The notes under the pieces are model-generated. The model saw only the letters and a program-made list of their open reading frames with translations, made no database searches and was not told the DNA's origin. The position numbers and the translations under genes were made by a program. DNA of 64,000 nucleotides from assembly GCA_018057925.1 (NCBI GenBank), contig JAGPCT010000013.1:1-64000 (forward strand), written 5' to 3'. The DNA comes from Saprospiraceae bacterium (GTDB lineage Bacteria; Bacteroidota; Bacteroidia; Chitinophagales; Saprospiraceae). Positions 1 to 64,000 of the stretch are shown here, piece by piece (position 1 is the stretch's first letter; every line of letters begins with the position of its first letter).

Positions 1-1
1 A

Positions 2-127
2 GCAGGTGTTAAAGGAATGAACAAAGAAGTTATCAGCAAGACACAGATAGGCAGCACAGGAGTAATGTTCTATCAATTGGTATCTGGAGATTATTCAGCT
101 ACTAAGAAGATGATCATCTTGGACTAA
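2..127 (+). CDS. C-terminal end of a T9SS type A secreted protein (partial)
   Basis: The window opens inside a reading frame that ends with TAA at 125-127. About 41 codons are visible. The tail ends in ATKKMIILD, which closely matches the end of the large protein at 10108-13149 (ATKKMIVVD). This is the typical last strand of a type A T9SS sorting domain, so the protein is probably exported across the outer membrane by the type IX system. The rest of the gene lies upstream, so its function cannot be stated. A strong intrinsic terminator follows at 192-225. Confidence 0.7.
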   Translation, partial: AGVKGMNKEVISKTQIGSTGVMFYQLVSGDYSATKKMIILD

Positions 128-191
128 TATCTGAAATGAAATACTGACAATCGAGTTTAAATTACAAGATTTAAAATCGGTTTTTGGGACG

Positions 192-225
192 GCTCCCGCT
201 TCAACAGAGGCGGGAGCTTTTTTTT
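192..225 (+). terminator. Intrinsic terminator
   Basis: A perfect 8-bp GC-rich stem (GCTCCCGC, 192-199, with GCGGGAGC, 210-217) has a 10-nt loop and is followed by eight T residues. It ends the transcript of the partial T9SS gene. Confidence 0.9.
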
Positions 226-247
226 ACAATATATTTTCAAAAGAATA

Positions 248-280
248 TTGGGGAAACAATGGTGTAAACTGCTAACTTTG
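248..280 (+). promoter_or_regulatory. Bacteroidota-type promoter for the 365-2089 gene
   Basis: TTG at 248-250 and TAACTTTG at 273-280 are separated by 22 bases. This fits the Bacteroidota consensus TTG-N(17-23)-TAnnTTTG. The predicted transcript would have an approximately 80-nt leader before the ATG at 365. Such boxes also arise by chance in AT-rich DNA. Confidence 0.45.
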
Positions 281-364
281 AGGCATTATTTTCATTAGTT
301 TAATGGATTATTTCTTTATTGTGTATATATTAAAGTTCTAAAGTCAAGCGTTTAAAAGATACGG

Positions 365-2089
365 ATGATTTTACAAAGATTATTTTTTTTAGTATTGTTT
401 TTTGTTAGCAATCAAGCATATTCGCAAATACCAGCTCCGGATTTGTATTGTGTTAAAGGGGATACCGTACATTGGGATTTGCCTGTAGTTAATTGTGGAG
501 CTGTTCAGTCTTATGAGCTTTATTATGCATTAAATTATTTTGGACCTTACCAGTTATTAGCTTCAATATCAGATATAAATCAGACGGAATACATATTTAA
601 TAGTAGTCCGGGAGGAATTATTTATTATTATATGACGACTAATGCCTCGTGTTCCGGCCTTTCATCTTTGTCTTCTGATACATTAGATAGTGCATCACCT
701 TTACCAGTTGCAATAAAAGAAGTTACAGTGAATGGAAATGACATTTTATTGTCATGGTCAAAAGGTAATAGCCCCGAGACGTCAGCCTATATTATTTTCC
801 AAGGATTGGGCAATGGCGTTGTACATGCTTTAGATACTGTTACAACTTTGAATTTTACGGATTATAATCGAAATACTTCAAATTCATCTTATACTTATTA
901 CATTGTCGCCCTGGATAGGTGTGGTGGAACAAGTATATTTTCTGATCCACATTCGACTATATTGTTATCGGGGAATATAGATACGTGTCAAAAGAAAATA
1001 AATTTACAGTTTAACGAGTATATGGGGTGGTCTGGCAAGACTTCTTACGTATTATTACAAAGTATAGATAATGGATTAGAAGTCCCATTGGATACATCAC
1101 AGAATGCAACTTTCGATATACCTGACCTACAAGATGATAAAGAATATTGTTTTCGGATTCGTGCAATAAGTGAGGATATGTTGCAAGTTAGTTATTCAAA
1201 TGTACTGTGCTTTCATTCCAGAATAAGCAAAACGATAACATCTTTATGTGTATTCGATATTGAGAATAGATTTGATAATTCAAATATGGATTCTTTGGTG
1301 ATTACCTTTAAAACAAATCAAGATATACCTATTCAATCATTGTATTTGAAAAAAAGTAATGAAATTGCTACAATTGCGACAATGCAAGAGGTTGCAATTC
1401 CCGTTTTCAACAATAAAGTCTCATTAGCATCTACCGGTGAAGTTACATATTATCAGTTTATTTCAATTGATGTATGTGGAAATAGAGTTGAGTCTGAGAT
1501 ATTTTCAAATATAATTGTGGATGCTATGTTGAGACCGGATAATTCAGTCGATATATCTTGGAATTCAATGGAATGGGGCAATGGAACGGTGGTCGAGTAT
1601 GTTATTGAAAGAATAAATACTTCCATTGATAAAAAAGTGATAGGTACTGTAGGAAATGATGAACTTGAATATACAGATCATTTAATAGTTGAGAAAGATA
1701 ATCAGACAAGATACTGTTACCAAGTTAGCGGAAAAGTTGAATCAAGTTGTAATAAAAATCAACGTATCGAAGTTTTATCGAATATTGTATGTGTTGAAAA
1801 GACTGCTGGTGCATATATGGCAAATGCATTTATACCCGGTGGAAGTTTTGCTGAGTTTAAGCCAATATTTTATTTCAGTGAGAGCATTGCAGATTATGAA
1901 ATGTTGATATTTGACCGTTATGGGAATAAGGTCTATACAACCAATGATCCTGAGAAAGGTTGGGATGGTAATAAATTAAATCAATCAAATCAGCCTATGC
2001 CCAATGGAGTTTATTCCTATTATGTGCGGATAAAATCTGGGAACGGCTCCGAACAAATATTGAAAGGCGGTCTCACATTGATAAGATAA
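365..2089 (+). CDS. Secreted protein with fibronectin-like repeats and T9SS type B (gliding motility-associated) C-terminal domain
   Basis: 574 aa. A signal peptide covers about residues 1-21 (hydrophobic core followed by AYSQ). The middle, about 110-480, consists of beta-rich modules resembling fibronectin type III repeats, with recurring S-Y-x-Y-Y and Y-x-Y-x-I patterns and paired cysteines. The last roughly 90 residues carry the hallmarks of the gliding motility-associated C-terminal (CHU_C) domain: the ANAFIPGG-like entry, the FDRYGNKVY core, GWDG, and PNGVYSYYVR. In known Bacteroidota this domain directs type IX secretion and usually leaves the protein on the cell surface. The gene stands alone between a promoter-like site and the convergent yqeY. 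An adhesin or surface-matrix role is inferred from architecture only. Confidence 0.8.
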   Translation: MILQRLFFLVLFFVSNQAYSQIPAPDLYCVKGDTVHWDLPVVNCGAVQSYELYYALNYFGPYQLLASISDINQTEYIFNSSPGGIIYYYMTTNASCSGLSSLSSDTLDSASPLPVAIKEVTVNGNDILLSWSKGNSPETSAYIIFQGLGNGVVHALDTVTTLNFTDYNRNTSNSSYTYYIVALDRCGGTSIFSDPHSTILLSGNIDTCQKKINLQFNEYMGWSGKTSYVLLQSIDNGLEVPLDTSQNATFDIPDLQDDKEYCFRIRAISEDMLQVSYSNVLCFHSRISKTITSLCVFDIENRFDNSNMDSLVITFKTNQDIPIQSLYLKKSNEIATIATMQEVAIPVFNNKVSLASTGEVTYYQFISIDVCGNRVESEIFSNIIVDAMLRPDNSVDISWNSMEWGNGTVVEYVIERINTSIDKKVIGTVGNDELEYTDHLIVEKDNQTRYCYQVSGKVESSCNKNQRIEVLSNIVCVEKTAGAYMANAFIPGGSFAEFKPIFYFSESIADYEMLIFDRYGNKVYTTNDPEKGWDGNKLNQSNQPMPNGVYSYYVRIKSGNGSEQILKGGLTLIR

Positions 2090-2163
2090 AGCCCTTCCTT
2101 TCAATATTTGAATTATGGTCTCAATATTCTACTGTGGAATAGTTAATGAGGATATTATAAGCT

Positions 2164-2613
2164 TTATTCTGAAAGTAATTTTTTCACAAAAATAGAAATT
2201 GATTTACCATCGGCTTTGCCTGCCAGTTGTTTATTGGCGATACCCATTACTTTGCCCATGTCTTTAACGGAGGATGCTCCTGAAGAGGTAATTATTTCCT
2301 GGATAATTTTTTCTAATGCTTCACCTTCTAATTGTTCCGGTAGATATTTTTTTATGGCGTCTATTTCTTCTCTTTCGATTGCGGCTAAATCATTTCGACC
2401 GTTGGTTTCATATATTTCAGCAGAATCGCTTCGTTGTTTGACTAATTTTTGCAACAATTGAATTTCTCTTTCAGGTGTCAAGTCCAATCCCGAACCATCT
2501 GTTTTTGCCAATAGGATGGCTGCTTTAATAGCTCGAATACCACGAAGTGCGGCTTGATCCTTTGCTTTCATGGCGGTCTTTAAGTCACCATTTACTATTT
2601 CTTCTAAATTCAT
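2164..2613 (-). CDS. yqeY: GatB/YqeY domain-containing protein
   Basis: 149 aa, the usual length for the free-standing YqeY family, which is related to the C-terminal tail domain of GatB. The family pattern is clear: N-terminal helices with KAMKAKD and LRGIRAIKAAI, then VKQRSDSAEIY, and a C-terminal helical part with the VMGIANKQLAGKADGK block. The family is thought to relate to tRNA-dependent amidation or tRNA binding, but the role of the free protein is not settled. It lies 3 bases after the stop of rsmA on the same strand, so the two are almost certainly co-transcribed. Confidence 0.85.
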   Translation of the reverse strand: MNLEEIVNGDLKTAMKAKDQAALRGIRAIKAAILLAKTDGSGLDLTPEREIQLLQKLVKQRSDSAEIYETNGRNDLAAIEREEIDAIKKYLPEQLEGEALEKIIQEIITSSGASSVKDMGKVMGIANKQLAGKADGKSISIFVKKLLSE

Positions 2614-2616
2614 ATA

Positions 2617-3525
2617 CTATGCATTTTTTTGTGACAAATATAATTCTGTTAGTTCAACATAATCTTTGATAGAAAGTTGTTCAGCTCTTTGGTTGAAAAT
2701 GGGGTCTGATAGGATTTCGGGATTTGGAAAAAGACCTTTAAGATTATTTCTGAGCATTTTCCTGCGCATAGCGAAGCTGCTTTTAACAATCCGCCTAAAG
2801 CTTTTCTCATCCTTAATTCCAAATTCTTCATTTAACCTGTCCAAGCCAATTACAAGGGAATCAACTTTCGGTGGGGGCTTAAATGCCGAAGGCGGAACCT
2901 CAATGACCCTATAGCTTTTGTACCACGCCTGGGTCAAAACACTTATTATTCCATAAGCCTTACTGCCCGGAGATGCAATAATCCGCTCTGCCATTTCTTT
3001 TTGAAACATCCCCACCATCCTTGGAACAATATCCTTGAATTGCAGAATTTGAAATACGATTTGAGAGGAAATGTTGTATGGGAAATTGCCGATAACATTG
3101 AAATTTTGGCCGTCAAAGACCTGATGAAAGTTAACTTTTAATATGTCACTTTGAATAATCCGGTCATTGAGTTGTGGGAACTTTTGTCTTAAAATAGCCA
3201 CCATATCTAAGTCGAGTTCGACACAGCGTAAATCTAAATTTCTATCTAACAGTATAGAGGTTAAAACTCCCGGACCGGGGCCCACTTCCAGAATTCTACC
3301 TTGGGTCTGGTCGCAAGTACAAGCATCAACGATGGCAGTAGCAATGTCTTGACGATGTAGAAAATGCTGACCCATTGATTTTTTTGCAGCCGGATATTTG
3401 TCGTGATGTTTCAATAGTGCAATAATTAAAGGGTGAAGATAGGATAATTCAACTTTTTTCTGAGAAACATTATGAAAAACCCTAATGATAAAGTGAAAAA
3501 ATTGATTCAAACTAAGTAAATGCAT
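2617..3525 (-). CDS. rsmA: 16S rRNA (adenine1518-N6/adenine1519-N6)-dimethyltransferase RsmA (KsgA)
   Basis: This enzyme uses S-adenosylmethionine to dimethylate two adjacent adenosines near the 3' end of 16S rRNA during small-subunit maturation. Visible family motifs are KSMGQHFL, the SAM loop LEVGPGPGVLT, the acidic strand end CVELD, and the catalytic NFPYNISS block. From the ATG at 3525 it has 302 aa, about 35-40 more than typical. The first 37 residues look unlike the family, and a TTG at 3414 would give about 265 aa starting just before the conserved KHHDKYPAAKKSMGQ region. The true start may therefore be 3414. It is divergent from pdxA and leads into yqeY. Confidence 0.92.
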   Translation of the reverse strand: MHLLSLNQFFHFIIRVFHNVSQKKVELSYLHPLIIALLKHHDKYPAAKKSMGQHFLHRQDIATAIVDACTCDQTQGRILEVGPGPGVLTSILLDRNLDLRCVELDLDMVAILRQKFPQLNDRIIQSDILKVNFHQVFDGQNFNVIGNFPYNISSQIVFQILQFKDIVPRMVGMFQKEMAERIIASPGSKAYGIISVLTQAWYKSYRVIEVPPSAFKPPPKVDSLVIGLDRLNEEFGIKDEKSFRRIVKSSFAMRRKMLRNNLKGLFPNPEILSDPIFNQRAEQLSIKDYVELTELYLSQKNA

Positions 3526-3565
3526 GGATTTAATCGATTGATAGGGTGACTATATTTTATTCTAG

Positions 3566-3573
3566 TATATTTG
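3566..3573 (+). promoter_or_regulatory. Candidate -7 element upstream of pdxA
   Basis: TATATTTG matches the Bacteroidota -7 consensus TAnnTTTG 19 bases before the pdxA ATG. The nearest TTG (3538-3540) is 25 bases upstream, slightly outside the usual 17-23 spacing, so the -33 part is uncertain. Confidence 0.35.
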
Positions 3574-3592
3574 TGTTGTAAAATATGTTAAT

Positions 3593-4675
3593 ATGGCACT
3601 TCCTAAAATAGGGTTTTCTATTGGAGATATCAATGGTGTGGGACTTGAAGTAATATTGAATTCTTTGAGACATGCTAAGTTTACTTCCCGATTTATCCCT
3701 GTTGTTTATGGCTCAAGCAGATTGATTAATTATTATAAGAAGGCGCTCTCAATGGATGAGCATTATTTTTATTTTGTGAAAGAAGGTGATGATTTGCGCC
3801 CATCGAAAATAAATGTTATTTCTTGTTGGAATGAAGAAGTTGCACTTGATTTTGGACAAATGAGTGCAGAAGGGGGAAAATATGCAATATTGGCACTGGA
3901 ATATGCAGTAAAAGACTTGAAGTCAAAATCAATAGATGCATTAGTGACAGCTCCCATTCACAAAAAATCGATGGAAATGGCGGGATTTGCTTATCCGGGG
4001 CATACCGAGTTTCTGGCGAGCCATTTTCCGCAACAGAGGTCACTAATGTTGATGGTTCATGATGACTTGCGTATCGGAGTTGTAACAGGGCATATTGCAT
4101 TGCATGATGTAGCTACACAAATAACGTCAAAAAATATTGTTGAAAAAGCCAACGTTTTTATCAAATCACTAAAAGTGGACTTTGGCATAGATAAGCCCAA
4201 AATCGCTATTTTAGGTTTAAATCCACATGCCGGTGACATGGGTTTGTTTGGTAATGAAGAGGTCAATGTGATAATACCGGCCATCAATGAGTTGAAAGCA
4301 GCCGGTCATTTGGCTATGGGTCCTTATCCGGCTGACGGTTTCTTTGGATCAGGGCAATTTGCCAAATTTGATGGAGTTCTAGCTATGTATCACGACCAGG
4401 GATTGGTGCCCTTTAAGACATTGGCTTTTGGTGGTGGAGTTAATTTCACTGCCGGTTTGCCTATCATTAGAACATCACCAGACCATGGAACAGCCTTTGA
4501 TATTGCCGGAAAGAATGAGGCTAATCCAAATTCCATTCGTCACGCAACTTATCTTGCTTTGGATATTATTCAAAATCGCCGTGAATTCGAAAATTTAACT
4601 TCTAATAAATTAAAGTCGCGGAAAGGAAAATATGAATCCGGAGAAGATGAAATTTTAGTGGATGAAGAAGGATAA
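3593..4675 (+). CDS. pdxA: 4-hydroxythreonine-4-phosphate dehydrogenase PdxA
   Basis: 360 aa. PdxA oxidises 4-phosphohydroxy-L-threonine with NAD(P) in the DXP-dependent pathway to pyridoxal phosphate. The sequence shows the family start (IGDINGVGLEVI), the TAPIHKKSM block, the PGHTEFLA metal/substrate region, TGHIALHDVA, a conserved GLNPHAGD(M)G stretch, and MYHDQGLVPFK followed by RTSPDHGTAFDIAG near the C-terminus. The histidines of the GHT, GH and YHDQ blocks correspond to the known divalent-metal ligands. The C-terminal tail (about 335-360) is short, charged and unlike the family core. It is transcribed alone, divergently from rsmA. No other pyridoxine gene is in the window. Confidence 0.95.
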   Translation: MALPKIGFSIGDINGVGLEVILNSLRHAKFTSRFIPVVYGSSRLINYYKKALSMDEHYFYFVKEGDDLRPSKINVISCWNEEVALDFGQMSAEGGKYAILALEYAVKDLKSKSIDALVTAPIHKKSMEMAGFAYPGHTEFLASHFPQQRSLMLMVHDDLRIGVVTGHIALHDVATQITSKNIVEKANVFIKSLKVDFGIDKPKIAILGLNPHAGDMGLFGNEEVNVIIPAINELKAAGHLAMGPYPADGFFGSGQFAKFDGVLAMYHDQGLVPFKTLAFGGGVNFTAGLPIIRTSPDHGTAFDIAGKNEANPNSIRHATYLALDIIQNRREFENLTSNKLKSRKGKYESGEDEILVDEEG

Positions 4676-4677
4676 AA

Positions 4678-4743
4678 ATTGTCCAACCGAAACGTTAAAA
4701 TGAATAATAAGTGAACTGTTTTTGGGATGTTCGGTCGGACAAT
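4678..4743. repeat. 14-bp inverted repeat downstream of pdxA
   Basis: ATTGTCCAACCGAA (4678-4691) and TTCGGTCGGACAAT (4730-4743) are inverted copies with one mismatch, separated by 38 bases. The first arm begins directly after the pdxA stop codon. It lies between convergent genes and could act as a weak terminator or mRNA-end stabiliser, though it lacks a poly-T tail. Confidence 0.5.
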
Positions 4744-4865
4744 AACGATAATTAGGTTTATATTCTATAACTCTCATGCAAAATTTATGCCAAAGGCTTC
4801 AGAATGAAGTAATTCAATAGCAAATTTGTAAAATATTTATATATATAATAAGATATATGTATAAT

Positions 4866-6506
4866 TTATTTATACATAACGAATTCCACTCTTCTGTTTT
4901 TTGCCTTTTTTTCTTCGGTTGAATTGTCATTAAGTGGTTGACTTCGACCCAACCCGATAGCTTCGATGCGATTGGGGTCTATTCCTCCTTTTTTAACCAA
5001 ATAATTTTTAATGGCATTGGCTCGTTCTGTGGAGAGCTTTATGAGACTTTTTTCTTCACCTACATTGTCCGTATGTCCAAAGATTTTCATTTTAATATCT
5101 TGTCTTCTGATTAGGACGGACATGATTTGGTTGAGTGCATCATAGGAATCGTCCTTGATAATGGAGGTAGATTGGATAAAATAGATATTGCTTGCTGTAA
5201 ATTTTTCTTCTTTAGAAATTGGATCAAGGAAAATATTGATATCAGCAACGGACTGTTCATTGTTGAAATAATCAGATAAGTTGAGTTGGATTGTTTCGTC
5301 TGTAAATCCTGATCTTGCAGCAGTTATCTTGATGGATGAGCCTTTTATAAAAGTAAAATAAGCCAAACCTTCGCTTGTTTTGAGCTCACCTTTAAGTTGG
5401 GTGCTATCAGTAAGTTGATATTTGATGTCGGAATCCAAGGCCTTTCCGGTTAGCGAGTTAAAGACGTGTATTACCAATGTTTTATTCCTATTGGATTCAA
5501 CGACAGGATGAAACAATGTTCTAAAGATGTCGCTTGACCCATCGCGCCTTGATGTGAAGTAAATATATCCGGTAGCTTCGTTGACATAAGGTTGAGAATC
5601 ATCATAAACAGAGTTGATGGGTGGAGGTAATAAGGTTGGTTCACTCCATTGAGACCAAGTATTGTCTAATCTTTTGGAAACATAAATGTCTGAACCGCCA
5701 TATCCATCCGGCCTATTGGAAGAAAAGTATAAAAAAAGTCCGTCTCTGGAGATATAAGGTGTCGATTCTTGGTAAATGGTATTAATAACTGAACCTATAG
5801 ATTCAGGCTTTGAATAAGTGTTGTCTGAGATGCGATGACTGACATACAAGTCGTTGGCACCTTTGCTATCTTCTCTCTTTATTGCCATAATGATAATACT
5901 TCCATCTTCACTCATATTGAGATTGACTTCGTCGCTGAGATTGTGGTAGTCATATATTAATAGTGGTGTAGGAAAAGACCAGTTCCCGTTTCCAATTAGT
6001 TTGGTGGTAGAAAATCCTTTGTACATGCTGCCATCCTGATAATATTCATTGATAATGACCAGTTCATTTAGTTCAGGGGTCAAGGAGCAAACGCTATTTG
6101 GGAGTGCGCTATTGAGGGGGTAATCCGGATGGTCGATCTTGTTAAAATCACCATTAGACCATGATGCAATCCAAATATCTTGATTAAATCTGCTTTTAGA
6201 AGCATCAGATACCGGTTTATTGGTCAGTGATTGAAAGATGGAGTTGAGTTCTTTTTGGTATTGAGCATAAGAAAGAGTTAGGCTTAAATCGTTATAATTG
6301 TCTATAAGGGTTCGGTTAAAATCCGGATAACCTACTCTGGTAAAATAGATGGTTTTTCCGTCTTTGCTGATGACTGGGTTTATTTCATCATATTTTACCG
6401 TATTGATTTTATTGTTTAATTTTTCCAGAGGATGCATCTGATAATGATTATTGTTGACCCAAGGGAACAATAAACTTTGAAGCAAGAAGCATAGGTTTAA
6501 CAACAT
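4866..6506 (-). CDS. OmpA-family outer-membrane protein with PD40 beta-propeller
   Basis: 546 aa. An N-terminal signal-like segment (about 1-20) is followed by a beta-propeller of PD40/WD40-like repeats (about 30-320). The repeats are recognisable from S(R)DG-x-x-(I/L)-Y-F-(T/S)-S and DIYVSKR units. A small carboxypeptidase-regulatory-like beta domain follows (about 325-405). The C-terminal OmpA peptidoglycan-binding domain (about 425-546) contains GHTDNVG and LSTERANAI, supplying the conserved Asp and Arg for diaminopimelate. This architecture resembles PorE of the type IX secretion system but lacks the N-terminal TPR repeats, so it is a general envelope-anchoring protein of that family. It is transcribed alone and convergent with pdxA. 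Confidence 0.85.
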   Translation of the reverse strand: MLLNLCFLLQSLLFPWVNNNHYQMHPLEKLNNKINTVKYDEINPVISKDGKTIYFTRVGYPDFNRTLIDNYNDLSLTLSYAQYQKELNSIFQSLTNKPVSDASKSRFNQDIWIASWSNGDFNKIDHPDYPLNSALPNSVCSLTPELNELVIINEYYQDGSMYKGFSTTKLIGNGNWSFPTPLLIYDYHNLSDEVNLNMSEDGSIIIMAIKREDSKGANDLYVSHRISDNTYSKPESIGSVINTIYQESTPYISRDGLFLYFSSNRPDGYGGSDIYVSKRLDNTWSQWSEPTLLPPPINSVYDDSQPYVNEATGYIYFTSRRDGSSDIFRTLFHPVVESNRNKTLVIHVFNSLTGKALDSDIKYQLTDSTQLKGELKTSEGLAYFTFIKGSSIKITAARSGFTDETIQLNLSDYFNNEQSVADINIFLDPISKEEKFTASNIYFIQSTSIIKDDSYDALNQIMSVLIRRQDIKMKIFGHTDNVGEEKSLIKLSTERANAIKNYLVKKGGIDPNRIEAIGLGRSQPLNDNSTEEKKAKNRRVEFVMYK

Positions 6507-7029
6507 TATTTTATTTTTAAACGGAATTTAAACTTTGGTAAAATAATATTTTGCAAACATACGATTTTTTATAATATATTCAAACGGAGCTTGGGTAATA
6601 ATCAGCAATTAGGAAAGATAATTCGATTCGTTTTTTGTAATCATTTTGCCACTGAAAATACGGATTTACAAAGCAAGTAACTATTTGATGCAATAGGTTG
6701 ACTAAGGAGCAAATAATATTTAGAATATCGGTATAATGCCTTACATCAAGCGTCTAAGTCGTAATTTTACATAATCCATAAAAAAGTTAAATATTATTTT
6801 ACAAAATAAAGAGATTTTATAATTATTTAAATAAATCAATATATCGTTGGATAATATTTAATATTGTATCTAAGATAGGCTTAATAATATTCAATATATA
6901 TGTTAAATATTACCTATGTATCACGTATATTATATGGCGGATTTAGTTTTGTAAAAAATAAATAATAAGGGATACAAAAAAATACAGGGTATATTGCTAC
7001 CTTTGCCCTTCTAAATATTTTCTACTACT
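6507..7029. other. AT-rich intergenic region between divergent genes
   Basis: 523 bases separate the start of the OmpA-type gene (minus) from hmgA (plus). The DNA is very AT-rich, with many short AATATT/ATATAT palindromes at about 6790-6960. No open frame or RNA gene is apparent. It must hold the promoters of both flanking genes. Confidence 0.6.
6998..7005 (+). promoter_or_regulatory. Candidate -7 element of the hmgA-hppD operon
   Basis: TACCTTTG matches TAnnTTTG exactly and lies 24 bases before the hmgA ATG, giving a short leader. No TTG is found at the standard distance upstream, which may mean an activator-dependent promoter. Confidence 0.4.
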
Positions 7030-8184
7030 ATGCATTATTTTAGCTCAGGCCAAATACCGCCAAAGAGACATACTCAATTCAGAAAGCCGGATGGTAATTT
7101 ATACTATGAAGAACTATTTTCTACAGAAGGTTTTCATGATAAATACTCTATTTTATATCACATCAATCATCCCACCCGTATTATACAAGTTGGTGCTCCC
7201 ATAGATGTTTCGCCTCAAAAAGCAGAAACAGAGGACTTAAAGCCACGAAGCCTGTACGGATTTAGAATTCAACCGGAGGATGACTATATTCGTTCTCGTA
7301 AAGTTGTGTTATTCAACAGTGATATCCACATGTCGCTAGCTGCCCCAACCAAGGGTACGGATGATTATTTTTTTAAAAATGCCGATTGTGATGAAGTTGT
7401 CTTCATACATCAAGGGAGTGGTGTTATGAGGTCGGCTTATGGTGTTTTACCTTTCAAATACGGTGATTATATCGTCATTCCGCGAGGTACAGTATATCAA
7501 ATGAACTTTGATACAACCGATAATCGTTTGCTAATAATAGAGTCACGGTCTCCAATAACAACGCCACGTCACTATAGGAGTGAATACGGTCAACTTTTGG
7601 AGCATTCGCCATTCTGTGAACGAGATATCATAAAGCCTACCTTTGTCGATCCAATCGATGAAAGAGGAGATTTTAAATTTTTTATAAAAAAGAAGGATAA
7701 GTTATATCCCTATGAGTATATGGATCATCCTTTCGACCTGATTGGGTGGGATGGTTTTCACTATCCATATATTTTCTCTATTCACAATTTTGAACCAATA
7801 ACAGGGAGAGTTCACCAGCCGCCTCCTGTTCATTTGACCTTTGTTACCAAAACAGCCGTAATATGTAGCTTTGTGCCAAGATTGTACGACTATCATCCGT
7901 TAGCTATTCCGGCACCTTATTTCCACAGCAATATCGACAGTGATGAGGTGTTGTATTATGTTGATGGGGAATTTATGAGTCGTAAGCACGTCGAACGTGG
8001 ACAAATTACGCTTCACCCGGGTGGAATACCTCATGGGCCGCATCCCGGTGCAATCGAAAAAAGTATTGGCGCCAAAAGTACCGAAGAGCTTGCTGTGATG
8101 CTGGATACCTTTGCTCCCCTCTACCTCACCAATGATGGACTGGGTATTGAAGATGCAGAGTATTATCGAAGTTGGCTTTCCTAA
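7030..8184 (+). CDS. hmgA: Homogentisate 1,2-dioxygenase
   Basis: 384 aa, the shorter bacterial form. This non-haem iron enzyme opens the ring of homogentisate to maleylacetoacetate in tyrosine and phenylalanine catabolism. Visible family features are the HQGSGVMRSAYG cupin segment, PFDLIGWDGFHYPY, and RVHQPPPVHLTF, which holds the likely active-site histidine. The iron-site region is PYFHSNIDSDEVLYY, with H299 and E306, plus the HPGGIPHGPHPG block, with H335/H338. The gene is 42 bases upstream of hppD on the same strand, so the order is reversed relative to the pathway. Fumarylacetoacetase and maleylacetoacetate isomerase are not in the window. Confidence 0.95.
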   Translation: MHYFSSGQIPPKRHTQFRKPDGNLYYEELFSTEGFHDKYSILYHINHPTRIIQVGAPIDVSPQKAETEDLKPRSLYGFRIQPEDDYIRSRKVVLFNSDIHMSLAAPTKGTDDYFFKNADCDEVVFIHQGSGVMRSAYGVLPFKYGDYIVIPRGTVYQMNFDTTDNRLLIIESRSPITTPRHYRSEYGQLLEHSPFCERDIIKPTFVDPIDERGDFKFFIKKKDKLYPYEYMDHPFDLIGWDGFHYPYIFSIHNFEPITGRVHQPPPVHLTFVTKTAVICSFVPRLYDYHPLAIPAPYFHSNIDSDEVLYYVDGEFMSRKHVERGQITLHPGGIPHGPHPGAIEKSIGAKSTEELAVMLDTFAPLYLTNDGLGIEDAEYYRSWLS

Positions 8185-8226
8185 GAAATAAGACAAATAT
8201 CAAATTAAATTAACAAAAATATATTC

Positions 8227-9351
8227 ATGGATACACAAATAAAAGAAAGTAAAGAGATACAAAAAGACCTTCTTCCATTAAATGGAACAGATTTTGTCGA
8301 GTTTTATGTAGGCAATGCCAAGCAGGCGGCAATGTATTATATGGCTGCTTTTGGGTTTAAGTTGGTGGCTTACAAAGGACCTGAAACCGGTAGTCGCGAA
8401 GTAATCTCTTATGTCATGCAGCAAGGTAAAATCCGTTTTGTCCTTACCTCTGCACTTCAACCGGAGCATGAAATATGTCAACACGTTGCATTTCATGGGG
8501 ATGGTGTGAAGACTCTTGCACTTTGGGTAGATGATGCTGTAGCTTCATGGGAACTTACAACCAAGAGAGGAGCTGAGTCCGCATTTGAGCCCATCACAAT
8601 TGAAGATGAATACGGCAAAATAGTGATGGCAGGGATAAAAACCTATGGCGAAACCATCCATACTTTCGTCCAGAGAAGTGAATATTCAGGCGCTTTCATG
8701 CCGGGTTATAAAGCCTGGAAGTCAGAAAGAGAAGTTCAACCGCTCGGATTTGAATATGTAGATCATTGTGTGGGCAATGTTGAATTAGGTCAAATGAACT
8801 ATTGGGTCAAGTTTTATCAAGAAGTAATGGGATTTAAGTTGCTTATCACCTTTGATGACAATGATATCTCGACAGAATATACTGCGCTGATGAGCAAAGT
8901 CGTATCCAATGGCAATGGCTACGTGAAGTTCCCTATCAATGAGCCTGCTCAAGGTAAAAAGAAATCGCAGATTGAGGAATACCTTGATTTTTACAAAACA
9001 TCGGGCGTTCAGCATATTGCTATTGCAACCAATGATATCCTTGCCACGGTAGATGGACTCCGGAAAAATGGGGTGGAGTTTTTGGAGGTGCCCAATACTT
9101 ATTATGAAGATTTGTTTGAAAGGTTAGGTGAGATTGACGAGCCAATAGATGAGCTCAAAAGGTTGAATATACTGGTTGATAGAGATGATGAAGGTTATCT
9201 GTTACAAATATTTACAAAACCTATACTCGATCGACCTACAGTATTCTTTGAAATCATACAACGCAAAGGCGCCGTTTCATTTGGAAAGGGCAATTTCAAA
9301 GCGTTGTTTGAAGCAATTGAAAGAGAGCAGGCTATTCGTGGAACACTTTAA
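8227..9351 (+). CDS. hppD: 4-hydroxyphenylpyruvate dioxygenase
   Basis: 374 aa. It converts 4-hydroxyphenylpyruvate to homogentisate, the substrate of the neighbouring hmgA product. Two glyoxalase-fold (VOC) halves are visible: FVEFYVGNAKQAAMYY at the N-terminus and the catalytic half from about residue 175. The 2-His-1-carboxylate iron site is intact: H180 (YVDHCVGN), H263 (GVQHIAI) and E342 (VFFEIIQRKG). The family C-terminal helix (FGKGNFKALFEAIEREQ) is present. The stop codon overlaps the start of a palindromic repeat at 9347-9423, which probably shapes the mRNA end. Confidence 0.96.
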   Translation: MDTQIKESKEIQKDLLPLNGTDFVEFYVGNAKQAAMYYMAAFGFKLVAYKGPETGSREVISYVMQQGKIRFVLTSALQPEHEICQHVAFHGDGVKTLALWVDDAVASWELTTKRGAESAFEPITIEDEYGKIVMAGIKTYGETIHTFVQRSEYSGAFMPGYKAWKSEREVQPLGFEYVDHCVGNVELGQMNYWVKFYQEVMGFKLLITFDDNDISTEYTALMSKVVSNGNGYVKFPINEPAQGKKKSQIEEYLDFYKTSGVQHIAIATNDILATVDGLRKNGVEFLEVPNTYYEDLFERLGEIDEPIDELKRLNILVDRDDEGYLLQIFTKPILDRPTVFFEIIQRKGAVSFGKGNFKALFEAIEREQAIRGTL

Positions 9352-9423
9352 CCCAAATTTCTCTTAAAGGCAATATATTTCTTAAAGAAACAATTGTACC
9401 TTTAATTTGAATTCAGGTTTAAT
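9347..9423. repeat. Palindromic intergenic element after hppD (AACCC...GGTTTAA type)
   Basis: The element begins TTTAACCCAAATT at 9348, within the hppD stop codon, and ends GAATTCAGGTTTAA. The termini are inverted copies. Inside, CTTAAAGGCAA and TACCTTTAA also pair. It resembles the short element at 49257-49313, which has the same AACCC...AAAGGCAA order. Confidence 0.55.
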
Positions 9424-9490
9424 GGGTGTTGCCGCCGATATTGGCACTATTTTACAAAAATGATGTGTAAAATTTTACTCAAAAAATTAA

Positions 9491-9520
9491 AAGGGCAAGC
9501 ATCTGATGTTTGCCCTTTTT
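9491..9520 (+). terminator. Intrinsic terminator after hmgA-hppD
   Basis: AAGGGCAAGCA pairs with TGTTTGCCCTT across a 5-nt loop (one G-T wobble), followed by a T run. It lies 140 bases after the hppD stop and would end the operon transcript. Confidence 0.8.
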
Positions 9521-9557
9521 CGCCCAAATTGATTTTGTTGGCAAAAATAATGTCTTT

Positions 9558-9655
9558 AGCCCCAATTCAGCTTTATACAAATGCGGAATCGATATGCAAT
9601 TCGTGGTCAGCGCTCCTCTGATTCGTAAAACTTCGATATCTGAACTCGGTTTTAA
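9558..9655. repeat. Degenerate copy of the dispersed palindromic element
   Basis: The segment starts CCCCAATTCAGC and contains ATGCGGAATCGAT and ATTCGT blocks shared with the full-length elements at 29228 and 47480. It ends with GAACTCGGTTTTAA. It is diverged, so the assignment is tentative. Confidence 0.4.
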
Positions 9656-10107
9656 TTTTTCATGATTACCAATATTTCTGAATAGGAAAGGGTATTCTGA
9701 GTTTAGAATAATGAGAATATTTATTTGATCAAGTTATAAAACGTTTAGTAGTTATCTTCATAATTATTCTTTTATTCCTTAAAATCCTTATATTAACACA
9801 TGGAATAAAAAAATATGAGTAAAAAAAATTTGGTAATAAATTTATAAAAGATATATTTGTTGCTGCTAAAGTGTGCAATTTCAGCAACTTTTGTTCTTTT
9901 TATAAGATTTGATTTCTCAGATATTTCAAAAGGGAATAATTTGGGAATGGCGAAATAGATTTTTATTATCCTAAGTATATACGGATGTGAACATTCTTCG
10001 CAAGAGTCCAAAAAGATAGGTGTGCTGAAATAGTTGTCATTAAATAGACAGAACGCTTTTTGCTAAGCTTCATTCAATCTTATTAAAAGAATTTAAATTA
10101 TTGAAAT

Positions 10108-13100
10108 ATGATCAAGAACATTTCTACATTTTTTCCTCTTAATAAACCATATATCAAGCTTTTGAGCTTTGTATTGTTGTTAAGTGTATGGGCTATATCT
10201 GCTCAATCCGCATTTGCCAATGAAGGCAATGGTAAGGGCGTTTTGGTACAAAAAGAACAAAATCTCGACGCCAGCCAGTGGTGTATTTGTCCGCCTTCAT
10301 GGATTAACGTAAGTTGTAGCCAATTGGATCCGGGGTTGAACTATGGCAATCCAACCATTGCTTATGGATGTAATTGCGGCTCCATCATTTATGGGCCATA
10401 CATTCAGGACAACAGAGTTGGATGTGGCTCAGGTACTATTATCAAAACGTGGAACATTTGGACGGTTTATGGAGACTATACATGTGTTCAGACTATAAAT
10501 GTCACAGGCGGATACAATGGATACCCTGTGATTCAATGGCCGCCGGATTACACTGTTACCGGATGTGGTGCCGCCACCGATCCGGAGTTGCTTCCTCCGC
10601 CATATAATAAGCCTACATGGTGGGCACCAGAGTGTTCTCAGTTGATGTACACTTGGTATGATGAGGTGTTTTATACAGAGAATATTCAAGGTATTTGTAA
10701 GAAGATTCTTAGACACTGGAAAGTCATAGATTGGTGTATATATAATGTGGATTGTCCATGGCTTGGCGGCTATTGGACTTGTACACAATTAATTATGGTC
10801 AAAGATACTTATCCACCGACTATAAATTGTCCGGGCGATGTCGTCGTAGATGCCGGACCTAACTGTTCAGGCTCTTATGTCCATATCCCTCCCGCCACTT
10901 CAGGTGACCCGTGTGGCAGTGTTGTGATAACCAATAATTCACATTATTGTGTTTATGGAGGGGCTGATGCAAGTGGATATTATCCTCCAGGTACCACAAA
11001 GGTTACCTTTACAGCGAGAGATGCTTGTGGAAATAAAACTTCTTGTTCGATTAATGTTACTGTAACAGATAAAAAGAAGCCTTCACCTGTGGTATATTAT
11101 GGACTAAGCACTACTTTGATGTGTGTCAATCCACAACCAATGATTGAAATTCAGGCAAGATGGTTCGACGCAGGATCATTTGATAACTGTACACCTAATA
11201 GCCGTTTGAAGTTTGATGTATATCCTAAAGTATTTACATGTGCAGATCGTGGATACAATGATGTTACCGTCACTGTTACAGATGAAGCAGGCAATAAAGA
11301 AACTGTAAAGACTTACATCATTGTTGATGACAATGTCGGATGTTGTGGTCCTGATACGACCAATCCACCGAATTTGGTATGTCCTGGTGATATTACCGTA
11401 GATGCAACATCGGCGGATTGCTCGGGCGCATTTGTTGATTTAGCTAAAGCAACAGCAACAAGTGATTGTAATGGTCCGGTTAAAATAACAAATAATTCGC
11501 CTTATGCGACGTCCAATGGTGCTAATGCAAGTGGAACTTATCCTGTGGGTGTTACAGTAGTTACATTTACTGCGATAGATTATTGCAACAAAAAGACAAC
11601 CTGCAAAACGACAATACGAGTTAAGGATGGCAAGAAGCCTTCTCCGGTTGTGTTCTATGGCTTGGCTGTAGCTCTTGCCGAAGATACACTCAATGGCGGT
11701 GGTACCATTACTTTAGTTCCGGAATGGTTTGATGCCGGTTCTTTTGATAACTGTACAGCCAATGGTGATTTGGTCTTCTCTGTAGAACCATCAACATTTA
11801 ATTGTGATAGTCTGGGTCAGCGTAATGTACGTGTAACGGTAACAGACGAGTCAGGAAATACAGAATATGTCAATACCTATGTTATCATTCAGGATCCTGA
11901 TGGTGTCTGTGTGACCGATTTTACAGCCAATGTTGCCGGACTTATCCGCACAGAAGATGGAGAGAAAATCTCTTCAGTAGATATGTATGCTTTGACAACA
12001 GACACTACTTATCAGAAGAAAGTTGACGGAGACTATGTTTTACTTAACCTTAAAGGTGGTGAGAAATATGAGATAGCGCCTAAAAAAGCGGATGACTTTA
12101 GCAATGGCGTATCAACACGAGATTTAATTATTCTCAAAAACCATATTTTGGGTAAAACACTTATCCAAAGTCCTTATAAGCTATTAGCAGCAGATGTAAA
12201 TAACGATAAGATCATCAATACTGCGGATTTAATCATGCTTCGTAAATTGGTATTGGGAACAATCGACAGCTTACCTGGCAATTATAGCTGGAAATTTGTT
12301 GATGGAGACTATATCTTTGATCCATTCAAGCCTGCTCTAACACAAGATTATCCGACTTCTGTTAAAATATCCAAGTTGAAGGATAGTAAAGATGGCGTTT
12401 CATTTATCGGTGCTAAGATGGGTGACCTTAATGGCTCAGTGTTGGCAAGCATGACATCCGGAGGTATCAAAGTGAGAAATGAAGGTAACATCAAATTCTA
12501 TGCATTGGCGTCTGAGTCTGGTCGTAATGTAAAGGTTGACTTTACACCGGAGATGATGGTTAATACGGATGGGATGCAGATGGAAATTAATTTCGATCCG
12601 ACAATAGTAGCATTTAAGGGCATTGTTCCAACAATGCTTACAGGATTCGCTTCGGCAGCCAACTTGAATACCAAAGAATTGGCAAATGGTATTTTAAAGT
12701 TGAGCTGGACAGGAAATGAAGCTGTATCAATAGATCCAAGTCAAGTTATGTTTTCTATCGTGTTTGAACGCTTGACTGAGACTGGGGATGTTAAACTGAA
12801 ATTGAATCATTTTGATATGAGTCCGGAACTATATGATCAGTTTGAGAATACCTATAATATTGAATTGATAAATGAGAAGGTTGAAACGAACGACGGATTT
12901 GCCCTCTTCCAGAATAGACCGAATCCATTACAATCATATACAACGATAGGATTTAACCTTCCGGAAGCATCTGATATTGAGTTGAATATTTACAACATCG
13001 ATGGAGAATTGGTAAAACAAATTAGCGGTAACTATCCTAAAGGGACCAACAATATCCAAGTTGATTGGAATAAAGCCAAAGGTATTTACTATTATTCATT

Positions 13101-13149
13101 GAAGGCTGGAAATCATACAGCAACCAAGAAGATGATAGTTGTTGATTAA
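10108..13149 (+). CDS. Large secreted HYR/dockerin-type protein with T9SS type A sorting domain
   Basis: 1013 aa. The N-terminus has a long signal sequence (about 1-38, ending AQSAFANEG). A cysteine- and tryptophan-rich region follows (about 50-230). Two similar HYR/Ig-like modules come next (about 231-330 and 418-520); each has PP-x-(I/L)-x-CPGD(V/I)-VDA, a (V/T)ITNNS strand, and a G-x-YP-G-T-VTFTA-D-C-N block. After them is a dockerin-like pair of calcium loops (about 660-715, including DVNNDKIINTADLIMLRK). A cohesin-like beta region (about 794-905) and a type A T9SS domain (about 930-1013, from NRPNP to MIVVD) close the protein. It is probably surface-exposed or released, with a structural or adhesive role inferred from domains. 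A terminator follows at 13171-13205. Confidence 0.85.
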   Translation: MIKNISTFFPLNKPYIKLLSFVLLLSVWAISAQSAFANEGNGKGVLVQKEQNLDASQWCICPPSWINVSCSQLDPGLNYGNPTIAYGCNCGSIIYGPYIQDNRVGCGSGTIIKTWNIWTVYGDYTCVQTINVTGGYNGYPVIQWPPDYTVTGCGAATDPELLPPPYNKPTWWAPECSQLMYTWYDEVFYTENIQGICKKILRHWKVIDWCIYNVDCPWLGGYWTCTQLIMVKDTYPPTINCPGDVVVDAGPNCSGSYVHIPPATSGDPCGSVVITNNSHYCVYGGADASGYYPPGTTKVTFTARDACGNKTSCSINVTVTDKKKPSPVVYYGLSTTLMCVNPQPMIEIQARWFDAGSFDNCTPNSRLKFDVYPKVFTCADRGYNDVTVTVTDEAGNKETVKTYIIVDDNVGCCGPDTTNPPNLVCPGDITVDATSADCSGAFVDLAKATATSDCNGPVKITNNSPYATSNGANASGTYPVGVTVVTFTAIDYCNKKTTCKTTIRVKDGKKPSPVVFYGLAVALAEDTLNGGGTITLVPEWFDAGSFDNCTANGDLVFSVEPSTFNCDSLGQRNVRVTVTDESGNTEYVNTYVIIQDPDGVCVTDFTANVAGLIRTEDGEKISSVDMYALTTDTTYQKKVDGDYVLLNLKGGEKYEIAPKKADDFSNGVSTRDLIILKNHILGKTLIQSPYKLLAADVNNDKIINTADLIMLRKLVLGTIDSLPGNYSWKFVDGDYIFDPFKPALTQDYPTSVKISKLKDSKDGVSFIGAKMGDLNGSVLASMTSGGIKVRNEGNIKFYALASESGRNVKVDFTPEMMVNTDGMQMEINFDPTIVAFKGIVPTMLTGFASAANLNTKELANGILKLSWTGNEAVSIDPSQVMFSIVFERLTETGDVKLKLNHFDMSPELYDQFENTYNIELINEKVETNDGFALFQNRPNPLQSYTTIGFNLPEASDIELNIYNIDGELVKQISGNYPKGTNNIQVDWNKAKGIYYYSLKAGNHTATKKMIVVD

Positions 13150-13170
13150 TTCAAATAAATAAATGAATAT

Positions 13171-13205
13171 AAAAAGGCTTGGCATGAGATTGTCAAGCCT
13201 TTTTT
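13171..13205 (+). terminator. Intrinsic terminator
   Basis: AAAAAGGCTTGGCA pairs with TGTCAAGCCTTTTT across a 6-nt loop, ending in a T run. It lies 21 bases after the stop of the HYR/dockerin gene. Confidence 0.88.
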
Positions 13206-13221
13206 ATTGGAATCGAGTTCT

Positions 13222-13283
13222 GATTAGACCCGTATTCTGCTTTATAGGTTTTGCAAAACCTTTACTGTTGAATTCGGGTATCA
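13222..13283. repeat. Dispersed palindromic element, short form (R module)
   Basis: Nested pairing is visible: ACCCG with CGGGT at the outside, and GGTTTTGCAAAACC as the apical hairpin. The GAATTCGGGTAT end matches the copies at 38828, 47573 and 58282. This copy has only the roughly 60-bp R module. Confidence 0.65.
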
Positions 13284-13358
13284 GATTGCTTATTTTAATG
13301 AGGAGATTAATTTTACAAAATTTTTATACTATAAATTTTATAGATTTACACAATATTG

Positions 13359-14468
13359 ATGTTGCGAATGAATGAAAAATTGAAAACAAGTACTATGCCC
13401 ACTTTCTTTGAAAGTGAAGAAATGACAGCATTGGAAGCAATTTCTGAAGCCCAGAAAATAGCGTTTGGGCCTATCGTTTTTCAAGCTGTCAGGCTATTGA
13501 GGGATAAAGGCATTCTATCATTCCTTGTGAAAAATAGGGAAGTAGGTTCTACAGAATCTGAAATCGCTCAAGCTACCGGGGTATCCGAATATGGAGTTCG
13601 TGTTTTATTGGAGTCAGGTCTTGGAGCGAAGGTGTGTCATAGGCGTGACGGCAGATATTTTATTTCTAAAGTGGGATTATTTTTTCTCAATGATAAGATG
13701 ACAAAAGTCAACATGGACTTTGTGCAAGATGTATGTTACAAGGCTATGTGGCACTTAGAAGACTCTATTGATAAAGGAAGTCCTGAAGGTTTGAAGGAGT
13801 TGGGGCCATGGGAGACTATTTATCAAGGATTGAGCATATTACCTGAACCTGCTTTGACGTCTTGGTTTAACTTTGATCACTTTTATTCAGATCAGGTGTT
13901 CAACAATATTATGCCAATTATTTTTGAAAATGCACCCCAACAGATATTTGATATCGGAGGAAATACCGGTAAATTTTCTATAGCTTGCTGTGACTATAAC
14001 AAGGATGTAAAGGTTACGATCTGTGATTTAGCAGTTCAGTTGGAACATGCTCAGGATTATTTGGGTCAATTGGGATATGGAGAAAGGGTCAAACGACACC
14101 AAATGAATGTACTAGAATCCAATCTGAAGTTTCCGGATACAGCGGATGTGATTATGATGAGCCAGTTTTTAGATTGTTTTTCTGAAGCAGAAATTATACA
14201 TATACTAAAAGAAGTTCAGGGAGGGCTTAATCCGGATGGATCAATCTTTATTTTAGAAACCTATTGGGATCGTCAAAAATTTGAAATATCTGCGTTCTGT
14301 CTTCAGCAGACAAGCCTATACTTTACTGCCATAGCCAATGGAAACAGCAAGATGTATCATTCGGATCAAATGAAGCGGTGTATTGAAGCTGCCGGTCTTA
14401 AGGTGGAACTTGAGGTAGATGGATTAGGAATTAGCCATACTTTATTTAAGTGTAAATTAAATAGTTAG
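13359..14468 (+). CDS. SAM-dependent methyltransferase, O-methyltransferase-like
   Basis: About 369 aa from the ATG at 13359; a second ATG at 13368 is equally plausible. The N-terminal about 110 residues form a winged-helix-like dimerisation region (EIAQATGVSEYGVRVLLESG), as in class I O-methyltransferases. The SAM-binding domain begins at IFDIGGNTGKFS, followed by VTICDLAVQLEHA and DVIMMSQFLDCFSEAEI. The stop is 4 bases before the next start, so it forms a two-gene operon with the flavin-dependent halogenase-like enzyme. This pairing suggests tailoring of a small aromatic or polyene metabolite, which is inference. The substrate is unknown. Confidence 0.8.
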   Translation: MLRMNEKLKTSTMPTFFESEEMTALEAISEAQKIAFGPIVFQAVRLLRDKGILSFLVKNREVGSTESEIAQATGVSEYGVRVLLESGLGAKVCHRRDGRYFISKVGLFFLNDKMTKVNMDFVQDVCYKAMWHLEDSIDKGSPEGLKELGPWETIYQGLSILPEPALTSWFNFDHFYSDQVFNNIMPIIFENAPQQIFDIGGNTGKFSIACCDYNKDVKVTICDLAVQLEHAQDYLGQLGYGERVKRHQMNVLESNLKFPDTADVIMMSQFLDCFSEAEIIHILKEVQGGLNPDGSIFILETYWDRQKFEISAFCLQQTSLYFTAIANGNSKMYHSDQMKRCIEAAGLKVELEVDGLGISHTLFKCKLNS

Positions 14469-14472
14469 AACT

Positions 14473-15693
14473 ATGAGAGTAGAAAATACTACTGTCCTTA
14501 TTATTGGTGCCGGTCCGGCAGGAAGCGTTGCCGCCGGGATTTTGAAACAGCATGATATACCCACTATTGTGGTTGAAAAGGAGAAGTTTCCAAGGTTTGT
14601 AATCGGGGAGAGCCTGTTGCCACGGTGTATGGAGGCATTTCAAGAAGCTGGATTTATGGATGATCTTGAGCAGCAGGGCTTTCAAGAAAAAAATGGGGCT
14701 TTTTTTATCAGGGATCATGATATCTGTGATTTTAGCTTCGAAACACAATTTACAAAAGGATGGAATAAGACTTGGCAAATGCAGAGAGCCAGATTTGATA
14801 AATGTCTTACTGACAACTTAGAGAAAAGGGGTGTTGATCTTAGATTCCAGCACACAGTCCAATCCATAACATTTGAAGGGAGTGATTCGACGACAACAAT
14901 TATCAATGAGGAAGGAGAGGAATTTCAAATAAAGGCAAGATTTATAATGGATGCAAGTGGTTATGGAAGAGTTATACCGCGGTTGTTTCAATTGGATAGA
15001 CCTTCCGAGTTGCCACCTCGAAAAACTTTGCTTGTCCATTTAAAGGATCCCAATAGACAGCAATATCAGCAACCTGATCGTATTCATGTTATAGTTCAAC
15101 AGTTGCAGACTTGGATTTGGCTTATTCCTTTTTCCGATGGTACAACATCAGTTGGCTTTGTGAGCAATCCTGATTACTTTGAAGGTCTTCACGGAAGCAC
15201 GGAAGAACAGATGCGCACTTTAATAGAACGTGAACCAATGATAAGAGAAAGGTTTGCGGATGTGGAATTCTTATTTGAACCTCGGTTTTTATCAGGATGG
15301 AGTGTTACAACAGAAAAATTTTATGGGGATGGGTATGTCTTAACCGGCAACGTAACTGAGTTTTTGGATCCTGTATTTTCCAGCGGGGTTACTCTGGCTG
15401 CTGTATCATCTTCTTTGGCTGCTAATTTGGTAGTAAAAATGATGAATGGCGGAGAGGTAGATTGGGATATGGACTATATGGTGCCCATGGAAGAAGGTGT
15501 AGATGTGTTTAGGACTTATGTCAATGCATGGTATAATGGTGATTTACAGAAAATATTTTTTTCCAATCGTATTGAGGAGTCTATCAAAGCCCAGATATGT
15601 AGTGTGTTGGCGGGTTATGTATGGGATTATTCCAATCCATTTGTAAGGAAGCACAAGGAAAGGGTAGAAGGATTAGCACAGATGATTGAATAG
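14473..15693 (+). CDS. FAD-dependent oxidoreductase of the flavin halogenase-like family
   Basis: 406 aa. The N-terminal dinucleotide-binding loop VLIIGAGPAGSVAAG binds FAD. The PRFVIGESLLPRC segment and the internal WIWLIP (W214-P219) match the GESLLP and WxWxIP signatures of flavin-dependent halogenases and their relatives. A second FAD contact is the GDGYVLTGNVTEFLDPVFSSG block. Related proteins in Bacteroidota occur in flexirubin and aryl polyene clusters, but no polyketide-type genes are nearby here. Whether it halogenates or hydroxylates cannot be told from sequence; I did not identify the catalytic lysine confidently. It is co-transcribed with the methyltransferase and ends at a shared bidirectional terminator. 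Confidence 0.8.
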   Translation: MRVENTTVLIIGAGPAGSVAAGILKQHDIPTIVVEKEKFPRFVIGESLLPRCMEAFQEAGFMDDLEQQGFQEKNGAFFIRDHDICDFSFETQFTKGWNKTWQMQRARFDKCLTDNLEKRGVDLRFQHTVQSITFEGSDSTTTIINEEGEEFQIKARFIMDASGYGRVIPRLFQLDRPSELPPRKTLLVHLKDPNRQQYQQPDRIHVIVQQLQTWIWLIPFSDGTTSVGFVSNPDYFEGLHGSTEEQMRTLIEREPMIRERFADVEFLFEPRFLSGWSVTTEKFYGDGYVLTGNVTEFLDPVFSSGVTLAAVSSSLAANLVVKMMNGGEVDWDMDYMVPMEEGVDVFRTYVNAWYNGDLQKIFFSNRIEESIKAQICSVLAGYVWDYSNPFVRKHKERVEGLAQMIE

Positions 15694-15700
15694 TGGACAT

Positions 15701-15736
15701 AAAAAAGGGTTATGATTTGTATTCATAACCCTTTTT
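15701..15736. terminator. Bidirectional intrinsic terminator
   Basis: A perfect 14-bp stem (15702-15715 with 15723-15736) has A-tracts on one side and T-tracts on the other. It lies between the convergent halogenase-like gene and rpoD and can serve both. Confidence 0.92.
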
Positions 15737-15741
15737 AAGTA

Positions 15742-16611
15742 TTAATTACCTAAATAATGTTTCAATAATTTACTTCGGTTGACAGAGCGGAGTTTGTTTA
15801 TCGCTTTATCTTTTATTTGACGAACTCTTTCGCGAGTCAGTCCAAACTTATCACCTATATCTTCTAATGACATAGGATGGTCGATTCCTATTCCGTAATA
15901 TAGCTTGATGACGTCACATTGTCGATCGGTCAGCGTACTTAAAGAGCGTTCTATTTCCCGTCGAAGAGACTCAACGTATTCCAATGAAGCGTCGGTGTTG
16001 GGAGTGGAGTTGTTTTCCAGAACGTCCATCAGAGAGTTATCTTCGCCGTCCACAAAGGGTGCGTCCATAGAGACGTGACGAGCAGCGACACCAAGTGTCG
16101 TTTCAACTTCTTCGGTCGGTATCTCAAGTATGCCTGCTAATTCTTCAGCGGAAGGTTCTCTTTCATATTGTTGTTCCAATTCAGAAAAAGCACGGTTTAT
16201 TTTGTTCAACGAACCTACTTTGTTGAGGGGAAGTCGTACAATACGAGATTGTTCTGCCAATGCTTGTAGAATGGATTGACGAATCCACCATACGGCGTAA
16301 GAAATAAATTTAAAACCTCTTGTTTCGTCGAATCGTTGGGCGGCCTTGATCAAACCTAAGTTACCTTCATTGATTAAGTCACTCAATGAAAGGCCTTGAT
16401 TTTGATATTGCTTTGCTACCGATACAACAAAACGTAAGTTACCTTTTGTCAAACGCTCAAGTGCTTCCTGGTCACCTTGTTTGATGCGCTTTGCCAGTTC
16501 CACCTCTTCTTCAGGAGTTAACAAGTCCACTTTTCCAATTTCTTGTAAATATTTTTCAAGCGATTGGCTTTCTCTGTTGGTGATGGACTTTGTTATTTTT
16601 AGCTGCCTCAT
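15742..16611 (-). CDS. rpoD: Primary RNA polymerase sigma factor RpoD (Bacteroidota type)
   Basis: 289 aa, the compact form typical of the Bacteroidota primary sigma factor, without region 1.1. In order it shows region 1.2 ([20 protein letters not shown]), region 2 ([38 protein letters not shown], then the -10 reading [15 protein letters not shown]), region 3, and region 4 with a helix-turn-helix ([27 protein letters not shown]). It directs transcription from the TTG/TAnnTTTG promoters seen across this window. It stands alone with a promoter-like site at 16637-16665 and a shared terminator at its end. Confidence 0.95.
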
Positions 16612-17073
16612 TAAAAATTTGTTTTAAAAATGGATGCGAAGATAGAAAATGTTATAGAATAACAACGTAAACATCCTAAGAATCATAAATGTTTATTTTG
16701 TATAAAAAGTTCCAATAACGATAATATCTTGCTGCAAATTGTTGTCTGATATCTACAACACATTTTTACTGAGAAAGTTAATTATTTGTTACAATAATTT
16801 TTAATTGGTTCAAAAGTCAATCATGTTGGACTGTGAAAGGGGTTATAAGCACTTATTATTGAAATTGATGTTGGATGAATACAGAACGTGTAAAAGAGAA
16901 ATAAGGAATATTAAATGCGCTAAAAAGAATAATAAAGCAAAGAAAAATAATATTTTAGACGAAAAAGTCTTATGTATATCGAAATAATAATTATTTTACC
17001 CTCGAAATCAAAAATCAGGTGAATAGATTGCAATTTTACACCGGTTTATTTGTTTCAGTTAAGAAATAAAAGA
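16612..17073. other. Divergent intergenic region upstream of rpoD
   Basis: 462 bases between rpoD (minus) and the START-like gene (plus). It holds the rpoD promoter candidate. The rest is AT-rich with one short lysine-rich plus-strand frame (16805-16987, TTG start) that I do not regard as a gene. Confidence 0.55.
16637..16665 (-). promoter_or_regulatory. Promoter candidate for rpoD
   Basis: On the minus strand, TTG (16665-16663) and TATCTTCG (16644-16637) are 18 bases apart. This fits the Bacteroidota consensus with TTCG in place of TTTG. The ATG follows 25 bases after the box. Confidence 0.45.
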
Positions 17074-17457
17074 ATGAAAAAAACTCAATTTGAAATAGAA
17101 TATTTATTTAAGGCGTCGCCAACGATTATTTATACTTTTATAACGACGCCGACTTGTCTTATCCGATGGTTTTGTGAAGAAGCCGATGTTGATAATGACT
17201 TATTTACCTTTAAGTGGAAGGATTCAGAGGAGACGGCTATATTGGTTGATGATTATGAAGACGAGTTGTTGCGTTTCCGATGGGAAGATGCTGTGGCAGA
17301 TAATGAGTTTTTGGAATTTCATATTGAGACATCACCTGTTACAGAAGAGACCATATTGAGAATCATCGGATGGGCTGAGCCTTCTGAGCATCAATATCAA
17401 GTGGATTTTTGGAATAATCAAATGAAAGCATTAAAGAAAGCAATGGGGGAGAATTAG
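17074..17457 (+). CDS. START-like domain protein (SRPBCC fold)
   Basis: 127 aa from the ATG at 17074. A TTG start at 17050 is less likely because MKKTQFEIEYLF begins the conserved domain. The whole protein fits the small START/AHA1-like fold: an N-terminal strand (FEIEYLFKAS), the helix TIIYTFITTP, the CLIRWFCEEADV segment, paired beta strands, and a long C-terminal helix (WNNQMKALKKAMGEN). This family is common and single-copy in Bacteroidota; its ligand is unknown. It lies 49 bases upstream of the amino-acid permease and may share its transcript. Confidence 0.75.
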   Translation: MKKTQFEIEYLFKASPTIIYTFITTPTCLIRWFCEEADVDNDLFTFKWKDSEETAILVDDYEDELLRFRWEDAVADNEFLEFHIETSPVTEETILRIIGWAEPSEHQYQVDFWNNQMKALKKAMGEN

Positions 17458-17506
17458 GCGCTGGTCACCCGATAACCATTAATTGATCAACTAAACGAAA
17501 CGTACT

Positions 17507-18955
17507 ATGTCTGCCGAACAACAGAGCTTCAGGCAATCACTTAAATTGACTGATGCAACCATGTTGGTCGCAGGGTCTATGATTGGGTCAGGAATATTTA
17601 TTGTTAGTGCGGACACAAGTCGAATGCTCGGCAGCAGTGGCTGGATGCTCACAGCGTGGATTATTGCTGGCGTATTGACACTTATCGCCGCCTTGAGCTA
17701 TGGAGAATTGGCGGGTATGTTTCCACGGGCCGGTGGGCAATATATATATTTGAAAGAGGCATATAATCCATTGATAGCGTTTTTGTATGGATGGACAATG
17801 TTTACGGTTATACAAGCAGGGACGATTGCTGCCGTTGCGGTGGCATTTGCCAAGTTTACATCCTATTTTATACCATGGTTTGGAGAGGGGAATATTCTTT
17901 TTAGCCTCGGTGCTTGGCAATTTAAGGGTTCTCAAGTTCTTGCTATTGTGAGCATTCTTGTTTTATCTGGAATCAATCTGAGAGGTATAAACTTGGGCAA
18001 GTTGGTTCAGACCACATTTACCATTGCTAAGTTGGCGAGTATATTTGGATTGATAATACTTGGATTGACATTGGGGTATAATGCAGATGTGGTAGCCCAA
18101 AATTTAACGGATATTTGGCACGCACAGCGATGGACGGGCAATGGATTTGAGGCGATATCGGGACAGGCATTGGTAATTGCTCTAGGTGGAGCAATGGTAG
18201 GGACATTGTTTTCTAGTGATGCATGGAATAATGTGACATTTATTGCCGGAGAGATAAAGAACCCGGCATCTAATATTCCCAAAAGCTTGTTTTTTGGGAC
18301 GTTGATTGTTACTGTATTGTATCTATTGACCAATTTAACCTATCTTTCGTTACTGCCATTGCATGGTCATCCCGGTGCAACAGATGCATTGTCGGGCGGA
18401 ATCGCATTTGCCATCAATGACAGGGTTGGTACAGCGGCGGCATCGCTCATATTTGGTGGAGCAGCAGCGGCCATCATGAGTATATTGATCATGGTATCTA
18501 CATTTGGTTGTAATAATGGTTTAATATTGGCCGGTAGCAGATTGTATTACGCTATGGCAAAAGATAGGTTGTTCTTTCCTAAGGCAGGAGATTTAAACCA
18601 AAATGCAGTGCCTGGTTTTGGGATAAAAGCACAAGCTATATGGGCTTCAGCGCTTTGTCTTACCGGAACTTATGGCGACTTGCTTGATTATTGCATATTT
18701 GCAGCTCTTTTGTTTTATATATTGACCATAGTAGGGATTTTTATATTGCGTAAGAAGCAACCGGAGACCAATAGACCATATAAGGCTTTTGGATATCCCT
18801 TTGTACCTGCATTGTATATCGTATGTGCCAGCATAATAGCTATAATATTGTTGGTTGATAAGACAGAAAATACCTTGCCGGGATTGGTTATTGTACTTTT
18901 GGGTATCCCGGTATATTATGTAATTAGAAAAAGGTTGAGTAAGGCCGTGGTTTAA
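17507..18955 (+). CDS. Amino-acid permease of the APC family
   Basis: 482 aa with about 12 hydrophobic helices. The first helix carries the APC signature GSMIGSGIF, where the unwound segment binds the amino-acid backbone. LSYGELAGMFPRAGGQYIYLKEAY is the conserved loop after helix 2. The protein ends in a hydrophobic pair and a short basic tail (VIRKRLSKAVV). It probably imports or exchanges amino acids across the inner membrane; specificity cannot be read. It would serve the protein-degrading lifestyle suggested by the secreted peptidases. Confidence 0.9.
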   Translation: MSAEQQSFRQSLKLTDATMLVAGSMIGSGIFIVSADTSRMLGSSGWMLTAWIIAGVLTLIAALSYGELAGMFPRAGGQYIYLKEAYNPLIAFLYGWTMFTVIQAGTIAAVAVAFAKFTSYFIPWFGEGNILFSLGAWQFKGSQVLAIVSILVLSGINLRGINLGKLVQTTFTIAKLASIFGLIILGLTLGYNADVVAQNLTDIWHAQRWTGNGFEAISGQALVIALGGAMVGTLFSSDAWNNVTFIAGEIKNPASNIPKSLFFGTLIVTVLYLLTNLTYLSLLPLHGHPGATDALSGGIAFAINDRVGTAAASLIFGGAAAAIMSILIMVSTFGCNNGLILAGSRLYYAMAKDRLFFPKAGDLNQNAVPGFGIKAQAIWASALCLTGTYGDLLDYCIFAALLFYILTIVGIFILRKKQPETNRPYKAFGYPFVPALYIVCASIIAIILLVDKTENTLPGLVIVLLGIPVYYVIRKRLSKAVV

Positions 18956-19029
18956 TTGATTTGTGCGAGCGAACGGAGGATAATTGTGATACCTCTGAGG
19001 ATAATTGCGATGCTTATTTAGTGCGTACA

Positions 19030-19064
19030 AAAAAATAAGTCTTAGTATTGCGGCACTAAGACTT
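19030..19064 (-). terminator. Hairpin oriented as a minus-strand intrinsic terminator
   Basis: AAGTCTTAGT (19037-19046) pairs perfectly with ACTAAGACTT (19055-19064). On the minus strand the stem is followed by ATTTTTTTT. No minus-strand gene is present to its right, so it either also ends the permease transcript or terminates an unannotated minus-strand RNA. Confidence 0.6.
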
Positions 19065-19158
19065 AAATCTAAACGAAATCCAAATCCAAATTTTATCCAA
19101 AACTAAATATCAATATATATTTCCTATTAGTTCGATTGTTAGGTGGGAAGTCAAAGAT

Positions 19159-19190
19159 GAAGGTCGTAAATCGGCCGATTTACGACCTTC
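19159..19190. repeat. Perfect 32-bp palindrome
   Basis: GAAGGTCGTAAATCGG (19159-19174) is followed immediately by its exact reverse complement. The core GTAAATCG also occurs in the dispersed elements at 29228 and 47480. It has no poly-T tail on either strand, so it is not a typical terminator. It could be a dimeric protein binding site or a cruciform-forming element. Confidence 0.8.
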
Positions 19191-19767
19191 TCTTAACAAT
19201 TATAATCCCATGAACATATCCAAATTTAAACGCACATGATTCTTTTACCATCGGTTTAGATTCTTCGTTACTTCCAAAAGAAATGATTTATTTCTTCTTT
19301 CTGTAAATATTCAATACAAATATCGGTCAATAGTATAGCGTGAAAAAATACATTATTTCTTGATTGTTATATATAAATAAATATAATATGAATAAGTATA
19401 AATTTGTAAAATAAAGATAATCAAGGAATTGTAAAATTTATAATAAATATTATTATTGTGATTGTGAAGATTTAGATTGTTTGTGTGATTACTAAGACAT
19501 AAATTTTAATGAATAATTTTTTACCATAAAATTTGGGTACAAAGACTTTTATGTCTGTTTAGCTTACTGGTGCAGCACTTTCAGCGGCCAAATCCGCACG
19601 TAAAATCTTTTTTATTTATGAAGCATTAACATATTATTAAGCTATTGGGTGCTAAGAGCATCATATTATTTCCATTTTGATACATGAAAATGGATTAGAA
19701 GTAAACCAATTCAAATTTTTCTTGTTCTACATGCATTGTTTTAATCAAATAAAATATAAATAAATTA

Positions 19768-20181
19768 ATGTATCCAATACAACTTACTCAACCTATGGCC
19801 GATGAGTTGAAATCAATCGGTTTTCAGTCTATTCAGAACCCAGAAGATGTTAAGCAAGCATTAGAGAATGCTGAGGGGACAACATTATTAGTTGTTAATT
19901 CAGTATGTGGATGTGCTGCGGCAAATGCTCGACCAGGTGTAAGGATGGCGCTTGATCAAGGTAAAAAGCCAAATCATCTTGTTACTGTTTTTGCAGGGGT
20001 AGATACCGAAGCTACGAAGATGGCGCGAAATTATTTGGCACCATATCCTCCTTCTTCACCATCAATAGCTTTATTTAAAGATGGTAAATTGGTTCACTTT
20101 TTGGAAAGGCACAATATAGAAGGTAAGAGTGCACATATTATTGCTAATAACTTAATAGATGCATTCGAAACATTTTGTTAG
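19768..20181 (+). CDS. Bacilliredoxin, BrxA/BrxB (YphP/YqiW) family
   Basis: 137 aa, the usual length. The CxC redox motif is C47-G-C49 within NSVCGCAAANARPG, as in Bacillus BrxA/B. The family signatures YPIQLTQPM, FAGVDTEATKMAR, and SPSIALFKDGKLVHFLERH are all present. Known members remove bacillithiol from S-bacillithiolated proteins, so this organism may use bacillithiol; no synthesis gene is in the window. The stop codon abuts the ATG of the next gene, and the genes to 22771 are tightly packed. Confidence 0.92.
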   Translation: MYPIQLTQPMADELKSIGFQSIQNPEDVKQALENAEGTTLLVVNSVCGCAAANARPGVRMALDQGKKPNHLVTVFAGVDTEATKMARNYLAPYPPSSPSIALFKDGKLVHFLERHNIEGKSAHIIANNLIDAFETFC

Positions 20182-20667
20182 ATGAAAAATTTTATGGCGT
20201 TGATGATACTGGCACTGTTGGTCTCGGTCTTTTGCGCCTGTAATCAAGATGAAGATAAACTGCTGCTTACTGCCAATAAATTATTCTGTAAGCGGCAGTT
20301 ACTCACTGATAGTTCACGTGTTTTATGGGAGGATATTGCCCGCCATATACGGATCAACTTAGATAAAGATGTGGATTCGCTTACCAGGAAACATATTTTA
20401 TCGATGAATAGTGTCCCTATGTTGGAGTCATTTGAGGATTTTCAAAAGTTACCCGATTCAGTCAAGGAGCGAGTGCACAAGGCTGGAGAAATAGATAAAA
20501 GATTGGTAGATGAAATAGCCGAAGTTAGTTTTAGTCTAGACTCATTGGAGGTTAAAAAACTAAAATTCCTCAAAAAGGTCGGCATAAATAGCCTACGTGG
20601 GAAAAATTTTTTGAATCAATACAATGAATATATCGCTTCACCTTGTACCTTTACTTCAACAAATTAG
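20182..20667 (+). CDS. Small lipoprotein of unknown function
   Basis: 161 aa. A lipoprotein signal is visible: a hydrophobic stretch at 3-17 and a lipobox ending at C20 (SVFCAC). The rest is charged and mostly helical, with no family I recognise. Its start touches the bacilliredoxin stop codon, and it ends 2 bases before the MBL hydrolase start, so it is translated from the same mRNA. Function unknown. Confidence 0.7.
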   Translation: MKNFMALMILALLVSVFCACNQDEDKLLLTANKLFCKRQLLTDSSRVLWEDIARHIRINLDKDVDSLTRKHILSMNSVPMLESFEDFQKLPDSVKERVHKAGEIDKRLVDEIAEVSFSLDSLEVKKLKFLKKVGINSLRGKNFLNQYNEYIASPCTFTSTN

Positions 20668-20669
20668 TT

Positions 20670-21515
20670 ATGAAGTTATCAATTGTTTCGGCCGGATTTT
20701 TCAAATTAGATGGTGGTGCCATGTTTGGTATCGTTCCAAAGGTTATGTGGAACAAAATGAATCCAGCTGATGAAGACAATATGTGTACGTGGACTATGCG
20801 AAGCTTACTTATCGAGACGCCATCCCGTAAAATATTGATAGATACCGGAATAGGACACAAGCAGGGAGAGAAGTTCAGGTCTCATTTCCACCCTTCCGGT
20901 AAGGATGTCCTGCAAAGTCTTGCTGAGATGGGTCTTCAGTCAGGCGACATTACAGATGTTTTTTTGACGCACCTTCATTTCGATCATTGTGGTGATGCTG
21001 TTAAAATCGATGATAAAGGAGCTTTAGTACCCACCTTTGAAAATGCAACATTCTGGTTGAATAAAAATCACTGGGAGTGGGCATTAGAAGCCAATCCGCG
21101 AGAGAAGGCTTCTTTCTTGCCGGAAAATTATGTACCATTGATGGAAGCCGGTGTTTTACGCCTTATTGAACCTTCATCAAGCCGCTATACAGAATGGTTG
21201 GAAGGGATTCGCTTGATTGAGTGTAACGGACATACGAAGGGGCTGATGATGCTTGACATTCCATATAAGGATGGACGGTTGATATATCTGACTGATCTCA
21301 TTCCATCTGTACATCATGTTCCTCTTCCTTACATCATGGCGTATGACTTATGGCCATGGGATACATTAGAGGAAAAGACTGAAACATTGGAATTGGCAGT
21401 CCGAGAGAATCATGTATTATTCTTTCAACATGATCCTGTCAATGCCGTAGCGAGGGTTCAAAAAAATGAAAAAGGCAGAATCGTAGCCTACGACATTTCT
21501 ACTGAATTATATTGA
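20670..21515 (+). CDS. MBL-fold metallo-hydrolase
   Basis: 281 aa from the ATG at 20670, which precedes the conserved first strand (KLSIVSAGFFKLDGG). An upstream in-frame start overlaps the previous gene and is unlikely. The dinuclear zinc motif HxHxDH is H101-L-H103-F-D105-H106, with downstream metal residues in the NGHTKG and YLTDLIPS segments. The family includes lactonases, hydrolases and phosphodiesterases. QQ-type lactonases share the THLHFDHCGD form, but substrate cannot be assigned. The stop codon overlaps the next gene start (TGATG), indicating coupling with the MFS transporter. Confidence 0.85.
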   Translation: MKLSIVSAGFFKLDGGAMFGIVPKVMWNKMNPADEDNMCTWTMRSLLIETPSRKILIDTGIGHKQGEKFRSHFHPSGKDVLQSLAEMGLQSGDITDVFLTHLHFDHCGDAVKIDDKGALVPTFENATFWLNKNHWEWALEANPREKASFLPENYVPLMEAGVLRLIEPSSSRYTEWLEGIRLIECNGHTKGLMMLDIPYKDGRLIYLTDLIPSVHHVPLPYIMAYDLWPWDTLEEKTETLELAVRENHVLFFQHDPVNAVARVQKNEKGRIVAYDISTELY

Positions 21516-22771
21516 TGGGCGGCTCCGGTACTGTACAGAGTGTCTATAAGCACAAAGAGTTTCGAATTTATTTGACGACGCGATTTTTGATGACATTTGC
21601 GGTTCAGATGCAGAATGTTATCACAGGTTGGTATTTGTATAAATTAACGGAAGATCCATTGATATTGGGTATAGTGGGATTAGCTGAGGCATTACCTGCA
21701 CTTGCATCCGCTTTATTTGCGGGAGATTTAGTCGATAAATTTGATAAGCGGAAGGTGATGATGGCATCATTTTCTTTATACTTTTTGTGTGGACTATGTT
21801 TTACGTTTCTTGCCAGTGATTATGCATCGTCCTATTCAACTGATTTTGTAGTTTTTGGGTTTTATGGAACTTCCATGTTGTTGGGATTAGCGAGGGCATT
21901 TGCCACGCCTGCATCTTTTTCCATTTTGTCGTATTTGTTTCCGGTTAATATGCTTGCTAAAGCTGCGCCTGTCAGCAGTACAGCCTGGCAGATTGGAGCT
22001 ATTCTCGGACCGGCGATGGGTGGATTTATGTACGCATGGACAGATGCACCTACTTCTTCTGCTATTGTTTGTGCCTTTATGTTTGCGAGTATTGTTTTCA
22101 GTAGTCGGCTCAAACCAAAACCGGCGTATTCGAGTGATAGTCAGAATAAACAAAGCATGTTTAAGCGAATAGGAGAGGGATTGAAGTATGTTTTTCAACA
22201 TAAAATTATATTGTCGGCAATGACATTGGATTTATTTGCCGTACTCTTTGGCGGTGCAACGGCAATTTTACCTGCTTTCGCTAGTGAGGTTCTTCATGTG
22301 GGAGCAGTAGAACTTGGGTGGCTGAGAGCAGCGCCGTCTGCGGGTTCAGCAATATTGTTGTTCTTATTGTCCATCAAACCACCCGAGACCAATACGGGTC
22401 GAAAATTATTGTGGGCAGTGGCAGCATTTGGTATATGCATGATAGGGTTCAGTCAATCCACTCACTTGTGGGTATCCTTGATTTTTTTATTTGCCAGTGG
22501 AGCCTTTGATGCGGTCAGTGTTGTGATACGAAGTACGATTTTGCAGATATATACACCTGATGATATGCGTGGTAGAGTGAGCGCTGTCAATACGATGTTT
22601 GTCGGGTCATCCAATGAGATTGGAGCATTCGAGTCAGGTACAGCAGCACGCATATTTGGGACTGCTCCATCCGTCCTGATAGGTGGTTCGTTGACTATTT
22701 TAGTTGTTATAATGGTTACAAAATTTGCCCCCATTTTGAGGAAGTTAGAACTGAAAACACTTCGTTTGTAA
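21515..22771 (+). CDS. MFS transporter, EntS-like (MFS_3)
   Basis: 418 aa from the ATG at 21515, which overlaps the preceding stop as TGATG. About 12 transmembrane helices are present. The MFS loop 2-3 motif appears as GDLVDKFDKRKVMM, and the N-terminal FLMTFAVQMQNVITGWYLY and YTPDDMRGRVSAVN segments are typical of the EntS/MFS_3 exporters. It is the last gene of the bacilliredoxin, lipoprotein, hydrolase, exporter run. Export of a small molecule is likely, but the substrate is unknown. Confidence 0.85.
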   Translation: MGGSGTVQSVYKHKEFRIYLTTRFLMTFAVQMQNVITGWYLYKLTEDPLILGIVGLAEALPALASALFAGDLVDKFDKRKVMMASFSLYFLCGLCFTFLASDYASSYSTDFVVFGFYGTSMLLGLARAFATPASFSILSYLFPVNMLAKAAPVSSTAWQIGAILGPAMGGFMYAWTDAPTSSAIVCAFMFASIVFSSRLKPKPAYSSDSQNKQSMFKRIGEGLKYVFQHKIILSAMTLDLFAVLFGGATAILPAFASEVLHVGAVELGWLRAAPSAGSAILLFLLSIKPPETNTGRKLLWAVAAFGICMIGFSQSTHLWVSLIFLFASGAFDAVSVVIRSTILQIYTPDDMRGRVSAVNTMFVGSSNEIGAFESGTAARIFGTAPSVLIGGSLTILVVIMVTKFAPILRKLELKTLRL

Positions 22772-22932
22772 ATTTTTATCAATTCTTTCGCTTATTGTCC
22801 CAACTTTTCATTTAATTTGTAACATCATTTAATGGCTAAACATCTACTTTTCATATAAAATAAGTTATGATTACCGAATTTCCTTATTTCCCGACAGGTG
22901 AATTGTCCTTGCATTAAAAGGATAAGGAGAAT

Positions 22933-24432
22933 ATGGGAATAAAGCTTCAAGATGTTTATAAAAATATAAAGGTAATGAAAATTAATACGTATAAGTCGTG
23001 CCCCAAAGGTTTTGACTCATTAATGGTGCTTATTGCTGATCTGAAAGATTTGAAGCAAGCATTAGCCAAAACCGGAATAGCTGTAAAATTATCTCTACTG
23101 AAAGATCATCTCAAGGAAAATGGAGATTTTATCACTACACTGGATGAAAAAAGGGGTAAAGTCATGTTTGTTCGTTTGAATTCACAAAAATGCCCTGCTG
23201 AACATAGCAAGATCATCCGACAATTGATCATTAAAAATCGCAATTTATTTGGGTCAAAGTTGAACATCCTTTTGCCGGAGGGCAGCGAAGCAGAAGAGAA
23301 ATGGATAAGAATAGCAACACAGGCTTGTATGTTATCTTCTAACAACATTGGCATGTACAAGTATAAGCAGAATAATCTTCCTCGTATAGAAGAAGTCGCT
23401 ATTACGGCATGCAGTGACAATGTACCTAATCAGGCTTTGGTTGATGAAGAGATAATCATCGCCAATTGTCAGTTGGAGATGATGGAACTGATAAATACGC
23501 CATCCAATATTAAGACGCCTAAATACATTGCAGAGTACGCACAAAAGTTGGGAAATAGTTATGGGTTTAAGGTTGATGTACAGACTGAAAAGGAAATAAA
23601 GAAACATCAATTATCTGCTTTACTGTCAGTGAATGATGGAAGTGGTCATCCGCCTCGATTTGTTGTGTGCCATTATAAGCCCAAAAACGCCGTTAAGGTG
23701 AAGACGTTGGGCTTGGTGGGCAAAGGTGTCACTTTTGATACCGGCGGCATCAGTATCAAGTCTTCGACCAATATGCACTTTATGAAGAGTGATATGTCAG
23801 GTGGCGCCTTGGTTTTAGCCTTTACTACTTTATGTGCGCGATTAAATCTTCCCATTGAAGTAATTACAACTATTCCTTTGACAGAAAATATGGTAGATGG
23901 TAAATCCACCAAGCCGGGTGACGTCATCGGCAGCTATATTGGTAAAACCATTGAAGTTATTGATACGGACGCAGAAGGAAGACTTATACTGGCCGACGGC
24001 TTGGGTTATCTGACTAAAAATTATAAAACCGATGTGTTAATTAATTTTGCTACGCTCACTGGGTCTGTCATCCAGACGCTGGGCTATCAGGTAGCCGGCT
24101 TATTTTCCAACAATGACACACTCGCTTCTAACTTGTATGATGCGGGACAGAAAAGCAATGAAAAATGTTGGCGACTACCTATTTGGGATCATTATGCCGA
24201 TGATTTAAAATCGGATATTGCAGATGTTAAAAATTATAGTGGCAAGCCTGTTGCAGGAGCGATAACTGCGGCATTGTTTTTAAAAGAATTTATTTTAGAT
24301 CACCCGAATTGGGCACATGTTGATATCGCCGGGGTGTCATTTACTGATAATGAATATGGTTCTATGAGAAATGCAACGGGTTACGGTGTCAATCTCTTGT
24401 TAGAATATGTAAGGCAGTTTCTCATCGATTAA
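22933..24432 (+). CDS. Leucyl aminopeptidase, M17 family
   Basis: 499 aa. The N-terminal macro-like domain (about 1-170) is followed by the catalytic domain. The two-metal site lies in VGKGVTFDTGGISIKSS (Lys and Asp) and in DTDAEGRLILADGL (Asp, Glu and Arg). The NTPSN and MKSDMSGGA blocks are also typical. It is a cytosolic hexameric exopeptidase that removes N-terminal residues from peptides, fitting the secreted endopeptidases elsewhere in the window. No terminator is seen before the fucosidase, 13 bases downstream. Confidence 0.93.
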   Translation: MGIKLQDVYKNIKVMKINTYKSCPKGFDSLMVLIADLKDLKQALAKTGIAVKLSLLKDHLKENGDFITTLDEKRGKVMFVRLNSQKCPAEHSKIIRQLIIKNRNLFGSKLNILLPEGSEAEEKWIRIATQACMLSSNNIGMYKYKQNNLPRIEEVAITACSDNVPNQALVDEEIIIANCQLEMMELINTPSNIKTPKYIAEYAQKLGNSYGFKVDVQTEKEIKKHQLSALLSVNDGSGHPPRFVVCHYKPKNAVKVKTLGLVGKGVTFDTGGISIKSSTNMHFMKSDMSGGALVLAFTTLCARLNLPIEVITTIPLTENMVDGKSTKPGDVIGSYIGKTIEVIDTDAEGRLILADGLGYLTKNYKTDVLINFATLTGSVIQTLGYQVAGLFSNNDTLASNLYDAGQKSNEKCWRLPIWDHYADDLKSDIADVKNYSGKPVAGAITAALFLKEFILDHPNWAHVDIAGVSFTDNEYGSMRNATGYGVNLLLEYVRQFLID

Positions 24433-24445
24433 ATAGAAATATTTA

Positions 24446-25903
24446 GTGAGCAGGCGTACAACATTCAGAATACTATTTAACATAGTGCTGCCAATGCTGC
24501 CTTATTTGTTGAGGAGTCAGCCATTGCCGCCCCAGCCGGTATATCCGATTCCTACTGAAGCCCAGTTGGCATGGCACCGGATGGAGATGAATGCATTTAT
24601 TCATTTTACAACCAATACATTTACGGATAAAGAATGGGGTTATGGAGATGAGTCGCACCTCATATTTAATCCCACTGCTGCCGATCCGGATCAATGGATG
24701 CGGATTTTAAAAGAAAATGGTTTTAAGGGAATCATCCTGACTGCTAAGCATCATGATGGATTCTGCCTTTGGCCGAGCAAGTATTCCAATCATACCATTG
24801 CCCAAAGTCCATATTCCAAGGGTAAAGGGGACATCGTAGGAGAGACTTCATTGGCGGCACAAAGGCATAACTTGAGATTCGGTATTTATCTCTCTCCATG
24901 GGACAGAAATCGTGCCGACTATGGTTTGCCGGAATATATCACGTATTATCGGAATCAGCTGAGAGAGCTATTGACTGGATATGGACCAGTGTTTGAAATG
25001 TGGTTTGATGGGGCTAATGGAGGTATGGGTTATTATGGTGGAAAAAATGTAGAAATTGTGGTTGACAAAAAGAATTATTATGATTGGCCAACAACGTTAA
25101 AGATAGCTCATTCGATTCAGCCTGATATACTTTTTTTTAGTGATGCCGGACCGGATATTCGATGGTTGGGCAATGAGAAAGCGATTGCAGGTGAAACAAA
25201 TTGGAATACAATCAATGCGGATACACTATATGCCGGAAAGGAGGGAATTGGGGAAATTCTGACTTCGGGTGCTGAAGATGGCAGGCAGTGGATACCGGCA
25301 GAGGCAGATGTATCAATCAGACCGGGATGGTTCTATCACCCAAATCAAGACTCATTGGTCAAAACACCAGAGCAATTGTTTGACATTTACCTGACTTCAG
25401 TGGGTAGAGGTGCGGTATTGTTGTTGAATATTCCACCGGATAGGCGAGGGTTGATTGCCGATCCTGATATAGAATCACTCAGAGGTTTTACCCAACTGTT
25501 AAAACAAAGGCTGGGCAAGGATTTAGTACGAGGTGCGACTGTTTCTGCCAGCAACTATAGGGGTAATCATCAGGAGTATGCTGCACAACAGGTGATTGAC
25601 GGTAAGCAGGATACTTATTGGTGTACCGATGATGATGTAATTCAATCGGAGATAGTGATTCAGTTGAATGAGGATAAGGTGTTGAATTTTATATCATTGG
25701 GCGAGTATATACGTTTGGGGCAAAGGATTCGTGCGTTTGAGGTAGATATAAAGGATAAAGGTAATTGGGTTACGGTAGTTCATGGCACAACTATAGGTTA
25801 CAAAAGGATTTTAGCGCTGAATGGCTGTATTACAAGGGCAATAAGGATACGCATTTTGGATGCAAAAGCTTGTCCTATCATACACACCATTGAAGTGTTT
25901 TGA
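24446..25903 (+). CDS. Alpha-L-fucosidase, GH29, with C-terminal F5/8-type carbohydrate-binding domain
   Basis: 485 aa using a GTG start at 24446. A signal-like segment (about 1-25) suggests export. The GH29 barrel is recognised from FIHFTTNTFTDKEWGYGDE, LTAKHHDGFCLWPSKYS, and FEMWFDGANGG, where D188 is the expected nucleophile. The C-terminal about 130 residues (from VRGATVSASN) form a discoidin/F5-8C-like domain. The enzyme would release fucose from glycans. No other glycan-use genes (SusCD, sulfatases) are nearby, so it is not part of an obvious polysaccharide utilisation locus. Confidence 0.9.
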   Translation: MSRRTTFRILFNIVLPMLPYLLRSQPLPPQPVYPIPTEAQLAWHRMEMNAFIHFTTNTFTDKEWGYGDESHLIFNPTAADPDQWMRILKENGFKGIILTAKHHDGFCLWPSKYSNHTIAQSPYSKGKGDIVGETSLAAQRHNLRFGIYLSPWDRNRADYGLPEYITYYRNQLRELLTGYGPVFEMWFDGANGGMGYYGGKNVEIVVDKKNYYDWPTTLKIAHSIQPDILFFSDAGPDIRWLGNEKAIAGETNWNTINADTLYAGKEGIGEILTSGAEDGRQWIPAEADVSIRPGWFYHPNQDSLVKTPEQLFDIYLTSVGRGAVLLLNIPPDRRGLIADPDIESLRGFTQLLKQRLGKDLVRGATVSASNYRGNHQEYAAQQVIDGKQDTYWCTDDDVIQSEIVIQLNEDKVLNFISLGEYIRLGQRIRAFEVDIKDKGNWVTVVHGTTIGYKRILALNGCITRAIRIRILDAKACPIIHTIEVF

Positions 25904-25910
25904 TAAAAGT

Positions 25911-26099
25911 TTACTCTTCTTCCAATTCGAGTTTTTTCTTATTTTCTTTTTCTGCTTGAATACGCCAGTCTGAGGTGTTTTTATTGAGAAATTCATTGAC
26001 ATCGTCAATATTGTAGCGATGTTCTATTTCACCAAACTCATTGATATGAATATCAAAGTTTTCGAAGTTTTTTCCGGGAGTATTTTTCTTTCTGGTCAT
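25911..26099 (-). CDS. Small conserved-looking charged protein
   Basis: 62 aa, rich in Lys, Glu and Asn. Its ATG overlaps the gltX stop (ATGA), a typical sign of translational coupling, which is the main support for it being real. It contains an NINEFGEI-like patch (HINEFGEIEHRYNIDDVNEFLN) and ends in a run of acidic residues. It ends 7 bases from the convergent fucosidase stop. Function unknown. Confidence 0.6.
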   Translation of the reverse strand: MTRKKNTPGKNFENFDIHINEFGEIEHRYNIDDVNEFLNKNTSDWRIQAEKENKKKLELEEE

Positions 26100-27622
26100 A
26101 ACTTTTTACTATTAAAATGAGTAAATGCATTTTGCATACGGCTAAGAGACCTTTCTTTTCCGAGTATTTCCATCACTGGAAAGAGTTCCGGTCCTTTGGT
26201 CATGCCGGTCAATGCAACTCTTAGGGCCGGGAAGATAGCGCCATGATTGATTTCTTTTAGGAGGATAAATTGTTCGACCTCAGACTCTATAGTATGACGA
26301 TCATAGGTTTGAATATTTTGAATTACATTTATTAATTCCGAAAAGAGCAGGGCGGAATTATCGTTCCATTTTTTAATAATTTTATCCGAATCCCATTGAT
26401 TGGGTTCATTGAAAAGAAAATATGCCGAAGGGACAAAGTCATTGAGGTTGTCCACTCTTTCTTGGAAGAGCCTAACAATCTCTATTAATGCTTCTTTGGT
26501 TGTGTTGTAACCCGCATTTCTAAAGGGTTGGTCGATAAGTAATGCTAAGTCAGCAGGATTGCTTGATATAATATAATGTTGGTTAAACCAGCGTGCTTTG
26601 TCTATGTCAAAGCGGCTTCCTGATTTGCCTATTTTCTCTATAGAAAAATGTTGAATCATCTCATTTCTGTCCATCAACTCTATGTTGTCTCCGGGGCTCC
26701 ATCCTAATAGAGCCAAGAAGTTAAGTACAGCATCGGGAAGATATCCCGCCTCTCTGAAGCCGTTGAAATGCCCCAAAGTGTCATGATCCCATGTGATAGG
26801 AAATACCGGAATACCCAATTTATCGCCATCTCTTTTGCTGAGTTTTCCATTGCCAGATGGCTTGAGTATAAGAGGCAGGTGGGCGAATGAAGGCATGTTG
26901 TCCTGCCAGCCGAATGCGCGATATAAAAGGATATGATGAGCGGTGCTGGATAGCCATTCCTCGCCACGGATGACGTGAGAGATTTCCATCAACCGATCAT
27001 CTACTACATTGGCCAAGTGGTATGTCGGGAAGCCATCACTCTTCATGAGGATCTTATCATCCAATTCATTGCTGCTAAAATGTACATCGCCGCGTATCAG
27101 GTCGTTGAAAGCAATGGTCTCATCAGGATTTACCAATAATCTTATAACATAATGTACGCCATTGGCAAGGTTGTACTGAACTTCTTCGGACGACATGTTG
27201 AGGCTATTTTTCATGGACATCCTATTGGCGGCACTGTATAAAAATGCACCGCCCGCTTCTTCAGCAGCCTTTCTAGCTGCATCTAAGGAGTCTGGTGTAT
27301 CGAAAGCATAATAAGCCTTTCCGGATGCAATGAGCTGAGATGCATGTTCTCGATATATATCTAAACGTTCACTTTGTCGGTATGGTCCGTGATTGCCCGG
27401 TGAGACAGGGCTTTCATCGGGTGTTAAATTCAACCATTTGAGAGAGTCCATAATATATTGTTCTGCTCCTTCAACCAATCGGTTTTGATCCGTATCTTCT
27501 ATTCTAAGGATAAAGGTTCCTTTGTTTTTACGGGCAAATAATAGGTTATATAGTGCAGTTCTGACACCGCCTATGTGTAGAGCGCCAGTTGGGCTTGGTG
27601 CAAATCTTACTCTAACGGACAT
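26096..27622 (-). CDS. gltX: Glutamyl-tRNA synthetase
   Basis: 508 aa from the ATG at 27622, which directly precedes RVRFAPSPTGALHIGG. An upstream start at 27673 would add 17 residues without family support. The HIGH-type motif is in SPTGALHIGG, and the KMSKS-type loop is KLSKRDGDK. The anticodon-binding helical part follows. It charges tRNA-Glu in the cytosol. A small coupled gene follows at its 3' end. Confidence 0.96.
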   Translation of the reverse strand: MSVRVRFAPSPTGALHIGGVRTALYNLLFARKNKGTFILRIEDTDQNRLVEGAEQYIMDSLKWLNLTPDESPVSPGNHGPYRQSERLDIYREHASQLIASGKAYYAFDTPDSLDAARKAAEEAGGAFLYSAANRMSMKNSLNMSSEEVQYNLANGVHYVIRLLVNPDETIAFNDLIRGDVHFSSNELDDKILMKSDGFPTYHLANVVDDRLMEISHVIRGEEWLSSTAHHILLYRAFGWQDNMPSFAHLPLILKPSGNGKLSKRDGDKLGIPVFPITWDHDTLGHFNGFREAGYLPDAVLNFLALLGWSPGDNIELMDRNEMIQHFSIEKIGKSGSRFDIDKARWFNQHYIISSNPADLALLIDQPFRNAGYNTTKEALIEIVRLFQERVDNLNDFVPSAYFLFNEPNQWDSDKIIKKWNDNSALLFSELINVIQNIQTYDRHTIESEVEQFILLKEINHGAIFPALRVALTGMTKGPELFPVMEILGKERSLSRMQNAFTHFNSKKL

Positions 27623-27892
27623 TTTTCTCGTATTTTTTTGCAAAAGTAAAGAAAACCCACGAAGGGAACACAATTATTCAGAAAATGGGATTTGTCAAGT
27701 CAATAAAGATGTTGTGTTTTGAATGTTGAGTGAAAGATACGTTGTTGTACCATTTACATAATTATATACTCTACGAAGTTATTAGATATAAAAAGGTAAA
27801 TTTTGAGTATTGACTAATCACTTCGGATTGAATTTCTAAAGAAAAGCAAAAAAAATTATATCTTCGATGAAAGAATTAAAAACAAGAAACGG

Positions 27893-29173
27893 ATGAAGCC
27901 AACTACAGCCTGGACGTTTTATGACTGGGCGAATTCAGCCTACGCTCTCGTTATTACAGCAGCCATCTTTCCAAGTTACTTTCTCGAAGTAACGGACAAA
28001 ACCATTGAAGTTGGTCACATCGTGATGAGTAACAGTTCGTTATATGCGTATATTATCACGACTGCCTACCTGATTGTAGCGATAGGGAGTCCATTTATTT
28101 CGGGTTTTGCCGATAGTGCCAACAATAAGAAGATGATGTTATTCCTATTTACATTGTTAGGGTCGATACACTGTTGTTTGTTGTATTTTTTTGATGGTAT
28201 GGATCATTTAGGCATAGGTGTAATGGCATTTATGATGGCTTTGATAGGATTTATTGGAAGTAATGTGTTTTATAATGCTTTTTTACCGGAGATAACCACG
28301 GAGGATAAGTTTGATTCGTTGTCTGCACGCGGGTTTTCAATGGGATATATTGGTAGTGTACTTCTTTTGATTGGCAATTTGGCAGTAATTAAGTCACCTG
28401 AGACCTTTGGTCTTGCTACAACACAGGATGCGGTTAGAATCAGTTTTATTACTGTCGGGATATGGTGGATTGGATTTGCAATCATTCCATTATATTATCT
28501 GCCGGGAGTATTTCGCTTGCAATTGAGGCGGGAAAAGGTAGTGGAAGGGATGTACATATTAAGAGATGTATGGAAAAAATTAAAACAAATGCCCAATGTA
28601 AAGCGATTTCTTACAGCTTTTTTATCGTATAATGCGGGTGTGCAGACAGTGATGCTTCTTGCGGCTGTATTTGCCAAGAAGGAGTTAGGGTTTGAAACAT
28701 CTGAACTAATAATGCTTATATTAATATTACAGTTGGTCGCCATTCTTGGTGCCATGTTTTTCTCTAAGTTATCTTCGTGGAGGACCAACAAATTTTCGCT
28801 TTTAGTTATGCTTGTTATTTGGATCGGGATATGTATAGTTGGCTTTGTGGTAGTGAGTAAGTTTCAGTTTTATTGCCTTGCCGGCTTTGTTGGCTTAGTC
28901 ATGGGAGGTATTCAGAGCCTTTCTCGTTCGACGTATTCGAAGATGATATATCAGTATGAAGGAGAGGAGACGAGCTTTTTTAGTTTTTATGACGTTGTTG
29001 AGAAGGTGTCGATTTTGTTTGGAACATTTGCCTTCGGCTTTATAGAACAAATTACAGGAAGCATGCGCAACAGTATAATAGCCTTAGGAATTTTCTTTGT
29101 CGTGGGATTGTTTTTACTTAATTCAGCGGATTTGAAGATTAGTAAAAAAGTTCAATTGAAGAATTTGGTGTAA
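27893..29173 (+). CDS. UMF1/Atg22-like MFS transporter
   Basis: 426 aa with about 12 transmembrane helices. The N-terminal TFYDWANSAYALVI is the signature of the UMF1 (Vacuole effluxer Atg22-like) branch of the major facilitator superfamily. GFADSANNKKMML is the loop 2-3 motif, and GGIQSLSRSTYSKMI is the conserved loop in the second half. The bacterial substrate is unknown. A TATCTTCG box at 27859-27866, as at rpoD, lies 26 bases before the ATG. A long palindromic repeat follows the gene. Confidence 0.87.
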   Translation: MKPTTAWTFYDWANSAYALVITAAIFPSYFLEVTDKTIEVGHIVMSNSSLYAYIITTAYLIVAIGSPFISGFADSANNKKMMLFLFTLLGSIHCCLLYFFDGMDHLGIGVMAFMMALIGFIGSNVFYNAFLPEITTEDKFDSLSARGFSMGYIGSVLLLIGNLAVIKSPETFGLATTQDAVRISFITVGIWWIGFAIIPLYYLPGVFRLQLRREKVVEGMYILRDVWKKLKQMPNVKRFLTAFLSYNAGVQTVMLLAAVFAKKELGFETSELIMLILILQLVAILGAMFFSKLSSWRTNKFSLLVMLVIWIGICIVGFVVVSKFQFYCLAGFVGLVMGGIQSLSRSTYSKMIYQYEGEETSFFSFYDVVEKVSILFGTFAFGFIEQITGSMRNSIIALGIFFVVGLFLLNSADLKISKKVQLKNLV

Positions 29174-29227
29174 ATCAATTTGCTTACAAGTGAATGTACG
29201 TTATTTGCTTATGAGTAGCGTTTGAGT

Positions 29228-29382
29228 TAAACCCGAATTCAGTAGTATAGGTTTTAAAAAACCGTATAGTGCTGATTATGAGGGTAATCCCGATGTACGA
29301 ATCGTTTCAATGGTTTACAGAAACCATTGATTACGAGTCGTAAATCGATTCCGTATTTGTCTAATGCGGAATTTGGGTTAAA
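29228..29382. repeat. Dispersed composite palindromic element, full-length copy
   Basis: About 155 bases with terminal inverted repeats (TTAAACCCGAATTC and GGAATTTGGGTTAA). Three hairpins are nested: an R module (29228-29287) with apical GGTTTTAAAAAACC, a central perfect CAATGGTTTACAGAAACCATTG-type stem (split here as CAATGGTTT and AAACCATTG), and an L-module hairpin ATTCCG/CGGAAT. The copy at 47480-47633 is the same element on the other strand. Confidence 0.8.
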
Positions 29383-29433
29383 ATAGCATTTATTTTGCTG
29401 AATTTGGTTTTAGTTTAGAATTAGTTATTGTAG

Positions 29434-29441
29434 TACATTTG
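29434..29441 (+). promoter_or_regulatory. Candidate -7 element before the first M1 peptidase
   Basis: TACATTTG matches TAnnTTTG and lies 16 bases before the ATG at 29458. No TTG is at the standard spacing. Confidence 0.3.
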
Positions 29442-29457
29442 AAGAAAAAATCAAGCC

Positions 29458-31119
29458 ATGAATTTTTTAAAAAAGCAGAGTGAAATAGTCGTTTTTCTTT
29501 TATTGACCGCATTTTTATGGTTTCCTATTGATATAGCAGCGCAAAATGTGGGTATGCCGACGTCTATGGATAGTTTGGCGGGGTCAAATCATTCCGGCCG
29601 GAATTGGTGGGATGTCATGCATTATACACTTCGTGTTGTTCCGGATATTGAAAATAAATCTCTTCAGGGTCAAGTTAGAATAAAGTATAAAGTTACTTCT
29701 GAAGGGAAGCAGATGATGATTGACTTGCAAAGGCCATTGGTTATATCAAAAATAGTAAGTGGCAAAGAAAATGTTCCTTATGAACAAAAGGGAAGGTTTT
29801 GTTTTATTGGAAAAAATGGAAAAGGGAGAGTCGGACAGTTGGATTCTATAGATATATACTATTCTGGCAAGCCCAAAATTGCTGTCAGACCGCCGTGGGA
29901 TGGCGGAATAGATTGGAATCAAGATGAAAAGGGTCGTCCATGGGTGAGCACAGCCTGTCAGGGTATCGGAGCAAGTATTTGGTGGCCTTGTAAAGATATT
30001 CAAAGTGACGAGCCCGACAATGGGGTGGATATGTATTACACCATACCGGATGAATTGTCCGCAATAGCCAACGGTAAGCTTATCGACAAAAAACCGGGCG
30101 GAAAAGGTCTGACCACATGGCATTGGCGCGTAACACAGCCCATCAGCAATTATAATGTATCCATGAACATAGGGTATTATTCCGACATTTTCCAAGATTT
30201 TACAGGCCAAAAGGGGAATCTGAAAGTTGAATTCTATGTTTTGGATTACAATGTGGACAAAGGGAAGAAGCTTTTTCCTGAAATAATCTCTATGTTGCAA
30301 TGCTTTGAGGAGAAAGTCGGTCCATATCCCTTTTATGAAGATGGTTATAAAATGATAGAAACGGCTCACTTAGGTATGGAACATCAAAGCGGGATAGCCT
30401 ATGGAAATAAGTTTTTACGCGGATATAAAGGTAGTGACCGAAGCGAAACGGGTGTTGGTCTTGGATGGGACTTTATATTGATTCACGAATCAGGACATGA
30501 ATGGTTTGGCAATAGCATTACTTCAGCCGATATCAATGATGGATGGATACATGAAGGATTTACAACATACATGGAAACGATTTATACAGAATGTTTGTCC
30601 GGATTGGATGCAGCACAAAAGTATGTCATAGGTCAACGTCACATCATATCCAATAAGATACCTTTGATCAACCAATATGGAGTCAATTTTGATGCACCGG
30701 GTGATATTTATGATAAAGGAGCAAGTCTGATACATACCATCCGGACTATTATGGATGATGATCGAAAATTCTATCAAGTCCTGCAGGCTATGGCTAAGAA
30801 ATATTATCATTCAACCGTTACATCTGAGGAAGTAGAAAATTTCTGGATACAGCAGACCGGACTTCCTTTGAAACCAATCTTTGACCAATATCTTCGCACA
30901 ACTCAAATTCCTACTTTGGAATATACCGATAATGGAACAAGCATGACGCTGCGGTGGACCAATGTCATACCCGACTTTGAAATGCCTTGTTTACTGTTGT
31001 TGAAAGATGGAGGCAGAAAGTGGGTCAAGGTGACGGAACATCCGGTGTCTATTAAGCTGGACACTGCTTTTGACCGATGGGATCCCAATATGTATTGTCA
31101 TTATAAAGAAATAAAGTGA
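29458..31119 (+). CDS. M1-family metallopeptidase, secreted
   Basis: 553 aa with a signal peptide (about 1-28, ending IDIAAQ). The gluzincin zinc site is intact: H343-E344-S-G-H347 and E366 (WIHEGF). The exopeptidase substrate motif appears as MEHQSG rather than the classical GAMEN. The protein is shorter than classical aminopeptidase N and stops soon after the catalytic helical domain. No T9SS sorting tail is seen, so it probably stays in the periplasm. A second M1 peptidase lies 2.2 kb downstream. Confidence 0.88.
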   Translation: MNFLKKQSEIVVFLLLTAFLWFPIDIAAQNVGMPTSMDSLAGSNHSGRNWWDVMHYTLRVVPDIENKSLQGQVRIKYKVTSEGKQMMIDLQRPLVISKIVSGKENVPYEQKGRFCFIGKNGKGRVGQLDSIDIYYSGKPKIAVRPPWDGGIDWNQDEKGRPWVSTACQGIGASIWWPCKDIQSDEPDNGVDMYYTIPDELSAIANGKLIDKKPGGKGLTTWHWRVTQPISNYNVSMNIGYYSDIFQDFTGQKGNLKVEFYVLDYNVDKGKKLFPEIISMLQCFEEKVGPYPFYEDGYKMIETAHLGMEHQSGIAYGNKFLRGYKGSDRSETGVGLGWDFILIHESGHEWFGNSITSADINDGWIHEGFTTYMETIYTECLSGLDAAQKYVIGQRHIISNKIPLINQYGVNFDAPGDIYDKGASLIHTIRTIMDDDRKFYQVLQAMAKKYYHSTVTSEEVENFWIQQTGLPLKPIFDQYLRTTQIPTLEYTDNGTSMTLRWTNVIPDFEMPCLLLLKDGGRKWVKVTEHPVSIKLDTAFDRWDPNMYCHYKEIK

Positions 31120-31269
31120 TTCTTGAAAAAAGGAAAAGTAAAATGGCTAAACGATATGTTAATGAGGGTAAAAAAAAGAAATAGGATGTTATCTTTGTGT
31201 TGTTAGAACAATAAGTAATTCTAATACAAAAAAACGTTCAAAAAAAAATTGAAAAAAGTTTCAAAAAAA

Positions 31270-31300
31270 TTTGAAAAAAAGAAAACAATTTATATATTTG
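31270..31300 (+). promoter_or_regulatory. Strong Bacteroidota promoter in front of the tandem repeats
   Basis: TTTG (31270-31273), 19 bases, then TATATTTG (31293-31300) is an exact match to the Bacteroidota consensus. Upstream A-tracts at 31222-31265 resemble UP elements of strong stable-RNA promoters. The start site would be near 31307, about 60 bases before the first repeat. Confidence 0.75.
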
Positions 31301-31367
31301 CAACGTTATAGTTTTTGAAGTTTCTTATAAAGATACAGAAACATTTTTAAAGAAATTTGAAAGGTTA

Positions 31368-31474
31368 TTCCGGCAGGAAGTAAAACATGCCATTCATACG
31401 GGGTGATTTGAAGTTTTCATAATTGGGCCCTGTATTCATCTCTGAATGCAGGTTTTTTTTACCTTTAATGAATG
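31368..31474 (+). ncRNA. Tandem 107-bp repeat, copy 1 (putative small RNA with terminator)
   Basis: It begins TTCCGGCAGGAAG, can form a GGCA/TGCC hairpin, and contains an unpaired-looking GAAGTTTTCATAATTGGG segment. It ends with the hairpin CCTGTATTCA (31429-31438)/TGAATGCAGG (31443-31452) and eight T residues. In copy 1 the outermost C of the stem is unpaired because GGG is GGT. It is the first unit after the strong promoter. The match to a known RNA family is not established. Confidence 0.6.
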
Positions 31475-31581
31475 TTCCGGCAGGAAGTAAAACATGCCAT
31501 TCATACGGGGTGATTTGAAGTTTTCATAATTGGGCCCTGTATTCATCTCTGAATGCAGGGTTTTTTTACCTTTGATGAATG
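31475..31581 (+). ncRNA. Tandem 107-bp repeat, copy 2
   Basis: It is nearly identical to copy 1 through the whole unit. Its terminator stem is complete (CCCTGTATTCA, 31535-31545, with TGAATGCAGGG, 31550-31560) and is followed by seven T residues. A TACCTTTA box, one base off the promoter -7 consensus, sits immediately upstream at the end of copy 1. This could give the copy its own promoter. Confidence 0.6.
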
Positions 31582-31674
31582 TTCCGGCAGGAAGTAAAAC
31601 ATGCCATAATCGTGGGGTGATTTGAAGTTTTCATAATTGGGCCCTGTATTCATCTCTGAATGCAGGGTTTTTTT
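31582..31674 (+). ncRNA. Tandem 107-bp repeat, copy 3
   Basis: Same unit. It differs from copies 1 and 2 at one block (ATAATCGTGGGG in place of ATTCATACGGGG), which destroys the tiny M-P-F-I-R-G frame of the other copies and argues against a peptide. The terminator stem (31642-31667) and T run (31668-31674) are intact. An exact TACCTTTG box (31568-31575) precedes it. Confidence 0.6.
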
Positions 31675-31863
31675 GTGCCTATTTCAGAACTCTTAAAACT
31701 CAATCATTCGTCGCATTATATGACACCGATTTTGGCTCTTTTTCATTATGTTCTACTAATGTTTTTGGGAAATGTCGCCCGAAATTTTTTTATTAATGCT
31801 TCAATCTCTTTGTCAGAAATTTAAATAAACTTAATTTTACTATTCATCAAAGATTATATTCCT

Positions 31864-33120
31864 TTGAAAAATTTATTTACAAGAGTCTGCGGAAACTTTA
31901 ATCCATTGTTGTTGGTACTGATAATTTGCTTTTTTACGGTATCCGGAATGACACAGACATCTCATGTGCGTGAAGTTACTTTTAGTGAAGAAACATTTCC
32001 GATAGTTTTAAAAGACGTTGTTGGTTTTGATGCAATCGTCATTCGGTGTAAGGAAGGCTTTGACCGAGGTTTGATGTTAAATGATCTCGATGGAAATATC
32101 TATTATTTGACAAAAGATGAGCACGCAGATATCGATTTCCAAAGCAATATGATTGTATTTTCTCAAAGGCAACACGAAGTATATTTGTCAAGTATATTTG
32201 CCGGAAATATGGTTGGGAGTGCTTATTTTATTCAAGTACCGGATTTGAAAGTCGAAAATCGCCTTGGACAACGTTCTGCTGATTGTGATGAACCATCTAT
32301 TGTTCCGCAGAGTGTATGGAGAGCAGGATTAAATCCGCCCACACCCGGACGTAAAGCGACACCAACCCGACATTGCATAGTTCACCACTCTGCTTCCTCC
32401 AATGCGGATACCAATTCGATAAAGCTTGTTCGTTCTTTTTATATTTTACATACGGAGGTAAATGGATGGGATGACATAGGATACAATTACCTCATCGGAT
32501 ATAATGGGACTGTATTTGCAGGTCGGGATCCTGAGAAGCCTGGAATTGAACAAGATAATGTGTTTGGAGCTCATTTTTGTGGTAAAAACTCCTATACAAT
32601 GGGTATTTGTGTTATTGGTGATTTTCAAGAAGAAGCTCCAGATCCACGTGCTGTGGCTGCTTTGGAGCATTTACTGTCGTGGAAGATGTTTAAGGATAAG
32701 TTGAATCCATTGGACTCGCTTCACCATCCGGATACAGTCAGCGGACCATTGTTGCCCGTGTTAGCAGGTCATAGAAATGGGTGTTCGACAGAATGTCCGG
32801 GGCAGTTTTTGTTTGATTTGATTCCTCAACTGAGGATGGATGTTCACCAAGATTTGATTGACTGCAATAAGTTGAATAGAACTTCAAGCGGGATAGAAGC
32901 GGGGTTGATTTATCCAAATCCCTGCACAGACGAAGTCACGTTAGAAGGCTTTGACCAGATGCGTTACTCTATCTTGGATTTGAACGGTTTGGTCAGAATA
33001 ACCGGTATTGCTCATGAGAAGACAAAGGTATCTTTGAGTGCTCTCTCCTCAGGCGTATATATCATTCAACTGCATGATTCTGATAAGGTTAGGTGTAGTA
33101 AGATTATTGTTGGAAATTAA
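31864..33120 (+). CDS. N-acetylmuramoyl-L-alanine amidase (PGRP/amidase_2 type) with T9SS tail
   Basis: 418 aa from a TTG start at 31864; no in-frame ATG precedes the signal peptide (about 1-31). The amidase domain (about 165-335) has the zinc residues of the type 2 amidase/PGRP fold: IVHHSA (first His), AGHRNG (second His) and the Cys of STECPGQF. GWDDIGYNYLIG is the conserved core. It would cut the lactyl-amide bond between MurNAc and the stem peptide. The C-terminal about 80 residues (from IYPNPCTDEV) form a type A T9SS sorting domain, so it may attack foreign peptidoglycan outside the cell, which is inference. A short palindromic repeat follows. Confidence 0.88.
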   Translation: MKNLFTRVCGNFNPLLLVLIICFFTVSGMTQTSHVREVTFSEETFPIVLKDVVGFDAIVIRCKEGFDRGLMLNDLDGNIYYLTKDEHADIDFQSNMIVFSQRQHEVYLSSIFAGNMVGSAYFIQVPDLKVENRLGQRSADCDEPSIVPQSVWRAGLNPPTPGRKATPTRHCIVHHSASSNADTNSIKLVRSFYILHTEVNGWDDIGYNYLIGYNGTVFAGRDPEKPGIEQDNVFGAHFCGKNSYTMGICVIGDFQEEAPDPRAVAALEHLLSWKMFKDKLNPLDSLHHPDTVSGPLLPVLAGHRNGCSTECPGQFLFDLIPQLRMDVHQDLIDCNKLNRTSSGIEAGLIYPNPCTDEVTLEGFDQMRYSILDLNGLVRITGIAHEKTKVSLSALSSGVYIIQLHDSDKVRCSKIIVGN

Positions 33121-33132
33121 GGAAAGCATTCA

Positions 33133-33227
33133 TCCAAAATGTCGCATTTAACCAATGCTGAATCGATTTACATAATCAATATGCTACACGGTTTTTCAAA
33201 ACCTTTACTGCCGAATTCAGATTGAAT
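33133..33227. repeat. Dispersed palindromic element, shortened copy
   Basis: It shares GCTGAATCGATTTAC with the element at 47480, and GGTTTTTCAAAACCTTTACTG plus GAATTCAGATTGAA with the R modules elsewhere (the first string broken by the hairpin loop at the C). The central CAATGGTTT hairpin is missing. Confidence 0.6.
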
Positions 33228-33322
33228 GTAGTGCGTTAAAATAACAAAGAAAAGAGCATTTGTTCGTTAAAAATTAAAAAATAGGACACTAACAAGCTAC
33301 AAATTTTTAATTTTGAATCAAT

Positions 33323-36304
33323 ATGATAGAATTAATTAAAAAGCGTATTAAGACCACCCTTGTCATCATGCTTTGGTGTGGAATAGTTATTTCAGGATTT
33401 TCTCAGACAAGTTATTGGCAGCAGAAAGTCGATGTCACCATTGATGTTAGGTTGGATGATTCACTACATTTTTTACACGGTGATGAAAAAATTGTATATG
33501 CCAACAATAGTCCTGACGAACTGACTTATATTTATTTTCACCTCTACCCCAATGCATATAAAAATGTAAGGACTGCCTTTGCCAATCAAATGGTAGAGAA
33601 TGGGTCAGTGAAATTTTTGTATTCTGATAAATATCAACGCGGTTATATTGATAGTCTTGATTTTAAGGTATTGTATGATGAAGGACAAATGTCTGCTAAA
33701 GTTGAGGCGACGAAGGATGTAGATATAGTTAAACTCATTTTACCCAAACCACTTCAATCAGGAGGTAAGATTACAATTACGACTCCGTTTCGAGTTAAAA
33801 TACCCCACGTATTTTCAAGACTCGGGCATGTTAAACAAAGCTATCAGATTACCCAATGGTTTCCCAAGCCCGCCGTATATGATGCCGGTGGGTGGCATCA
33901 GATGCCATATCTTAATCAAGGTGAGTTTTATAGTGATTACGGAGACTATGAAGTAAGGATCAATCTACCTTCAAATTATGTTGTCATGGGAACCGGAAAT
34001 ATCATGGAAGAGAGTGAGAACCAATGGATGTTAGAAAAATCAAAGGAAAAAATCCAGGTTGATCAGGTAGAAGGAAAGACACCTAAGAGCAATAAAACAA
34101 GGAAGACGATTACCTTTAAAGAGAGCAATATCCATGATTTCGCCTGGTTTGCCGATAAAAGATGGGCATTGCGCATTGATACGTTGGACCAACCCAATCA
34201 CTCGGGGAAGGTGATAGCTTTCTCTGCCTACTATCCATGGCATAATTTGGGATGGAGTACATCATTGGATGCTGTCAAAAAGACCATTGATGGGTACGGT
34301 AGCAAAGTAGGTTTATATCCATATAATACGGTCAAAGTTGTTGAGGGATTTTTGGAAGCAGGAGGAGGGATGGAATACCCAACTGTTACCGTCATTCAGG
34401 AGTCCAATTCTCCTTCTACTGTCGAAAGAGTCATTGTCCATGAAGTAGGTCACAATTGGTTTTATGGAATATTAGGATCCAATGAGCGAAAACATCCGTG
34501 GATGGATGAAGGAATCAACAGTTTTTATGAAGGTAAATTTGCTACTTCTATAAAACTTCCTTTTATCGGTAACACTCAAGTGGAGAATTTGGCATATTAT
34601 ACCCTTGGGGCAGCTTACAAACTGAGTCCTGCTACCTTAAGCAGTGAAGAATTTCACAAAGTAAATTATGGTATTGATGTTTATATGAAGGTTCCGTTAT
34701 ACCTCAGATACCTTGAGGCCTATATGGGCGAAGCTTCATTTGACAAGGCGATGCAGGCATATTTTCAAAAATGGAGGTTTAAACATCCTCAACCAAAAGA
34801 TTTTGAACAAGTGTTTAAAGAGAATGCGCCAACCGATATAGACTGGTTCTTTACAATGCTTCAGTCTGATGAAATGGTCAGCTTTACGGTATCAAAACCC
34901 GAAGTCAAAGGCTTAGAAACGCATATTCAGGTAACTAACAACTGTTCGTTTGCTTTGCCTGTAGCGATAAATGGAGTGGATAAAGAAGGGAAAGTAGTAA
35001 ATAAATGGACGGAGCCCTTTTCGGGGACTAAGCTCATCACATTGAATAATATGAATTCGGCGGAACCTTTGATGTTGGACAGTTCGATTCCCAATGGCAA
35101 TGTAAAATATGGTTCATCTGAGCGTAAAGTGGCATTGAAGCCATTTGCCGGGATAAATACTGGATTGAAAAAGACGGCTTGGATATCACCATCCATAGGG
35201 TACAATGCCTATGATGGATTTATGGCAGGAATTCTCTTACACAATGTGACTTTGCCACAAAATCGATTCAGGTATATTGTGAATCCGATGTACGGCTTTA
35301 GGCGTAAAGGCATTTCGGGAAGCGCTATTCTCAATTTTTCCCAGCAGTTGAATGGAAAGACCTTGGACTATATCGATTACTTTATGTATTTCAAGCGTTA
35401 TGGATATCAAAGGACATTTTTGGAAGATTTTCCCCGACAATACATGGGATATACCAAGTTTTCACCGGAAGTGGTCTTTCATTTCAAAAAGCCATCCTTG
35501 CGAAGCCCAATAAAATCGACTTTGTCCGTCAAAGGGTATTTTATTTCCGAGCAACAATTGATTTATGATACTATGCCCGAAGTCGATCCTCATTATGGTG
35601 AAAATATCAATAATATCTATGGAAAAGTGAATTATACCTATGCCTCGAGTCGGGCTATTAATCCATTCAATTATGAATTGGAAGGCCAGATGGGTTCGAC
35701 TTTTGCAAAGCTATCGGTAGAAGGCATCTGGAAGTTCAATTATTCGATTCCCAAGAAAGGGTTTCATGTGCGTGCTTATGCGGGTAAATTTTTTAAGTTT
35801 TCAAATAATTTTACAGATACATACCGATACCGATTGGCCAATTCCTTTTCAGGAAGCAATGATTATTTGTATGATTATACATATATTGGTCGGAATGAGC
35901 CGGATGGGTTGTGGTCCCGACAAACAAGTATGCGGGAAGGTGGATTTAAATTCAATACTCCTTTATACAGCAATCAGCCCGGCCTCAATGATGATTATTT
36001 GATTTCGCTTAATTTGAAAACGGATGTTCCGGTTAAATGGCTGCCACTTAGATTGTGCTTTGATGTATCAAAATATGGCGGCAGACGATTGGAAGGGGCG
36101 AGTAACTTGCTGTTTGTTGCGGGAGCAGAGATATTTATATTTGATTATTTGAAAATATATATACCGCTCATTATGAGTAAAGAATACCAGAATTACAAAA
36201 AATTTATCCTAGGTGATTCATTTTTAAAATCAATTACCTTTTCACATAATTTAAATTCAATCAATTGGGTGCGTTTGCCCAATACATTTATAGGAATAGA
36301 ATAA
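33323..36304 (+). CDS. Large M1-family metallopeptidase with long C-terminal domain
   Basis: 993 aa with a signal peptide (about 1-27, GFSQTS). An N-terminal beta domain precedes the gluzincin site H373-E-V-G-H377 and E396 (WMDEGI). After the helical region, about residues 600-993 form a long beta-rich part with many aromatic-alternating strands. It ends in a membrane-like pattern without a T9SS tail, and could be an outer-membrane barrel or surface domain. This length is greater than the classical family. A TAATTTTG box lies only 7 bases before the ATG. nadC follows 12 bases after its stop. Confidence 0.85.
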   Translation: MIELIKKRIKTTLVIMLWCGIVISGFSQTSYWQQKVDVTIDVRLDDSLHFLHGDEKIVYANNSPDELTYIYFHLYPNAYKNVRTAFANQMVENGSVKFLYSDKYQRGYIDSLDFKVLYDEGQMSAKVEATKDVDIVKLILPKPLQSGGKITITTPFRVKIPHVFSRLGHVKQSYQITQWFPKPAVYDAGGWHQMPYLNQGEFYSDYGDYEVRINLPSNYVVMGTGNIMEESENQWMLEKSKEKIQVDQVEGKTPKSNKTRKTITFKESNIHDFAWFADKRWALRIDTLDQPNHSGKVIAFSAYYPWHNLGWSTSLDAVKKTIDGYGSKVGLYPYNTVKVVEGFLEAGGGMEYPTVTVIQESNSPSTVERVIVHEVGHNWFYGILGSNERKHPWMDEGINSFYEGKFATSIKLPFIGNTQVENLAYYTLGAAYKLSPATLSSEEFHKVNYGIDVYMKVPLYLRYLEAYMGEASFDKAMQAYFQKWRFKHPQPKDFEQVFKENAPTDIDWFFTMLQSDEMVSFTVSKPEVKGLETHIQVTNNCSFALPVAINGVDKEGKVVNKWTEPFSGTKLITLNNMNSAEPLMLDSSIPNGNVKYGSSERKVALKPFAGINTGLKKTAWISPSIGYNAYDGFMAGILLHNVTLPQNRFRYIVNPMYGFRRKGISGSAILNFSQQLNGKTLDYIDYFMYFKRYGYQRTFLEDFPRQYMGYTKFSPEVVFHFKKPSLRSPIKSTLSVKGYFISEQQLIYDTMPEVDPHYGENINNIYGKVNYTYASSRAINPFNYELEGQMGSTFAKLSVEGIWKFNYSIPKKGFHVRAYAGKFFKFSNNFTDTYRYRLANSFSGSNDYLYDYTYIGRNEPDGLWSRQTSMREGGFKFNTPLYSNQPGLNDDYLISLNLKTDVPVKWLPLRLCFDVSKYGGRRLEGASNLLFVAGAEIFIFDYLKIYIPLIMSKEYQNYKKFILGDSFLKSITFSHNLNSINWVRLPNTFIGIE

Positions 36305-36316
36305 AATAATAAGAAC

Positions 36317-37171
36317 ATGACGGACGAGCAATATATTCAAGAGTTTATCACCAATGGACTTTACGAAGACACCAGAGGTTTTGACCATACATCGTTGGCT
36401 TGTATTCCGGCGGAAGATACGAGCGAAGCTTATCTTCTAATCAAGGATAATGGCGTATTGGCTGGAATTCATCTTGCTGAGAAGATATTGAAGTATGTAG
36501 ATTCCGGGGCAGAAGTAGAAATATTAAAAAACGATGGAGAGGAGGTTGCTTTTGGTGATATTGCGATGAGAGTTAAGGCCAATACCCAAGCGTTGTTGAA
36601 GGCGGAGCGACTGATGTTGAATATCATGCAGCGGATGTGTGGCATTGCTACTTTGAGTCGTCGATTTTCATTTGAGGTGAAGGATCTGCCCGTCAAGATA
36701 TTGGATACGCGGAAGACAACACCATTAATTCGGTTTTTTGAAAAGTGGGCGGTGCGTATTGGTGGTTGTTACAACTATCGGGATGGATTATATGATTGGA
36801 TTATGATCAAGGATAATCACGTTGATGCGGCGGGAAGCATCAAAGCAGCAATTGAGCGTGTACATGGTTATTTAAAGGAAAATAAGCTTGATCTGGGAAT
36901 AACAGTAGAAGTGCGGGATATGACGGAAATAAGGCAGGTGCTTGAAGTAGGAGGCATTACTCGGATTATGTTTGATAATTTTGAATTATCGGAATTGGCT
37001 AAAGCGGTAGAGCTGGTGGATAGACGCTTTGAGACTGAGGCTTCCGGTGGAGTACGGCTCAATACAGTCAAGAGCATTGCATTGACGGGAGTAGATTATA
37101 TTTCGGTGGGCGGCTTGACACACTCTTCTACAAGTATGGATATTAGCTTTAAAATAAAGAAGGGTAGTTAG
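36317..37171 (+). CDS. nadC: Carboxylating nicotinate-nucleotide pyrophosphorylase (quinolinate phosphoribosyltransferase)
   Basis: 284 aa, the usual length. It converts quinolinate and PRPP to nicotinate mononucleotide, CO2 and pyrophosphate in de novo NAD synthesis. The motifs LNIMQRMCGIAT, LDTRKTTP, GGCYNYRDGLYDWIMIKDNH, and the C-terminal SGGVRL and YISVGGLTHS loops match the family active site. nadA and nadB are not in the window. It probably shares a transcript with the upstream M1 peptidase (12-base gap). Confidence 0.95.
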   Translation: MTDEQYIQEFITNGLYEDTRGFDHTSLACIPAEDTSEAYLLIKDNGVLAGIHLAEKILKYVDSGAEVEILKNDGEEVAFGDIAMRVKANTQALLKAERLMLNIMQRMCGIATLSRRFSFEVKDLPVKILDTRKTTPLIRFFEKWAVRIGGCYNYRDGLYDWIMIKDNHVDAAGSIKAAIERVHGYLKENKLDLGITVEVRDMTEIRQVLEVGGITRIMFDNFELSELAKAVELVDRRFETEASGGVRLNTVKSIALTGVDYISVGGLTHSSTSMDISFKIKKGS

Positions 37172-37510
37172 AGATTAACCCCGAAATTCTATTAAATCAG
37201 AATCAGCAACCGGAGTTTTTCAAAACCAAAAAACGCCGATGATAAGGAGCCTTCCTATGTGTGGATTGTTTCAGTTATGAGGAAAATCATTGATTACAAG
37301 CTGTTTATATATACCATGTTTTTTTATGTTGATTTGGGTTGCATACAAATATTACGGTTACATTTGTCTGATAATTATTATATTTGACATAATATTGAGT
37401 GGATATCAGATTACATAGGATATTTTTTTCGTATGATTTCCTTGTTAAAGTGCGAGAAAGTAGAGCGTTTTCAAATTGTTTAAAAGGTATGAACTACATT
37501 GCCATCAAAT
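37172..37510. other. Intergenic region with diverged repeat
   Basis: 339 bases. The first half (37173-37341) is a diverged full-length copy of the dispersed palindromic element. The second half is AT-rich DNA without recognisable signals. Confidence 0.55.
37173..37341. repeat. Dispersed composite palindromic element, diverged copy
   Basis: It begins ATTAACCCCGAAATTC and ends GATTTGGGTTGC, with AATCAGCA, GGAGTTTTTCAAAACC and TTGATTACAAG blocks in the same order as the copy at 29228. Many point changes are present. Confidence 0.5.
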
Positions 37511-37759
37511 ATGTCTGTTAAAGAGCAAAAAGAATTAAAAGCGTTAACGAAGGAAGTCGCAGCCCTTGGTTACCGAATCATTTATGAAAAGGGCAACTTT
37601 CAGTCCGGTTATTGTATGGTTTTGGATAAAAAAGTTATCGTGGTGAATAAATTTATTTCCGATAAAATTAAGACAATAATCTTGAAAGAGTTGATACAGC
37701 AGATATCCATGGAAGTAAATGATGTAGAAATGAGTGAAATTAAACTTACGGATGAATAA
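37511..37759 (+). CDS. Small conserved-looking protein upstream of MBL hydrolase
   Basis: 82 aa from the ATG at 37511 (a TTG at 37499 is possible). It has an N-terminal Lys/Glu-rich helix (SVKEQKELKALTKEVAALG), a short beta part (CMVLDKKVIVVNKF) and a second helix. The pattern resembles a small alpha-beta domain of unknown function. The 3' end overlaps the start of the MBL gene by 8 bases, which indicates coupling and supports its reality. Confidence 0.65.
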   Translation: MSVKEQKELKALTKEVAALGYRIIYEKGNFQSGYCMVLDKKVIVVNKFISDKIKTIILKELIQQISMEVNDVEMSEIKLTDE

Positions 37760-38537
37760 TCGCAAAGGCGTCGTGACCATCGTCGGATCAGGGACATCTC
37801 AGGGTGTACCGGTTATTTCTTGCCACTGCGAAGTTTGCCAATCGGAAGATCCACACGACAATAGGTTGAGATCTTCTGCCTATGTATTGTTTGAACAAGG
37901 CGCTATGATGATTGATATAGGTCCCGACTTTAGAATGCAGTGTCTGGAACAAAGGATAGATCGTCTGGATGGAATCTTCATCACGCACGAGCACATCGAT
38001 CACGTCAACGGGCTGGATGATGTTCGTCCTTTCAACTACTTTCAGGATCAAGTAATGCCCATTTTTGGCGAAGAACGGGTATTAAAGGAAGTAAAGCGAC
38101 GCAATAAATACATCTTTGAGCCTATCGGATACGCAGGATTGCCACTCATTGAGTTGAAAGAGGTAAAGCCACAGGTAGTTGTTGATTTTAAGGGGTTGGA
38201 CGTCATGCCATTGCGCGTCATGCACGGTGAATTGCCAATTTTGGGCTATGGTTTTGGCGACTTTGCCTATATCACGGACGCCAAGTATATGGACAATGAG
38301 ACGGTGGCTGTACTCAGAGAAAAGGAGGCCATTGTATTGAATGCTTTGCACCACAGGCAGCATCACACACATTTTAACCTGGAAGAAGCCCTCGATTTTA
38401 TTGCAGAGAATAAGTTAAAAAAGGTGTATTTAACACATATAAGTCATCAGATGGGACTTTATGCAAAGGTGAATCCAACTTTGCCACCTGGCGTTCTCCT
38501 CGCTTACGACGGCCTAAAGATTGCTTTTACATACTAA
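37752..38537 (+). CDS. MBL-fold phosphodiesterase-like protein (PhnP/RNase Z-related)
   Basis: 261 aa from the ATG at 37752. The opening GSGTSQGVPVISCHCEVC, with its cysteine pair, and the metal motif H79-E-H81-I-D83-H84 followed by VNGLDD place it with the PhnP-like branch of metallo-beta-lactamase-fold phosphodiesterases. Later metal residues appear in RVMHGE, YITDAKY, and LTHISHQMG. In this branch the known activity is on cyclic phosphates, but many members are uncharacterised. It overlaps the upstream small gene. Confidence 0.88.
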   Translation: MNNRKGVVTIVGSGTSQGVPVISCHCEVCQSEDPHDNRLRSSAYVLFEQGAMMIDIGPDFRMQCLEQRIDRLDGIFITHEHIDHVNGLDDVRPFNYFQDQVMPIFGEERVLKEVKRRNKYIFEPIGYAGLPLIELKEVKPQVVVDFKGLDVMPLRVMHGELPILGYGFGDFAYITDAKYMDNETVAVLREKEAIVLNALHHRQHHTHFNLEEALDFIAENKLKKVYLTHISHQMGLYAKVNPTLPPGVLLAYDGLKIAFTY

Positions 38538-38599
38538 TTGAGTGGTGAATGTTGAATGGTATTTACGGGGCTTTGGGGATGATTTACTTTGGATAATTT

Positions 38600-38892
38600 T
38601 GTCCCAAATTCTGCATTAGCCAAATGAAGAATAGATTTACGACATTGGTCTATTAACACATAAATGCTGTGCACGAATTTTTGAATTAACAAATAGATAA
38701 CACTTTGAGATATTTTATTGAAATCGGCAACAATCTATTATTTTATCTATACATAGACAGATAGATATGTATGTCAACAAAAGGTATTTGTGAGCTATCA
38801 ACATTTTTATTACCTTAGCATGGATTTAGGTTTAACCCTCATAATCAGCACTCTTCGGTTTTTGTGAACCTAGATTGCTGAATTCGGGTATA
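38600..38892. repeat. Dispersed palindromic element split into two halves
   Basis: The left half is GTCCCAAATTCTGCATTAG with ATAGATTTACGAC; the right half (38828-38892) is TTTAACCCTCATAATCAGCA to GCTGAATTCGGGTAT. About 175 bases of unrelated DNA with a promoter candidate separate them. The right half folds as ACCC/GGGT, CAGCA/TGCTG, and GGTT/AACC. Confidence 0.6.
38788..38819 (+). promoter_or_regulatory. Promoter candidate for the 38.9-45 kb operon
   Basis: TTTG (38788-38791), 20 bases, then TACCTTAG (38812-38819), one base from TAnnTTTG. The predicted leader of about 115 bases contains the palindromic R module. Confidence 0.45.
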
Positions 38893-38939
38893 ATCTATAG
38901 GCTTTCTCAAAGAATTAAAGGTATATTATCAACCCATTT

Positions 38940-39632
38940 ATGAGTGATTTTTTTAAGAAAATGAAATCGGTTTTTGTCGTGACATCTGAAGAAGGTGAGT
39001 CCGAAAAGTTGAGTAATGAATCAGATTCAGGAAAGCAAAATGACAATCCTGAGCCGACAAATCCGCCAACAACAATTTCAACAAGTCAATATACCGGAGA
39101 AAAAGTCATCGGTAAGCAATCAGATCAGTTTTATGAAATATTGTTTGGCGCAATGGAACGAAATAATCAATCCGGCTTTGACTATATTGAATTTAAAAAA
39201 GCTTTGACAGGATTGGATAGCCTGCCTATGGATGAAAAAACAAAGTTCCTCAGTGCTTATGCCGGAGCTTCCGCCAGTGGTGCAACCGCTACGTCCTTAA
39301 TCAATAGCGCCTCCGTATATATCGAAGTACTTTCAACAGAATCGGATAAGTTTAAAACAGCTGTAGAAGATCAACGCAATAAACAAATTACCAATCGAGA
39401 AAATGAAATCAACCAGTTGAATAACCTTATTTCCGGTAAGAAAGCCCAGATGACAAAGCTTCAAGCCGAGATAGACGAACACAATAAGATGCTCTCTACC
39501 TTACAATCGGACATTGATACTTCCCGTCAAAAAATCGATTTAACTATAGCCGACTTTAATACGACTTATGATGGCTTGGTACAAAAGATCAGAAGCGATA
39601 TAGATAGAATTAAAACATATATAACGAATTAA
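38940..39632 (+). CDS. Coiled-coil protein of unknown function, first gene of the ABC operon
   Basis: 230 aa, no signal peptide or transmembrane segment, so probably cytosolic. Residues 1-55 are low-complexity, acidic and Ser/Pro/Thr-rich. Residues 60-125 form a globular helical part (DQFYEILFGAMERNN to AGASASGATATSL). From about 135 to 228 a long heptad-rich coiled coil runs to the end. I recognise no family. It lies 14 bases before a membrane-anchored coiled-coil gene. The pair may form a scaffold at the membrane for the transporter, which is inference from context. Confidence 0.75.
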   Translation: MSDFFKKMKSVFVVTSEEGESEKLSNESDSGKQNDNPEPTNPPTTISTSQYTGEKVIGKQSDQFYEILFGAMERNNQSGFDYIEFKKALTGLDSLPMDEKTKFLSAYAGASASGATATSLINSASVYIEVLSTESDKFKTAVEDQRNKQITNRENEINQLNNLISGKKAQMTKLQAEIDEHNKMLSTLQSDIDTSRQKIDLTIADFNTTYDGLVQKIRSDIDRIKTYITN

Positions 39633-39646
39633 AATATAAGCAATTG

Positions 39647-40672
39647 ATGGAACAACAGAATTTGACTTCCAAGACATTTTGGCAACGACCCGAAGGCAAA
39701 ACCGGAGCTATAATAGGGGCTGGGCTATTGATCGGTGGGGCATATTTATTTTATAAAATATTGCCGGCATTAATTGGGTTTGCTTCCAGTATGTTGAACT
39801 TAGCAATTATTCTTATTGTATTGGGAGCTTTGCTTTACATGGTGATGGATCCGAAGATGAGGAATCTGGTATGGTATATGTATAAAAGTGTGATGCGATG
39901 GATTACCGGGATGTTTGTACAGATAGATCCAATAGGCATCTTAAAGTCTTATGTTGAAGATTTGAAGAATAATTTGGTAAAGATGGATCAGCAGATTTCA
40001 AAGCTGCGGGGTCAGATGCATAAATTGAAGGAAATTATACTCAATAATAAAAAGCAAATAGAATCCAACCTAAGTCTTGCCAGTGAAGCTAAAGAGCGAA
40101 ACAAGGAATCTGTCATGATATTGAAGTCAAGGCAGGCAGGACGCCTTACCGATTCTAACATGAAGTTGGAAGACTTGTATAAGAAGATGGAAATCCTGTA
40201 TCGGGTATTATCCAAGATGTACGAAAATAGTGAGGTGATGAAGGAAGATATAGAGGATCAAATCAAAGTCAAAGAACAAGAAAGGTCAGCTATCCATGCG
40301 AGTCACAGCGCCATGAAGTCGGCGATGGCTATCATATCGGGTGACAAAGACCAGAGGGCTATGTTTGATCAGGCTTTGGAAGCCATTGCAGATGACGTAA
40401 GCGCCAAGATGGGCGAGATGGAACGATTTATGGAGGTGTCATCCAGCTTTATGGACAGTGTGGACTTACAGAATGGCGTTTTTGAAGAAGAGGGGATGAA
40501 GATGCTCGAAAAATGGGAAAAAGAAGGAGCTTCATTGCTCCTTGGAAATGAGAAATCATCCATCATCAGCAAGGCAAACAATGACGGTGAAGTCCTTGAT
40601 CTAAACGCTCCGGTGGCACGCCCCGTAAAAGAAGAAAGTTATCGGAATCAATATGATTCTTTTTTTGAATAA
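39647..40672 (+). CDS. Membrane-anchored coiled-coil protein (PspA-like shape)
   Basis: 341 aa from the ATG at 39647. Two hydrophobic segments near the N-terminus (about 20-38 and 44-65) are followed by a short basic/aromatic stretch. Alpha-helical coiled coil then covers about 95-230 (KLRGQMHKLKEIILNNKKQIE, then further heptads). The C-terminus is acidic and ends in YRNQYDSFFE. The shape recalls PspA/IM30-type coiled coils behind a membrane hairpin, but no PspA signature is seen. The gene sits between the soluble coiled-coil gene and the SBP-OmpA gene on one transcript. Confidence 0.75.
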   Translation: MEQQNLTSKTFWQRPEGKTGAIIGAGLLIGGAYLFYKILPALIGFASSMLNLAIILIVLGALLYMVMDPKMRNLVWYMYKSVMRWITGMFVQIDPIGILKSYVEDLKNNLVKMDQQISKLRGQMHKLKEIILNNKKQIESNLSLASEAKERNKESVMILKSRQAGRLTDSNMKLEDLYKKMEILYRVLSKMYENSEVMKEDIEDQIKVKEQERSAIHASHSAMKSAMAIISGDKDQRAMFDQALEAIADDVSAKMGEMERFMEVSSSFMDSVDLQNGVFEEEGMKMLEKWEKEGASLLLGNEKSSIISKANNDGEVLDLNAPVARPVKEESYRNQYDSFFE

Positions 40673-40703
40673 ATACATTATTATCATTTAAACAACAGTA
40701 AAA

Positions 40704-42257
40704 ATGGCAACACGACTAACTCCCTTCTCACGGTTACTTATTGTAGTCGGTATCCTTGCGGGTATCGTTTTTGGTGGTAAGTACCTGATTGAAAATAGTT
40801 CATTAGGCAATAAGCTAAAATCAGATGATCCCAAAGTGGAAAAGGTGGAACAAGGTAAAACTTTACCCATAGATGACGATGTATTGAATGTTCAGATATT
40901 TACTTTCGGAAACGCAGCGCCGGGCCTATACTTCAACAATGGTACCGAACCCAATGAAAATTCTCGATTTTACAAAGATTATGGGCTAAAGGTTAAGTTC
41001 CATGTGATTGATGATTTTGATGCTTCACGACAGGCATTCAAAGGAGACAAAGTCCAGCTGTTCAATAATGAGACAAGTGCCATGGCGACAGAGATGCAAG
41101 GTCTAGCATCTTTTGATCCTCAGGTGGTGATGCAGATCGACTGGTCGAGGGGTGCTGATGCCGTTGTTGCTAAGCGTGGCATAACAAGTATCAATGATCT
41201 CAAAGGTAAAAAAGTTGCCGTAGCGCCTTCGACTCCTTCACAGACACTGCTCTTGTTTATGCTCGAAGCAGCCAATCTAAAAACAACCGATATACAAATG
41301 GTCGAAGTGCCCACTACTGCCGATGCAGAGACAGCCTTTAAGTCAGGCAAGGTCGATGCTGCTGTAGTATGGGATGCACAGGCTTCATTGCGTGAAGTTC
41401 CAGGCTCTAAGGTATTGCAGTCCACTGTGACAGCATCCAATATCATAGCCGATGTATTTATGGGCAAGAAGGCATGGGTCAACGCCAATAAGGATAAATT
41501 ACGCAAGTTTTATGACGGCTGGATGAAGGCTGTAGCCGAGATTAATTCCGATCCTGCCGCCAAGGACAAAGCCGCCGCACTGATGTCTGCCAATCTTCAA
41601 TTGAGTAAAAACGATGCCTTGGGGATGATAGATGCCCTTAGACTGACTAATCACGGCGATAACATCAATTACTTTGGCCTCAACCCTGACTATAAAGGCA
41701 TAACAGGTGAAGCATTATACATTAAGATGGGAGATAAATTTCAAGCCTTGGGGTTTGCTCCTGCCAACCGCCCCAACTGGCGAGCCTTATCCAATTCTTA
41801 TGCCGTATCTAATTCAGAACTCAATAATACCGGTATCAATGCCGGCGAAGGCAATGCCAAATTCACACCGGCTACAGCTGCTCAAAAATCAGCGCCTGCA
41901 ATGGCTACCAAAACAATCAGTATAACCTTCCCAACCGGAAGTTATGCATTGGGAGAAAACGCTAAATCCCTCATCGATATTCAATTTGCCGATGTAGCCA
42001 AGGGGTTTGGTAATGCCAGAGTACGTATTGAAGGCAATACCGATAACGTGGGTAACAAGTTGAAGAATGTTGAACTGTCCAGAAAGAGAGCAGAAGCAGT
42101 GGCAAGTTATTTAGAAAAAACGTATAACATGGATTCCAACCGCTTCATCATCATCGGCAATGGACAAGATAAGCCTGTGCCGGGATGTGAAAGCAATAGT
42201 ACGCCGGAATGCAAAGCCAAAAACAGAAGAACAGAGTTTCAGCTAATAGGAGAATGA
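40704..42257 (+). CDS. ABC solute-binding protein fused to OmpA peptidoglycan-binding domain
   Basis: 517 aa. An N-terminal hydrophobic segment (about 8-28) without a clear cleavage or lipobox looks like a membrane anchor. Residues about 60-355 form a NMT1/SsuA-like type II solute-binding fold (the ITSINDLKGKKVAVAPSTPS core, then DAAVVWDAQAS). A Ser/Ala/Asn-rich linker (about 365-400) leads to an OmpA C-terminal domain (about 405-517). That domain has D447 (GNTDNVG) and R462 (LSRKRAEAV), spaced 15 residues apart as in diaminopimelate-binding OmpA domains. The protein would tether substrate capture to both inner membrane and cell wall. It is followed by the cognate permease, 60 bases on. Confidence 0.88.
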   Translation: MATRLTPFSRLLIVVGILAGIVFGGKYLIENSSLGNKLKSDDPKVEKVEQGKTLPIDDDVLNVQIFTFGNAAPGLYFNNGTEPNENSRFYKDYGLKVKFHVIDDFDASRQAFKGDKVQLFNNETSAMATEMQGLASFDPQVVMQIDWSRGADAVVAKRGITSINDLKGKKVAVAPSTPSQTLLLFMLEAANLKTTDIQMVEVPTTADAETAFKSGKVDAAVVWDAQASLREVPGSKVLQSTVTASNIIADVFMGKKAWVNANKDKLRKFYDGWMKAVAEINSDPAAKDKAAALMSANLQLSKNDALGMIDALRLTNHGDNINYFGLNPDYKGITGEALYIKMGDKFQALGFAPANRPNWRALSNSYAVSNSELNNTGINAGEGNAKFTPATAAQKSAPAMATKTISITFPTGSYALGENAKSLIDIQFADVAKGFGNARVRIEGNTDNVGNKLKNVELSRKRAEAVASYLEKTYNMDSNRFIIIGNGQDKPVPGCESNSTPECKAKNRRTEFQLIGE

Positions 42258-42317
42258 TGTCGATCTTCACATCTAAGGATACATTAGCTAATTAAAACTA
42301 TGAGTTGAACCAAAGCT

Positions 42318-43388
42318 ATGAATTTATTTGAACTAAGAGGTGTCTTGCCCACACGCACCAGAGTTGTTTTGGAAGTAGTCGGTATTTTGATACTATTGGG
42401 GCTATGGAGCTTGCTGACTGTAGGATCCAATCCAGTTGTGCCATCCGGAATATTGCCATCACCAGGGCGCGTTTTAGGCGCTATGGGTCAGGTCTTTGTC
42501 GAAAATGAGCTGATAGTCAACTTATGCCGGTCTATTGGTCTCAATGTGTGCGGTTACCTTGAAGCTATAATCATATCGATAATATTTGGCTTTGTCGTGG
42601 GCTTGCTGCCCTTATTCAATGGATTATTTGCCAAGCCAATAGATGCTTTTCGATTTGTGCCCTTGACGGGTGTTATCGGATTGTTTATCGTTTGGTTTGG
42701 ATTGGGCGTGACGATGAAGGTGCACTTTTTGGCCTTTGGAATCCTGATATATATGCTTCCCGTCATAGTTACCCGTATCAATGAGGTGGAAGATGTTTAT
42801 TTGAAGACCGCTTATACACTTGGAGCAAGTAAATGGCAGATTATTCGGACAGTGTATATTCCCCATGTCTTATCCAAATTTTCGGATGATATCAGGGTTT
42901 TGACAGCTATTTCGTGGACGTATATCATCATCATTGAAAGCATAGGTAATGAAGGTGGCTTGGGAGCTTTGATGTGGCGTACGGGCATAAGACAAGGCAA
43001 TATAGCCAAGTTATTTGCTATGCTATTTATCATCATTATCATAGGTTTTATTCAGGACAAATTGTTTACGATGATGGATAGAAAGTTGTATCCATATAAA
43101 TATTTGAAAGAGTCCTTGAAAACAGCCGGTGAATTGAAGAGTCAAACCTTATTTCAAAGGGTAAAAAGCAATATGTTGCCTATTCTCGGGTTGTTATCGG
43201 CCGCTGTCATGCTTGTATTGCTAATCAACGAATTTGTAGGTATTCTGGGTAAGAATGATATTCTTTCCTATGCCTTTGGAGCAACGTTCCCTGTAATTGC
43301 CATCTTAATGGGTGTTTTTTCTGTGTGGATAATTTTTGACTTTGTTCATCAGACTAAATCAAAGAAAATGACTCTTAAAAAAGCGTGA
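42318..43388 (+). CDS. ABC transporter permease, SsuC/TauC-like, with C-terminal extension
   Basis: 356 aa, about 90 more than typical SsuC. The core (about 15-270) has six hydrophobic helices and the EAA coupling loop LKTAYTLGASKWQIIRTVYIP, which contacts the ATPase. After the core, two additional hydrophobic helices (about 285-308 and 320-342) and a basic tail follow. The family moves sulfonates, nitrate, taurine or pyrimidines. The neighbouring SBP-OmpA fusion and ATPase complete the importer. The stop is 1 base from the next ATG. Confidence 0.9.
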   Translation: MNLFELRGVLPTRTRVVLEVVGILILLGLWSLLTVGSNPVVPSGILPSPGRVLGAMGQVFVENELIVNLCRSIGLNVCGYLEAIIISIIFGFVVGLLPLFNGLFAKPIDAFRFVPLTGVIGLFIVWFGLGVTMKVHFLAFGILIYMLPVIVTRINEVEDVYLKTAYTLGASKWQIIRTVYIPHVLSKFSDDIRVLTAISWTYIIIIESIGNEGGLGALMWRTGIRQGNIAKLFAMLFIIIIIGFIQDKLFTMMDRKLYPYKYLKESLKTAGELKSQTLFQRVKSNMLPILGLLSAAVMLVLLINEFVGILGKNDILSYAFGATFPVIAILMGVFSVWIIFDFVHQTKSKKMTLKKA

Positions 43389-43389
43389 A

Positions 43390-44082
43390 ATGGATAGTTT
43401 TGAATTAAAGCATTTCGAAAAAGAGCTCCTCGTCAAAATCGAACGAATACTGAATCATCGGGTGGTGAAAGCCATACATAATGCCGAATTGAGCCATCAA
43501 CAACTTCAGTTTTTTGCACTCCAATATCATATTTATTGCAGCTATTTTCCTCGTTTTCTGTGTGCATGTGCAGCCAATATCCCTGACGATATAACTCGTT
43601 TACCCATCATTGAGAATATTTGGGAAGAACACGGTTCCGGCAAGCTCTCAGGTTCACATCGAGTGCTGTACGAGCGCTTTGCCCATTCTCTCGGCATTAC
43701 CGACGAAGAACTTAAGCAGGTCAAGCCCATACCTTCGACCCTTATTAATGTGGAGTATTTGCTCAATATGTGTCAGGATGATAGTTTTATAAAAAGTCTT
43801 GGCGCATTGGGTCCGGGGACAGAGTTCTTTACATCCAAGGAATATGATTTGATATATCGAGGGCTTCAGAAAGTTGAAGGGCTGACAGAAGAGGATTTGG
43901 AGTTTTGGTCAGTACATATAACTTTGGATGATCACCATTATGACGATATGCTTATCTCTATACGCCCTTGGTTGAATACGGAAGAAAATATTCAACTGAT
44001 GAAAGAAGGCGCCGAACGAGCCATTGACTTAGAGATATTATTCTGGGATGGATTGGAAGATTTTTTATTCAATAAATATTAA
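43390..44082 (+). CDS. Haem-oxygenase-fold diiron enzyme (CADD/PqqC-like)
   Basis: 230 aa, cytosolic. The sequence follows the all-helical haem-oxygenase-like oxidase fold. Six expected metal ligands are present: E80 and H90 (NIWEEHGSG then SH), E145 (GTEFF), and H176, D180, H183 (HITLDDHH). The H-x3-D-x2-H spacing equals that of Chlamydia CADD. QLQFFALQYHIY and YFPRFLCA are like the family helix 2. TenA thiaminases share the fold but lack these ligands. It sits inside the transporter operon, one base after the permease, and probably acts on the imported compound. Its substrate is unknown. Confidence 0.8.
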   Translation: MDSFELKHFEKELLVKIERILNHRVVKAIHNAELSHQQLQFFALQYHIYCSYFPRFLCACAANIPDDITRLPIIENIWEEHGSGKLSGSHRVLYERFAHSLGITDEELKQVKPIPSTLINVEYLLNMCQDDSFIKSLGALGPGTEFFTSKEYDLIYRGLQKVEGLTEEDLEFWSVHITLDDHHYDDMLISIRPWLNTEENIQLMKEGAERAIDLEILFWDGLEDFLFNKY

Positions 44083-44156
44083 TAAAATATAAATATATAA
44101 AAAACGATATTATGAGGATGTTAGCCCGAAATAAAGTAGAAAGAGCAAAGTAAAAT

Positions 44157-44972
44157 ATGTCAACATATATTTATCCGACCTTTGATCAACCCAAGAAAAT
44201 CATTGACTTGAATGACATAAGCCAGTCGTACAACAATGGCAAGACCTATGTATTGAAGGATTTGAACTTTGCAGTGACAGAAAATCCGGGAAAAGGCAGG
44301 TTTATTGGGCTTTTGGGAGCATCGGGTTCCGGCAAGTCCACACTGTTGCGTTATATCGCCGGACTACAAAGCCCTACCTCCGGTAAAGTGCTTATCAATG
44401 GCAAGCCACCCGGCAATGATAATCGGGTGAGTGTGGTCTTTCAGGAATATAGTTCAATGCCTTGGTACACTGTATTAGAGAATGTTTCTTTGGCTCTTCT
44501 ATATAAAGGTATTGGCAAGAAAGAAAGGGAGGAGAAGGCTATGGAGATGATAAAATTGGTTGGATTAGAAGGGCATGAGCACAAATATGCGCAGATACCC
44601 GGATTGTCAGGTGGCCAGTTACAAAGGGTGGCGATAGCGCGAAGCTTGCTTTCCAATTCAAATATCCTGTTGATGGATGAGCCTTTTGGAGCATTGGACA
44701 TCAATACGAGACTGCAAATGCAGGATTTGCTCATTGAGATACAAGATAAGTTCAATATGTATGTTGTCTTTGTGACACACGATATTTCTGAGGCAGTATA
44801 TTTGTCAGATAGTATTTATATGTTGAAGAGAGCTCCTGCTTTGGTAGCGGAAGAAGTGGAAATAACTTTGCCGGAACATAGGACACGGGATTTGAAGCGA
44901 GATAGCAAGTTCATTGATTTGGTGTACCAGGTGGAAGATATTATGGTGAAGCTATCAGAAGAAGGAAAATAA
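44157..44972 (+). CDS. ABC transporter ATP-binding protein, SsuB/TauB-like
   Basis: 271 aa. Walker A is GASGSGKST (54-62), the Q-loop lies in VVFQEYSSMPW, the ABC signature is LSGGQLQRVAIAR, Walker B is ILLMDEP with D174-E175, and the switch histidine is in VTHDISEAVYLSD. The TauB/SsuB kind of C-terminus follows. It powers the permease at 42318. The gap of 74 bases after the diiron enzyme gene is the largest in the operon and contains no terminator. Confidence 0.95.
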   Translation: MSTYIYPTFDQPKKIIDLNDISQSYNNGKTYVLKDLNFAVTENPGKGRFIGLLGASGSGKSTLLRYIAGLQSPTSGKVLINGKPPGNDNRVSVVFQEYSSMPWYTVLENVSLALLYKGIGKKEREEKAMEMIKLVGLEGHEHKYAQIPGLSGGQLQRVAIARSLLSNSNILLMDEPFGALDINTRLQMQDLLIEIQDKFNMYVVFVTHDISEAVYLSDSIYMLKRAPALVAEEVEITLPEHRTRDLKRDSKFIDLVYQVEDIMVKLSEEGK

Positions 44973-45046
44973 AAGGGATAAAATGTAGGGAAAAAGCCTT
45001 ACTTCAGGAATTCATTTTTACCATTAGATTATAAAAAATTGCGAGG

Positions 45047-46681
45047 ATGCGAATAATACTTTGGTTTTTGGTGTGTATGATGTTTTTGTCGTGTGGTGCG
45101 CCAAAGGTAGATTTATTGGTTTATAATGCTACAATATACACGGTAGATAGCACTTTTTCGATTCAAGAGGCTATGGCTGTTGATAAAGGAAAGATTATAG
45201 CCTTGGGTAAAAGTGTTGACCTGCAAAAACAATTTGACGCTAAAGACAAACTGGATGCACAAGGTAAGGTTATCTTGCCCGGATTGATTGATGCACATGC
45301 CCACTTTCTGGGATATGGTCAAAGCTTACAACGTGTCAACTTGGTAGGAACAAAGAGCTGGAGTGAAGTTGTCGATTGGACTAAAGAATTTGCTAAGAAT
45401 CATGATGATACTTGGATTTTGGGAAGGGGATGGGATCAGAACGATTGGCAAGACAAGGCTTTCCCCACCAATGAGTTGCTCAATAAGCATTTTCCGGACA
45501 AGCCGGTCTTCATAACACGTATTGATGGGCACGCCGCTATCGCTAATGATAAGGCGCTCCAATTAGCGGGGGTCAAGCCGGGTGGCCGATTGGAAGGTGG
45601 TGAAATAGTAACGAAGAATGGTAAATTAACCGGTCTTCTGATAGATAATGCTGTTGACCTCATCAACAAGGTCGTACCTTCAGAAACTCCACAACAAGTT
45701 TGTGAGTCATTACTGGATGCCCAGAAGATGTGCTTTGCTGTCGGACTTACGACGATTGATGATTGTGGGTTGGATCATGAGGTGGTGACCTTGATTGATT
45801 CATTGCAGCGGGGTGGAACCTTGAAGATGCGGTTATATGTGATGTTGAGTGATGCCCCGAAAAACTATGATTTTTTGTTTAAAAAGGGACAAATAAAGAC
45901 TGAAAGGCTGACAGTAAACGGATTTAAGGTTTATTCTGACGGTGCACTTGGTTCGAGGGGAGCATGTTTGATACATCCATATTCTGATCAAACAAATTGG
46001 AATGGCTTTCTATTGAGTTCAAAGGCTCATTTTGATTCGGTAGCCAATATTATTTACAAAAATAATTTTCAGATGTGCACCCACGCTATAGGAGATTCGA
46101 GCAATCGGGTTATTCTCAATATTTATGCCAAATATCTAAAGGGGAAGAACAACCGTAGATGGCGCATAGAGCATGCCCAAGTCGTCGATGGAGGCGATTT
46201 TCATTTGTTTGGAGACAATAGTGTTGTGCCATCTGTGCAGCCTACCCATGCGACATCGGATATGTATTGGGCAGGAGAACGATTGGGAAAGGCGAGGTTG
46301 AAAAATGCGTATGCATATAGGCAATTGATGCAGCAAAATGGCTGGTTGCCATTGGGTACTGATTTTCCGGTAGAGGATATCTCGCCCTTTAAAACGTTTT
46401 ATGCGGCGACGATCCGTGAAGATTCCAAGGGGTGGCCTGATGGCGGATTTCAGATTGAAAACGCTCTGAGTCGAGAAGATGCTTTGCGAGGCATGACCAT
46501 TTGGGCTGCACGTAGCAACTTTGAAGAGGACGAAAAAGGCAGTTTGGAGAAGGGTAAAGTCGCCGATTTTATTGTAATTGATCGAGATTTAATCAAAGTA
46601 GATAAGGGAGACATCCTAAGCACGAAGGTATTAAAAACCTTTGTCAATGGTGAAAAGGTTTATGATGCCGGAGTCAAGTGA
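45047..46681 (+). CDS. Amidohydrolase family lipoprotein, YtcJ-like
   Basis: 544 aa. A lipoprotein signal ends at C16 (MMFLSCG). The protein follows the amidohydrolase family 3 (YtcJ-like) pattern: LPGLIDAHAHFLGYG with metal-binding histidines, VYSDGALGSRGA, MCTHAIGDSSN, RIEHAQVVD, LPLGTDFPVEDISPF, and the FEEDEKGSLEKGKVADFIVID close. Such enzymes hydrolyse cyclic or linear amides, often N-substituted formamides. It lies 74 bases after the ATPase with no terminator between, so it may belong to the same transcript. A role in processing the imported compound is possible but unproved. Confidence 0.85.
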   Translation: MRIILWFLVCMMFLSCGAPKVDLLVYNATIYTVDSTFSIQEAMAVDKGKIIALGKSVDLQKQFDAKDKLDAQGKVILPGLIDAHAHFLGYGQSLQRVNLVGTKSWSEVVDWTKEFAKNHDDTWILGRGWDQNDWQDKAFPTNELLNKHFPDKPVFITRIDGHAAIANDKALQLAGVKPGGRLEGGEIVTKNGKLTGLLIDNAVDLINKVVPSETPQQVCESLLDAQKMCFAVGLTTIDDCGLDHEVVTLIDSLQRGGTLKMRLYVMLSDAPKNYDFLFKKGQIKTERLTVNGFKVYSDGALGSRGACLIHPYSDQTNWNGFLLSSKAHFDSVANIIYKNNFQMCTHAIGDSSNRVILNIYAKYLKGKNNRRWRIEHAQVVDGGDFHLFGDNSVVPSVQPTHATSDMYWAGERLGKARLKNAYAYRQLMQQNGWLPLGTDFPVEDISPFKTFYAATIREDSKGWPDGGFQIENALSREDALRGMTIWAARSNFEEDEKGSLEKGKVADFIVIDRDLIKVDKGDILSTKVLKTFVNGEKVYDAGVK

Positions 46682-46745
46682 TACATGTCATTGACTAAGT
46701 CAGCACAGTTACGTTCAGTTGATAGATAAATCTTATATTGATACG

Positions 46746-47426
46746 TTATGATTTTAATTCGTCCTGGATGACGATGAATTTTTTGCTTGTTTCTTTTTGT
46801 TCCAGATATTTTCCAACAATAGCTGCTATGGTGGCGGGCTTTTCCCACTTGTTAAAGTCGGCATCCGGCATGTCCCGGCGATTTTGAGGAGTATCTATGG
46901 TAGAAGGCACTATGACAAAGGCTTCCACATGGCTGTGCATGCTATCGGCATTGATGATATTTGCCAATTGAAACAATAAAGACTTGGAAAGAGAATAAGC
47001 AACGACATTTTTCCCTTTGTGCGTGTCCAGCCCTTGGGATGATCCTACAAAGAACAGTTTGCCGCCTCCCTGCTGCTTCATGGCATCTAATATTGGAGCG
47101 GTCAGATGCCAGGCAGTTAAGAAGTTTAAACGATACTGTTGTTCGAGTTGGTCTGTTGTGGTGTTGCCGATATTCCCCATAGCGAATCCACCGGCAGTCA
47201 TGATGACGGCGTCTATTCTGCCTAAGGTCTCGATACATTGAGCGACACAATCGGAAGAGGAAACTTCATCCATGAGATTGACCACGAGTTGGGTGTAATT
47301 AGCATTGGACAAGGGGATATCATGATGACGGTGGACTAAGCCAATTACTTTGTCGCCTCGAGAAAGAAAAAAGTCAATGATAGCAGAACCCAGATTGCCG
47401 GAAGCTCCACTTACGATGATATTCAT
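46746..47426 (-). CDS. Short-chain dehydrogenase/reductase
   Basis: 226 aa from the ATG at 47426, just before the first Rossmann strand MNIIVSGASGNLGSA; a start at 47456 adds 10 unsupported residues. The cofactor loop GASGNLG, the NNAG-like MTAGGFAMGN, and the catalytic Ser (FVGSSQG) with YSLSKS (Tyr-x3-Lys) are visible. The Asp after strand 2 is not obvious, so NADPH is likely. It is convergent with the amidohydrolase. Substrate unknown. Confidence 0.87.
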   Translation of the reverse strand: MNIIVSGASGNLGSAIIDFFLSRGDKVIGLVHRHHDIPLSNANYTQLVVNLMDEVSSSDCVAQCIETLGRIDAVIMTAGGFAMGNIGNTTTDQLEQQYRLNFLTAWHLTAPILDAMKQQGGGKLFFVGSSQGLDTHKGKNVVAYSLSKSLLFQLANIINADSMHSHVEAFVIVPSTIDTPQNRRDMPDADFNKWEKPATIAAIVGKYLEQKETSKKFIVIQDELKS

Positions 47427-47841
47427 TTGTGACATGTGATGAAAATCTTTTGACAAATATACTGTTTTGTTAGTCGATTGAACCCAAATTCCGCATTAGA
47501 CAAATGCTGAATCGATTTACGACTAGTAATCAATGGTTTACAGAAACCATTGAAACGATTCGTACTTCGGGATTAACCCTCATAATCAGCACTATACTGT
47601 TTTTCAAAACCTATACTGCTGAATTCGGATTGAAAAATGAGTTGTGAAAATGAGTATTGGTCACTGGTAATTGTTTTGAACCTGTGAAAAATAAGGCTTT
47701 AATAAGAAATCATTGCCAAATGATATAGAGTAGGTAAACCGGATTCTGAAATTCATGTTAATTAAGAAGGTTGAAAGAGAAAAATGGGCATTTTAGTAAG
47801 AATATTTATTGGAAAGGCTATTTTTTTGAAAAAAATACTAC
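47427..47841. other. Divergent intergenic region with full repeat copy
   Basis: 415 bases between the SDR (minus) and flavodoxin (plus) genes. The full-length palindromic element occupies 47480-47633; the remainder is AT-rich with no convincing signal. Confidence 0.6.
47480..47633. repeat. Dispersed composite palindromic element, full-length copy (inverted relative to 29228)
   Basis: It begins GAACCCAAATTCCGCATTAG, contains the central stem CAATGGTTT/AAACCATTG, and ends with the R module (47573-47633) carrying GTTTTTCAAAAC and GCTGAATTCGGATTGAA. It is largely the reverse complement of the copy at 29228-29382. Confidence 0.8.
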
Positions 47842-48297
47842 ATGATTAGAGCATTGATTATTTATGCCAGCTTGACCGGCAATACAGAAGAGATAGCGCA
47901 TATATTGGCGGAAAGATTGGAATTGAAGGGTGTTGTAGTAGAAGTAAAGGAATGTAGCTATGCGCATCCGGAAGAGTTTACCGACGTGGATATCTGTGTT
48001 GTTGCGACCTATACGTATGGGTCGGATGGTGAGTTGCCGGATGAGATATATGACTTTTACGAAGGGTTAAAAGAATTGGATTTGTCGGGCAAGGTTTATG
48101 GTTGCCTTGGGTCAGGGGAAGCATTTTATGGTAATTTCTGTAAGTCTGTTGACGACTTTGATGATCGTTTTCAGTTGACAAAGGCGATACGGGGAGCAGA
48201 TGTTGTCAAAATAGAGGAGAATGCCAAGGATGAAGACAGGTTGAATATAGATCGATTTGCGCAGCAGTTAGTAGAAATTAGCTGCCAATCAAACTGA
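47842..48297 (+). CDS. Flavodoxin
   Basis: 151 aa, short-chain flavodoxin length. The FMN phosphate loop is SLTGNTEEIA (about 10-19). The isoalloxazine loops are TYTYGSDGELP and GSGEAFYGNFCKSVDDF. It is a cytosolic one-electron carrier. No obvious partner lies nearby. Confidence 0.93.
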   Translation: MIRALIIYASLTGNTEEIAHILAERLELKGVVVEVKECSYAHPEEFTDVDICVVATYTYGSDGELPDEIYDFYEGLKELDLSGKVYGCLGSGEAFYGNFCKSVDDFDDRFQLTKAIRGADVVKIEENAKDEDRLNIDRFAQQLVEISCQSN

Positions 48298-48457
48298 CGA
48301 GAATAACGCATCAAGGCTGAAACATGCCGATCTGGTATTATATCAAATTGATTTATAAGTTAGTCCAACTTTCATGAATCAAAATGCTCCTGATAGCTAA
48401 CGGGATGATAGCCGTTTAGACCAATGCAATTGGACTATTATGAATATCCAATCGATA

Positions 48458-49162
48458 TTAGAAACGAATCTTTTTGCCGGGGTTGCTGTTGTCTTTTGAT
48501 TTACCGATGGTCCATTTGACACCGACGCCGAAGTTGTATATATTGGGGAATATATCTACTCTATAAAACTTCCCTAAGGGAAATGCTGCTGTAATATCCA
48601 ATCCGAATTTAATACGATCCCCATACATTATGCCTGTCGAAATACTGGCATAATCGAAGTAAGATTCATTTTCCAATCCGAATAAGCCAACAAACTGACC
48701 TATATACCTCGGTGTCAAATAAATGCCAAGGTTAGGAAGTGGATGGACAGAGGCATGTAACGGAATCTGAAAGTCGTAAAAGTAGAAGAAAAAAGTATTA
48801 AAACTTAAGCCGGGTGATAGACTAAAAAGTGAATTGTGGTCGCCAACAAGCATGTATTTGCCTTCAAGTCCCATCTGGCCATAGGTATTCAGGTTAATGC
48901 CGGCATCAATTTGGTCGGTGATGCCGTATTTTCCGGAGACCTGTATATAAGGTAATGTGAAATATTTGTCATGTTCTTTGTCAACAACTTGTGTGATTGC
49001 ATCAATAAATCCACGAGGTGAAAAAAGATTTAATGAGATTTCTCCGTGCTTTTTTTCTACTGTCCTTGCTGTTTGCATGGTGCTGTAAGCTCCACAACTC
49101 ATTAAAGTAGAAGTTATTAGCAAAAAAATGGCGTACAATAGTCGGGATGGGATGGTGGTCAT
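48458..49162 (-). CDS. Outer-membrane lipoprotein of unknown function
   Basis: 234 aa. A lipobox ends at C23 (STLMSCG). The remainder alternates beta strands and glycines (SGKYGITDQIDAGINLNTYG, then GIMYGDRIKFGLDITAAFPLG), suggesting a small outer-membrane barrel or surface beta protein, and ends with a basic tail. I do not recognise a named family. It is convergent with the flavodoxin gene. Confidence 0.7.
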   Translation of the reverse strand: MTTIPSRLLYAIFLLITSTLMSCGAYSTMQTARTVEKKHGEISLNLFSPRGFIDAITQVVDKEHDKYFTLPYIQVSGKYGITDQIDAGINLNTYGQMGLEGKYMLVGDHNSLFSLSPGLSFNTFFFYFYDFQIPLHASVHPLPNLGIYLTPRYIGQFVGLFGLENESYFDYASISTGIMYGDRIKFGLDITAAFPLGKFYRVDIFPNIYNFGVGVKWTIGKSKDNSNPGKKIRF

Positions 49163-49256
49163 AGTAGAATGTGGTGGCTAAGTTAATAAATTTTTCAAAA
49201 GTAATGATTCAAGGTGGAGTAAAGATAGAGGAAGTATCATAGTAAATCAAATATTT

Positions 49257-49313
49257 TTAACCCTAATTCAAATTAAAGGCAAAAATATTGTCTTTAATAT
49301 GAATTTGGGTTAA
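49257..49313. repeat. Short palindromic element (AACCC...GGGTT)
   Basis: TTAACCCTAATTCAAATTAAAG and its near reverse complement CTTTAATATGAATTTGGGTTAA flank GCAAAAATATTGT. (Arms are 49257-49278 and 49292-49313.) It resembles the element after hppD. Confidence 0.65.
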
Positions 49314-49470
49314 ATGGCAATGTGGAATAATGTATAACAAATTTCCCTAATACTTCATTATCTTCCCCCTCTAATACCATTATAATAAATGGAAACGATT
49401 CCCTCAGACAGTGTCGAATCTGTGAATTATGTAGCTCCTTGAACAATGATGAACATTCGGGACAGCATAA

Positions 49471-49534
49471 TCTCGAAGGGATGATATTTTTATAGAAAAC
49501 GGAGAATAATATTTTCAAAATCCCGAAGGGATGA
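49471..49534. repeat. Two copies of a CGAAGGGATGA short repeat
   Basis: TCTCGAAGGGATGA (49471-49484) and TCCCGAAGGGATGA (49521-49534) lie 50 bases apart, each followed by AT-rich spacer. Similar short repeats are scattered in intergenic DNA of some Bacteroidota. Confidence 0.5.
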
Positions 49535-50045
49535 CATTATTACAAACCACGAAAAAATGTATCTACTCAAAAAAACTGGAACGAATAGATGGAATAATCA
49601 TTTCACCCATTCTGGGTTCCTCTTTCTGCTATTGAATCTATTCTATAATAATGACAACCCTTTGGGTTTATATTGATAAAAAATAGGGTTGGATTCAGCT
49701 CGTCTAAAAAAGTATGAAAAATTTTACAAACAATATAGCTGAATAATTATAATAAATGTAAGAGGCTAAATTCTTTAGTTTATACATTAATATCATCGGT
49801 ATTTTACGAAAAGTAATCAGTCTAACATTTATTTATATTTCCTATAACTCCTCTAAAGTGAGAGAACCAAATAATGAAATCATTCCTTCCAAAGAGTTTA
49901 AAATGTCAATTAAAAAGTCAGATTTTGAGTGAAATATAAAATTAGAGGGAAATATATTATACACACATGTGGTATAATCTATTTTATTCTTTCCATATAT
50001 TTTGGTATTTTTATTCATATTTATTGATTGGCTAAATTAGTTGAT

Positions 50046-53000
50046 ATGAAGTTTTCTCTTTTTACGATATGTATTTCTTGGATTTTGATAAATTCTATGT
50101 CGATTCAGGCTCAGAATATTCGTGTTGTACATACTTCTCGTGGATCATTTATTCCGACTCAAAAAAACGATTTCAATGATGGCTACCTCAAAAGGCAGAG
50201 TGGGGCGGAGGATGTTTTCTGGGTTCAATTTTCGAGTAAGACTGCACGTGAACAATGGTTGATGGATAAGGCATATCATGTGCAAGTCGTCGATGTATTA
50301 GAGGATGAAAACTATGCCATAGTAACGAATGCTTCTCAATTGAAAAATTGGGTAGATGACGATCGGATAGCTGCTGTATTTGATATTCCACCCATATTTA
50401 AAGTCGAAAAGAGTATTGTAGAATCGTCTGATTATGAAAAAATGGAATTGAAGGTAAGTTTATACGGTTATTTTTCTTTCGAAGAATTTCAAAAATTGGT
50501 TTACCCATATTCCATATTATCGATGCACAATGCCGGAAACATGACGTATGCAGTTATAAGCAGTGATCATTCAGGAGTAATGGCTTTAGCTGCTCAAGCA
50601 AGAGTGCGATCGATTGCGCTCAATGTGAAAAATTGTATACCTATAAATTTTCATGTGCGCTTCCTTGAAGGAATACAGGGCGCTAATGTCGGCATCGAGG
50701 TGGGTGGACTTGGACTCAATGGCAAAGGTATAACCATAGGTCATGGTGATACAGGAGGATTTGAGCATATCGATTTAGATGATAGGGTAATAGATCTTGG
50801 ATTAGACTCCATGACACGACACGCTCCTCACACAGCAGGAACGATGATTGGTGCTGGTAATATTCAAGAAAAGCATCGTGGTGCTGCCAATGAAGCTCAT
50901 CTGATCAACACGGATTATTACGATATTATTAGCAGGGATAACACTTTTTATAAGGATTTTGAGGTCAGAGTAACGAATAACTCTTATGCAGTATTGGAGA
51001 AAAATATCGATTGTAATTCTATGGGCGAATACAATATTTTTAGTGAAGAGACGGATCAAAGCACTGTATTGTTTCCGGATTTGCTACACGTGTGGGCTTC
51101 AGGCAATAGTGGTACTATCATCTGTGATTCACTTATTCCAAGTTTAAATTCAGTACTTTCAGGGCCTCAATGTAATAAAAATGGATTGACAGTAGGTGCG
51201 ATATGGAGGCGTGAAGGCACTCCTGTTACAGAGTTTTCGTGCAAAGGTCCGACTGATGATGGCCGTATAAAGCCGGAGATCGTGGCCCAGGGCACTAATG
51301 TTACCAGTTGTAGTGGAGACAACAATTATTATACGACGGCGGGTACAAGCATGTCTGCTCCAAGTGTTACGGGGACAGTGGCTTTGATGCAGGAGGCTTA
51401 TAAGAAGACGCATGGTGGGCTTTATCCCTTAGCCTCATTAATTAAGGCTATTTTAATCAATACAGCGGACGACTTGTTGGGTGAAGGTCCCGAATTTTCC
51501 AATGGTTATGGTAAGGTCAACACCATGAAGGCCGCCACGGAGGCTGGTTCTGACCGAAACAGGATAGGGCAGGTGGAGCAAAATCAAATCGACACCTTTA
51601 TGATAATCGTTCCCCCTAATCAAGCTAAAGCCGTATTTACCCTCGCATGGACAGATATTTCAGGGAGTTCTCTCTCCACACGACAATTGGTCAATGATTT
51701 GGATTTGGTCGTAAAAAGCCCACAAGGAGATCTTTTGCCATGGACGTTGAACCCTTCTTCATCTCATGCTTTAGAATCTGCTGTGAGAGGCATTGACTCA
51801 TTAAATAACCTCGAACAAGTAAGTATTCTACATCCTGAGCCGGGTGAATATACCATAGTGGTCAAAGGAAAGAAAATAATTGGCATGCAGCAATATGCAG
51901 TTTGTTATCGGACAGAAAACAAAAAAATGAAAATCTTAGGTCCCTATGGTGGTGAAAAAGTTATTCCCGGAGAATTTATATACATGCAATGGGAAAGCCC
52001 TTATGATACCGGTGATTCCACTACTGTTTCCCTTTCTTTTGATGATGGGCAGTCGTGGCAAGTTATTGGCGTCAAAGCGGATAGTTTACGTACACATTAT
52101 TTTGTTATACCTCAAGTTAGTACCGGAAAGGCACGATGGATGATATCCTCGGGTCAGATGGAAGGAGATACATCCGGACTATTTACGATTTGTCCACCTC
52201 CGGGCAATTTCAAGGTTAATGCCGGATGTAGAGGTGAGGTTGACATGCAATGGTCACCGGTCAATGGTGCTGTCGGCTATAATATTTATTACAAGAATGG
52301 TGATTACATGCAAAAAGTTGATTATACTACCGATACTACTTTTGTTTTGAAGGAGCTTGACCCTTCTAAGAAGTATTGGGTAAGTGTATCCGCCGTTTTG
52401 ACTGATGGAAGTGAGGGAAGGCGAGCGTTAGCATTATCAGTGACGCCGATCGGCCTCCATTGTGATAGGCCAAAAGATGTTGCAATATTATCCATATCTT
52501 CTCCCGCACGCATTGGTCGGGAAGGGACAGTCCTTGCCTTGACGGATCACGAGAAAGTAAGCATTTTGGTGGCGAATAAAGGAAGTGAGCCGGCGACAGA
52601 ATTTAAAGTTAACTTTAGTTTAGGAGATATCCAAGGAGCCAAGTTGTTTTCAGATACCATTGCGCCCGGCGACTCAGTGGTCATTACGTTTGATCAAGAA
52701 GTGGATTTATCCCGACCGGATAATTATCTACTTCATGCTGCAATAGATTTAGGTTATGATCCACCATACAGCGACGATAATCAAATGGATATGGAGATTC
52801 GTCAACTTAAAAATGAGGCACTGACGCTGACATTTGATTTGTTGGATACATATCACTTGGGATTTGATGATTTGGGGAGGCGAATAGCTCATAATGGAGC
52901 AATAGGTGCATTGGGAATCAATGAGTTTGATTTTATTTCCAATAACAAAAATGGAAGAGCACGAAGCCAGGTTACGTCTGACTTTTATATGGCAGGAGAT

Positions 53001-55070
53001 GGGGCTCTTACCATAGATAGCCGTTATGCAGGTGCAGCTGTATCTAATCAAGCACTATTTACATTCAATTTGAGCCAATATTCTACGCTGGATAATGTAA
53101 AAATGGATATTTCATATCTTTGCCACAATGCCTCATTTATAGAAAGTAAAAGCAAATCCACCCTTTGGCTTAGAGGTTCGGATCAGGAAGAATGGATACC
53201 GCTTTATGATGTTATAGCGCAGACAAATCTCAAGGGTGTATATAATACCATGAAAGGACTTGAGTTGAGTAAGGCTCTCATTGGAGCAGGTCAGTCCTTT
53301 TCCACCTCTACTCAGCTTAAAATAGAGCAAACGGATTATAGTCCGGCAAGCAGTCCCGACGGCTATGGTGGCTTTTCTTATGACGAGTTGTATATTTACC
53401 TAACCAATCAGGATACAAAAGTCAGTAAAATCAACTTTCCGGAACCAAACTCTTGTGGATTGACCAAAGAAAGTCAACTTGCCATCGAAGTTGAAAATAC
53501 TTCCTCTTCACATATCGACAAAGCCCAACTTTGGTACAATATAGATGGTGTACAGTTTGGACCGCAGGAAGTGCTGAATCTTGCAGGAGGTGAACGTCGC
53601 ACAGTGAGTACACCTGCCGTTGACTTGTCGGCCATAGGTGAGCATACTATAGAAGTGTGGTTGGATACAGAAGGAGATACCTATAGGAAGAATGACTCTT
53701 TATTGAAGTATAAAGTGTATAATCACACATATATACAGGACTTTCCTTATTTAGCAACCTTTGAACAAGACGATAACCAATGGTTAGTTTCGGGCTATCA
53801 ATCTTCCTGGATTAGGGCGAAGCCGCAAAAGCAAAAGCTGGATGTTGCAGCCAATGGGCAATATGCGATGGTTACCTCTTCAACCGGTCGGTACAATGGC
53901 TTTGAAAAATCCTATCTAACATCGCCATGCTTTGATTTGAGCCGATTGCAAAGCCCTAATCTATCCTTTTCTTTCTGGTATCAGATAGAAACCCGTTTTG
54001 ATAGTTGTATGGTTGAGTATTCAGAAAATGGCATTGATTGGAAAATTATGGGTACCTCCCAATCAGGATTTCATTGGTATAATCGGGAAAAATCCTGGGA
54101 TGGACACTATGATTATTGGCATGTAGCCGGAATGGCAATACCCAAAGATTCCATGACAGATGCCACACAAGTACGTATTCGATTTTCTTTATTTTCGGAT
54201 GAAAATGTCCAGATGGGTGGAATAGCAATAGACGACATACATATCTATGATGGTTCCCGTATCTATGATGGTGAGGATAGTACAGGGAGTATATCGATTT
54301 TGCCGACGTGGCAGGATGTGATGATCGGTGGGAGTGTGGTGGCTTCTGTAAAGTCCGACACTCCTAAAGCCCAAGATTTAAAAATAAATGTTTACTTCAA
54401 TCACGATGCCGAGCAGAGGCATGATGGAGTTCAATACTACTTGGACAGGAGTTTTTCCATTCATTCATTGGAGAATATAGAAGATTCTATTGTGGTTCGA
54501 TTGTTTTTTACGGATGAAGAAGTGGAAAGACTTATTCGTGCAGATAGCCTGTATCATAAGCCGCAGCACGGATATCAATTGGGTGTGACGAGGATTTTAT
54601 CCGATAATAATGATGGTATATTTGGCAATGAAGAAAGTGCTGTTGCGACTTTCCAAAATTACCAAACTACCCAACTAACTCCATATCTGGAAGGTTATTA
54701 CCTTGAGTTTAAAACCGCAGGAGTGGGTGAATATTATTTCAATACCGGTGGTGCAGAATTTAATTTGCCACTGGGAAATAAAACGATACGAAATAAGGAT
54801 GTGGGAAATGCGGATATTGGGTGTATTATATATCCCAATCCTTTTAATACTCAATTGACAGTAAAATTAAAAGCAGCCAAAAAAGAAGACAATTATTGGC
54901 TCAAACTAATGGATACACAAGGTCGCACACTTAGACAAGAATACGTCAAAGGAAGCATTCTCTCTGAAGGTAAAGTATTCAAAGCGGATGTTCCCTCAGG
55001 TGTGTACATTTTGAAAATTGAACATAATGGAGTAAGTTTTTTCCGTAAAATCGTTGCGATAAAGGGATGA
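50046..55070 (+). CDS. Giant secreted S8 (subtilisin-like) serine protease with T9SS type A tail
   Basis: 1674 aa from the ATG at 50046 (the TTG at 50028 is less likely because MKFSLFTICISWIL starts a signal peptide). After a propeptide region (about 30-205), the subtilase domain has the triad D235 (GHGDTGG), H262 (APHTAGT) and S435 (GTSMSAP). It is followed by a P-domain-like beta region, a fibronectin type III module (about 710-800), a CARDB-like region (about 810-900), two MAM/jelly-roll-like modules, and a C-terminal T9SS domain (from YPNPFNTQLTV). It would be exported and degrade proteins outside the cell. No gene shares its transcript. Confidence 0.93.
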   Translation: MKFSLFTICISWILINSMSIQAQNIRVVHTSRGSFIPTQKNDFNDGYLKRQSGAEDVFWVQFSSKTAREQWLMDKAYHVQVVDVLEDENYAIVTNASQLKNWVDDDRIAAVFDIPPIFKVEKSIVESSDYEKMELKVSLYGYFSFEEFQKLVYPYSILSMHNAGNMTYAVISSDHSGVMALAAQARVRSIALNVKNCIPINFHVRFLEGIQGANVGIEVGGLGLNGKGITIGHGDTGGFEHIDLDDRVIDLGLDSMTRHAPHTAGTMIGAGNIQEKHRGAANEAHLINTDYYDIISRDNTFYKDFEVRVTNNSYAVLEKNIDCNSMGEYNIFSEETDQSTVLFPDLLHVWASGNSGTIICDSLIPSLNSVLSGPQCNKNGLTVGAIWRREGTPVTEFSCKGPTDDGRIKPEIVAQGTNVTSCSGDNNYYTTAGTSMSAPSVTGTVALMQEAYKKTHGGLYPLASLIKAILINTADDLLGEGPEFSNGYGKVNTMKAATEAGSDRNRIGQVEQNQIDTFMIIVPPNQAKAVFTLAWTDISGSSLSTRQLVNDLDLVVKSPQGDLLPWTLNPSSSHALESAVRGIDSLNNLEQVSILHPEPGEYTIVVKGKKIIGMQQYAVCYRTENKKMKILGPYGGEKVIPGEFIYMQWESPYDTGDSTTVSLSFDDGQSWQVIGVKADSLRTHYFVIPQVSTGKARWMISSGQMEGDTSGLFTICPPPGNFKVNAGCRGEVDMQWSPVNGAVGYNIYYKNGDYMQKVDYTTDTTFVLKELDPSKKYWVSVSAVLTDGSEGRRALALSVTPIGLHCDRPKDVAILSISSPARIGREGTVLALTDHEKVSILVANKGSEPATEFKVNFSLGDIQGAKLFSDTIAPGDSVVITFDQEVDLSRPDNYLLHAAIDLGYDPPYSDDNQMDMEIRQLKNEALTLTFDLLDTYHLGFDDLGRRIAHNGAIGALGINEFDFISNNKNGRARSQVTSDFYMAGDGALTIDSRYAGAAVSNQALFTFNLSQYSTLDNVKMDISYLCHNASFIESKSKSTLWLRGSDQEEWIPLYDVIAQTNLKGVYNTMKGLELSKALIGAGQSFSTSTQLKIEQTDYSPASSPDGYGGFSYDELYIYLTNQDTKVSKINFPEPNSCGLTKESQLAIEVENTSSSHIDKAQLWYNIDGVQFGPQEVLNLAGGERRTVSTPAVDLSAIGEHTIEVWLDTEGDTYRKNDSLLKYKVYNHTYIQDFPYLATFEQDDNQWLVSGYQSSWIRAKPQKQKLDVAANGQYAMVTSSTGRYNGFEKSYLTSPCFDLSRLQSPNLSFSFWYQIETRFDSCMVEYSENGIDWKIMGTSQSGFHWYNREKSWDGHYDYWHVAGMAIPKDSMTDATQVRIRFSLFSDENVQMGGIAIDDIHIYDGSRIYDGEDSTGSISILPTWQDVMIGGSVVASVKSDTPKAQDLKINVYFNHDAEQRHDGVQYYLDRSFSIHSLENIEDSIVVRLFFTDEEVERLIRADSLYHKPQHGYQLGVTRILSDNNDGIFGNEESAVATFQNYQTTQLTPYLEGYYLEFKTAGVGEYYFNTGGAEFNLPLGNKTIRNKDVGNADIGCIIYPNPFNTQLTVKLKAAKKEDNYWLKLMDTQGRTLRQEYVKGSILSEGKVFKADVPSGVYILKIEHNGVSFFRKIVAIKG

Positions 55071-55232
55071 TAAGAGGATAAAAAATTCGGGTTGAACAAA
55101 GAGTATTTTTGAAATGGTGATATTGATGACAGAGATATGTATTGTTGAATAATTCAAAAAAAGAAAGTCAAAAGAAGTGTGTAGAATACAATCAATTTTC
55201 AGATAAATATTCTATCCGATAGCAGAAATTCT

Positions 55233-55240
55233 TACCTTTG
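55233..55240 (+). promoter_or_regulatory. -7 element immediately before the PIG-L gene
   Basis: TACCTTTG matches TAnnTTTG exactly and ends only 5 bases before the ATG at 55246. If used, the transcript would start at or next to the start codon and be leaderless. No TTG is at the standard distance. Confidence 0.35.
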
Positions 55241-55245
55241 ATGTT

Positions 55246-55881
55246 ATGTTTTCCAATAAAAAGATTTTTATTCTGGCGCCACACACAGACGATGGTGAAT
55301 TAGGTTGCGGCGGCACCATCGCCCGTGCCATTGAAGAAGGAGCAGAAGTATATTATATTGCCTTTTCGACAGCCGATAAGTCTGTCCCGGCTCAATATCC
55401 ATCCAATCAATTAGAAGTGGAGGTGCGGCATGCCACTCACCTCCTTGGCATCAAACCGGAAAATTTATTTGTATATAAATACGAAGTACGCAAACTCAAT
55501 TACGTTCGTCAGGAGCTACTTGAATTGATGATGGTTCTGCGCAATGAAATCAATCCGGATATCATCTTTGTGCCTTCAAGCCGCGATATACATCAAGATC
55601 ATAGTACCATCGCTCACGAAGCCATGCGGGCATTTAAAACTAGAACCATATACGGATACGAACTGATATGGAATAATATCGACTTTCAAACCAATGCTTT
55701 TATTGTTCTTGAGGAAAGACATATTGCGAAAAAAATATCTGCTTTAAGTGCTTATGTAACTCAGGAGGGGCGTGATTATATGGATCCTGACTTTATCAGA
55801 TCCTTGGCAAGAGTGAGAGGCACTCAGATAGGAAAGCAATACGCCGAAGCATTTGAATTGGTGCGTACTGTATTGTTGTGA
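55246..55881 (+). CDS. PIG-L (LmbE-like) family deacetylase
   Basis: 211 aa. The zinc motif is APHTDDGELGCGG (H13, D15, D16), with the third ligand in IHQDHSTIAHE. The family removes N-acetyl groups from sugars such as GlcNAc conjugates. The BshB1 branch of bacillithiol synthesis usually has HPDD; here it is HTDD and the C-terminal part (TQEGRDYMDPDFIRSLARVRG) looks more like polysaccharide-linked members. I therefore do not assign bshB1. It is single and upstream of the thioredoxin-like gene. Confidence 0.88.
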   Translation: MFSNKKIFILAPHTDDGELGCGGTIARAIEEGAEVYYIAFSTADKSVPAQYPSNQLEVEVRHATHLLGIKPENLFVYKYEVRKLNYVRQELLELMMVLRNEINPDIIFVPSSRDIHQDHSTIAHEAMRAFKTRTIYGYELIWNNIDFQTNAFIVLEERHIAKKISALSAYVTQEGRDYMDPDFIRSLARVRGTQIGKQYAEAFELVRTVLL

Positions 55882-55961
55882 TTTGTGTGTCAGGCAATGT
55901 ATATATGTAAAATTTATTTAATATATTTGTACAAAAATTTCATTTTTAACATTAGCCAATA

Positions 55962-55969
55962 TATCTTTG
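55962..55969 (+). promoter_or_regulatory. Candidate -7 element before the Trx-SPOR/hutI pair
   Basis: TATCTTTG matches TAnnTTTG and gives a leader of about 60 bases. A TTTC rather than TTTG occurs at the -33 position. Confidence 0.35.
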
Positions 55970-56033
55970 TATAAATTTCATTGTAGGCAGAGGAAGTGTT
56001 CTCTTTACAAAGTCTCAAATTTAAACGAATTGT

Positions 56034-56987
56034 ATGCGTATTTTGTATTTTTTATTGTTTCTGACATTTACTGCTCACGCTGTCCAGGCACAAGTTCCGG
56101 TGTATTTTAGTAAAAATTATTTGGATGCTCGTCAAAAGTCGGTTCAAGATAATAAGTTAAATCTCATCGTGTTCTATCACGAAAGAAGCAAGAGTAGTGC
56201 TTATAATTTACAAGTGGTATTTAATGATCCTGAAGTCAAAGAGGTAATCAATAAAAATTATCACATTGCGCCGGCCAATGAGGCTGATTTTGATGGGAAG
56301 ATCTTGATGAAAAGATGGGAATTGTCCCGTATTCCTTCATTGGCATTGATCGACCAAACCGGAAAATTAATTGCGGGAGCCAACCACGGTATGGCTAAAG
56401 AGAAGCTTCTCGAGTTTTTAAAATTTTATTCTAATTCTTCCAATTACACCAAAACTGCCGATTTTAGGGATGATTCATGGGCGACTTCAGTCGATTCATG
56501 GAAAGGATATAGCGGGCCGGATGATGCAAAGATTGTTGAAGACAAGACGTCTGATTCGCCAAATGAATCCACTGCAAGTAAGGTAAAAGTAGCTGAACCT
56601 GTAGCGGCAAATGAGTCTGAAAAACCTGCAAAAGAGGTTGTGGACACTAAGCCTACGACTCCGGCTCCCACCACACCAACAGCTAAAGCAACACCGGACG
56701 TGACCAATACTGCAACGACTATAGCAGAATCTACCAAGAGCACCGACGCAAAGAGCTTTAAATTTTTGGTTCAGGCTGGAATTTTCAGTGCCCATACAAG
56801 TGCTACAACGTTAGTAGATAAAATTAACCATGAAGGAGGAAAGGCGTATATCGAAGAAGTAAAGCAGCCTGATAAAATCTTGTATAAAGTGATTGCAGGT
56901 AAATATTATACAGAGCAAGAAGCTCGCGATTTTATAGCCAAGTTGGCTACGGTCGGCATCAACTCCTTTATTAAAACCATAGAATAA
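56034..56987 (+). CDS. Thioredoxin-fold protein with C-terminal SPOR domain
   Basis: 317 aa with a signal peptide (about 1-19, AVQAQ). Residues about 25-135 follow the thioredoxin-like fold of the DUF255/thioredoxin_7 kind (NLIVFYHERSKSS, PEVKEVINKNY, IPSLALIDQTGK), but the redox CxxC is absent; no cysteines are in that position. A Thr/Pro/Ala/Lys-rich linker (about 170-240) leads to a SPOR domain (about 243-317, FLVQAGIFSAHTSA to AGKYYTEQEA), which binds denuded peptidoglycan at division sites. The stop overlaps the start of hutI (TAATG), so the two are translationally coupled. The link to hutI is unexplained. Confidence 0.82.
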   Translation: MRILYFLLFLTFTAHAVQAQVPVYFSKNYLDARQKSVQDNKLNLIVFYHERSKSSAYNLQVVFNDPEVKEVINKNYHIAPANEADFDGKILMKRWELSRIPSLALIDQTGKLIAGANHGMAKEKLLEFLKFYSNSSNYTKTADFRDDSWATSVDSWKGYSGPDDAKIVEDKTSDSPNESTASKVKVAEPVAANESEKPAKEVVDTKPTTPAPTTPTAKATPDVTNTATTIAESTKSTDAKSFKFLVQAGIFSAHTSATTLVDKINHEGGKAYIEEVKQPDKILYKVIAGKYYTEQEARDFIAKLATVGINSFIKTIE

Positions 56988-58231
56988 TGAATAGCGACCT
57001 TAGTATAATCCATATCAAACGGTTATGGGGTTGCTATACGGAAGCTGTCAATTCGCCTATTGTGGGCAAATCACTGGATGTGCTGCCCTATTTGGAGGAT
57101 GCATATATCCATATCCACGACGGTATCATTGTCGAAGTAGGTGAGATGCGTAGTTTTAAGGAATTTCCACAAAGCAAGCTCGTAGATGCCGGCGGAGGAG
57201 ATGTTTTGCCGGCATGGTGTGATAGTCATACACATTTGGTACATGCCACCAGCCGTGAAAAAGAATTTGAGATGAGGCTTCATGGGCGTACCTATGAGGA
57301 AATTGCTGCTGCAGGCGGTGGTATCCTTAATTCCGCAGATAAGCTACGTTCCATGGATGAAGAAGAATTGTTTGATGTGAGCTACCGACGATTTCAATCT
57401 GTCCAGCGAATGGGTACAGGCGCCATAGAAATAAAAAGCGGTTATGGGCTTGATTTTGACAGTGAAATGAAAATGCTTCGCATCATTAGACGTCTGAAAG
57501 AAAAAAATGAAATTCCCGTAAAAGCTACTTTTCTTGGTGCACATGCCTTCCCACGAGAGTTTGCCCACAATCATGATGGATACATAGATTTGATTATTGA
57601 TAAAATGTTGCCGTATATTGAAGATCATGGGTTGGCGGATTATATAGATGCATTTTGTGATAGAGGCTTCTTTACACCTGAGCAAACGGGTAGAATTATT
57701 GAGGCTGGAGCAAAACACGGGTTAAAAGCTAAAATCCATGCCAATGAACTAGCGGTGTCTGGTGGAGTTGAAGTTGGAGTTCAACATCATGCAGTGAGTG
57801 TCGATCACCTCGAAGAAATGGACGAGCACTCTATTACTGCTTTGTCTCAATCTGATACGATAGGTGCTATGCTGCCCGGCTGTGCTTTCTTTCTTGGTAT
57901 TCCTTATCCGAGAGCTCGCGATATGATTGGTGCAGGGGCCAAATTAGCATTGGCATCTGATTATAATCCGGGTACAGCCCCATCCGGTAATATGAATATG
58001 ATTGTGTCCTTAGCATGCATCCGGCTGAAAATGACACCCGAAGAAGCCATTAATGCAGCCACCATCAATGGTGCCTTTGCCATGGAATTACAAAACAAGG
58101 TGGGAAGTATAACAGTAGGTAAAGAAGCAAGTTTTATTCTTACAGAACCTATACCGTCACTGGCCTATTTCCCTTATTCTTATGGAAATCATCCTATATT
58201 AAAGGTGTTTATAAGAGGGAAAGAAATTTAA
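56987..58231 (+). CDS. hutI: Imidazolonepropionase
   Basis: 414 aa, the family length. It hydrolyses 4-imidazolone-5-propionate to N-formimino-L-glutamate in histidine degradation. The metal site opens with LPAWCDSHTHLVHA, and the AAAGGGIL, KSGYGLD, LGAHAFP, KIHANELA and LASDYNPGTAPSGN blocks are all family-specific. The other hut genes are not in the window. Its ATG overlaps the stop of the Trx-SPOR gene. Confidence 0.95.
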   Translation: MNSDLSIIHIKRLWGCYTEAVNSPIVGKSLDVLPYLEDAYIHIHDGIIVEVGEMRSFKEFPQSKLVDAGGGDVLPAWCDSHTHLVHATSREKEFEMRLHGRTYEEIAAAGGGILNSADKLRSMDEEELFDVSYRRFQSVQRMGTGAIEIKSGYGLDFDSEMKMLRIIRRLKEKNEIPVKATFLGAHAFPREFAHNHDGYIDLIIDKMLPYIEDHGLADYIDAFCDRGFFTPEQTGRIIEAGAKHGLKAKIHANELAVSGGVEVGVQHHAVSVDHLEEMDEHSITALSQSDTIGAMLPGCAFFLGIPYPRARDMIGAGAKLALASDYNPGTAPSGNMNMIVSLACIRLKMTPEEAINAATINGAFAMELQNKVGSITVGKEASFILTEPIPSLAYFPYSYGNHPILKVFIRGKEI

Positions 58232-58281
58232 TAATTACTGTTTTTAATATAAAGTTTTCACTTTATAATTTTGACCACATC

Positions 58282-58346
58282 GGGACGTCCCTCATAATCA
58301 GCACTATACGGTTTTACAAAACCTTTACTGCTGAATTCGGGTTTAA
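58282..58346. repeat. Dispersed palindromic element, R module copy
   Basis: It begins GGGACGTCCC (a perfect 10-bp palindrome), then CTCATAATCAGCACTATAC, the apical stem GGTTTTACAAAACC, and TTTACTGCTGAATTCGGGTTTAA (split at the stem end). It matches the R modules at 38828 and 47573. Confidence 0.7.
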
Positions 58347-58350
58347 GTTG

Positions 58351-58358
58351 TAAGTTTG
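58351..58358 (+). promoter_or_regulatory. Candidate -7 element before the M43 protease
   Basis: TAAGTTTG matches TAnnTTTG, 25 bases before the ATG, and directly follows the palindromic R module. Confidence 0.3.
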
Positions 58359-58383
58359 TACAATTATGATGAAATGAATTGAC

Positions 58384-59643
58384 ATGCAAAAAGCTTCTTT
58401 GGTTTTTTGGTTTGTGGCATGTTGGCTTGGACAAAGCTTCACTGCTATGGCGCAGCAAAGGTGTGGTCAGGATTATATAGTGAATACATCAATTGAGAAG
58501 ATAAGCAATTACCAAAGCAAAGTCGCTGAAAATGAAGCTCTCATAGCTTCCCTGACACAGAAGGATGATATTGGATTACGTAGCGTACTGTACATTCCTG
58601 TTGTAGTGCATGTTGTATATTACAATATTGATGAGAAAATCTCTGAAGCCAAGGTCAAGTCTCAGATAGAAGTGCTCAATGCTGATTTTGCTCATCTTAT
58701 CATTCCCGGAACGATTCCGGAAGAATTTGCACAATCTTATCAGGATGTAGGCATACGATTTTGCTTAGCAGATAAAGATCCGGACGGCAATCAAACCACC
58801 GGCATCACTTATAATGAGACTTCCTATTCCAATATCGGATTAAAGACAGATGCACAAGGGCGTAAGCGGATTCATCATACGCATCTGGGTGGAGCTGACG
58901 CCTGGCCTACAGATCGATATCTCAATATTTGGGTATGTCGAGTGGATGAATATCTTGGTTATGCTACAGGTCCTGACAATATCTTATTACCGGAAGAAGA
59001 TGGAGTCGTAATCAACTTTGCCAACTTTGGAAATATAGAGCCTATCGACCCCAATGGAAGGTACAATATGGGGCGTACAACAACCCACGAAGTCGGTCAT
59101 TATTTTGGCTTGCTTCACCTATGGGGAAAGAATGCAAGCGGGTGTGGTGACGATCTCGTAGAAGATACTCCTTTACAGGGTAATCCACATTATGGCTGTC
59201 CGACGTATCCTCAGATATCGTGTATGACATCCAATATGTATATGAATTTTATGGACTATGCGGATGATGCCTGTATGTATTTTTTTACAAAAGGACAAGG
59301 AGCACGGATGCGAGCTGTATTGGAAAACTTTCGAAAAGGATTGTTGAATCAAAATACTCAATGTAGTTCTGATTCGGTGTCAAAACGCCCACTTAAAGAT
59401 AGAATAAAACTCAAGAATACCTTGGTAAATGGGGAGATAACACTCATTCAAAATGAGGGATTAAATGAGGTTTTGCATATAGAATTATTTGATGAATCAG
59501 GAAGATTAATAAAAAAATATACTAAAATTGCCCAAAGTGAGTTTAATTTACAGTATAATCGTGTCATTGCACCAGGGATGTATTTTTTACGAATTAAATC
59601 GGCGCATGATCAGACTACATTAAAACTATTTATTTATGAATAA
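58384..59643 (+). CDS. M43 (pappalysin-like) zinc metalloprotease with T9SS tail
   Basis: 419 aa with a signal peptide (about 1-24, AMAQQ). The metzincin zinc motif is H235-E-V-G-H239-x5-H245 (HEVGHYFGLLHLWG), followed by cysteine-bearing GCGDDLVEDTP and the Met-turn NFMDYADDAC, as in pappalysin-like M43 proteases. The C-terminal about 75 residues resemble a type A T9SS domain (GLNEVLHIELFDESGRL to ITLKLFIYE-like). The stop overlaps the next gene by 8 bases. It adds to the set of exported endoproteases. Confidence 0.9.
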   Translation: MQKASLVFWFVACWLGQSFTAMAQQRCGQDYIVNTSIEKISNYQSKVAENEALIASLTQKDDIGLRSVLYIPVVVHVVYYNIDEKISEAKVKSQIEVLNADFAHLIIPGTIPEEFAQSYQDVGIRFCLADKDPDGNQTTGITYNETSYSNIGLKTDAQGRKRIHHTHLGGADAWPTDRYLNIWVCRVDEYLGYATGPDNILLPEEDGVVINFANFGNIEPIDPNGRYNMGRTTTHEVGHYFGLLHLWGKNASGCGDDLVEDTPLQGNPHYGCPTYPQISCMTSNMYMNFMDYADDACMYFFTKGQGARMRAVLENFRKGLLNQNTQCSSDSVSKRPLKDRIKLKNTLVNGEITLIQNEGLNEVLHIELFDESGRLIKKYTKIAQSEFNLQYNRVIAPGMYFLRIKSAHDQTTLKLFIYE

Positions 59644-60382
59644 ATATTTCTTTTCTTATCGCAATTTAGGGGCACTTTTGATGCTTTCTGTTGTCCTAAT
59701 AGCTTGTAAGGCAGCAGTGAAAACAGTAGACACCGCAAAAGCCGATAAGCCGGCTGTACATAAATACTTTACGATTGACAACGGTCCTTGCTTTGGACGA
59801 TGTGCTGTATATGAAATTTCTTTTCTAAGTGACTCGACCATCAGGATGAATGGCAAAAGCTATGTCAATTACCAAGGTCATTATTTTAAAAAGTTGACTC
59901 CAAGTCAGTTTGATACATTGTTAGATCTGTATCATGCGGTTAAGTTGGATACATTTGGACATACTTATACCAACAACATAGTTGACCTTTCGGCTGTTAC
60001 ATATTATTTCTTTGATGAATATAATGGGGTGACTAAAAAGATATTTACACAAGGTGTATATCCGCAACCACTTTCGGATCTTTCCTCTGCCATGCGACTT
60101 TATATCAGTAAATTAGGGTGGGAGCCCGATAGTCAAGCAGAAACAGTCAATCCGGATGAACTCATTATTCAAGTCAATGAAGGCAAAAAAATACAGGATA
60201 TCATTGATGATAATTGGCGGTACAAACTATTTGTTAAGCAAGAGCTTTCAAAAACCGGAATTTATTTAGTCGGCTTTGATAAATCGACCATTGAACAAGG
60301 TCAACTAATCAATGTCCTCAAGCGTCATGAAGGCGTAATGCTTGTGCAAAAGAATAACAGACTGGATCTGAGAAGCAGGTAA
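59636..60382 (+). CDS. DUF6438-like lipoprotein
   Basis: 248 aa. A lipobox ends at C24 (VLIAC). Residues about 42-155 match the pattern of the DUF6438 domain: the opening GPCFGRCAVYEISF, the G(K)SYVNYQGHY strand, and the FDTLLDLYHAVKLDTF helix. The C-terminal part (about 170-248) is a separate alpha-beta segment ending in VQKNNRLDLRSR. The domain is of unknown function. The ATG overlaps the 3' end of the M43 protease gene by 8 bases. Confidence 0.75.
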   Translation: MNKYFFSYRNLGALLMLSVVLIACKAAVKTVDTAKADKPAVHKYFTIDNGPCFGRCAVYEISFLSDSTIRMNGKSYVNYQGHYFKKLTPSQFDTLLDLYHAVKLDTFGHTYTNNIVDLSAVTYYFFDEYNGVTKKIFTQGVYPQPLSDLSSAMRLYISKLGWEPDSQAETVNPDELIIQVNEGKKIQDIIDDNWRYKLFVKQELSKTGIYLVGFDKSTIEQGQLINVLKRHEGVMLVQKNNRLDLRSR

Positions 60383-60427
60383 TTAGAGTGGTTGCATTCT
60401 TGGTATGAATTGATGTTCCAATATATC

Positions 60428-61189
60428 TCAATCGTAATGAGTGGAATTATTTTGGGGATTCACTTTTTCTTGCATAAAATGATTGAAGGATTCACTTTGA
60501 TTTATTAATAATTCAGGAACATCGAAGCCGTTAGTACGAATAAACTTAAAGTAATCTTCTCTACTGACAGGGTAAGCACCAAGGCTTTCCAAGTGATTGC
60601 TGTGCATTTGACAATCTATCAAGACAATTCCTTTCTTTGCCAGAAACTCACACGCCAGAATGAATGCGTATTTACTGGTGTTGGAAACTTCGGAAAACAT
60701 ACTTTCACCTGAAAAAATTTTGCCGGTAATGACACCATATAGGCCGCCGATAAGTTCACCTGTTGAATTCCACACTTCAAAGCTGTGCCCTCGACCATTG
60801 GTATAAAATTCTGTATAAATATCTATGTATTCGGTTGTTATCCATGAAGGCTCCTTGTCTTTACGAAACTTACTTTCGGCACATCTTTTCATAACAGTTT
60901 GGAATGCGGTGTCACAGGTTACACGCCAGGGCAGCTCTTTCATGATTTTTCGCATGGATTTACTGATGTTGATGTTTGTTGGATTAAGCACCCATCGTGG
61001 ATCAGGGCTCCACCAAAGTATTGGGTCAGTAGGATTATTCAATGGAAAAATACCAAATCGGTAAGCAGTCACCAGATCATCATAGATGAGATACTCGGAA
61101 ACTCCTAAAAGTCCATCAATATTTGCCTTTAGTGGGTGAAAAAATACCTGATCTTCAACTAAATAAATGAAATTATCCTGAGAAGGCAT
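60428..61189 (-). CDS. aat: Leucyl/phenylalanyl-tRNA--protein transferase
   Basis: 253 aa. It adds Leu or Phe from aminoacyl-tRNA to proteins with N-terminal Arg or Lys, making N-degrons. Family motifs are FPLNNPTDPILWWSPDPR, the central EPSWITTEYID, GGLYGVITGKIFSGESMFS, and DCQMHSNHLESLGA. It follows clpS by 9 bases on the same strand, so labelling enzyme and recognition adaptor of the N-degron pathway share a transcript. Confidence 0.95.
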   Translation of the reverse strand: MPSQDNFIYLVEDQVFFHPLKANIDGLLGVSEYLIYDDLVTAYRFGIFPLNNPTDPILWWSPDPRWVLNPTNINISKSMRKIMKELPWRVTCDTAFQTVMKRCAESKFRKDKEPSWITTEYIDIYTEFYTNGRGHSFEVWNSTGELIGGLYGVITGKIFSGESMFSEVSNTSKYAFILACEFLAKKGIVLIDCQMHSNHLESLGAYPVSREDYFKFIRTNGFDVPELLINQSESFNHFMQEKVNPQNNSTHYD

Positions 61190-61198
61190 GTTTTTAGA

Positions 61199-61489
61199 TC
61201 ATTCAATCACAACAGATAGTCCCTTATCTGTTAATGCCTCTTTCAATGGCTTTAAAATATAATAGGATCCGACCTTGACGGAAGCTTTGCCGGTGAAGTG
61301 AATGATATAAGCTAATTGCTCTGCTTGTTCAAAAGTATGTTTGAGTATTTCCGTAAAACAATTGATTACCCATTCAAATGTATTAAAATCATCATTATAA
61401 ACGATAAGCTCCTTTTGGTCTATGGTTGTGGTTTCGGCTAATAAAACATCTTCTTCTGAATCGAAGGAGGAAAAAGTTGAATAATTCAT
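61199..61489 (-). CDS. clpS: ATP-dependent Clp protease adaptor ClpS
   Basis: 96 aa. The N-degron binding region is LIVYNDDFNTFEWVI, and the QAEQLAYIIHFTGKASVKVGS helix-strand supplies the conserved His. ClpS delivers proteins with bulky N-terminal residues to ClpAP-type proteases. The N-terminal about 25 residues are acidic and disordered. It is the first gene of the clpS-aat pair. Confidence 0.92.
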   Translation of the reverse strand: MNYSTFSSFDSEEDVLLAETTTIDQKELIVYNDDFNTFEWVINCFTEILKHTFEQAEQLAYIIHFTGKASVKVGSYYILKPLKEALTDKGLSVVIE

Positions 61490-62379
61490 AAGATGTCTAA
61501 TTTTGAATCATTAATAACCTAAATAGGGTTTTATAAAAAATGCAAAGTAAATCAATTTTGAGATAATTTCCATTTTTTTAAATCAAAAAATCAAATGTTT
61601 TTATTTAACCCAAATACATATTTTACAAAAATATTGACTTTAGGAAAAAAGAAGGTAAATTTTAGCTCATGTGGAAAAAAATATTGTCAAAAAGGTATGA
61701 TTTAATCTATGGATTATCAGCAACTTGTGATTTAATTCGGTGTAAAGTTATTGTTTTTATATAGTGGCAAGATTGAACAATGTAAAAAAAATAAAAAAAA
61801 CTAGTATATTGTTCGATAAAACAAATTAAAATGAAAACCAAATTTAAAAGTCTATTAATTTTCAAATTTCAACAGCGGTTTACCTTCGATGCGGATTGCG
61901 ATAAATATTTAAGAGAAATATATTATAGCAAGAGCATGACCTAAATGCGAGAATATAAATAGTGTAAAGACACATAGGCATATACAAGGCAGCAAACCTA
62001 TTGTATGCTCAAATGGAAGGAAATGCCTGCAATGAAGAGTAGCTTGCAAAGTTTGATAGTAGGTGAGGTTGATGTAGATGGAACATTTGCCGGGGATTAA
62101 GATGATACTCCAAAAGTCAATAATGAAGGAAGGCAAAAATCAGTAGGTAAGGCTATTGAAAATTCAGGATTAAGTGTTTTCGGGATGTATGGTATGGTGA
62201 TTAATTCAGTAAGTCACAAAAATTTGAACACAGGCCATTTATATTCCATACACAAAATTCTGGATTAACTCAATGGTTATACAAAACCATACCCATATAG
62301 AATGTATATGTCATAAATGACTAATTCAATAACAGAAATTAAAATAAATATTATTAACTACAATTTAAAAATTTTAAAC
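61490..62379. other. Intergenic region with transposase relic
   Basis: 890 bases upstream of clpS (minus) and of the DUF805 gene (plus). About 340 bases of AT-rich DNA are followed by a broken IS1595-like transposase (61831-62268). The region 61605-61625 has an AACCCAAATAC start like the dispersed elements, without a clear partner. Confidence 0.55.
61831..62268 (+). pseudogene. Decayed IS1595-family transposase
   Basis: The first fragment (61831-61944) translates with FKSLLIFKFQQRFTFDAD, C, and KYLREIYY, as in the N-terminus of IS1595-type transposases (the FQ-RF-E--C--YL pattern), and stops. The zinc-ribbon part is frame-disrupted. A second fragment from 62032 reads MKSSLQSLIVGEVDVDGTF, like the KSS-x(5)-G-VEVDE-(T/F) catalytic-Asp segment, but has a stop at 62098 and Gly where Glu is usual. 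It then continues to a stop at 62268. No terminal inverted repeats were found. Confidence 0.6.
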
Positions 62380-62754
62380 ATGAAGTGGTATTTGAAATGT
62401 TTGCACCAATATGCTGATTTTAGTGGAAGGGCAAGAAGACGTGAATATTGGACGTTTGTACTGATTAATTTAATTATCAGTATACTTATTATTGGTTTTG
62501 AGAATATCATTGGGATGGCTATACCAGAAATAGGATATGGCCCATTGACGCCACTTTACTCATTATTTGTACTCATACCTTCATTAGCTGTAGTCGTCCG
62601 GAGATTACATGATGTAGGTAAAAGTGGGTGGATGTTTTTGATATTGTTAATTCCAATAGTTGGTTTTATTTGGATTTTGGTATTATTGCTCACTGATAGT
62701 CAGCAAGAAAGTAATAATTGGGGAGATAATCCAAAGCTGGAAGAATGGATATAA
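62380..62754 (+). CDS. DUF805 membrane protein
   Basis: 124 aa from the ATG at 62380, which precedes WYLKCLHQYADFSGRARRREYW, the usual DUF805 opening; the 62317 start adds 21 residues without support. Three to four hydrophobic helices follow, with the family loop SLAVVVRRLHDVGKSGWM and a C-terminal GDNP motif. Function unknown. A terminator lies at 62841-62878. Confidence 0.88.
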   Translation: MKWYLKCLHQYADFSGRARRREYWTFVLINLIISILIIGFENIIGMAIPEIGYGPLTPLYSLFVLIPSLAVVVRRLHDVGKSGWMFLILLIPIVGFIWILVLLLTDSQQESNNWGDNPKLEEWI

Positions 62755-63120
62755 TGGATGTTTTTCAGGCTGTTTTTTTCAACCTGATTTGGATTCTTTA
62801 GATTAATCACAAAGCCGTGAAGAATTTAGGTGATTTTTTTAAAAAAGGTAGATAATTATTTGATTATCTGCCTTTTTTATGCCTACTTTGTATTTTCTAA
62901 ATAGGTAATCGTATGACAAAGAAATCAATTCTTCCTCAGTGGACTCTTGATCACAAGAAACCTTGAATTTATCTCAGACTATTAAGCAGTAGATATTATC
63001 TCTATGGAGTTAACTGTAGTTATTGGATGCGATTTACCATTACAATAGGTAATATGTATTCAATTCCAACTAAGCAAGATGATAAGCTAACCTTTCCTGA
63101 ACCTTTATAATTCTTGATGT
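62755..63120. other. Intergenic region before the last gene
   Basis: 366 bases. It contains the terminator at 62841-62878; the remaining approximately 240 bases show no gene or clear promoter. Confidence 0.5.
62841..62878. terminator. Intrinsic terminator (bidirectional shape)
   Basis: AAAAAAGGTAGATAAT (62841-62856) pairs with ATTATCTGCCTTTTTT (62863-62878), with one G-T wobble and a 6-nt loop. It ends the DUF805 transcript. Confidence 0.85.
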
Positions 63121-64000
63121 ATGATTAGATATTTCGCCGTTTTATTGATACTTGTAATCCTTAGGTCAACCCTATCCGGTCAGGGTTTCTTTTTCGATTA
63201 TCCGAACATCAAAGAATATAATACGAATCATGATATTCCTTTTAATTACAGAATTAATACTGAGGAAATAATTTATATTTTGAATAGTAGAGATCTGAAA
63301 AATGGTCCGGATGAAGATTGTGGAACATATATTATTCAGCGCAAGAATAATGGTGAAATTATTTCTAAAATTGATTTAAGTAATGATACACTCAAAGGCC
63401 TTTGTGCTTATGGAAATAAAATTGGAGACAAGATCCAAACATTTTGTTTTGCTAAGTCTTCAAACGATATTTATTTAATCTATAGGTTGTTTAATGACCG
63501 ATTGGAAGTTGAAGATTATCATATTAGCTATGTTAATACGTATAATTTAGAAATGTATTATAGTTTGAATGTATATTTGGAACAATTTAGAGCAACAGAT
63601 GCTAACCAACACTATTTAGTTTTAACATATATTAATTTTATAAATAATAGTGCAGTCAGTGAGTCAGTAGGTATGGTATTTGACAATCTTGGACATTTTG
63701 TGTCATTCAAGAAACTTGCAAAATCACTAAATTCATTTGAAACTGACGCATTACTGTATAATACATTTACGAAAAATTTAGAATATATATTGAAGGATTA
63801 TCGCAAGATTGTTTTCGATACTAATTTTAATTTTATAAGAGAAATTGATATTGGTACTTACTTCCCAACTAAAAATGACACTATGTTTTCCATATGGAAT
63901 AGTATATTACAACATGAAAACAAAATAATACGATTCGGAAAAACTCAATTAAGCTATAACATAGATTCTGAAACAAGTTTTTATAGTATATCAGGACGGG
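63121..64000 (+). CDS. Secreted protein of unknown function (3' truncated by window)
   Basis: An ATG at 63121 opens a frame with no stop to the window end, giving at least 293 codons. The start MIRYFAVLLILVILRSTLSG is a signal peptide, followed by QGFFFDYPNIKEYN. The visible part is rich in Asn, Tyr and Ile, with many beta-prone segments and no recognised domain. The C-terminus is missing, so a T9SS tail cannot be judged. Confidence 0.75.
   Translation, partial: MIRYFAVLLILVILRSTLSGQGFFFDYPNIKEYNTNHDIPFNYRINTEEIIYILNSRDLKNGPDEDCGTYIIQRKNNGEIISKIDLSNDTLKGLCAYGNKIGDKIQTFCFAKSSNDIYLIYRLFNDRLEVEDYHISYVNTYNLEMYYSLNVYLEQFRATDANQHYLVLTYINFINNSAVSESVGMVFDNLGHFVSFKKLAKSLNSFETDALLYNTFTKNLEYILKDYRKIVFDTNFNFIREIDIGTYFPTKNDTMFSIWNSILQHENKIIRFGKTQLSYNIDSETSFYSISGR

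Follow-up and report, generated by a model that had tools for sequence, protein, structure and literature searches.

What brings two coiled-coil proteins, a solute-binding protein fused to an OmpA domain, and a putative diiron enzyme into one gene cluster with an ABC importer of the SsuABC type? The question is raised by six plus-strand genes within the window, that is, the whole 64,000-nt stretch of Saprospiraceae DNA analyzed here. An earlier note on this DNA had proposed the six genes together with their intergenic gaps, and the ORF listing bore out both. cc1 and cc2 are separated by 14 bases if cc2 begins with the ATG at 39647, or by 11 with the TTG at 39644 picked by the ORF tool, followed by gaps of 31 bases between cc2 and the solute-binding protein (SBP) gene, 60 between SBP and permease, 1 between permease and the gene of the heme-oxygenase-like diiron enzyme (HDO), and 74 between HDO and ATPase. 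Pfam and NCBIfam searches likewise recovered the domains anticipated for the SBP with its OmpA fusion, the permease with extra helices, the CADD/PqqC-like enzyme, and the SsuABC-type ATPase. Upstream of cc1, a Bacteroidota-type promoter candidate was read from the sequence as TTTG (38787-38790), a 20-nt spacer, and TACCTTAG (38811-38818), a consensus match only, which overlaps the promoter candidate previously placed at 38788-38819.

Table 1. Coordinates and main traits of the operon genes and of the candidate promoter in the window.
Feature	Position	Strand	Description
Candidate promoter, Bacteroidota type	38787..38818	+	TTTG, 20 nt, TACCTTAG; consensus match only
cc1	38940..39632	+	ORF; soluble; helical domain 62-112, then one helix of ~110 residues; partner of cc2
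cc2	39644..40672 (ATG start probably 39647)	+	ORF; two TM helices, amphipathic helix, PspA/Vipp1-like hairpin, later helices
SBP/OmpA	40704..42257	+	NMT1/SsuA type ~60-370, OmpA ~405-515; inner-membrane-anchored
ABC permease, TauC/SaoP-like	42318..43388	+	BPD_transp_1; two additional C-terminal hydrophobic helices
HDO (heme-oxygenase-like diiron oxidase/oxygenase), CADD/BesC-like	43390..44082	+	PF14518/PF03070; optional
ABC ATPase, TauB/SsuB type	44157..44972	+	Walker A/B, LSGGQ, and H-loop intact

Conservation was scored in 62 loci, namely that of the window and 61 from genomes of the same family, all selected by their SBP. The block cc1-cc2-SBP/OmpA-permease-ATPase is strongly conserved in this set and lies on a single strand, with cc1 present in 59 loci, cc2 in 61, the permease in 52, and the ATPase in 51, counts that are lower bounds, as some contigs stop early. 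Recurrence of this gene order in 61 further loci excludes chance, and the proposed single operon with conserved synteny therefore stood; judged from gene order, the six genes form one conserved operon. The HDO gene, located between the permease and ATPase genes wherever it occurs, was found in only 15 of the 62 loci, so that the diiron enzyme claimed as an operon gene is indeed present with its six ligands intact, but as an optional member. Genes to the left of the operon are often divergent and those to the right variable, which delimits the unit. The YtcJ-like amidohydrolase (45047-46681), formerly suggested to extend it, was rejected as a seventh gene, as it follows the operon in no other locus, the one of the same genus (L047) included.

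The SBP-OmpA protein is encoded by 134 of the 199 sampled genomes of the family, and a search for related loci in genome contigs returned a single relative (L015, an uncultured Saprospiraceae MAG). Upstream of the SBP gene, the cc1-cc2 pair is found in nearly all loci, including those whose permease and ATPase genes lie elsewhere. About eight loci have an SBP gene without an adjoining permease gene. All 11 SBP genomes searched encode a permease ortholog (49-57% identical), which is distant from the SBP in eight (G327, G226, G210, G250, G225, G257, G348, and G309) and close by on the same contig in three. No permease ortholog was detected in 19 genomes lacking a full SBP, where the only two matches fell below 30% identity. 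SBP and permease thus stay together beyond mere gene order. Mean column identity was 69% for cc2, 57% for the SBP, and 45% for cc1.

The SBP, the BPD_transp_1 permease, and an ATPase with its Walker A/B and LSGGQ motifs make up an importer of the NMT1/SsuA type. Two features add to it. The OmpA domain of the SBP (PF00691, 4e-16) bears the conserved Asp and Arg of the peptidoglycan-binding motif TD..G....N..LS..RA, D447 and R462 being invariant in 29 sequences, and the permease continues beyond BPD_transp_1 with hydrophobic segments at residues 285-303 and 322-340.

Neither cc1 nor cc2 matched any Pfam family above cut-off. The AlphaFold model of cc2 (mean pLDDT 69, moderate) displays two TM helices, an amphipathic helix (residues 70-92), a long hairpin (96-151/155-227), and later helices (236-272 and 282-293). 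Foldseek ranked Vipp1/PspA structures best for this model (Vipp1, E 0.04, probability 1.00). A second aligner placed residues 95-228 on Vipp1 24-157 (7o3w; Z 9.6, 2.2 A over 134 residues, constant offset of 71) and superposed residues 73-228 on 2-157 of Vipp1 7o3x, with D95-P96 of cc2 coinciding with Vipp1 D24-P25. The model hence has the alpha1-alpha3 hairpin after the amphipathic helix in the Vipp1/PspA register that typifies the PspA/ESCRT-III group; BAR domains matched it at similar Z with the second aligner, as expected of long helical bundles, so that the fold is no proof by itself. Turning to sequence, the window cc2 yielded no PF04012 match at E<=1 and did not reach the gathering threshold of this family. 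Many of its relatives match PF04012 from model position 22-23 co-linearly to about 195, all below the curated cut-off, the best match (9.8e-7; 29 bits versus a threshold of 33.9) coming from a distant cc2 homolog. hhalign of cc2 against a small PspA alignment (probability 56%) started at the same DP motif, and the cc2 profile retrieved nothing meaningful from the PDB sequences. As the PspA matches of the relatives share one register, a generic coiled coil was ruled out for cc2. We regard the protein as PspA/ESCRT-III-like and probably a distant member of the superfamily, and we infer that it would polymerize.

In the case of cc1, the AF2 model (mean pLDDT 78) comprises a small helical domain and one long helix, and hhalign against PspA gave 29% over 48 columns. 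It has no recognizable family, and its reading as a generic coil is kept open. As a pair, the two proteins proved not to be importer-specific. A second cc1-cc2 pair is encoded in the same genome (contig C101, L136, 6615-7175 and 7182-8210) with no adjoining transporter genes, a stand-alone second pair also occurs in most relatives checked, and relatives without the importer retain two pairs. Operon-type and stand-alone cc2 largely separate on the cc2 tree, where a clade of 69 rows has support of 100/97; on this phylogeny, they are distinct paralogs. The label "sbp" of L140 in this tree is false, derives from a distant OmpA match, and raises a count of changes on the tree that is not relied on here. 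The operon-type clade contains seven rows without an adjoining SBP, one of them (L175) on a long branch with unsure placement. Five genomes with operon-type cc2 and no SBP beside it (G037, G064, G158, G178, and G162) likewise yielded no permease ortholog, which is consistent with loss of the importer and retention of the pair. Two genomes from outside the family, G072 and G166, carry cc1-cc2-SBP/OmpA-permease with a very divergent SBP, and the ATPase too in G072, while in G458 (L172) cc1-cc2 is followed by a different membrane-anchored protein and no transporter. Given these divergent SBPs, the other protein of G458, and the importer-less pairs, cc1-cc2 looks like a platform able to combine with several periplasmic partners.

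The enzyme of the operon carries the six metal ligands of HDO diiron oxidases (E, H, E, H, D/E, H) as E80, H90, E145, H176, D180, and H183, invariant in 15 of 15 proteins upon alignment with CADD, NePabS, and BesC. Its closest models are CADD (TIGR04305) and BesC, TenA being weaker (TIGR04306, 28.6 bits versus a cut-off of 130). The 199 family genomes yielded 18 strong HDO matches, 17 of them inside the operon and all 18 in SBP genomes, together with two further, distant ones; a phylum-wide search revealed elsewhere only distant CADD-like proteins.

HDO presence followed the type of SBP and permease. Its distribution requires two changes on the SBP tree and three on the permease tree, versus eight on the ATPase, eight on the cc2, and ten on the cc1 trees. 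With the SBP domain alone, both HDO-less groups, the larger (m2, named from the SBP tree) and the smaller (m1), are clades with 100% support, and the OmpA domain gives four changes. The m2 clade has 99% support on the permease tree and is rejected on cc2 (p-AU 0.00016); the m1 clade is unrejected on cc2 (p 0.074) or ATPase (0.25), so the disagreement of the SBP and permease trees with those of ATPase, cc2, and cc1 rests partly on counts. Two loci of the same genus, L060 with HDO and L082 without, are 83% identical in cc2 and 81% in the ATPase, versus 50% in the SBP and 49% in the permease. SBP position 66 is Phe in 16/16 HDO-type proteins and Val in 44/44 others, and position 131 is Met in 16/16 and mostly Pro or Val in the others; both adjoin conserved motifs and would lie near the expected ligand cleft. 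The simplest reading of these alignments and trees is that cc1-cc2 and the ATPase form a stable frame in which an SBP-permease(-HDO) cassette was exchanged. Differential loss of ancient paralogs could yield the same tree pattern and would leave the SBP-HDO link intact. That HDO tracks the SBP and permease lineages suggests that it works on the imported compound, rendering plausible the coupling of uptake to oxidation put forward in the earlier note; and with HDO tied to the SBP type, the ligand of the SBP is the first compound to consider as its substrate.

On balance, we lean toward an ABC importer mounted on a membrane scaffold that resembles ESCRT-III, an oxidase acting on the cargo being an optional addition. 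According to its domains, the SBP would be held in the periplasm at both ends, by its N-terminal membrane helix and by OmpA on peptidoglycan, unable to diffuse away from the permease, to which, as in the rest of its family, it would hand a small ligand for ATPase-driven import. cc2 would cross the inner membrane twice and expose its PspA/Vipp1-like domain on the cytoplasmic face, an arrangement that the modeled fold supports, and cc2 and cc1 would probably build a membrane-bound patch that organizes or protects the membrane round the importer. Scaffold and ATPase would be kept while SBP and permease are swapped between lineages, one SBP/permease type bringing along HDO, which most likely oxidizes the imported compound in the cytoplasm. 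More tentatively, the membrane-anchored ESCRT-III-like protein might be a standing chassis, on which SBP, permease, and cargo-oxidizing enzyme are swapped as a unit with scaffold and ATPase kept, and the polymer under the membrane plus the grip of the SBP on the wall might couple uptake to the state of the envelope.

The same genes could instead form an envelope-stress module, in which the wall-tethered SBP and the ABC proteins mainly sense the gap between membrane and wall or a periplasmic signal, cc1-cc2 shore up the membrane in a PSP-like manner, and net import is secondary. The resemblance of cc2 to PspA, the second pair without any transporter, and the other membrane-anchored protein that takes the third place in the transporter-less locus of G458 argue for such a role, as does the recovery of canonical PspA above cut-off in only 1 of 41 relatives, so that cc2 may fill its place. 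We nevertheless regard it as unlikely: the motifs of ATPase, permease, and SBP are intact and the three are retained together, and the joint diversification of SBP and permease, with the enzyme following, agrees better with cargo specificity than with sensing. Quite unlikely, in turn, is an ordinary SsuABC-like importer with HDO as an accessory and the coiled-coil pair merely co-transcribed. Although the pair also exists alone and its trees conflict with those of SBP and permease, it stands ahead of the SBP gene in nearly all loci, those with permease and ATPase elsewhere included, it adjoins a very divergent SBP-OmpA and permease in a different family (G072 and G166), and its operon-type and stand-alone cc2 appear as distinct paralogs.

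The scaffolded importer with an oxidase for its cargo must also be weighed against a p-aminobenzoate synthase or thiaminase-type salvage enzyme in the place of HDO, which would then be no cargo oxidase. ThiXYZ-TenA operons are a known pairing of importer and enzyme, and the closest curated models of HDO include CADD and, more weakly, TenA. The metal ligands are, however, all conserved, and canonical pABA synthesis is possible in this genome, as it encodes two chorismate-binding enzymes, which were not told apart. Moreover, CADD sacrifices its residues Tyr27 and Lys152 (PMC11965152), and no Tyr or Lys occupies the aligned positions of HDO, which discards a CADD-type self-sacrificing pABA synthase. 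We consider the salvage alternative as a whole highly improbable.

This bacterial family offers a clean system, with two paralogous pairs with and without importer, natural losses, and SBP/permease exchange within one genus, and the tie of HDO to the SBP type provides a route to the HDO substrate. PspA/ESCRT-III proteins are known for membrane repair; a genome survey has turned up a dedicated form, anchored in the membrane and linked to an importer, which to our knowledge has never been tested experimentally. A literature search for SBP-OmpA/TelA operons found nothing. The OmpA anchor and the coiled-coil partners had been thought unprecedented for importers, a claim contradicted by a computational survey describing operons in which PspA and TM-bearing Snf7 homologs, with AAA+ ATPases, accompany an ABC ATPase, a permease, and a PBPB-OmpA protein, e.g., OGG56892.1 (Ravi et al. 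2024, PMC11237479, section 18). There, the components "may occur" together, and a link between membrane remodeling and solute transport was suggested. The main text of that survey contains no mention of HDO, nor the term "diiron", and does not report SBP/permease exchange, and its supplementary tables could list a Saprospiraceae example. New here are the second stand-alone cc1-cc2 pair in most genomes checked, the relatives with both pairs and no transporter, and the tracking of HDO presence with the SBP/permease trees (2-3 changes), unlike those of ATPase, cc2, and cc1 (8-10).

Compared with SsuABC/TauABC importers, the operon shares the NMT1-type SBP, the TauC-like permease, and the TauB-like ATPase, and differs in that its SBP is anchored and OmpA-fused, its permease has extra helices, and its scores are far below equivalog cut-offs. 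HDO belongs with CADD, NePabS, and BesC by family (PF14518/PF03070) and by its six metal ligands, and is set apart by a longer E80-H90 loop, the missing sacrificial Tyr and Lys, and its site in a transporter operon. cc2 has in common with PspA/Vipp1 (IM30) and ESCRT-III the amphipathic helix, the alpha1-alpha3 hairpin in the same register, and the DP start motif, whereas its two N-terminal TM helices ahead of the amphipathic helix and a sequence below the Pfam cut-off distinguish it. As for the operons described in section 18 of Ravi et al. (2024), a TM PspA/Snf7-like gene beside ABC ATPase, permease, and SBP-OmpA is common to both; by that description, the window operon is a variant of their type rather than an exact member, with no AAA+ ATPase gene in or beside it, a cc1 not recognizably PspA-like, HDO added in one subset, and two paralogous pairs per genome.

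Outside the transporter operon, cc1-cc2 pairs were also located elsewhere in the genome of the window and in the genome G458 (table). Adjoining the stand-alone pair L136, on the opposite strand, are two POT-type peptide transporters. The third pair of the same assembly, L177, displays 81% identity to the cc2 of the window and is broken off by the contig end. It may be a genuine third copy, or the contig may be a stray one, the contamination of this assembly being given as 3.5%.

Coordinates of cc1-cc2 pairs and of canonical PspA
Feature	Locus (genome:contig)	Position	Remark
Stand-alone cc1-cc2 pair	L136 (G000:C101)	6615-8210	close to contig end
cc1-cc2 pair, third in own assembly	L177 (G000:C113)	3344-4045 and 4057-4677	
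cc1-cc2, then other membrane-anchored protein	L172 (G458)	6330-9315	
Canonical PspA	L151 (G217:C7)	5410-6213	

Three left neighbours of cc1 are conserved in about 22-24 of the 62 loci (loci L048-L102): a divergent gene resembling arginine deiminase, a thioesterase-like one, and the gene of a membrane protein similar to YihY. None of the three stands upstream of cc1 in the window. An operon-type HDO gene was sited at L191 (G295:C18), apart from the transporter operon of its own genome, and that operon also lacks an adjoining ATPase gene. The HDO paralogs at L192 (G244:C329) and L193 (G340:C124), both distant with scores of about 100 bits, lie within no transporter operon.

Canonical PspA scored over the Pfam cut-off in a single relative out of 41; with this exception, it is apparently absent from most of the family. 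At L172, cc1-cc2 is followed by the gene of a 355-aa membrane-anchored protein without Pfam match, and next by that of a small TM protein. The 355-aa protein, whose DIGSGNTK motif recalls ASKHA kinases, is another partner for the same cc1-cc2 pair.
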